IMG/VR virus record: IMGVR_UViG_3300047388_000243
Span: 1-25,044 of that record
Direction: 5' to 3' (one strand)
Length of the DNA: 25,044 nucleotides
From: a virus
In this document: positions 1-25,044 of the stretch, one piece after another
How positions within the stretch are numbered: the first letter of the stretch is position 1
Layout of the letters: the number at the start of each line of letters is the position of its first letter
Program-made: the position numbers and the translations under genes
The notes under the pieces: model-generated
Told to the model about the DNA's origin: nothing
What the model saw: the letters and a program-made list of their open reading frames with translations, nothing else
The model's database searches: none

Positions 1-3000
1 TTTGCTTCTTGGCTAGGTCGATCGCGATTGACTCCAGTTTCTCGACGCGGCGCTTGGCCTCGTCCGGATCGAGCGAGCCGAGCTCCGACGGGTTCTGGGT
101 CACGGCATGGAACACGGAGGCCCTCGCACTCTTGAGCCGATCCATATACTCGTCGGAGAGATCGTCCGGGATGCCATCCGGCAGGCCCGATAGGGGGACG
201 TGATACCGCTCAAGCATCGTCAGGGCCTTGTCGTTGGTCGGATTCTCAAGCGACTCGAGGTAGGGGTTGGGCTGATTGCGGGCCGCGAGTCGCCCCTGCG
301 CGCCCTCGATGTAGGCCTGAAGCGTTCCGTTCTTCTTCAGTTCCGACATCAACTTGGCGCGACCGTAGGCGCGGGCGCCGTCGACCATGTCCCTGACGAT
401 CGCCTTCTGCTGCTCGTCAGTCTTGGCGGAGAATGCGGTGCCCTGCTTCTCCAGGGTATCCATCATCGACTTGACCTTCTGGCCGGTGATGACCTCGAGC
501 CGGTCCAGATCCTCGCGGTTGAGGGCAAAACTGCTTTTCTGGCCGTGGATGGTCATGGGCATCGTGCCTGAGACCTGGCCGATCTTGGCCTTCATGTAGG
601 CCAACTCCGGCGCGGACATGTCGCGGGCCTCGGAGCGCGCCGTCGGCGACAACGACCGTTCGAGCGGTGTGCCCGGCTCCGCGATCGGCTCGCCGTACAT
701 ATCCCGCTTGGGTGAGAGGCCCTCGCGCCAGAATGGCACGCGGGCTCGGACGGCCGCGCCGAAGCTGTCGACCCTCCGCTGGCTGTCGTCGATCGACGCA
801 CCAGCGCGGGCCACGATCGAGGGCACGAATCCCCCCGCTGCGCGACCTGCGGCGATCGGGAAGTGCCCTGGATTCTGAAGCGTCTCGAACATCTCGGCCA
901 GGCCCTGGAGCATGGGTTGCTCGAGGATGAACCGGCTGATGTGGTCGGCGGAGGCGGTCGCGTACTGCTCGAACTGCGTGTCTCCCTTGGCCCGCGGGGC
1001 GTCCTTCTGGATCTCGGCGACATCGGCAACCGTCCCGAGCGAGTAACCGTAAGGGCCGAGAAACCGGAGCGGCATGTAGCCCATCGGGGTCTGGAGCGAT
1101 CCTGGGCGCCAGCCGGTCTTGTAGAGCGCGGCGAACTCCCGCGGATCCGTCGGTCCTGCTCCGGTCAGCCTGCCGGCCTTGGCCATCTGGTAGCCCCAGA
1201 ACCAAGCCGTCCTTCAGGATGCTTCCGAAGCCAAGAGGGCTCGTCTCGAACGCCACCTTGACGAGGTTCTGCGGTGTCGTGACGATCGGAATCTCAACGA
1301 TCGCTCCGGGGACTTGCTCGCGAAAGTGCAGCAGTCCCTTCGTCCACTTGCCCGGCGGCTGCGTCAGGGTGTCCTTGGCAGCCTCAGTCGTGGCAGCGGC
1401 GAGGCCCTCTTCCGGAGGGTCGTTGGCGTACTCGCGGGCGTGATCCCATGCCTCCGCGCCAGTCTTGCCGGAGTTCAGGGCCTCGCGCATTCCCTGCTCG
1501 TAGAGCTCGCCACGAATGTTGACGTGCCGGGCCGCGTCCGTGATCGCTCCGAGCAGCCGCATCGGCGTACCAATGACGTAGCCAGTCTTGCCGGTGATCG
1601 GCGGCGTGCGCTTGTAGATCGACGAGCCGCTCTTGAGCGTCTCCGCGAAGGCGCTCATGGCGTCGTTGAGCGACGACCACATCCCGGCGACACGCGCTCC
1701 AGTCTCGGCGATCGGGTGCGTTTCCGCGCCGGTCAGTTTGTTGGCAGCAGCCCCGACCAGCGTCCTCACCGGACTGGACAGGATCGTCGCCACGTCCGAC
1801 GCCGCCTTAATCCCCGCTGTCGGCAGGGCCGAGATGATCGAGTTCACATAGTAGTAGCCGAGTTTCTGATTCCAGGTGAAGCCCTTGATGCCGGCGACCT
1901 TACGCAGTTTGTTCCGCTGGACTGGATCGGTGAGGTCGGTGGCGTCGAGTTTCTCCTTGAGCGCGGTCGCGTCCTTGCCGCGACCCTCCATCTCGTTGAT
2001 GAGTTTCCCGATCTCGAGCGCGACCTGCGCCTCTGGCCCCGGCTTGGTGTCAATGCCGGCGGCGGCGAGGCCACGACCCGCGTTCGCCAGCGTGTCCGAA
2101 GCCGCCTTGACGCCTTCGAGGAGAATCTTGCGCGTGCGCTGGATCTCCGCCGGATTGCCGCTCGCCTTCGCCGCGGCGTAATTCTCCGCAGCGCGACCCT
2201 CGAACTGCTTGACCGCCTCCACCTGGACGTGGAGATCCTTGGTGCCGTCCGCGATCTGCTTGGCGAGATCGAGGTTCGCGCCAATGGCGGAGGCTGACGC
2301 GATTGTCTGCTCGCGAGGGATAGGCGTCTGGCGACCGACCTCCGCCGCGACTTCCATGATGCCGCGCTTGGCCTCGTCCGAGATGTCGAGCCGGTTCAGG
2401 TTGACGTTGGACGGTTCCGCGTACTTGGGGATCTCGCCGCCGATGTCCTGCGTCGTCTGCCCGACGATCTGGTCGTTGGCGCCGGGGCCTTCGGGCACCT
2501 CCGGAATCTGGCCCTCCTGAACGCGGGCGTGCTGGACTTCGTGCGCGACCTTATCCGCCGTCCCCTTGGCCAGATCGAACTGGTAGTCCGTTGGAGTCTC
2601 GCTCGATTCCGATACCGGGACATCGCCAACGCTCGTAACCTCGATCGGCTTCGTCAGTCGGTACGTTCTGCCGAGGAAGTTCGCGACAGCCTGCGGGTCG
2701 TTGACGTCGACCCCGGCCTGCCGCATTGGGATCTTCATCTGCTCGGTGAGGCGCTCGTTGGCGTCGTCGTTCGGGATGACTTTTTCACCGCGCTGACCCT
2801 TGACGATCGGAGGCCCTTCGGCGGGTTCTGGCGGCCCAACGTCCTTCGGGCGCATTTCGTCGATACGGCTCGGCCCTTGGTACGTCTCGTCTACATTGAC
2901 CCACTCCCTGTTGGGGGATTCGTGGAAACTGTCGCCCCTGATGAAACCGGATTGCATTCCAGGCTCAGGCGAGAGCATTTCCTTGCCGGGCGGGGCGTGC

Positions 3001-3875
3001 TCCATGAGTACGTCCCCGTGATTGCTCGCATCTTCGCCGCCAACGATGATTTTCCCGTCAGGCAAGCGAATGGCAGGGCGCCCTTGCAACGAAGTTTTGC
3101 CGTTCCAGGGTCCGTCAGGTAGAAGAACCTTGGAATTCTGCGCCTTTGACGCCTCTGTCGTATCCGGCCCAACGTCCGAGACGACCTTGGCAGCCTTCTC
3201 TGTGGCCTTCTGGGTGGCCTTCAGAGGCGCGATCTCCTCAGCGGCAGGGGTAGATGAGGGGGGCTCGGCCGCTGGCGCCTTGAGGCCACTGGCTGCGTGA
3301 GCAAGCCCGAGGCCCGCGAAGACTGCGCCTAAGCCAGTCTCCGTCATCCGCTCCTCTAACTTAGCCCAGTCCCGATTGGCTGCCAGCCGAGCAAGTTCCG
3401 GGATGCTCTTGACGACTCCCCAAGCCTGCTGAGTGCCGAAGAGGCCCGAAACGGGCTTGGCCACGGACGGTGGCGCTTCGCCAAGACCGCCGATCAGCGC
3501 AGCGTTTCCTGGCGTCATCATGCCCACGACCGTCTTGGCGATGCCCTTCCCGATGTTGGCGCGAGGATCGCCAGACTGGAGGTTTTCAGCCCAGCGAGTC
3601 AGACCCGGAGACGGGCTGTTGATCGCTTCGGCTAGGGTTGTCCTTTTGGTCGGCAGCGTTTTCTCGAGGTCGGCCGCTGCACTTCCTGAGTCGGGGAGCT
3701 CTTGTACTCCCGTGGACGCGGTCGCTGGGTGCAGGTACTTCGCCAGCCTTGGACGATATTCAGGGTGCTGGTCTCCGACCAGGGCTGCAAGAGTCTGGTC
3801 GTCGTACTTCTCAAGTCCGGCGTCTGGATTCAGCGCCCTGAACTGGGCGATGAAGTCGGGCTGCTCTTCCGCCAT
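1..3875 (-). CDS. Giant polyvalent / DNA-ejection virion protein, frameshifted, 3' end beyond window
   Basis: Starts at ATG 3875. The first frame runs about 893 codons to the CCCC run at 1194-1197 (GGGG on the coding strand). From there the sensible protein continues in the next frame to the window edge, giving over 1,290 residues. In the first frame the sequence after that point becomes Arg/Pro/Gly-rich nonsense and stops at 417. Visible parts: an N-terminal segment (about residues 1-50) like the starts of phage internal virion proteins; Ala/Gly-rich and amphipathic stretches; a segment with RLPDGKIIVGG (about 270-330) like domains of large polyvalent phage proteins; an HEVQH zinc-peptidase motif at 445-449; and a long helical Ala-rich C-terminal half. 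Such proteins are carried in the capsid and ejected with DNA in short-tailed phages. It is last in the visible late operon, 3 nt after its neighbour. The role is inferred from architecture and position; the exact family is not identified. Confidence 0.72.
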
Positions 3876-3878
3876 TCA

Positions 3879-4847
3879 CTACGGCGGGAAAACGAGCGTT
3901 TTGCTTACAGGCTGACCAGGAGAAGAAGTTCCGGGGGCAGCGGGTGTCACACCACCCCCGGTGTTCGTGTCGAACGTGCCAGGAGCGAACATGGAAGAAC
4001 CGCCAGACGCGCCGCCAGCGGAGGCCTTAGACTTCACGACGCGCACCGCGTCATCCCTCATCGCCTCAAGCCGCTTGATCTCCGCCGCGATCGAGGGAGC
4101 CTCTTCCGCTGTGTAGTATTTGTTCAGCAGGGCGCGCTGGTACTTCCCGATCTCGGCGTTTACTGCCGTGATCGTCTTGTTCGCTTGGGCCAATTCGGGA
4201 TCTCCGAGTGAAGCCTTCCCTGTAGCTGCCTGCTTGAGTTTTGCGACGGCGGCCTGCGCCTTCCTCAGATCGGCTAGCGCCTTTAGCGCGTCAGTCTGGG
4301 CGCCAAGTTCGGCAACCTTGGGAGCGGTCAGCGCGTTGGTCTGATCGGCCTGTGCTGTCGCCTTCTCGCCTAGCGCACCGGCCAGCCCAGCCTTCGCAGT
4401 TGGCAGGGGTGCCGGTGGCAACTCCTGGCCGCTGACGCTCGTCACTCCCAAGCCCTGATTGATGCCCGCGACGTTCTCTCGCCCGGTAGCCGTGATGCCA
4501 GCAGCCTCGCTCTTTCCCTGGGCGGCCTTGGCCGTGCGGAGGTAGGGCATCAGGAGTTTCGGATCCTCACCGTTGCGAACGAGCGTGTCGGCGATGACAT
4601 CGCTGCTCGCACCTTCCGGCAACTGCGCCATCACGTCGCGAATCTTCTGCTCACGCTGTTTCGCCAAGCCGTACTGCTCTGCCTGCTGCGACTCGAGGGA
4701 AGCCTGCGCCTCCCGCTGCTGCTGAAGCGTGGATGCAATCTCGTTGGCCTTCTGCGAATTCAGAAGCGAGATCACCGCGCCCATCGCCCCGGTGGGCTGG
4801 TAATTTACGTCGAGGCTGTAAAGGCCGGTCGTTGGGTCGACTGCCAC
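3879..4847 (-). CDS. Ala/Gln-rich coiled-coil-like virion protein
   Basis: 322 residues from a GTG start, 2 nt after the stop of the preceding gene, with a weak GAGG upstream. Residues about 25-75 and 190-270 are rich in Ala, Gln, Lys and Glu and look helical or coiled-coil (for example QQQREAQASLESQQAEQ). The centre and the C-terminal tail are Gly/Ala/Pro/Thr-rich and probably disordered. No enzymatic motif or transmembrane segment is visible. Its place between a low-complexity virion-type protein and the giant polyvalent protein is where short-tailed phages encode internal core or ejection proteins, so I infer such a role. I do not recognise a specific family. Confidence 0.7.
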   Translation of the reverse strand: MAVDPTTGLYSLDVNYQPTGAMGAVISLLNSQKANEIASTLQQQREAQASLESQQAEQYGLAKQREQKIRDVMAQLPEGASSDVIADTLVRNGEDPKLLMPYLRTAKAAQGKSEAAGITATGRENVAGINQGLGVTSVSGQELPPAPLPTAKAGLAGALGEKATAQADQTNALTAPKVAELGAQTDALKALADLRKAQAAVAKLKQAATGKASLGDPELAQANKTITAVNAEIGKYQRALLNKYYTAEEAPSIAAEIKRLEAMRDDAVRVVKSKASAGGASGGSSMFAPGTFDTNTGGGVTPAAPGTSSPGQPVSKTLVFPP

Positions 4848-4849
4848 GG

Positions 4850-6424
4850 TCAGTACCTCATGTACCCGTCAAACTGCACGTCGCTCGCGCCGCCGTCACC
4901 GCCACCGCCGCCGAAGTCGCTGGGCGAGTTGCCGAACGGACCGTAGAGATCGCCACCGTAGCCGCCCGCAAGCCCGTTGCTGTCGATCGGCGGCAAGTTG
5001 TTGATGAAGTCCGCGACACTCTGGCCCGGCCCTTCCGGACCGTAGCCGCCGCCGTAAAGCGGATCCTGGTAATAGGGCGAGCCGGGCGTGTTGAACGGGT
5101 CTGCAAACGGATCGTTCGCGCCGCCCATCTGGTCCGCGGGATTCTGATTGCTCGCGTTCCAGTAGCTCTTGTCGTTGCCGTAAGTCCGACCGCCGGAGGT
5201 CGTGTAGCCGGGGTCGCTCGAGCCCGCGCTCTTGCCACCGGGACCGCCGCCGCCGGGGCCACCGAGGCCGATGCCGGACTTCGACTTGTTCGATCCGCCG
5301 CTCTTGCCGAGCATCGACAACAGCAGCGTCAGAATCGCCGGCACGGTCGTGTTCGGCCCGTTCTTGGCTGCGGCGGCCGACTGAGCCTGCTGCGCCTCCG
5401 CGTTGGTCAGCGCGTTCAAGTACCAGTTCTTGTCGTAGTAGTTCGCCGGGCCGGTCGTGCCGGGTGTAGCGTCGTATCCGATTACCTGCCCATCCGTGGC
5501 GGTGGCTGCGCCCTGCGTGTCAGTGCCGCCGCTGCCACCGAAGAGACCGCCGAGAGAGCCGAGGATCGAACCCCAGTCGATGTTGCTACCGCCAAGCAGG
5601 CCCGCGATCTGATCGAGCGTCGACGAACCGTACTGGGGCTGGTACTGCCCGTGGTATCCGCCGCCGTAGAGCATTTGGAGAATCTGCTGATCCGGCGAGT
5701 TGTAGGCATTCTGCATCCCGCCGGTCTGCCGCAGGAAGTCCTGGTACTGCGCGTTAAGGTCGTTCTGCTGAAGCGAGCGCGGCAAGGCGCCCATGCCGAA
5801 CAACTGCGAGTAGCCGCCGCTCGCGGTGTTCGCCAGATTCGCCAACTGGTTCGGTGCCTGACTCTGCAAGCCCCGCTCCATGCCGTAGTTCTGATTCATC
5901 AACTGGCCCATCAGCGACTCGAAGGCGTTGTTGGAATTCCGCATGTAGTCCGAGGTCGCCCCGAGTTTCGCGCCGGAGAGCGCGTTACCGCCCAGAGCCA
6001 TGCTCGAGCCGATACGGGAAAGCGCCTGCTGGTCGTTGTAGTCCTTGATTCCCTGCTCGCCCTGCTGGATCTGCTGGAGGTATGGATTGGAACTCAGGTT
6101 CAGGTACTGGCCGCCGAGCTCGTTGTTCAGGTAGTTGCCGGCGTTGTTCAGGCCCATGCCGCCCTGAACGAAGTTGGAGTAGCCGCCGAGCGCGTTCTGC
6201 TCGTAGGGGGACATCGGAGCTGTAAAGCCGCCGCCGTAGGGCTGAAGCCACGGGAACATCTGCTGCCCGAAGTTTCCAGGCGAGTTCTGCCCGGAGGGGA
6301 AGGCGCCCCCAGTGTCCGTCGGCGTGTTGGGCTGCTGGGGTTGGTTCCCGAAGATGTTGTTCGGGTTCTGATTCGGCGATTCGCCGCTGCCGCCCCAAGA
6401 ACCCCAGCCGCCGATCGAGGTCAT
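4850..6424 (-). CDS. Gly/Asn/Gln/Tyr-rich low-complexity virion-type protein
   Basis: I chose ATG 6424, which overlaps the preceding TGA as ATGA; an in-frame GTG at 6433 would add three residues. The product is 524 residues, dominated by Gly, Asn, Gln, Ser and Tyr. It begins MTSIGGWGSWGG and is full of GGYG, NPN and GGGG runs. A middle part (about residues 60-260) is less degenerate and contains regular helical stretches with LMGQLMNQNYGMERGL and NDLNAQYQDFLRQTGGMQNAY. Residues about 340-365 form an Ala/Leu-rich helix. No catalytic motif is seen. Position in the late operon suggests an internal or tail-associated structural component; function is unknown. Confidence 0.72.
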   Translation of the reverse strand: MTSIGGWGSWGGSGESPNQNPNNIFGNQPQQPNTPTDTGGAFPSGQNSPGNFGQQMFPWLQPYGGGFTAPMSPYEQNALGGYSNFVQGGMGLNNAGNYLNNELGGQYLNLSSNPYLQQIQQGEQGIKDYNDQQALSRIGSSMALGGNALSGAKLGATSDYMRNSNNAFESLMGQLMNQNYGMERGLQSQAPNQLANLANTASGGYSQLFGMGALPRSLQQNDLNAQYQDFLRQTGGMQNAYNSPDQQILQMLYGGGYHGQYQPQYGSSTLDQIAGLLGGSNIDWGSILGSLGGLFGGSGGTDTQGAATATDGQVIGYDATPGTTGPANYYDKNWYLNALTNAEAQQAQSAAAAKNGPNTTVPAILTLLLSMLGKSGGSNKSKSGIGLGGPGGGGPGGKSAGSSDPGYTTSGGRTYGNDKSYWNASNQNPADQMGGANDPFADPFNTPGSPYYQDPLYGGGYGPEGPGQSVADFINNLPPIDSNGLAGGYGGDLYGPFGNSPSDFGGGGGDGGASDVQFDGYMRY

Positions 6425-7388
6425 ACCGACCACCCCATCGACTGCTGCCGATTGCCGACCTCACGGGGTTTCGGGCGAACCATCCCGCTGCCGCTGTATC
6501 CGCTGCCGCCCGCTGAGATTCCACCCGCGCCACCGCCGCCACCCTGGATGATCTGCGCAATCGTCGCGCTCGGATCTCCGCTGTAGGGGCTGGCACCCAT
6601 CGTGCTGTTGAAGGGGTGCCAGCCGCCCTGGTTCCCGTAGCCGCCCAAAATGGAGACGCTCGAGTTCGGGTCCGAGCCGGGCGGGTAGGAGGGCGCGGCG
6701 TCCATGCCGAGCGGAGCCATCGGCCCGCGCTGGTCGTGGTACGGCGAGTCCATGCCCATCGGGCGAGGCGCCATCTGCGGGGGGCCACCCATCGGAGGAC
6801 CACCCATCGGGGGTCGCTGCATTCCGCCGCGCCGCTTGGCCATCATCGCCATGAGGATCGCTCTGAGTGCGGCGGCGTGCTGCGGGTTGCCTGGCTGATG
6901 GGGATGACGCGCCATCGGCCGCATCGCGCCCGGTGCTGGCGCGGCACCAGCCATCGGAGGAGCTCCGGGCCGTCGAAGCCGTACATGCCGCCGCCGCCCT
7001 GCTTGGGCATCATCTGGGCCTGCGGAGGGGGCGCCTGCGTTCCGCCACCACCGCCCTGACCGCCGCCCTGCAACAGCCCCATGATCGTCTGCATCGAGTT
7101 CGCAGGCTCCTGCCCGTAGACGCCGCCGCCGGGAAGTTGCATCGAGCCCGGTGTCGGGCCGCCGCCAGTCTGCGCCTGCTGCCCGTAGCCACCTTGGTAG
7201 GGATTGAACATCCCTCGCCCTTGTCCCGTGAACAGCCCCTGCGCCTGCTGCGGCGAGCCAGTGAAGCCGTATGGCGCAGCCTCCTCGCCGATCAGTTTCC
7301 GCATGAGGAGATCGCGCAGGATATTGAAACCAGGCGGCTCCAGGTTGGGCTGGGGCGTCAACTGCGGCTGCTGCGTGAGGCTTGCCAT
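6421..7388 (-). CDS. Pro/Gly/Gln/Met-rich virion-type protein split by a probable 1-base deletion
   Basis: Starts at ATG 7388 after AGGAG (5-nt spacing). It begins MASLTQQPQLTPQPNLEPPG, followed by a helix DLLMRKLIGEE, then Gln/Gly/Pro-rich sequence. At about 6965 the reading frame breaks: the first frame turns into RWLVPRQHRARCGRW and stops at 6843. A second open frame continues the same composition from ATG 6954 (MAGAAPAPGAMRPMARHP) to 6421. Adding one C to the plus-strand CC at 6965-6966 joins them smoothly as GFDGPGAPPMAGAAPAP and gives 322 residues. The alternatives are two separate overlapping genes or a -1 ribosomal frameshift. The C-terminal part has MGGPP repeats and a Gly-rich tail, and its stop overlaps the next start (ATGA). 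It is probably a structural protein; the family is not recognised. Confidence 0.6.
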
Positions 7389-7396
7389 GTTCGCTC

Positions 7397-7759
7397 CTAG
7401 CGGATAACGATCAGACGCATTGTACCGCCAGTAATCGCTGGCGCGGCTGCTGAGAACGTGATCGTGAAATTGTTCGCCGTGATCCCTGAGACGTACCCGT
7501 AGGCGTTCCAGTCCAAGATGCAAAGCGGGCTGTAGAAGGTGTCAGGGTACGGCGCCGGCAGGATCACCGTGAAGAACGCCGACAGCGCCGGCACCGCGAT
7601 CTGGTCGATATACACCCGGTTGTGGCACTGGATGACTTCCTGCGCCAACTGCGAGTAGGACTTCTCGATGTTGTGGACTTCCGTCTCCAAATCTGGAGCC
7701 TGGAACAGCGGCGCGATGATCGCCCGACGAATTGATTGGAAATGCGGATCATTAGCCAC
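7397..7759 (-). CDS. Small beta-rich virion protein
   Basis: 120 residues from a GTG start that overlaps the end of the preceding endonuclease gene, with AGAGG about 10 nt upstream. Residues 1-55 are helical (SIRRAIIAPLFQAPDLETEVHN). The C-terminal half is beta-rich and ends in NFTITFSAAAPAITGGTMRLIVIR-like strands. That pattern (alternating Thr/Phe strands, a Gly-Gly turn, then a short hydrophobic strand) is common in small beta-sandwich tail or fibre-associated proteins of phages; this is a pattern impression, not an assignment. It lies downstream of the nozzle gene, so a tail-tip or accessory structural role is plausible. Confidence 0.68.
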   Translation of the reverse strand: MANDPHFQSIRRAIIAPLFQAPDLETEVHNIEKSYSQLAQEVIQCHNRVYIDQIAVPALSAFFTVILPAPYPDTFYSPLCILDWNAYGYVSGITANNFTITFSAAAPAITGGTMRLIVIR

Positions 7760-8207
7760 GGTGAGCCTCTAAATAGGCCGCCCCGAGGCGGAGCCTCGTC
7801 GCGCTATCTTTCGCCTGACCGAGCATGAGATTGCAGTAGTGGCAGAGCAGTCCGCGGTTTTTGCCTGTAGCGTGGTCGTGGTCCACGTGAAATCGCTTGT
7901 TGACCTCTTCGGGACGCACCGAGCAAATCGCGCACACTCCACCCTGCGACCTGAGCATCTCGTCCCACTGGTCCTTGGTGATACCGAATTCCTTTTTCGC
8001 GGACCACCAGTAGGCATTGTCACGATGTCTCTGCCGGTTAGCTTCACGCCATTTCTTAATCGCAAGTCTGTGGCGTTCCGGGTTTCTCGCTCTCCATCGC
8101 CGCGCCGCTTCGCGTCGGAGCATCTTCACGCGCTCAGGGTTTTGCTTCTTCCTGCGCGCCTTGGCCTCTCGATGGAGTCTTCGTGAGTGATCGGTCGGCG
8201 TGGCCAT
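7752..8207 (-). CDS. Endonuclease VII-type HNH endonuclease, probably homing
   Basis: 151 residues from ATG 8207, which shares a base with the nozzle stop (TGATG). A longer in-frame reading to 8528 is only a shadow of the nozzle gene. Residues 1-75 are extremely Arg/Lys-rich and helical, suited to DNA contact. The catalytic part has C92xxC95, then HVDHDH at 107-112, then LLCHYC at 120-125. This is the four-cysteine zinc site plus His/Asp metal site of the recombination endonuclease VII family. Placed alone between tail genes, it is more likely a free-standing homing endonuclease than the phage's resolvase, though a DNA-processing role cannot be excluded. Its stop overlaps the next gene's GTG. 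Confidence 0.88.
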   Translation of the reverse strand: MATPTDHSRRLHREAKARRKKQNPERVKMLRREAARRWRARNPERHRLAIKKWREANRQRHRDNAYWWSAKKEFGITKDQWDEMLRSQGGVCAICSVRPEEVNKRFHVDHDHATGKNRGLLCHYCNLMLGQAKDSATRLRLGAAYLEAHRG

Positions 8208-10213
8208 CAGCGTTTGACCGCCGTGTCGGACGGGAACAGCTTCAGGGCTACCGGGGCGCACCACTGAAGACTCTCGACACTGAACATCTGGAAGGCGTCG
8301 TCCATCTTCTTGCCGAACCGCTGCCGGGTGGAGACCCAAGGCGAGGCTAACGTCCCGCTCGCGGTCATCCCACCGGAATCCCGCAGCACCATGTTGTAGG
8401 GCGAGGATCCCCCGTAGGCTTTCCAGGTGATGATCGCCGAAGAGTTCAAGGTGTAGCAGTCGAAGATGATCCCGCCCGTCGAGAAGTCGGGATACTCGAG
8501 CCCGACCGGAATGACCGGCGTCACCCACCGCCAGACGTCACGCCCCTCTTGTGGCGTGTTCTCGTCTACGAGCGCGGAGACGTAGAAGATGCTTCCGGAC
8601 GTGGTGACCGAGTTCTGGTAGTAGGCGAAGTGGATGAGTCGCGTGTGGTCTGCTCCAGAGACCTTCTGCTTGATGCTCGGGGTCAGCGCGACGACCGGGC
8701 CGCCGCTGGCGTTGAAGTAACTGACGGTCGACCACTCGCCTTGGGCTGAATTGAACAGCATCGCCTTGGGATGACTGGAGTCGAAAAAGGCGCTTCGGAT
8801 CAGCACCGTGTCCGTTCCGTTATCCCAGCCGACCGTCAGGGGAACCTGACCGAACATGCCGCGGATGGCTGTCGAGACTGTGCCGCTCACCTCCGAGGAA
8901 AGGCCGCCGCCCATCGCCTCGAGGCCGCGGTTGGAGATGTAAAAGATCGCGCCGCGACCGGATGTCGTTGGGCGACCAGCGTTGTTCAGCCTGATGACAC
9001 CCGTGGGATCAGCCCGCGTCGGGTTGATGACGCACATCAACTCCGGGAGTTTATAGAAGGTGAACTCCGGCACGGTCCCGGTAGCCGAGACCAGCCACAT
9101 CGAATCCTCGAACATCGCGACCAACTGGTCGCCAAGGTACTCGAAGGACACGAAGGTTGATGCCGGATCTACGACGGAGGTGTTCTTCGCTGGGAAGTCG
9201 GTTTGCCCGAACGGCAGCACCGTAGGGAATCCCTCGATCGACCACGACACCGCAGGACCGGCGCCGTAGAGCAGGAAACTCTTGTAGTAGGCGATGTCGT
9301 CGGCCATGATCTCGCCGGCCGGAGCGCCCGCCGAGTCAACCGTGCCGGGACTCATGTAGTGCGTGTTGACCAACGGCGAGGCTGTTGTGTGGATGCATTC
9401 GATGACGCCGTGCTTGGCGTTAGGCGCCGTGATGTTGTTCCAGGTGTTGCCCGCGTAGTAGCCGTAGGAACTGATGCTCCCATCCGGCACGTTGAATCCG
9501 ATGAACCTCGAGCGGCTGCCGTAGCCCGTGCGAACGATCTTGTAATTCTTGCCGGCACCCAGGGCTGGACTCGCCGCGCTCGGCGTCGGCCACACGTCCA
9601 GATGGGTGTTGTTCGCAACGCTGATGATCCGGAACATCACGTACCGAATGCCCGCTGTGACCTCGACGACCAGGACGTCTCCCGGCACGATCTTGTTCAG
9701 GTTCAGGTCGACGAGCCCGTAGCCGCCCGTGAGTACATCAGCCGTCCACGTTGTTCCAGCGCCCACGATCGTCGGCGATCCGGCGGTGACGGTGATCGTG
9801 CCGGCCGTCGTGAACGGCTCCGAGAACATCGTGCCCAGGGGGTTGAAGTTAACCGGCAGAATCTCTTCGTTTGAGTAGAACTCGCCGTTTAAGTTCAGCA
9901 TCGTGAACAACTGGAACGGCGACTGGTCCCACTGCACGATCGAGGTTGGAACGCCCAGAATCGACAGGTCGTTGAAGTCCGGACCGCCGACGACATCGTT
10001 GCCGAAGTACGGAGACACGGTCGAACTCGCGACTGTGTCTCCGGTGCTGTTCAGGAGCGGCCAGGCGATGTCGCCGTAGTAGCAGACGAGGTTCTGAAAG
10101 CCTTCGATCGTGAAGTAGTTCGTGATGAAGGGTGACGCGCCCTTCAGCCCGATCTTGTGTCGAGGCTTGGACGAGACGAAGCCGCCGGGCAGAATCTCGA
10201 TTTCGGCCGGCAT
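8207..10213 (-). CDS. Tail tube nozzle / stabilization-type beta-propeller protein
   Basis: 668 residues, almost entirely beta-strand and turn by composition, rich in Thr, Ser, Gly, Val, Tyr and Phe. Recurrent segments such as FLLYGAGPAVSWSIEG, YLGDQLVAMFEDSMWLVS and GAIFYISNRGLEAMGGG look like beta-propeller blades. Length and position directly after the adaptor gene match the nozzle (gp12-like or P22 gp10-like stabilization) proteins that close the short tail of podoviruses. No signal peptide or catalytic residues are seen. It starts at ATG 10213, immediately after the adaptor stop, and ends at 8207 in a 1-nt overlap with the endonuclease gene. Assignment rests on architecture and gene order. 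Confidence 0.75.
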   Translation of the reverse strand: MPAEIEILPGGFVSSKPRHKIGLKGASPFITNYFTIEGFQNLVCYYGDIAWPLLNSTGDTVASSTVSPYFGNDVVGGPDFNDLSILGVPTSIVQWDQSPFQLFTMLNLNGEFYSNEEILPVNFNPLGTMFSEPFTTAGTITVTAGSPTIVGAGTTWTADVLTGGYGLVDLNLNKIVPGDVLVVEVTAGIRYVMFRIISVANNTHLDVWPTPSAASPALGAGKNYKIVRTGYGSRSRFIGFNVPDGSISSYGYYAGNTWNNITAPNAKHGVIECIHTTASPLVNTHYMSPGTVDSAGAPAGEIMADDIAYYKSFLLYGAGPAVSWSIEGFPTVLPFGQTDFPAKNTSVVDPASTFVSFEYLGDQLVAMFEDSMWLVSATGTVPEFTFYKLPELMCVINPTRADPTGVIRLNNAGRPTTSGRGAIFYISNRGLEAMGGGLSSEVSGTVSTAIRGMFGQVPLTVGWDNGTDTVLIRSAFFDSSHPKAMLFNSAQGEWSTVSYFNASGGPVVALTPSIKQKVSGADHTRLIHFAYYQNSVTTSGSIFYVSALVDENTPQEGRDVWRWVTPVIPVGLEYPDFSTGGIIFDCYTLNSSAIITWKAYGGSSPYNMVLRDSGGMTASGTLASPWVSTRQRFGKKMDDAFQMFSVESLQWCAPVALKLFPSDTAVKR

Positions 10214-11191
10214 CTAGAAGTACCCGGCGCCCCAGCTACCCCAAAAGCCGCCACGCCCGTAGCCGCTCAACTCCGTCTGGTTCTGGTTCGTCCGACCGAC
10301 GCCCTGCATCTCCATGTCCTTGCGTCGGTCGACGTCCTCCTGCGCCATGTTGTCCATCGCCAAGCTAAAGCGGTCGTTCCATACCTGGAAGTTCTCTTTC
10401 AGATATGCCGCGACCTCGCGCAGGACGCCGAACAGAACAACATGGTCGAAGTTCTGGATGACCCAGTTAGACGAGTTGAAGTAGACGCTCGCGCCCAAGC
10501 CGGGCACCGCCGTGATCGCGTTGGCTCCCATCGTCACGGTGGTCGGCGAGGCGAACGCGGACCAGTTGGTGAAGTGAACATCCGGAACGGAGCTCGGCCC
10601 AGGATTGCCGGCGCCGCTGACTGAAAGGTAACTGCCCACCGAAGGCACGGACCTCGCCGTCAGATACGCGGTCGACGGAACAGTCAGAGTCGCGCTTGCC
10701 CCGGTCGTGGTTCCGCTCGTCTGCACGATCGGAGTCAGCCGCGTGTAGCCCTCGAAGATCAGCGGGTAGTTGCCGCTCGACGGTCCGTTCGCATCCGGCG
10801 TCGGGAAGACCTGGACGTTGTTGCCGATCACCGCGTAGTAGCGCGGCGTGCCCTGCTGCGCGTTCGGCCCGTCACCCCAGGTCCGACGCAACTCCTGGAT
10901 GTCGTAGTTCTGCAACGTCACAGGAGCGCCGGCCGTCGCCTGCAAAAAGTAGAAATGCGAGATCGCCGTCATCCCCGTGGGGATCGCGTACTGCGAAGTG
11001 CCCGGGGTCGTCAGTTGCGTCGTCGATGAATACGACAGCGACCAGCGCCGGTCGGTGTCGATCATGTTGAACAGCGAGTTCGCGTACTGGACGCACGCGA
11101 GCGCCAGCGTGGAGTCCTGGCCTGCGCCCCCTAATGCGGTGGGGTACTGTCCGACGATCTGCGAGTAGAGATCGGTCCATTCCCGAGCGAT
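10214..11191 (-). CDS. Head-tail adaptor (tail tubular protein A / gp11-like), apparent ATC start
   Basis: From 11065 inward the frame encodes MIDTDRRWSLSYSS and onward. The frame is open further upstream and encodes clearly protein-like sequence (REWTDLYSQIVGQYPTALGG, then LALACVQYANSLFN) back to the previous gene's TAG at 11201-11203. That stretch contains no ATG, GTG or TTG. A strong AGGAGG (11202-11197) sits 5 nt before an ATC codon (11191-11189), which I take as the start, giving 325 residues. The body has YYAVIGNNVQVFPTP and YPLIFEGYTRLTP strands and a C-terminal helical segment NWVIQNFDHVVLFGVLREVAAYLKENFQVW, typical of adaptors that ring the portal in short-tailed phages. If the ATC is not used, only a downstream CTG or ATG remains. 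Confidence 0.78.
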   Translation of the reverse strand: MAREWTDLYSQIVGQYPTALGGAGQDSTLALACVQYANSLFNMIDTDRRWSLSYSSTTQLTTPGTSQYAIPTGMTAISHFYFLQATAGAPVTLQNYDIQELRRTWGDGPNAQQGTPRYYAVIGNNVQVFPTPDANGPSSGNYPLIFEGYTRLTPIVQTSGTTTGASATLTVPSTAYLTARSVPSVGSYLSVSGAGNPGPSSVPDVHFTNWSAFASPTTVTMGANAITAVPGLGASVYFNSSNWVIQNFDHVVLFGVLREVAAYLKENFQVWNDRFSLAMDNMAQEDVDRRKDMEMQGVGRTNQNQTELSGYGRGGFWGSWGAGYF

Positions 11192-11202
11192 GGCCGCCTC
11201 CT
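11192..11202 (-). promoter_or_regulatory. Ribosome site that decides the adaptor start
   Basis: AGGAGG (11202-11197), the strongest form of Shine-Dalgarno, followed by CGGCC and then ATC. It overlaps the preceding gene's TAG. The nearest ATG on the same strand (11180) is in another frame and too far away (16 nt). Confidence 0.65.
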
Positions 11203-11836
11203 ACTCAGTCAGGGCTGTGGTGGACTCGGGCTCCGCAGAATCGGGGGTAGGAACATCCTCGTCGTCCGCGGACGGCGCCATCGCCATTTCCTCGTTGAAG
11301 TTTTTGGGATGCTTGTCGTAGACGTGCCTGGTCATCTCGGTGCGCTTTGGACTGGAGAACATGAAGCAGTACGGGCACAGGTTCGGATCGTTCATCGCAG
11401 CCTGGCTCGCGTAGGCGCGCAGCGCCTCTTCCACCCGCGACCGATCGCTCGGGTACTCGACCTCAAGCACCGTGCCGGTCCCCCCGCCCTGCTTGACCAT
11501 TTCCTTGATCGGCTTGTCCGAGATAGACCGGAGATCCTTGATCGGCTGACCGTTGGCTAAGAACACGCGCATGTTCTGGACGTAGTAGCGCCCGCGACCG
11601 ATCGGCCCGATGAACGTCTTGTCGAGCCGAAGTTTCCCAACCCGCTTCTTCGGATCGTTGGGCTCCGGCATCTGACCCTTGTTCCAGGTCAGCTTGTTCT
11701 TCTTTAGTTGGGCCAGACTATCCGCCAGTACCTCTTGGACAAACTGACGGACAGTCTTACCTTCGACCTTGACGCCCTCGACTCCGGGGATACCCCGGAG
11801 TTGGGCCTCGATCATCTTCTCGTTATGCGTGAGCAT
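11201..11836 (-). CDS. C2H2 zinc-finger protein of the late operon, function unknown
   Basis: 211 residues from ATG 11836. Residues 1-130 are basic and mixed alpha/beta, with a conserved-looking block TFIGPIGRGRYYVQNMRVFLANGQPI. Residues 154-176 form a classical C2H2 finger: C154 and C157, then H171 and H176 (spacing C-x2-C-x13-H-x4-H) in CPYCFMFSSPKRTEMTRH. The last 25 residues are acidic and Pro/Ser/Thr-rich. Zinc fingers of this form are unusual in a morphogenesis operon. It lies just upstream of the adaptor, so it could be a minor head or connector protein, a DNA-binding late protein, or an assembly factor. The finger is seen directly; function is not known. Confidence 0.8.
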   Translation of the reverse strand: MLTHNEKMIEAQLRGIPGVEGVKVEGKTVRQFVQEVLADSLAQLKKNKLTWNKGQMPEPNDPKKRVGKLRLDKTFIGPIGRGRYYVQNMRVFLANGQPIKDLRSISDKPIKEMVKQGGGTGTVLEVEYPSDRSRVEEALRAYASQAAMNDPNLCPYCFMFSSPKRTEMTRHVYDKHPKNFNEEMAMAPSADDEDVPTPDSAEPESTTALTE

Positions 11837-11842
11837 TCACAC

Positions 11843-12319
11843 CTACATCGCGATCCCGTCGGTGATTCCCGTGTATCCGACCGTGACGTATGCAAGCAGC
11901 ACCGGGTTGACAACGCCGGCCGTGGATGTCGTCGTGACGAGCACGGACCACTGATCCGCCGCGGCCGGGGCCGCCGCAAACGTCCAAGCCGTGAAGGGCG
12001 CGAAGAGAACCGTCGTCGCGAGCGCCACGATCGGCAGCGTAGCCACGCCGCCAGTCGCTGCCGAGACGCCGTTCTTGCGCAGCGTCACCTTCGCAGCGTT
12101 GACCGTGATGCCCGTCGTCACCGTGTAGAAAATTCCGAGCGGCGCCCACACCTCGTTCTGAGGCTGAAGCGCCGAGACCTTCTGGCCGCCCAGAAGCGCC
12201 GGTGTCAGCGCCGAAGGAGTCGTAACCTTCAGCGTCTCATTCGCGCCGGTAGCATCCAGCGAGCCGAGCGACGGCGCGATATTGAGCCCGTTCTTGATGA
12301 TCTGCGTGTACCAACTCAT
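11843..12319 (-). CDS. Small Ala/Thr/Val-rich structural protein (possible capsid decoration)
   Basis: 158 residues from ATG 12319 with AGGAG 6 nt upstream. It begins MSWYTQIIKNGLNIAPSLGS and is then a succession of short beta-type stretches rich in Thr, Val and Ala (TLKVTTPSALTPALL, VLVTTTSTAGVVNP, LLAYVTVGYTGITDG). No Cys and no charged catalytic cluster are seen. It is separated from the major capsid gene only by the HNH gene, so in the ancestral layout it would directly follow the capsid gene. A small beta-rich protein in that place is most often a head decoration or minor capsid protein; this is inferred from position. Confidence 0.7.
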   Translation of the reverse strand: MSWYTQIIKNGLNIAPSLGSLDATGANETLKVTTPSALTPALLGGQKVSALQPQNEVWAPLGIFYTVTTGITVNAAKVTLRKNGVSAATGGVATLPIVALATTVLFAPFTAWTFAAAPAAADQWSVLVTTTSTAGVVNPVLLAYVTVGYTGITDGIAM

Positions 12320-12358
12320 CGCCGACTCCTTCCGTAACTCCTCTTCGGAGACTCTTGT

Positions 12359-12802
12359 TTACGACTCTACCCAAGTGAGATGCGGACAGACCCCACCGTT
12401 TCTGGAACGGCCGATATTGCAGTTGAGACACAGGATCCGAAAGCGCCCATCGCGGGGACAACCCTGCTCTTTGAGCCATGCGTAGATTGCGGAGCCGATA
12501 CCACGGAGTTCCTCCCGATGCTGTTTGCCGTCGCCGTTGACGTGGTCGATCGAGAGGAATCCTGGATTACGCTCGGAGCAGCATTCGCATCTCCCGCCGT
12601 AGGCTGCGAGAACCTCTGCGCGAACGGAGACCCGGTTTCGCTTGAGCCACGCCCTGTTAAGCGGGCGCTGGATGGCCTTGTAGCACTCGCGGCAACGCCG
12701 ATGGATGTAGCCGTTTTTCCGTTTGAAGATGACTGGATTCTGGTCAGGCCCGTGCTTCTTGCAGACGTAGGTATCGAACTGTGATGGGTCCGTTCGGCGC
12801 AT
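12359..12802 (-). CDS. HNH homing endonuclease inserted beside the capsid gene
   Basis: 147 residues from ATG 12802, preceded by AGGAGG with 7-nt spacing. An N-terminal Cys/His knuckle (C14, H17, C37, C40) is followed by a basic linker and an HNH core: C72/C75, the DH pair D86-H87 in LSIDHVNGDGKQH, and C125/C128 in RILCLNCNIGRSRNGG. This spacing is typical of small phage HNH endonucleases with a structural zinc. The gene stands alone between the capsid gene and the 158-residue protein. It is preceded by about 110 bp of AT-rich DNA with its own possible promoter, unlike its tightly coupled neighbours. Family assignment is strong; the homing role is inferred from its placement. Confidence 0.9.
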   Translation of the reverse strand: MRRTDPSQFDTYVCKKHGPDQNPVIFKRKNGYIHRRCRECYKAIQRPLNRAWLKRNRVSVRAEVLAAYGGRCECCSERNPGFLSIDHVNGDGKQHREELRGIGSAIYAWLKEQGCPRDGRFRILCLNCNIGRSRNGGVCPHLTWVES

Positions 12803-12821
12803 GAGATATCCTCCTGCGCCA

Positions 12822-12849
12822 AACCTACCACAAATCTCGCTACCGTCAA
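12822..12849 (-). promoter_or_regulatory. Possible private promoter of the HNH gene
   Basis: TTGACG (12849-12844), 16-nt spacer, TAGGTT (12827-12822), preceded on the same strand by A-rich DNA (12850-12900). AGGAGG and the ATG at 12802 follow. It would let the endonuclease gene be expressed apart from the late operon. Weak -10. Confidence 0.33.
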
Positions 12850-12900
12850 CATATCTTCTATCTGATGCTTTGACTGTTTTTCGTTTGCTTCTTGCTTTTC

Positions 12901-12924
12901 CTTTGTAACCTATTGATTACAAAG
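12901..12924. repeat. 8-bp inverted repeat at the capsid gene stop
   Basis: CTTTGTAA (12901-12908), 8-nt loop, TTACAAAG (12917-12924). The TAA of the capsid gene is inside one arm. Downstream on the coding strand is A-rich rather than T-rich, so it is not a standard terminator. It may stabilise the capsid mRNA or mark the insertion boundary of the HNH gene. Confidence 0.45.
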
Positions 12925-13858
12925 AAGATGCATGAATCTGGTGCTCCTCAGAATCTGTATCGAACCGCCATGCTAACACAAATCCGCCCATGTAGAAGCT
13001 GGCCTCGCGCCGATCGCGGCCGAAGTCCTGCGGGATGCCGTAGCGAAGGTGCGGAGCCTGGGCGACCGCCTGAAGGCAGTTGTCGGCGCCGAAGTAGAAG
13101 GCCTCCGCGAATCCCACCGTGTTCGTGCCCGAGGGGGACGCCGTCGCGTTGTTCTCCTCGACGAAGCGGATGTTGGCGTACTTGCCGACCTCAGAGTAGA
13201 ACAGCTTGTCCGGCTGGTGATACTTCGAGACCTCGACCCACTCGGTCGAGTCCTTGATGCCGCGAACGTGGTCGACGTTGCCGATGCAGAAGTAGCAGCC
13301 CTCGGAGAGAGCCGGGATGGAGTTGCTGCGGAAGTTATCCGAGATGTCGCGAAGGTGGAAGGGGGTCATCATCGAGCCGGCAACGGCACCGGCAGCGCCG
13401 GTCGTCGAGAACTGGCCCGTCGAGGCGGTGAGCGGCGTGTAGTAGACGCGGCCGAGACCGTAGGCGGCGTAGGCGACCTTGTCGATGCCTTCGATCTGAT
13501 CCTGCCGCAGCGCGAGCGCGACCATCTGGCCGATCGGGAACTGCGAGTAGGTGTCCAGACGCTCCGTCCAGGAGACGCTGTTGGCGTACTCGGTCGTGGT
13601 GATCGTGGTCTGGACGATCGGGAAGTTGGTCTCCGGGACCGGGTCGACCTCGCCGATGCCCGCCGTGTTGAGCGACGTGTTGAGCCGACCGATCTTGTCG
13701 ATCAGCAGTCGGTCGCTGCGATGCTTGCCATACGACGCGCAACCGAGCGTCATCTGCTCGAAGTACGTCGTGTGGGTGGCGCGCTGCCGCAGTTCCGCGT
13801 CGATCGAGGCGGTTGCGGAATAGCCGCCGTAGGTGTTGACCCCGAAATTCATGGACAT
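12917..13858 (-). CDS. Major capsid protein, N4-gp56-like family
   Basis: 313 residues. ATG 13858 follows GGGAGGT, which overlaps the end of the scaffold gene; a second ATG two codons later is also possible. The N-terminal part (YFEQMTLGCASYGK), the extended arm with IVQTTITTTEYANSVSWTE, the helix VALALRQDQIEGIDKVAYAAYG and the C-terminal AFYFGADNCLQAVAQAPHLRYG stretch match the pattern of N4-gp56-like major capsid proteins with an HK97-type fold. The order scaffold then capsid, downstream of portal, is standard. The TAA stop lies at the edge of an 8-bp inverted repeat (12901-12924). Confidence in the capsid role is high; in the exact family it is good. Confidence 0.9.
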   Translation of the reverse strand: MSMNFGVNTYGGYSATASIDAELRQRATHTTYFEQMTLGCASYGKHRSDRLLIDKIGRLNTSLNTAGIGEVDPVPETNFPIVQTTITTTEYANSVSWTERLDTYSQFPIGQMVALALRQDQIEGIDKVAYAAYGLGRVYYTPLTASTGQFSTTGAAGAVAGSMMTPFHLRDISDNFRSNSIPALSEGCYFCIGNVDHVRGIKDSTEWVEVSKYHQPDKLFYSEVGKYANIRFVEENNATASPSGTNTVGFAEAFYFGADNCLQAVAQAPHLRYGIPQDFGRDRREASFYMGGFVLAWRFDTDSEEHQIHASSL

Positions 13859-13865
13859 GGCCTAA

Positions 13866-14696
13866 TTACCTCCCAGCCGCTTTCCGGCCCTTGGCCGCTC
13901 GAATATCCCCAACAACATTGCGAATCCCACTGTGGAACTTCTCTTTCTCGACGAGATCCAGGTTGCGAGCGTCGAGAAACATTTCCGTGTACTTGTCCAG
14001 GGGCACCTTGCGATCGTCGATGAAGTCGGCCGGATCGGCGCCGTAGAGTTCCTCGGCCATCGACTTGGCGGGCGGCTCCTCTGGCTTCACCGGGCCTCCT
14101 GGACGTGGGGAGCCCGACGCGGGCTCGGTGTAAGGAGCCGAGGAACTGGGCGCCTTGCTCTCGTTGTAAATCTGCCCGGCCAACTGGAGCATCCCGGTCG
14201 GCGACAGGTTCAACTTCTGGGCATCGGCGCGAATGCGAGCTCGCGTGGCCGCGGCGGCGAAGCCCTCCGGGTCGGCAGCGATGTCGGGGTGCGCGGCCTG
14301 GAAGGACTCGAGGGCGCCAAAGGCCCGATCCTTCTCGCGCTCCATCTGCCGGCGAGCCTCGCCCTCGTTGAAGATTTTCTGCGCCTCTTCGCGAGCGCGT
14401 GAGCGGGCGCCTTCGTCGAGCAGACGAGCCCGCTTCTCCGGATCCAGTAGGGGGTCTTCGGCAGCGAGTTTTGCGAACGGATCGGTGAGTGGATCTGTAG
14501 CCTTGGCAGAGGTGGCGAAGCGGGTCGCCTGCTCGGCTCGGTTGAATTCGGCGCTCGCAGCGCCGCGGTAGAAGCCAGCCTGCTGCTCCGCGGTGGCGCG
14601 GGCCTGGCGCTCGCGATCCAACTCCGCCCGCAACTCCGCGTCGGAGGGAGGAGCCAGTTCGGCCTTCTTGACCTCCTCAGCTAGCTGGTTTGCCAT
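13866..14696 (-). CDS. Capsid scaffolding protein
   Basis: 276 residues from ATG 14696, overlapping the preceding small gene by 20 nt. Composition is Ala/Glu/Arg/Lys-rich and strongly helical, with coiled-coil-like segments at about 20-70 (DAELRAELDRERQARATAEQ) and 85-130 (ARLLDEGARSRAREEAQKIF). A Pro/Ser/Glu linker lies around 180-215, and a basic C-terminal end (IRNVVGDIRAAKGRKAAGR) would suit capsid-shell contact. It lies immediately upstream of the major capsid gene, the standard scaffold position. No protease motif is visible, so it may be removed by the head protease of another gene or exit intact. Confidence 0.85.
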   Translation of the reverse strand: MANQLAEEVKKAELAPPSDAELRAELDRERQARATAEQQAGFYRGAASAEFNRAEQATRFATSAKATDPLTDPFAKLAAEDPLLDPEKRARLLDEGARSRAREEAQKIFNEGEARRQMEREKDRAFGALESFQAAHPDIAADPEGFAAAATRARIRADAQKLNLSPTGMLQLAGQIYNESKAPSSSAPYTEPASGSPRPGGPVKPEEPPAKSMAEELYGADPADFIDDRKVPLDKYTEMFLDARNLDLVEKEKFHSGIRNVVGDIRAAKGRKAAGR

Positions 14697-14907
14697 CCGG
14701 CCCCCATGTCAGGTCGTGGAGTTCCTTGAGCCGCTTGGATTCCTGCGACTCCGCCGCAGCGTTGATGGCTTCCTTGAACTGGATCACCGCGGCCTTGAAG
14801 CCGCAGGCTCGAGCAGGTTCGTCGGTCGTGATCTGTCGGTCAGCCGTTTCGTCGATGTCTTCTACAGCGACCTTCAGCCAGGGAGGTGTATCGGCGGGCC
14901 AGATCAT
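14677..14907 (-). CDS. Small hypothetical protein upstream of scaffold
   Basis: 76 residues. ATG 14907 overlaps the TGA of the preceding gene (ATGA), and its own 3' end overlaps the scaffold start by 20 nt. It begins MIWPADTPPWLKVAVEDIDE, with a helical middle (AAVIQFKEAINAAAESQE). There is no recognisable domain, signal or membrane segment. The nested overlaps on both sides and the normal codon look argue that it is a real gene translated by coupling. Function unknown; possibly a small assembly or chaperone protein by position only. Confidence 0.68.
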   Translation of the reverse strand: MIWPADTPPWLKVAVEDIDETADRQITTDEPARACGFKAAVIQFKEAINAAAESQESKRLKELHDLTWGPDGKPAS

Positions 14908-15122
14908 TTGGGCAGGTACTTCGAATCGAGCCTCTGGACATCACCGAACTGCCACATCTCGCGTTCCGGGTCGTCCTGGGGAACGTCGATGTCGCGAGGG
15001 CCTACCTTGCCCTTCAGACGAAGGACGTCGCTGTCGCCCTGGTTGGCGCGAGGGTCCGCTGGCTTGATCTCTTCGAAACCTTTGACGCCGACGAATTCGA
15101 CGCCGGGCGATTGGTCGGCCAT
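14904..15122 (-). CDS. Small acidic hypothetical protein
   Basis: 72 residues from ATG 15122, which shares bases with the previous gene's stop (TAATG). Charged and Pro/Gly-rich (EEIKPADPRANQGDSDVLR, RDIDVPQDDPEREMW), with little predicted regular structure and no motif that I recognise. It is part of an overlapping chain of three short genes between the 199-residue protein and scaffold. Start and stop overlaps on both sides support expression; function is unknown. Confidence 0.66.
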   Translation of the reverse strand: MADQSPGVEFVGVKGFEEIKPADPRANQGDSDVLRLKGKVGPRDIDVPQDDPEREMWQFGDVQRLDSKYLPK

Positions 15123-15364
15123 TACTTGCCGGTCTTCCCGGAGATGTCGGCCTTCTGCTCGTCGTACGCGCTCATGTTCGTTCCGTCGTTTCCGAGGCTC
15201 GGGGCCTGGTCGAGCGAGGTCAGATCGGCGTTGGACTTGGCCGGCATCTGGGAGGGGTAGTCGACGGGGGTGAACCCGACCATGCCGAGGGAGCCGCTCG
15301 TCTTGGAATTGTCTCCATCAGCCTTTGGCGCGTTGGATCCTGAGACCGCCTTCGTCAGCGACAT
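15122..15364 (-). CDS. Small Ser/Asp/Lys-rich hypothetical protein
   Basis: 80 residues from ATG 15364 with a good AAGGAGA about 6 nt upstream. It is low in hydrophobic residues, rich in Ser, Asp, Gly and Lys (SGSNAPKADGDNSKTSGS), and likely disordered. It opens the chain of three small coupled genes before scaffold after a 40-nt gap that carries its ribosome site. No domain is recognised. Disordered small late proteins can be minor virion or assembly factors; this is conjecture from position. Confidence 0.66.
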   Translation of the reverse strand: MSLTKAVSGSNAPKADGDNSKTSGSLGMVGFTPVDYPSQMPAKSNADLTSLDQAPSLGNDGTNMSAYDEQKADISGKTGK

Positions 15365-15404
15365 TTGGTTCTCCTTAGCAAGTCGTCGATAAAAATAGCA
15401 TAAG

Positions 15405-16004
15405 TCAGTCGTCTGCGAGTAGAACTACCTGATTCGAGGGCTTGATCGCCTGCCCGGTCGGAACGATCAGGCCGTACTCGGCGCCGTAGACTCCGGGCGT
15501 CCAGTCGTACTTGGCGATGAAACCCATGAAGGGTTTTGCCCCGGACAGTCGCTCCTTCTTCGACCAGCGACGCCAGTGATCCCCGCCGCAGTAGATCAAT
15601 GGCGGAGCCATCTTCTTCGCGCCTAGAACCGTCCACTGCTCGGAGACGACATCGCGAAGCCACATGAAGTAATCGCGGTCGTCCATTGTCGGCTGTATCC
15701 CGGTAGCCCTTGTGATTCTTTCGTTTACGGGCAGGGGGACGTCAGTACGGATCATCGCCGTGAAGCTGTGTTCCGGGCTCCAGACCGAGGCGTCCATCGT
15801 CTGGTCGATGATGCAGGAGTCGTGGATGTAACGGTGGAAGGCGGCCGTCCGCAGACGGTCTACGAGCGCGAGCGTCTTGTGGAACGTGACGAGGCCGCTG
15901 GTGTTGAACGGCTTGTTGGGCTCCGGCAGATCCTCGTACCTCGGCGTAGGAACTTCGTCTAACCCGTACTGGGCGGCGAGCTCAGCCTCGCGCTCGGGAG
16001 TCAC
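15405..16004 (-). CDS. Hypothetical protein downstream of portal
   Basis: 199 residues from a GTG start that overlaps the portal TGA (GTGA). It reads as a compact globular protein with many Trp, Tyr and Asp residues, for example MWLRDVVSEQWTVLGAKKM, GGDHWRRWSKKERLSG and AKYDWTPGVYGAEYGLIVPTG. The beginning (TPEREAELAAQYGLDEVP) is helical and acidic. I recognise neither a family nor a catalytic motif. Coupling to portal suggests a head-assembly role, such as a head protease replacement, a portal partner or a minor head protein; none is supported by a visible motif. Confidence 0.7.
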   Translation of the reverse strand: MTPEREAELAAQYGLDEVPTPRYEDLPEPNKPFNTSGLVTFHKTLALVDRLRTAAFHRYIHDSCIIDQTMDASVWSPEHSFTAMIRTDVPLPVNERITRATGIQPTMDDRDYFMWLRDVVSEQWTVLGAKKMAPPLIYCGGDHWRRWSKKERLSGAKPFMGFIAKYDWTPGVYGAEYGLIVPTGQAIKPSNQVVLLADD

Positions 16005-18049
16005 TGCGGCGGCCCGTGCGGCGGCATCTGCGCCTGCTGATTCTGCTGCTGCTGCGGCCCCTGCGGGGGACCGCCGTTGGGAGGCCCACCCTGCCCCGGA
16101 GGCGGCGCCTGCCCGCTCAACTGCATCTCGATGTTCTGCAACGTCGCCGCCATCGCCTGCTGCAAGATCGCGTCCGCGTCGTCCATGATGATCGTGCGCG
16201 GCATCTGGAGATCGTCCATGACCTCCTGCGCGATGACCCGCTTGTCAATGATCGCGCCCATCACCGGATCGCCGGAGAACAGCTTGATGAGGTTGACTAG
16301 GCGATCGAGCCGCTGCTGCCGCGTGACCGAGCGCGTAATGCCGTCGACGCGGAACTCCGCCTCCAGGTTCATCTTCGCCCAGCGTTCCTCCGCCGGCATC
16401 TGCGAGAACGCGATCAGAAGCTGCTGCGCCTGCGGCGAGTCCGAGAACATGTCGAGCAGTTTGGGATTCAGGTTCCCGCCGTCGAACTGGATCGAGAGTT
16501 CCCAGATCATCTGGATGAACGGCGAGAGCGAGTGCTCCTCCATGTACTGCCCGATGTCGGAGAACTGAGACTGCGAGGCGGAGGCCTTGATCTCGACCTC
16601 GGCCTTGGTCTTGCGCGTGGTCGTCTGGTTCTGCCCGGTCGTGAACTCGTTGACCGAAGTCGTCATCTCGTAGAAGCGTTGAAGCATCTCGAGAACCTGC
16701 ATGTCGGCAGGAGTAGGGCCTTCGGTGAGTTTGACTGGGGTGAAGATTTGCCGCTCGCCCTTGCGGGTGAAGATGCGCGCCGGGTCGACCTTCAGGTGCG
16801 AGCCGCCGAAGTCCTCGGAGTTACGCGCCGCGGAGGTGTCCGCTTCCACCATGCCCACCGACAGGCTGACCTTGTCCACGACCAGTTGCGTGACCCGGTC
16901 GATCTCCGCTTGCAGCGGCGAGCCTTGCATCAAGAACCCGTAGCCGTACAACTGATGCGGGTTCAACATGGACCGGAAATCTATGAAGGGGATCCGCTGG
17001 TGCCACCACGGGTTTTCCTGCGGCGGGCGTAGAAGCCACTGCTTGTCCACAAAGGTCGCAAAGCAATTCGGCCACAGCGTCACCCCCGTCGAAGGATCGG
17101 GAATGTCTCCCCAGATTTCGTAGACGTCGACTGTCATGTCCTCGTAGGCGAGGTAGCGTTCCCGGCGAATGACTGATGCAAACTGATCTAGCTTCCGGTC
17201 GCGTGATCCCGGCCGGATCTTGGCGACTTCGTCCGCGTTGTAGATCGCGGGCATGATCTCGACCCCAGTCGCCGGGTCGATCTGAGGCTTCGTCAATTTC
17301 CACAGGTCCGAGAGATGCCGCTTGGACCGATGGAACACGAAACGATTCTGCCCCGAAGGATCGAGCCAGAAGTCCGTCGGAATCACGGGCCGCATCTGGA
17401 GGCTCGAGACTTCCTTCATCCCGCGCTTCATCCGGTACTTGCCCTTGGAGAAGCCGTTGACCTGGCCGTCAGGACCGTAGGTCGGAGGCCCGGCCTGGTA
17501 GTCCGGGATCATCTGGGCCTTGAGCATCTTCTCTTGCGTGACCTTCATCGGCCCGTTACCGCAGATCAGCGCGTCCTTGATCGAGGTCTCGACCGGCTCG
17601 CGATACCGGCCGACGTGGAGTTTCTGCTGGATCGTCTTCATCGCGATGTCCTTCAGGTAATCCTGGGCTCGCGATGACGGGAGGATGTCGAACCAGCCCT
17701 CTTCCGAAAAGACGATCGAGACGATCTTGGAGGCGAGCGTGTCGACGTCGCGCTTGGACAAAGCGACGTGAACCTTGGACTGCCACGCAGCCTTGCCCTC
17801 GGTCTCGGTCGAGCCGTGGTACTGCGAGAACAGACGCATCCACTCCAACTCGTAGGGCTGCCGGTATCGTTCGCAGTCCTCGAGCAGTTGCGTGAACATC
17901 GCGACTTGCTGTCGCGGCTCGGTCGGCGGGATGCCGGGGTTGTTCAGTGTCGCGAAGCGGCCGTACTCGGCGGTGACGTCTTTCGACTGGATCGGAGTGT
18001 CGGTCGCGTCGGTGGTCCCGATCGCTAGCGTGTCCTTCGCGTTGGCCAT
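16001..18049 (-). CDS. Portal protein
   Basis: 682 residues from ATG 18049 (TAATG overlap with the previous stop). It has the usual length and look of portals from short-tailed phages: an N-terminal helical region LLEDCERYRQPYELEWMRLFSQ, then WQSKVHVALSKRDVDTLASKIVSIVF, mixed wing-domain sequence, and a long helical stem and crown region with QTTTRKTKAEVEIKASASQSQF and FYEMTTSVNEFTTG. The last about 50 residues are a Pro/Gln/Gly-rich tail (GQGGPPNGGPPQGP), probably disordered and perhaps projecting into the head. It forms the dodecameric DNA gate of the capsid and docks the terminase encoded two genes upstream. Confidence 0.88.
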   Translation of the reverse strand: MANAKDTLAIGTTDATDTPIQSKDVTAEYGRFATLNNPGIPPTEPRQQVAMFTQLLEDCERYRQPYELEWMRLFSQYHGSTETEGKAAWQSKVHVALSKRDVDTLASKIVSIVFSEEGWFDILPSSRAQDYLKDIAMKTIQQKLHVGRYREPVETSIKDALICGNGPMKVTQEKMLKAQMIPDYQAGPPTYGPDGQVNGFSKGKYRMKRGMKEVSSLQMRPVIPTDFWLDPSGQNRFVFHRSKRHLSDLWKLTKPQIDPATGVEIMPAIYNADEVAKIRPGSRDRKLDQFASVIRRERYLAYEDMTVDVYEIWGDIPDPSTGVTLWPNCFATFVDKQWLLRPPQENPWWHQRIPFIDFRSMLNPHQLYGYGFLMQGSPLQAEIDRVTQLVVDKVSLSVGMVEADTSAARNSEDFGGSHLKVDPARIFTRKGERQIFTPVKLTEGPTPADMQVLEMLQRFYEMTTSVNEFTTGQNQTTTRKTKAEVEIKASASQSQFSDIGQYMEEHSLSPFIQMIWELSIQFDGGNLNPKLLDMFSDSPQAQQLLIAFSQMPAEERWAKMNLEAEFRVDGITRSVTRQQRLDRLVNLIKLFSGDPVMGAIIDKRVIAQEVMDDLQMPRTIIMDDADAILQQAMAATLQNIEMQLSGQAPPPGQGGPPNGGPPQGPQQQQNQQAQMPPHGPPQ

Positions 18050-18372
18050 TAGGTCTTCAACCTCTGTTCCTGCTGCTGCCTGTCAAGCCGCTGCACGCGC
18101 ATCCGCCACGGCTCCTGCATCTCCAAGATGCGATAGACCGGGTAGAGGCGATCGCTCATCAACGCGAAGGTGCCAGGGGTGTGCTCGCCGCACCAGAACT
18201 CGACGGTGAAGATCGGGCGCCCGACGGGCGCGGAGTTGTCCATGTCGACCATGACGCCGCCGAGCGAGGGGTTGCCGCAGCGACGGCACGGAGGCAGAGC
18301 CGAGCGCGGCGTGTGGACATCGCTCATCGGCGAGAAGTATGAGGCGTCGGTCGTGCGCGTCGTGACGCTCAT
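18049..18372 (-). CDS. Small CxxC protein between terminase and portal
   Basis: 107 residues. ATG 18372 overlaps the large terminase stop (ATGA), and the gene ends in a TAATG overlap with the portal start. Residues about 29-32 form CRRC, and WCGEH follows about 30 residues later, giving a plausible four-ligand zinc site (C, C, C, H). The C-terminal 30 residues are helical and rich in Arg/Gln (RMRVQRLDRQQQEQRL). No family is recognised. The position is conserved in kind with small head-assembly genes; a structural zinc role is inferred from the cysteines only. Confidence 0.7.
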   Translation of the reverse strand: MSVTTRTTDASYFSPMSDVHTPRSALPPCRRCGNPSLGGVMVDMDNSAPVGRPIFTVEFWCGEHTPGTFALMSDRLYPVYRILEMQEPWRMRVQRLDRQQQEQRLKT

Positions 18373-19787
18373 CCGGTGTAACTCCCGAAGTAACTGGGCT
18401 GCGAGGTCGCCTGCGTGCGTTCGGCCGGCGTGGGGATGTAGCCTTCCTCGATCACCAGTTGCCCGACGTAGCGCGCCGTGTCGACCACGCGATCGTAGCC
18501 GGTGCCCTTGACCGGCAGCCGATCCATCAGGTTCGGCCCGTCCTTGTAGTAATACGCGCCCGCGTAGGCTTCGATCGACACGCGGCAGGATGCGTCCACG
18601 GCGAAGCGCGGGACGAGGCGCCCCTGCAACTTCACCGAGTCGCGCATCAACTTCCGCAGCACGTTCAACCCATCTTCGATGCGGGCCTTGCGGGACTCGA
18701 GCGCGGTGCCGAAGAAGGTCTCGACTTTCTCAACGTCGGTGGACGAGGCGGAGGCTGAGATCTGCTCGCCCGCGATATCACCGTAGTCCAGGTAGGTATA
18801 CCGCGGCCGATCTCGCCAGTGGTCGAGTTGAAGTGCCTGAGCCATCTGAATGAGCTCGTCGGTTGAGACGTTCTCAGGACACAGTTCCCGCAACTGGAGT
18901 AGCCGACCCGAGTGCGTGTACTGCCACCAGGTGACTGCGGGAGCCCTGTAACCGAAGTCCCACGACCGCAGAATGGGCAGCGATGGATCCTCGGATATGT
19001 CGGCGACGTGCCGGTCGTAATCCCAAGAGTCGCCAAAAACAGCTCGCCCTTCAACATCGAAGCCCACCTCACCTTCGAGGAAGACCTTGATCCAATTGAC
19101 GTCGTTCTTGTGCTGTCGCCGAAGCGCCTCGATATAGCCCTTGGGAAGATTCTGTCGGTTCTGTTCGGTGCGCCCCCGGAAGTATACGAAATCAGGATTC
19201 GATGCGTTCTGCCGCGCCGCCGGGCCGCGCTCGTAGTTCCAGGCCTTCTCGATGAAGTCCCGGTTGATCCAGTGCGACGAAGTCACACCACGGGCGTCGA
19301 TGTAGCCGCGGTAGTAGTACTCGCCGTTGATCTTCCCGTAGGGCGAGCGCAGGCGGTCGCAGAGGGTGGAGAAAATCTTCGGGTCGTCGAGTTCGTGCGC
19401 CTCCTGGATGAAGAAGGAACAAATCTCGAGCGAGCCGAACCGCTGGTAGTCGTCCGAGGGCATGACGACCAGTTGATGCCCGTTGGGGAATCGGAAGGCC
19501 TCGTCCTTGGCGCGCCACTCGGCAACCCCGGAGAGGATCTTCATGTAGTCGTCGACCAAAGCAAACCGCGCCCGCTTCTGGCTTTTGCGCGTCGCAACCG
19601 AGATCCCGTTGGGCATGCGGAGGCAGAGTTCTACCTGCTCGTTCTCGCAGGCGGTGGACTTGCCGGCACCCACGCCGCCGATCGGGCCTTTGACCATCCG
19701 CTCGGACCAGGCGGGTACTTCGTGAAACGCCTTCTGGTACTCGTTAGGCTTGTAGGACTCCCACGCGCCGCGACCGGGAACCTTCAC
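18369..19787 (-). CDS. terL: Terminase large subunit (packaging ATPase-nuclease)
   Basis: 472 residues from a GTG at 19787 that overlaps the preceding TGA (GTGA); the next in-frame ATG is residue 31, too close to the ATPase motif. Walker A is GGVGAGKS at 37-44. The Walker B region is ICSFFIQE at about 122-129, with the catalytic Glu129 but Gln where Asp or Glu is more usual. The RNase H-like nuclease half shows RSWDFG with D277, LDYGDIAG with D334 and D337, and GYDRVVDTARYV with D436, matching the Asp cluster of TerL nucleases. It powers DNA translocation through the portal and makes the headful or site-specific cut. Family assignment is firm. Confidence 0.93.
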   Translation of the reverse strand: MKVPGRGAWESYKPNEYQKAFHEVPAWSERMVKGPIGGVGAGKSTACENEQVELCLRMPNGISVATRKSQKRARFALVDDYMKILSGVAEWRAKDEAFRFPNGHQLVVMPSDDYQRFGSLEICSFFIQEAHELDDPKIFSTLCDRLRSPYGKINGEYYYRGYIDARGVTSSHWINRDFIEKAWNYERGPAARQNASNPDFVYFRGRTEQNRQNLPKGYIEALRRQHKNDVNWIKVFLEGEVGFDVEGRAVFGDSWDYDRHVADISEDPSLPILRSWDFGYRAPAVTWWQYTHSGRLLQLRELCPENVSTDELIQMAQALQLDHWRDRPRYTYLDYGDIAGEQISASASSTDVEKVETFFGTALESRKARIEDGLNVLRKLMRDSVKLQGRLVPRFAVDASCRVSIEAYAGAYYYKDGPNLMDRLPVKGTGYDRVVDTARYVGQLVIEEGYIPTPAERTQATSQPSYFGSYTG

Positions 19788-20296
19788 GAAAACGGCCTGA
19801 TCGACGCGGGCGATGGCGGCTTGTCTGGCGTTCTGGGCGTAGGCGACTGAGCCCGGTGGAGCTCGGAAGAAGGAATCTCGGGGGCGTGCTGGGCATTCAG
19901 TTCGCGCAACTCGTCGAGGGAAGTGCGCTGCGTCAGGTTCGCGGCGATCATCGGCTTGGCCGGCTCGGGCAGAACCTTCTGCCGCGGCGCCTGCTCGACC
20001 TCGATCGGCGCGGCCTCCTGCTTCTCCGGCGGCGGCAGGTTCAGATGGGACGTATACGTCGGCGCGTTGTTCAGGTTGACGGTCACGCCGGGACCTTTCG
20101 TCGGACGGATCCAGTCGAGGAGCGTTTTAGCCGCCGATACTCTCGCGACCTCGTTCTCGCCCTTCTCCAGGATCTCGACCAACTTGCGCGTAACGACGTC
20201 GCCGATGGTCGCGACGAACTTGTCCTGTGCGTCTCCCGCTTTCTCCAGGTGAGTTTTTTCAGCGGGAGGGAGTTGGGCCTTGACTTGCGCTCCCAT
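19784..20296 (-). CDS. Putative terminase small subunit
   Basis: 170 residues from ATG 20296. Residues about 20-65 are helical (AQDKFVATIGDVVTRKLVEILEKGENEVARVSAAKTLLDWI), consistent with a DNA-binding or oligomerisation bundle. Residues 70-170 are Pro/Glu/Ala-rich and probably disordered. It is the first late gene, directly upstream of and coupled to terL, the usual place of the small subunit, which recognises phage DNA and stimulates the large subunit. No clear Shine-Dalgarno is present, while a TAACAT lies 9 nt upstream, so translation could be leaderless. Assignment is from position and size rather than a diagnostic motif. Confidence 0.62.
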   Translation of the reverse strand: MGAQVKAQLPPAEKTHLEKAGDAQDKFVATIGDVVTRKLVEILEKGENEVARVSAAKTLLDWIRPTKGPGVTVNLNNAPTYTSHLNLPPPEKQEAAPIEVEQAPRQKVLPEPAKPMIAANLTQRTSLDELRELNAQHAPEIPSSELHRAQSPTPRTPDKPPSPASIRPFS

Positions 20297-20308
20297 CGGG
20301 CGTAGATG
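20280..20308 (+). promoter_or_regulatory. Candidate early rightward promoter
   Basis: TTGACT (20280-20285), 17-nt spacer, TAGATG (20303-20308). The -35 matches the bacterial consensus at five of six positions. The predicted start near 20315 precedes a GGAGGG ribosome site (20325-20330) and the ATG at 20335. The last spacer bases plus the -10 read GGCGTAGAT, the same nine bases as in the candidate promoter at 23967-23995. Its -10 overlaps that of the opposed promoter. Confidence 0.55.
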
Positions 20309-20335
20309 TTAGCGCAGTTTCTCTGGAGGGAACAA
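20297..20335 (-). promoter_or_regulatory. Candidate late promoter (leaderless) for the leftward operon
   Basis: Reading leftward: TTGTTC (20335-20330), an 18-nt spacer, then TAACAT (20311-20306), 9 nt before the ATG at 20296. The -10 fits TANNNT and the -35 begins TTG. The expected transcription start would fall on or next to the start codon, and no Shine-Dalgarno is visible. This is motif inspection only; late genes may instead use a phage-modified polymerase. Confidence 0.4.
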
Positions 20336-20586
20336 TGAGCAATACCGTCAAGGACGCGGAATCTTTTCTTTTCGCGATCAAGACCTCGACCGACTTCCAG
20401 TTCGATGGTGACGCCGTCGAGTGGCTGGAGGGCCTCGAGGAGCGCATGTTCGCGCTGCTCGACAGCCGCGGCATCCACGGCCGCGAGCGCGACAGGATCA
20501 TCCTGTACGACGGGATGCTGAAGGGCGTAATCCTGAAACTCCGCAAGCCGGTCGTCGAGGCCGAGAAGAACCTGAAGGAGCACTGA
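20335..20586 (+). CDS. Small early protein, unknown
   Basis: 83 residues from ATG 20335 with GGAGGG 4 nt upstream. It is soluble, charged and mostly helical (DAVEWLEGLEERMFALLDSRG, IILYDGMLKGVILKLRK). No Cys, motif or membrane segment is seen. It is the first gene of the rightward transcript, 38 bp from the divergent terminase start. First early genes of phages are often host-takeover or anti-defence proteins, but nothing in this sequence identifies such a role. Confidence 0.75.
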   Translation: MSNTVKDAESFLFAIKTSTDFQFDGDAVEWLEGLEERMFALLDSRGIHGRERDRIILYDGMLKGVILKLRKPVVEAEKNLKEH

Positions 20587-20587
20587 G

Positions 20588-20806
20588 ATGGAAGCCAAGG
20601 ACATGAAGCTGGACGCGATTCCGATCGAGTATCGCTACATCGTGCTGGCCGTGCAGGAACTCACCGCCGAGATCCGGGCCTTCCGGGAAGCCTGGCAGGC
20701 CAGCCCGCATCAGGACTTGGGCGCGATTATGCTCGCCAACCTGAAGGCCCAGATGTCGGGAGGGATTCTGCCGGCCACCGGGCCGCTGATCAAGCCGGGG
20801 CACTAG
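20588..20806 (+). CDS. Small early protein, unknown
   Basis: 72 residues, starting one base after the previous stop, with AAGGAG 7 nt upstream inside the preceding gene. Helical and acidic at the start (IEYRYIVLAVQELTAEIRAFREAW), with a Gly/Pro-rich tail. No recognised domain. Co-transcribed with the gene before it; followed by 91 nt of non-coding DNA with strong inverted complementarity. Confidence 0.72.
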   Translation: MEAKDMKLDAIPIEYRYIVLAVQELTAEIRAFREAWQASPHQDLGAIMLANLKAQMSGGILPATGPLIKPGH

Positions 20807-20897
20807 AGCCTCTTGGTGAGCCCCTTTGGGTCGGCGGCCCCTACCCTCCCTCCAGAGGCCCGGCCGTTTACTCCGAGGGGCTCTTCTGGAGGCTTCG
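20807..20897 (+). promoter_or_regulatory. Structured leader with possible pseudoknot over the ribosome site
   Basis: Two perfect 8-bp complementary pairs interlock: GAGCCCCT (20818-20825) with AGGGGCTC (20876-20883), and CCTCCAGA (20849-20856) with TCTGGAGG (20885-20892). The second pair includes GGAGG (20888-20892), the Shine-Dalgarno of the gene at 20898. The order of arms is that of an H-type pseudoknot, which would hide the ribosome site. No U-tract follows, so it is not a simple terminator. Confidence 0.42.
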
Positions 20898-21035
20898 ATG
20901 CGTAGGCTGATCTGCTGGATCGTAGGGCACAAAATGGGGATCCCCACCTTCGCCGGGAAGGTGCTCCGGTGCCGGCGCTGCGGAGGCGAGTGGGGAGCCG
21001 GCGATGCTGAAATCCCAACCAGGTGGCACAAGTGA
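20898..21035 (+). CDS. 45-residue CxxC protein, DUF1660-like
   Basis: Starts at ATG 20898, 5 nt after GGAGG; a longer frame from 20826 has no ribosome site and reads as Arg/Leu-rich noise. The sequence MRRLICWIVGHKMGIP followed by CRRCGGEW is the layout of the small phage and prophage DUF1660 proteins: a short hydrophobic, basic N-terminus with GHK, then one CxxC knuckle (about residues 26-29). With Cys6 and His11 this could bind one zinc. Its stop overlaps the next start (GTGA). Function of the family is not known to me. Confidence 0.72.
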   Translation: MRRLICWIVGHKMGIPTFAGKVLRCRRCGGEWGAGDAEIPTRWHK

Positions 21036-21346
21036 GACGTGCCTGCCGGAAGGACGAGTATCACCAGGCCTGCGGACTGTTCTTCCGCAATCTGGGATGG
21101 TCCGGGCTCGACCTGTCGATGGTCGGCGACGGATGCCCGGACTGGCTGTTTGCCCAAGGCTTGTTCGCCTTCATGGTCGAGGTCAAGACACCGAAGGCCC
21201 GCAACAGCGAGACCGACAAGGACGGCATGCGGGATTCCCAACTTGAGTTCCACGCCAAATGGGGCGGCCGCATCTACGTCGCGAAGTCGGTCGACGACTT
21301 CTGGAAAATCTACCGGGCGGTAGAGGCATCAAAACGGGAGGTATGA
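21032..21346 (+). CDS. VRR-NUC-type PD-(D/E)xK nuclease
   Basis: 104 residues from GTG 21032 (overlapping the previous TGA as GTGA, with AGGTGG 5 nt upstream); a GTG at 21023 would add three residues. The core reads GDGCPDWLF (P36-D37), then FMVEVKTPK (E50, K52), then a downstream DSQLEFHAKWGGRIYVAKS. This is the compact PD-ExK fold of stand-alone VRR-NUC nucleases, a family related to Holliday-junction resolvases and found in many phages. It probably cuts branched DNA during replication or before packaging. The catalytic residues are all present, so it should be active; exact substrate is unknown. Confidence 0.85.
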   Translation: MRRACRKDEYHQACGLFFRNLGWSGLDLSMVGDGCPDWLFAQGLFAFMVEVKTPKARNSETDKDGMRDSQLEFHAKWGGRIYVAKSVDDFWKIYRAVEASKREV

Positions 21347-21347
21347 G

Positions 21348-21689
21348 ATGAACGAGGATCGCAGGAAAGCCTTCATGCATCGGATCAATCAACTCGTCGG
21401 GGACCATGTGCGCGGCGGCTACATGATGAACGTTCACCAGCGGGCCGACATCGGCAGTCGGATCCTGTCGGCGCTCGAGGATGCGTACCAGATGGGCAAG
21501 ACCGAAGGCTACTCGACAGGGATATCCGACGGCGCCAAGAGTGTCGTGGCGCACACATTCCGTAGGGTGTCTGCTGAGCGGGAGCCGCAGAACCTCGACC
21601 CGCGTGAATGCCCGTACGATCACACGAAACTGGCAGAGTCGACCGCTCCCGAGCGCGCCGCCGAGCGCATCGACCCGCAAGAGCCGTGA
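21348..21689 (+). CDS. Hypothetical early protein
   Basis: 113 residues from ATG 21348, one base after the previous stop, with GGGAGGT 5 nt upstream. The first 75 residues look globular and helical (RKAFMHRINQLVGDHVRGGYMMNVHQRADIGSRILSALEDAYQ is the start of it). The last about 40 residues are charged, Pro/Glu-rich and probably disordered, with one CPYDH. No family recognised. It is part of the replication-side operon between two probable nucleic-acid-linked genes. Confidence 0.73.
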   Translation: MNEDRRKAFMHRINQLVGDHVRGGYMMNVHQRADIGSRILSALEDAYQMGKTEGYSTGISDGAKSVVAHTFRRVSAEREPQNLDPRECPYDHTKLAESTAPERAAERIDPQEP

Positions 21690-21706
21690 GCAAAGGAGTG
21701 CTGAAC

Positions 21707-21874
21707 ATGGAATCTTCGCCGAAGGTACAATGCGTGCATGAGACACCCGCGGGGCCAGTCGTGCTGGTGAAGTGTCGCCGCCGGCAGTGCCGAAAAGAGT
21801 TCGTCAAGAACCGGCCGTGGCAGCGGTTCTGCTCCCGAGACTGTCAGCAGCGGTTCCACGGGCGGCTGAAGTGA
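21707..21874 (+). CDS. 55-residue zinc-ribbon protein
   Basis: ATG 21707 follows AAGGAG with 8-nt spacing; the longer frame from 21608 overlaps the previous gene and is Arg-rich, so I reject that start. Cysteines are placed as VKCRRRQC (about 25-30), then FCSRDC (about 44-48) followed by QQRFHGRLK. That is a four-Cys treble-clef or ribbon of the kind seen in small MYM/FCS-like DNA-binding zinc fingers. The chain is strongly basic, suiting nucleic-acid binding. Its TGA overlaps the next GTG. Function unknown beyond probable zinc and DNA or RNA contact. Confidence 0.7.
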   Translation: MESSPKVQCVHETPAGPVVLVKCRRRQCRKEFVKNRPWQRFCSRDCQQRFHGRLK

Positions 21875-22293
21875 CACCCGCAGAAGCCGAGAAGATCATC
21901 GACGAGCAGGGCATCGGCTCGCTCATCATCACGCTCTACCCCGCGTCGGACCCAAAGCGCATCGCCCTGTTGCGCCTTCTCAACGCCTGTGAGAGAGCCA
22001 ACAACGCCGTCGACTGGTGTGGTCAGTTCCTCTCCCGATTCTTGGTCGAACCCAACGAATACCTAGCCGACGAAGTGTTGTGCGAAGAAGCCGAGCGTCT
22101 CGCCGGAAACCTTCAAGTCCTCGCGCAAGAGCTCAGAAAATCGCTGCCTGTGCTGTCGAAAAGGGGTGACGACCGTGTCGAAGGAAGACCAGTTCGACTT
22201 CGCGGCGAAGGTCAGGCGCCAGATCGAGAAGGCGAAAAACGCCCCGAAGGTCGAGACCCCGAACTCGACGACTGGCGCGACGTCCCCTTCTGA
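21871..22293 (+). CDS. Hypothetical early protein with long 3' overlap
   Basis: 140 residues if started at GTG 21871 (GTGA overlap with the previous stop). Residues 1-95 are convincing: an acidic helical domain with IIDEQGIGSLIITLYPASDP, LLRLLNACERANNAVDWCGQ and EVLCEEAERLAGNLQVLAQELRKSL. The last about 40 residues (from 22166 on) are Arg/Glu/Gly/Pro-rich and lie over the start of the ATPase gene in another frame. Either the overlap is real or a lost stop or indel has extended the frame. No family recognised. Confidence 0.62.
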   Translation: MTPAEAEKIIDEQGIGSLIITLYPASDPKRIALLRLLNACERANNAVDWCGQFLSRFLVEPNEYLADEVLCEEAERLAGNLQVLAQELRKSLPVLSKRGDDRVEGRPVRLRGEGQAPDREGEKRPEGRDPELDDWRDVPF

Positions 22294-23377
22294 CCAGGAG
22301 CCCTGGTCCCTGTCGACCGATCAGGTCATCGCGACGATGGCCCTCGTCGGAGACCCGGTTCCTACAGGCTGCCCCTTCATCGACCGCGAACTCCGCCACG
22401 AAGGCATCCCGGCCGGCAAACTGATCCTCGTCTGTGGCCCGCCACAGTCCGGCAAGTCCCTCCTGCTTGCCCAGTCCATGCTCCATATGGCCAAGACCAA
22501 CCCCGTCTACACCCTCATGGCCGACGCCGGATGGCACGACGTCTCCGTCTCCATCGCCTCAATGGTCGGGCTCGACCGAACCAAAGTCGAGCGCAAGCCT
22601 TCAGAGATGGCCCAGGAAGCCAAAACGCTACTCGCCGAGGTCACACTGACCCATGTCAACCCCGAGCATCCTGAAGCCACCCTGAAGCGATTCTTCGACT
22701 ACGTCACCGAAACCTGCCCCAAAACCGAGACCCCAGTCGTCTTCGTCGACTCCGCGCAGGTCATCCGCCACGGCCTCGGAGATCCGCCAGAGGACAAGAC
22801 CGTCCCAGAGATCATCGGCGCCATGTGCCGCACCTTCGCCATCCGCCGACGCGCCATCGTCTTCCTCTCGTCCAAGGCCAACCGAGCCTCCTGGAAGTAC
22901 CGCCGCAAAGACGAAAACACCGTCCCACTCGCAGGATCCATGGGCGGCGACTTCGAGTACACCGCCGACCTCGTCCTCTTCCTTTCCCTCCCCGACAAGA
23001 AGACAGGCTTCATCCGACTCGAGTGGGCCAAAAACCGCCTCGGTAAACCACACCCCCAAGACGTCACCCTCCGATACGATCAATTTACCTGCTCCCTCCT
23101 CGAAGTCGACGAAGCCGAAATCGACTCCGCCTCAGCCACCGAAAATAATAATCGCCTCGGCCCAATTAAATTAAAAATCCGCGCCGCCCTAAAAGGCCAA
23201 CCACCCCTCTCCAAAAACGCCATCTGCGAACTCGTCAAAGGCAAGCGCACAGACAAATTCGAAGCCATCTCCGCCCTGGTCGACGAAAAAAAACTCGACG
23301 TCTACCCAGCACCCTCCGGCCGCGGCATGCTCTACAAGCTCATAAGCCGCGAGCCAGAGGAGGGAACTTCAAACTGA
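22175..23377 (+). CDS. RecA-fold ATPase with C-terminal winged helix (replication or recombination)
   Basis: 400 residues from GTG 22175, which has AAAAGGGG about 8 nt upstream; GTG 22166 is in frame but abuts that site. A charged N-terminal stretch is followed by Walker A GPPQSGKS (88-95) and Walker B VVFVDSAQ (about 188-194, D192). A Ser/Lys motif follows (VFLSSKANRASWKYR) and then FEYTADLVLFLSLP, like the sensor and last-strand elements of RepA, DnaB-C and Sak4-like RecA-fold ATPases. Residues about 330-395 (LSKNAICELVKGKRTDKFEAIS then RGMLYKLI) look like a winged helix. It could be the replicative helicase or a recombinase; the two cannot be separated by eye. It sits directly upstream of the origin-like region. 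Near 23140-23180 base composition becomes AT-rich. Confidence 0.82.
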   Translation: MSKEDQFDFAAKVRRQIEKAKNAPKVETPNSTTGATSPSDQEPWSLSTDQVIATMALVGDPVPTGCPFIDRELRHEGIPAGKLILVCGPPQSGKSLLLAQSMLHMAKTNPVYTLMADAGWHDVSVSIASMVGLDRTKVERKPSEMAQEAKTLLAEVTLTHVNPEHPEATLKRFFDYVTETCPKTETPVVFVDSAQVIRHGLGDPPEDKTVPEIIGAMCRTFAIRRRAIVFLSSKANRASWKYRRKDENTVPLAGSMGGDFEYTADLVLFLSLPDKKTGFIRLEWAKNRLGKPHPQDVTLRYDQFTCSLLEVDEAEIDSASATENNNRLGPIKLKIRAALKGQPPLSKNAICELVKGKRTDKFEAISALVDEKKLDVYPAPSGRGMLYKLISREPEEGTSN

Positions 23378-23499
23378 AATTCCAGTTCCAAAGACCAGTT
23401 CCCGGTTCCCAGTTCCCCTAAAGGGGAGGGAACTGGGGAACCGATAGAATGGTCGAGTTCCAAGGAACCACTCGGGAACCAGTGGGAACTTTGGGAACT
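23362..23499. repeat. Cluster of about ten GGGAAC[CT] motifs in both orientations
   Basis: GGGAACT, GGGAACC or their complements AGTTCCC, GGTTCCC (some with one G fewer) occur at about 23362, 23384, 23397, 23404, 23411, 23428, 23435, 23456, 23464, 23474, 23484 and 23493. Density is far above anything else in the window. The first copy lies inside the end of the ATPase gene and the rest just after it. The array resembles iteron or multi-site protein-binding DNA. Confidence 0.7.
23404..23442. repeat. Large imperfect inverted repeat
   Basis: GGTTCCCAGTTCCC (23404-23417) pairs with GGGAACTGGGGAACC (23428-23442) with one extra G; the loop is about 10 nt. It could form a long hairpin in DNA or RNA. 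No T-tract follows on either strand, so a classical terminator is unlikely, although it could stabilise or end the ATPase transcript. Confidence 0.65.
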
Positions 23500-23520
23500 T
23501 TGGCCCTAACGCGAGGCGAC

Positions 23521-23529
23521 TTATCCACA
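23521..23529 (+). other. Perfect DnaA box
   Basis: TTATCCACA exactly matches the bacterial DnaA consensus. It lies between the GGGAAC[CT] cluster and the AT-rich repeat block, where a replication origin would be expected. One 9-mer can arise by chance, so context carries the argument. Confidence 0.5.
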
Positions 23530-23547
23530 GGCACCAGTGGGCATTTT

Positions 23548-23571
23548 GGGGGGTGGCATGGGGGGGCTGGG
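23548..23571 (+). other. G-quadruplex motif
   Basis: Four usable G-tracts: G6 at 23548-23553, loop TGGCAT, then G7 at 23560-23566 (which can supply two GGG with a one-base loop), loop CT, and GGG at 23569-23571. It fits the four-tract folding rule on the plus strand. A role is not shown; the location beside the DnaA box and repeats is suggestive. Confidence 0.45.
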
Positions 23572-23624
23572 CATGGTCCATGGCCGGCGGAGGCCCCGAG
23601 CGCGCCGCGACCACTACCGCTTAT

Positions 23625-23727
23625 ACTTACGCCTCAAGCGTCAGTTATGTAAAGCGATAACTCCTTTATGTGCAGCGATATGGTATTTACGTAATGCACG
23701 TTATCGGACGTAACTTACGCCTCAAGC
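23625..23727 (+). repeat. 15-bp direct repeat flanking an AT-rich block
   Basis: ACTTACGCCTCAAGC occurs identically at 23625-23639 and 23713-23727, 88 bp apart start to start. Between them is the most AT-rich stretch of the region, with TTATGTAAAGCGATA (23645-23659) and TTATGTGCAGCGATA (23666-23680) 21 bp apart, which is two helical turns, and the palindrome TTACGTAA (23687-23694). The TTATGT repeats also begin with weak DnaA-box-like 9-mers. This looks like the initiation or unwinding part of an origin. Confidence 0.6.
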
Positions 23728-23745
23728 TCCGCGGGCTGGCAGAAA

Positions 23746-23760
23746 GTCTGAAATCCAGAC
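23746..23760. promoter_or_regulatory. Operator-like palindrome, variant copy
   Basis: GTCTGAAATCCAGAC, a one-mismatch palindrome around three central bases, differs from the two exact copies downstream at two positions. Same spacing of half-sites, so probably bound by the same regulator with lower affinity. Confidence 0.5.
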
Positions 23761-23784
23761 AATGGCGCTCCGAGGCTGCCACAA

Positions 23785-23798
23785 GCAGACGAGTCTGC
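23785..23798. repeat. Short perfect inverted repeat
   Basis: GCAGAC-GA-GTCTGC: six-base arms with a two-base centre. It shares the AGAC/GTCT core with the operator-like sites but in inside-out order. Could be a related binding site or chance. Confidence 0.35.
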
Positions 23799-23825
23799 CG
23801 TTCCGACTGTCCATTTTCTGGAATT

Positions 23826-23840
23826 GTCTGAGATTCAGAC
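23826..23840. promoter_or_regulatory. Operator-like palindrome, exact copy 1
   Basis: GTCTGA-GAT-TCAGAC, a perfect six-base inverted repeat with three central bases. With two preceding T bases it is identical over 17 nt to the copy at 23885-23899, 59 bp away. Typical form of a dimeric repressor or activator site. Confidence 0.6.
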
Positions 23841-23884
23841 TTTTGTGTACCCTGTCTATTTCTGTTTTGAGATGGTACGGGTTT

Positions 23885-23899
23885 GTCTGAGATTCAGAC
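23885..23899. promoter_or_regulatory. Operator-like palindrome, exact copy 2
   Basis: The same GTCTGAGATTCAGAC site, 68 bp before the -35 of the promoter at 23967. That distance suits activation or looping repression better than direct occlusion. No candidate regulator gene is obvious inside the window. Confidence 0.6.
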
Positions 23900-23966
23900 A
23901 GGGATACTCCCTTTGGATTTTCTTTTGGGGTCTGAAAATAATTCGTCCTTGAGGGAATCTTTTCGC

Positions 23967-23995
23967 TTGACAGTGCGTATTGGTAGGCGTAGATA
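23967..23995 (+). promoter_or_regulatory. Strong candidate early promoter
   Basis: TTGACA (23967-23972, full consensus), 17-nt spacer, TAGATA (23990-23995). The end of the spacer and the -10 read GGCGTAGAT, as at 20299-20307. Transcription would start near 24002, followed by AGGGAG (24006-24011) and the ATG at 24016. It sits just downstream of the operator-like palindromes. Confidence 0.62.
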
Positions 23996-24015
23996 GATAC
24001 CACGCAGGGAGTACG

Positions 24016-24309
24016 ATGGCTGAAAGGACGGGTAACGTCATGACGAAACGGGACTATGAGGCTATCGCGGGCTCGATTCGACGCATCCGTAAGATCGGAT
24101 CCCGTGATCCCGCGCCGCAAGCGCCGTCCTTGCACCTGCGGCCACGCGAACGGCTATCACGGTCTGGACGGCTATTGCTCGCACGAGGGTTGCTACTGCG
24201 GTGGATACCGGGAGAAGCCGAAACCGAAAGCGAGGAAAGCCAATGCCGAGCGCGGATGATTTCAAAGACTACCTGGCGAGAGTCAAAGAAGCCGAGGAGA
24301 TCGGCTTGA
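24016..24309 (+). CDS. Small early protein MAERTGN..., frame uncertain after residue 30
   Basis: ATG 24016 has AGGGAG 4 nt upstream and is the first start after the promoter. Residues 1-30 (MAERTGNVMTKRDYEAIAGS and on to IRRIRKIG) resemble the MTKxDYxxIA start of small phage proteins. After about 24100 this frame becomes Arg/Leu-rich without sensible structure, while another frame carries a Cys-rich protein. The real product may end early through an indel, or fuse to the Cys-rich frame. The given end is simply the first stop in this frame. Confidence 0.4.
   Translation: MAERTGNVMTKRDYEAIAGSIRRIRKIGSRDPAPQAPSLHLRPRERLSRSGRLLLARGLLLRWIPGEAETESEESQCRARMISKTTWRESKKPRRSA
24104..24259 (+). CDS. 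Cys/His-rich small protein
   Basis: GTG 24104 gives 51 residues. It has CTCGHANGYHGLDG, then YCSHEGCYCGGYREKPK: five Cys and three His in about 25 residues, a clear metal-binding knuckle. Similar short CxCGH...C...CxC proteins are common in phages of high-G+C hosts. No good ribosome site is seen at this GTG, and the frame is one step from the gene starting at 24016. So it may be the C-terminal part of that gene after an indel near 24095-24105. Its 3' end overlaps the next gene by 17 nt. Confidence 0.52.
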   Translation: MIPRRKRRPCTCGHANGYHGLDGYCSHEGCYCGGYREKPKPKARKANAERG

Positions 24310-24530
24310 CCCCGGCAGAGGTTTGGAGGACGGAGGAATGCTTGCATCCGCTTGCCTGTCGGACGCCGGACGGCTGGGGTTGTACCAAATGCGGTTCAAC
24401 GAACGTCGCAGAGCCTTTGGAGCGTTGCGCCCGGTGCAAGCGGGAGACGGCCCCTGAGAACGGCTACAAGACCGGCGCGGGATTCTTCTGCTCCCCGTGC
24501 TCGGCGGAATTCGATGACGGTGTTAAATGA
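24243..24530 (+). CDS. 95-residue double zinc-ribbon protein
   Basis: ATG 24243 with GAGG 7 nt upstream. An acidic helical start (MPSADDFKDYLARVKEAEEI) is followed by two zinc knuckle pairs. The first comprises ECLHPLAC and GCTKCGSTN, and the second CARCKRETAPENGY and FFCSPCSAEF. Eight or nine ligands are available, enough for two zinc ions. This ribbon layout occurs in nucleic-acid and protein adaptors; no specific family recognised. Ends in an ATGA overlap with the next gene. Confidence 0.72.
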   Translation: MPSADDFKDYLARVKEAEEIGLTPAEVWRTEECLHPLACRTPDGWGCTKCGSTNVAEPLERCARCKRETAPENGYKTGAGFFCSPCSAEFDDGVK

Positions 24531-24802
24531 ACGTTTACTACCTGGCGCCCGAGGAAGTTATAAAACTAGGCCTGCCGGCACTTCGGCAAGACGTTCGAAC
24601 CGTCATGGGCCGGAGTGACCCGGCCCCGCTCGAGCGAGCCCTACGGCTTAATGATCACGATTCGGCCGAGGATTCCGATTCCGCCGAAGATAAACAGCAG
24701 GGTCAGCATGGCGATTTCCTCCATGTTCTCGGATTCTACGCCGTCAGGCTGGCGCTGATCGGGTTTTTGGTGTTCGTCTTTTGCCTGTGGCTGACGTCAT
24801 GA
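24527..24802 (+). CDS. Small single-pass membrane protein
   Basis: 91 residues from ATG 24527 (ATGA overlap). Residues 1-35 are mixed; 40-62 are very polar and repetitive (NDHDSAEDSDSAEDKQQGQ). The last about 27 residues form one hydrophobic segment, GFYAVRLALIGFLVFVFCLWL, a clear transmembrane helix at the C-terminus. A holin or membrane-targeted host-takeover protein is possible, but one helix and the early location do not decide. The polar middle lies opposite a hydrophobic reading frame on the other strand. Confidence 0.58.
   Translation: MNVYYLAPEEVIKLGLPALRQDVRTVMGRSDPAPLERALRLNDHDSAEDSDSAEDKQQGQHGDFLHVLGFYAVRLALIGFLVFVFCLWLTS
24641..24724 (-). CDS. Possible antisense hydrophobic microprotein
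   Basis: A 27-codon minus-strand frame, M-E-E-I-A then MLTLLFIFGGIGILG and RIVIIKP, with an internal ATG at 24709 that has GGAGGAAA 5 nt upstream. It would be a tiny membrane peptide. It lies antisense to the polar middle of the membrane gene, and hydrophobic antisense frames opposite polar ones arise by code symmetry. Speculative. Confidence 0.22.
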   Translation of the reverse strand: MEEIAMLTLLFIFGGIGILGRIVIIKP

Positions 24803-25044
24803 GCGGCGGGTTGGAGCAGGTTGAGCTCGGCTGCGGCTGCGTCATGGACTTTCACACGGGCTATGCGATTTCGTCGTGCAAGGCGCACGACCGGCGGACT
24901 CGAGCGGTGAAGGTTGCCGCGGCGTTGCAGGACTTGGGGAACTGGCTCGACGAGGCGGGGAAGCGGCTAGAGCCGAGGCCTACGGATCTGCCTGCCAGTA
25001 AGCCGCACCTATCGCTGTTGCGTCTTGCGGCTGGGGCGGCCGTG
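24799..25044 (+). CDS. Hypothetical protein, truncated by the window edge
   Basis: ATG 24799 overlaps the previous TGA (ATGA); 82 codons are visible without a stop. It begins MSGGLEQVELGCGCVMDFHTG, then SSCKAHDRRTRAVKVAAALQDLG. CxC followed by CxxH about 15 residues later is a possible zinc site, fitting the run of Cys-rich small genes before it. The rest is helical and amphipathic. Function unknown. Confidence 0.65.
   Translation, partial: MSGGLEQVELGCGCVMDFHTGYAISSCKAHDRRTRAVKVAAALQDLGNWLDEAGKRLEPRPTDLPASKPHLSLLRLAAGAAV

Follow-up and report, generated by a model that had tools for sequence, protein, structure and literature searches.

We propose that an uncultured tailed phage carries a compound locus for replication and recombination, in which an origin is fused to a site for the host Xer recombinases that would serve either integration at dif or the resolution of multimers, and we regard this reading as probable. 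The window, that is, the whole stretch of DNA analysed, is the complete record IMGVR_UViG_3300047388_000243 with its 25,044 bases, and is probably a fragment of the virus genome. Leftward genes occupy its first 21 kb, among them genes for portal-like and terminase-like proteins, and the terminase-like protein has relatives in other viral contigs with which the virion gene order is shared. A helicase gene on the plus strand (22166..23377) is followed by a noncoding region (23378-24015) and then by an operon of small rightward genes, the first of which lies at 24016..24309 on the plus strand.

Relatives were gathered by terminase searches of viral contigs, among which the helicase as a direct probe gave no match. 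The DNA-level search returned no close phage relatives, searches with the helicase or the portal protein only distant ones, and the helicase search of plasmids only general RadA/DnaB-like matches. The terminase of L002 (7.2 kb) is 79% identical to that of the window, followed by those of G001 (43.7 kb, comprising loci L003, L009 and L010; 64%), L013 (47%), L008 (46%) and the distant L014 (24%). In G001 there is a relative of a later rightward-operon gene (24799 on). G001 also encodes a Ro60/TROVE-vWA protein between the helicase and the origin module (L003:5165-6883), next to a YrlA-like Y RNA match (L003:4924-4988) whose 31 bits fall short of the gathering score, and a YqaJ-type nuclease adjacent to a RecT-type annealing protein (L009:6339-8196).

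The helicase gene encodes a DnaB-like ATPase of the RecA fold, a candidate helicase or initiator (Pfam AAA_25, 4e-8; PHROG DnaB-like helicase, 1e-14). Its predicted structure has a C-terminal winged-helix-like domain at approximately residues 315-395, with helices followed by two strands (pLDDT ~88); the full-length model, with a mean pLDDT of 57, was too poor for a fold search, and a relative gave a weak HTH_24 match. At and directly after the end of this gene lies a putative initiator-binding array (23363..23498), made up of GGAAC/GTTCC motifs that run in both directions and take the forms AGTTCCC, CCAGTTCC and GGGAACTTT; it holds 12 of the window's 78 copies. The original prediction did not report this densest repeat array, and its coordinates left it out. 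Regularly spaced direct iterons are absent from the array; because its spacing is irregular and its motifs run in both orientations, it may work like an iteron-plasmid origin without being a member of that class. The perfect DnaA box and the G-quadruplex motif named in the original prediction are both present. The box, TTATCCACA (23521..23529, plus strand), is the sole copy in 25 kb, where 0.02 would be expected, and the G-rich block (23539..23575, plus strand) has a G-quadruplex-type pattern (G3+) that recurs nowhere else on either strand of the window. The DnaA box stands beside a repeat array and a candidate initiator gene, an arrangement kept in L002 with other repeat sequences and with the box ~24 bases further upstream; the same 9-mer occurs in the noncoding modules of both L002 and L008. 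The G-rich block is not conserved as such: the closest relative lacks the G-quadruplex pattern.

The noncoding block at 23503..23698 is conserved with L002 at 69% identity (E 4e-11) and includes CCCTAACGCGAG, ACCAGTGGGC, the G-rich stretch and TACTTACGCCT. The L002 helicase is just 35% identical to that of the window, and the module is kept downstream of its gene. The layout, from helicase gene through array and DnaA box to the G-rich and AT-rich blocks, is found again in a relative whose array differs in sequence: the array of L002 consists of CAGCAC motifs, with 7/10 of the contig's copies inside it, and adjoins the helicase gene as in the window. G001 has a CCTGTTC array near its own dif-like site, and it contains neither TTATNCACA nor a perfect DnaA box. 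An array that has changed in sequence and kept its place is what might be expected if an initiator and its binding sites co-evolve.

Upstream of the rightward operon there are three copies of the palindrome GTCTGAGATTCAGAC, at 23744-23760 (imperfect), 23824-23840 and 23883-23899, and at the corresponding place L002 carries another palindrome, TTGTGACAATTTTTGTCAC. Judged from their sequences, these palindromes look like repressor operators with a swapped sequence. A TTGACA-17-TAGATA motif is found near 23968. A conserved noncoding block upstream of an operon, with palindromic operators after it, might also represent a structured RNA or a transcription leader instead of a DNA element. We rejected a structured RNA, because the folding was no better than that of shuffles on either strand (z 0.8, 1.7 and 0.4) and no Rfam family matched, and we regard this explanation as highly improbable. 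L008 and L013 share a separate noncoding block of ~105 bp (L008:7101-7199 and L013:3752-3854; 73% identical) with CCCTAA/TTAGGG complementarity, which has no Rfam match and, in L008, no fold signal.

The origin reading gains support from GC skew. With 1-kb flanks, the strongest local switch in the window falls within the array at 23,422, where it scores 243 as against 91 for the next best, and with 1.3-kb flanks it falls at 23,536. Gene direction does not explain this switch, since the genes on both sides run rightward. A skew turn had been predicted near 23500-23700; the strongest local switch, at 23,422-23,536, agrees with it, but the cumulative minimum of the whole fragment lies elsewhere, at 12,989, and on a fragment the switch is not decisive. 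For G001, the global skew minimum and the strongest switch coincide at 15,475-15,476, inside its own array (315 versus 97). The global minima of L008's record (15,969, corresponding to L008 ~7,400) and of L013 (3,573) also fall within or at the margin of the respective noncoding modules, where the genes diverge, so that transcription could explain them. The strongest switch of L014 is 160 bp from its dif site.

Short-repeat arrays are typical of partition sites and of Xer accessory sites, and in the window, L002 and G001 only a short distance separates the array from the Xer site. The GGAAC array might accordingly bind a segregation or recombination accessory protein at a centromere-like or accessory locus, with replication starting elsewhere. 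We consider this improbable, because the array contains the skew switch in both the window and G001, the array adjoins the helicase gene in the window and L002, and neither ParA nor ParB-N gave a family match in the six records, which are incomplete. The original interpretation of 23521-23727 as a replication origin is supported in part, by the skew switch and by the recurring layout; what holds less well is the reading of the AT-rich half as an origin feature only.

That half contains a 28-bp dif-like XerC/XerD site on the minus strand (23684..23711), ACGTCCGATAA-CGTGCA-TTACGTAAATA, with the 11-bp XerC arm ACGTCCGATAA at 23701-23711 and the 11-bp XerD arm TTACGTAAATA at 23684-23694. A first matrix, built on five known dif sites, ranked 23684-23711 top in the window. 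A second matrix was based on 48 published dif sites, 47 from Table 1 of PMC2731167 and the Frankia site from PMC3025954. With it the site scored 21.6 bits, as compared with shuffle maxima of 0.2 +/- 2.9; none of 40 order-2 shuffles of the window reached it, and the second-best place in the window, its own reverse aside, scored -3.0 bits. A spacer of 6 is by far the best, giving the 11-6-11 layout with conserved inner bases (..ATAA / TTAyGT..), and the site is a single copy in the noncoding region 23378-24015 with low G+C (11/28 versus 62%). Its XerC arm is identical to that of Anaeromyxobacter dehalogenans dif, and 22/28 bases are common to the site and Myxococcus xanthus dif (both sequences from PMC2731167). 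The pattern ACGTCCGATAA-N6-TTATGTNAA has at least 120 matches in bacterial genomes, and the pairing of the window's XerC arm with TTATGT as XerD arm exists as a genuine dif type. The closest among the matches listed share 24/28 bases and come from a Myxococcales and a Succiniclasticum genome, so that a Myxococcota-like host group, as suggested by the closest characterised dif sites, is a guess.

The dif-like site is not confined to the window. In the L002 contig the top-scoring site of this kind occupies the orthologous position (23.7 bits), L013 has one in its noncoding module (17.2 bits), L014 has a canonical dif site (32.3 bits), and the site of G001 (15.3 bits) lies ~190 bp from the skew minimum, with 0/40 shuffles reaching the score in each case; L008 has none by the 48-site matrix. 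In G001 the XerC arm is identical and the XerD arm degenerate, and phage dif mimics typically have such a degenerate arm (PMC3025954, PMC5357621). In L014, a winged-helix-like replication gene (L014:8018-8940) contains three AGAAGTTTCA repeats at 24-bp spacing and TTATCCACA on the minus strand, and the canonical dif ACAGCGCATAATACGTATTATGTTAAAT follows just downstream. Taken by its sequence, the window site suggests a candidate XerC/XerD target, through which the phage might borrow host enzymes either for insertion into the chromosome or for separating copies of itself.

The remaining AT-rich elements are arranged around this site. The exact 15-bp direct repeat ACTTACGCCTCAAGC (23625..23639 and 23713..23727, plus strand), which 0 of 1000 shuffles of the 640-bp region reach, had been thought to frame the whole set of motifs; the repeat exists, but it encloses only the AT-rich block at 23625-23727 and neither the DnaA box nor the G-rich block. 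In the window, L002 and G001, ACTTACGCC adjoins the dif-like site, and it has no other copy in the sequences examined. The two 21-bp-phased TTATGT..AGCGATA units (23645..23680, plus strand) are as originally described, with TTATGT at 23645 and 23666 and AGCGATA at 23653 and 23674. They resemble Xer half-sites, with an XerD-arm score of 13.5 bits at 23645, a likeness that is suggestive only. TTACGTAA is likewise present near 23687, but as part of the XerD arm of the 28-bp site. With an XerC/XerD site as the dominant conserved AT-rich element, a target for host recombinases accounts better than a melting element for at least half of the interval first reported. The DnaA box, the adjacent helicase gene, the repeat array and the skew switch would all be compatible with an origin only, in which the AT-rich block would serve for unwinding and carry initiator repeats, and its likeness to dif would be coincidental. 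Such a coincidence appears quite improbable given a dif score far outside the shuffles, an XerC arm identical to a published dif, and dif-like sites that are the contig's best at the orthologous place in L002 and close to the skew minimum in G001.

We also surveyed dif-like sites more widely, in 49 viral contigs of ~15 kb or more with a strict dif pattern and 27 control contigs with a scrambled pattern. A large-terminase family match was found in 35/49 strict-dif contigs (19/26 and 16/23) versus 6/27 scrambled-pattern contigs, which indicates that dif-like motifs occur in many tailed-phage contigs, with the caveat that some of the motifs may be host flanks of prophages and that the control differs in origin. 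The dif hits lay outside open reading frames at 34 of 45 non-redundant loci, compared with 10/27 in the control. A general rule that places dif-like sites at skew switches in viral contigs was not above control and was dropped. DnaA boxes near dif numbered 12 versus 3.1 expected in one set of other viral contigs, mostly from one group with the same spacing, and the perfect box was not enriched near dif in the other set; we did not use this enrichment.

What the analysis shows are the motifs and how they are conserved, together with the skew switch and the match to dif; from these we infer a series of biochemical steps for the compound locus. The left part would be a theta-type origin, at which the helicase/initiator encoded upstream binds the repeat array, probably via its C-terminal winged helix, and host DnaA would bind the adjacent TTATCCACA box. 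The duplex might then open and the helicase be loaded. The right part, a 28-bp dif-like core with ACTTACGCC repeats at its flanks, would be the target of host XerC/XerD on a circular phage genome. Recombination there would most likely occur with the chromosomal dif of the host, producing a prophage in the manner of integrative mobile elements exploiting Xer (IMEX), or else could resolve phage multimers. The more specific reading, in which an integrase-less lineage of tailed dsDNA phages possesses a composite origin-attachment module and is inserted by host XerC/XerD at the chromosome terminus, we put forward tentatively, with somewhat less than even confidence.

The role of the dif-like site as an attachment site is deduced from its likeness to dif. 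Phage genes flank it on both sides in the window and in G001. Neither PF00589 nor PF00239, the tyrosine and serine recombinase families, matched in the six records, all of them fragments, and a pattern search found no Y-recombinase box. The size-matched scrambled-pattern contigs gave 0/27 integrase matches as well, so that the missing integrase carries little weight and was dropped as evidence. The terminase scan of bacterial genomes returned no relative, and no integrated copy or dif-phage junction was found. Two identical dif-type sites 7.1 kb apart in the same orientation in a Myxococcales genome (L074:112-137 and 7224-7249) were considered as the ends of an integrated element and rejected, since they flank a single large non-phage gene for a 2356-aa repeat protein; the pair is a possible chromosomal dif module, and two more dif matches are found on other contigs of that genome (L068, L106).

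Since the dif-like site lies beside an origin and not beside an integrase gene, it also fits plasmid-style multimer resolution. The phage might then be a plasmid-like circular prophage with the locus as its basic replicon, and the site would serve host XerCD in multimer resolution, as do cer, psi and pdif. Resolution sites often lie beside origins on plasmids, and here too the core adjoins the origin. The conserved ~150-bp block beside the core could be an accessory sequence, and the RecT-like annealing protein and YqaJ nuclease of G001 could create multimers. We nevertheless find this explanation rather unlikely, on considerations none of which is decisive: the six records gave no ParA or ParB-N match, the XerC arm copies the host dif to its outer bases, as expected for pairing with the host dif, and multimer resolution would oppose concatemer packaging unless regulated.

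Known exploiters of Xer recombination include filamentous phages, tailless phages (PMC9966536, PMC11630473), and the gonococcal island and LME-1 (PMC5357621, PMC9765430), and tailed prophages of marine Vibrio have been described as relying on integrases of their own (PMC11630473). A search of the open-access full-text literature yielded no account of a tailed phage with a dif-type attachment site, which is weak evidence given that only open-access papers were covered. If the phage is inserted by host XerC/XerD as proposed, Xer hijacking would extend from filamentous and tailless to tailed phages. In a tailed phage, a dif mimic joined to a putative origin would bring to light lysogeny, or maintenance as a plasmid, that integrase-based prophage finders miss, and the arm of the mimic would provide a host prediction, Myxococcota-like, for an uncultured phage. 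The question of whether integrase-less tailed phages are temperate is thereby made directly testable.

The locus combines features of several known systems. Like the dif sites of Myxococcota (Anaeromyxobacter, Myxococcus), the window site is a 28-bp 11-6-11 element, intergenic, single-copy and low in G+C, with an XerC arm, ACGTCCGATAA, identical to that of Anaeromyxobacter and with inner bases mostly kept; unlike them, it lies in a phage genome beside a putative origin, its XerD arm differs at several bases and its recombination is only predicted. With the IMEX, namely the filamentous CTXphi, VGJphi and TLCphi, the tailless NO16-type phages, the gonococcal genetic island and LME-1, it shares a host-like dif mimic with one imperfect arm, and also the lack of a visible integrase in the window and its relatives' records, although these are fragments and controls were equally negative. 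In contrast to the IMEX, the window has tailed-phage virion genes (terminase-like, portal) and a 43.7-kb relative, and it is known from sequence, the integrated copy not having been found. Plasmids too exploit host Xer recombination, and the plasmid origins with iterons and DnaA boxes, together with the plasmid Xer sites cer, psi and pdif, resemble the window in the initiator-adjacent array, the DnaA box, the AT-rich stretch and the nearby Xer site, but differ in that the window array is irregular and in both orientations, the carrier is a phage and no partition genes were found. In lambda-type phage origins, the origin repeats are tied to the replication gene, as they are in the window, whereas the gene in the window encodes a DnaB-like helicase with a winged helix instead of an O-like protein, and a host DnaA box is present.
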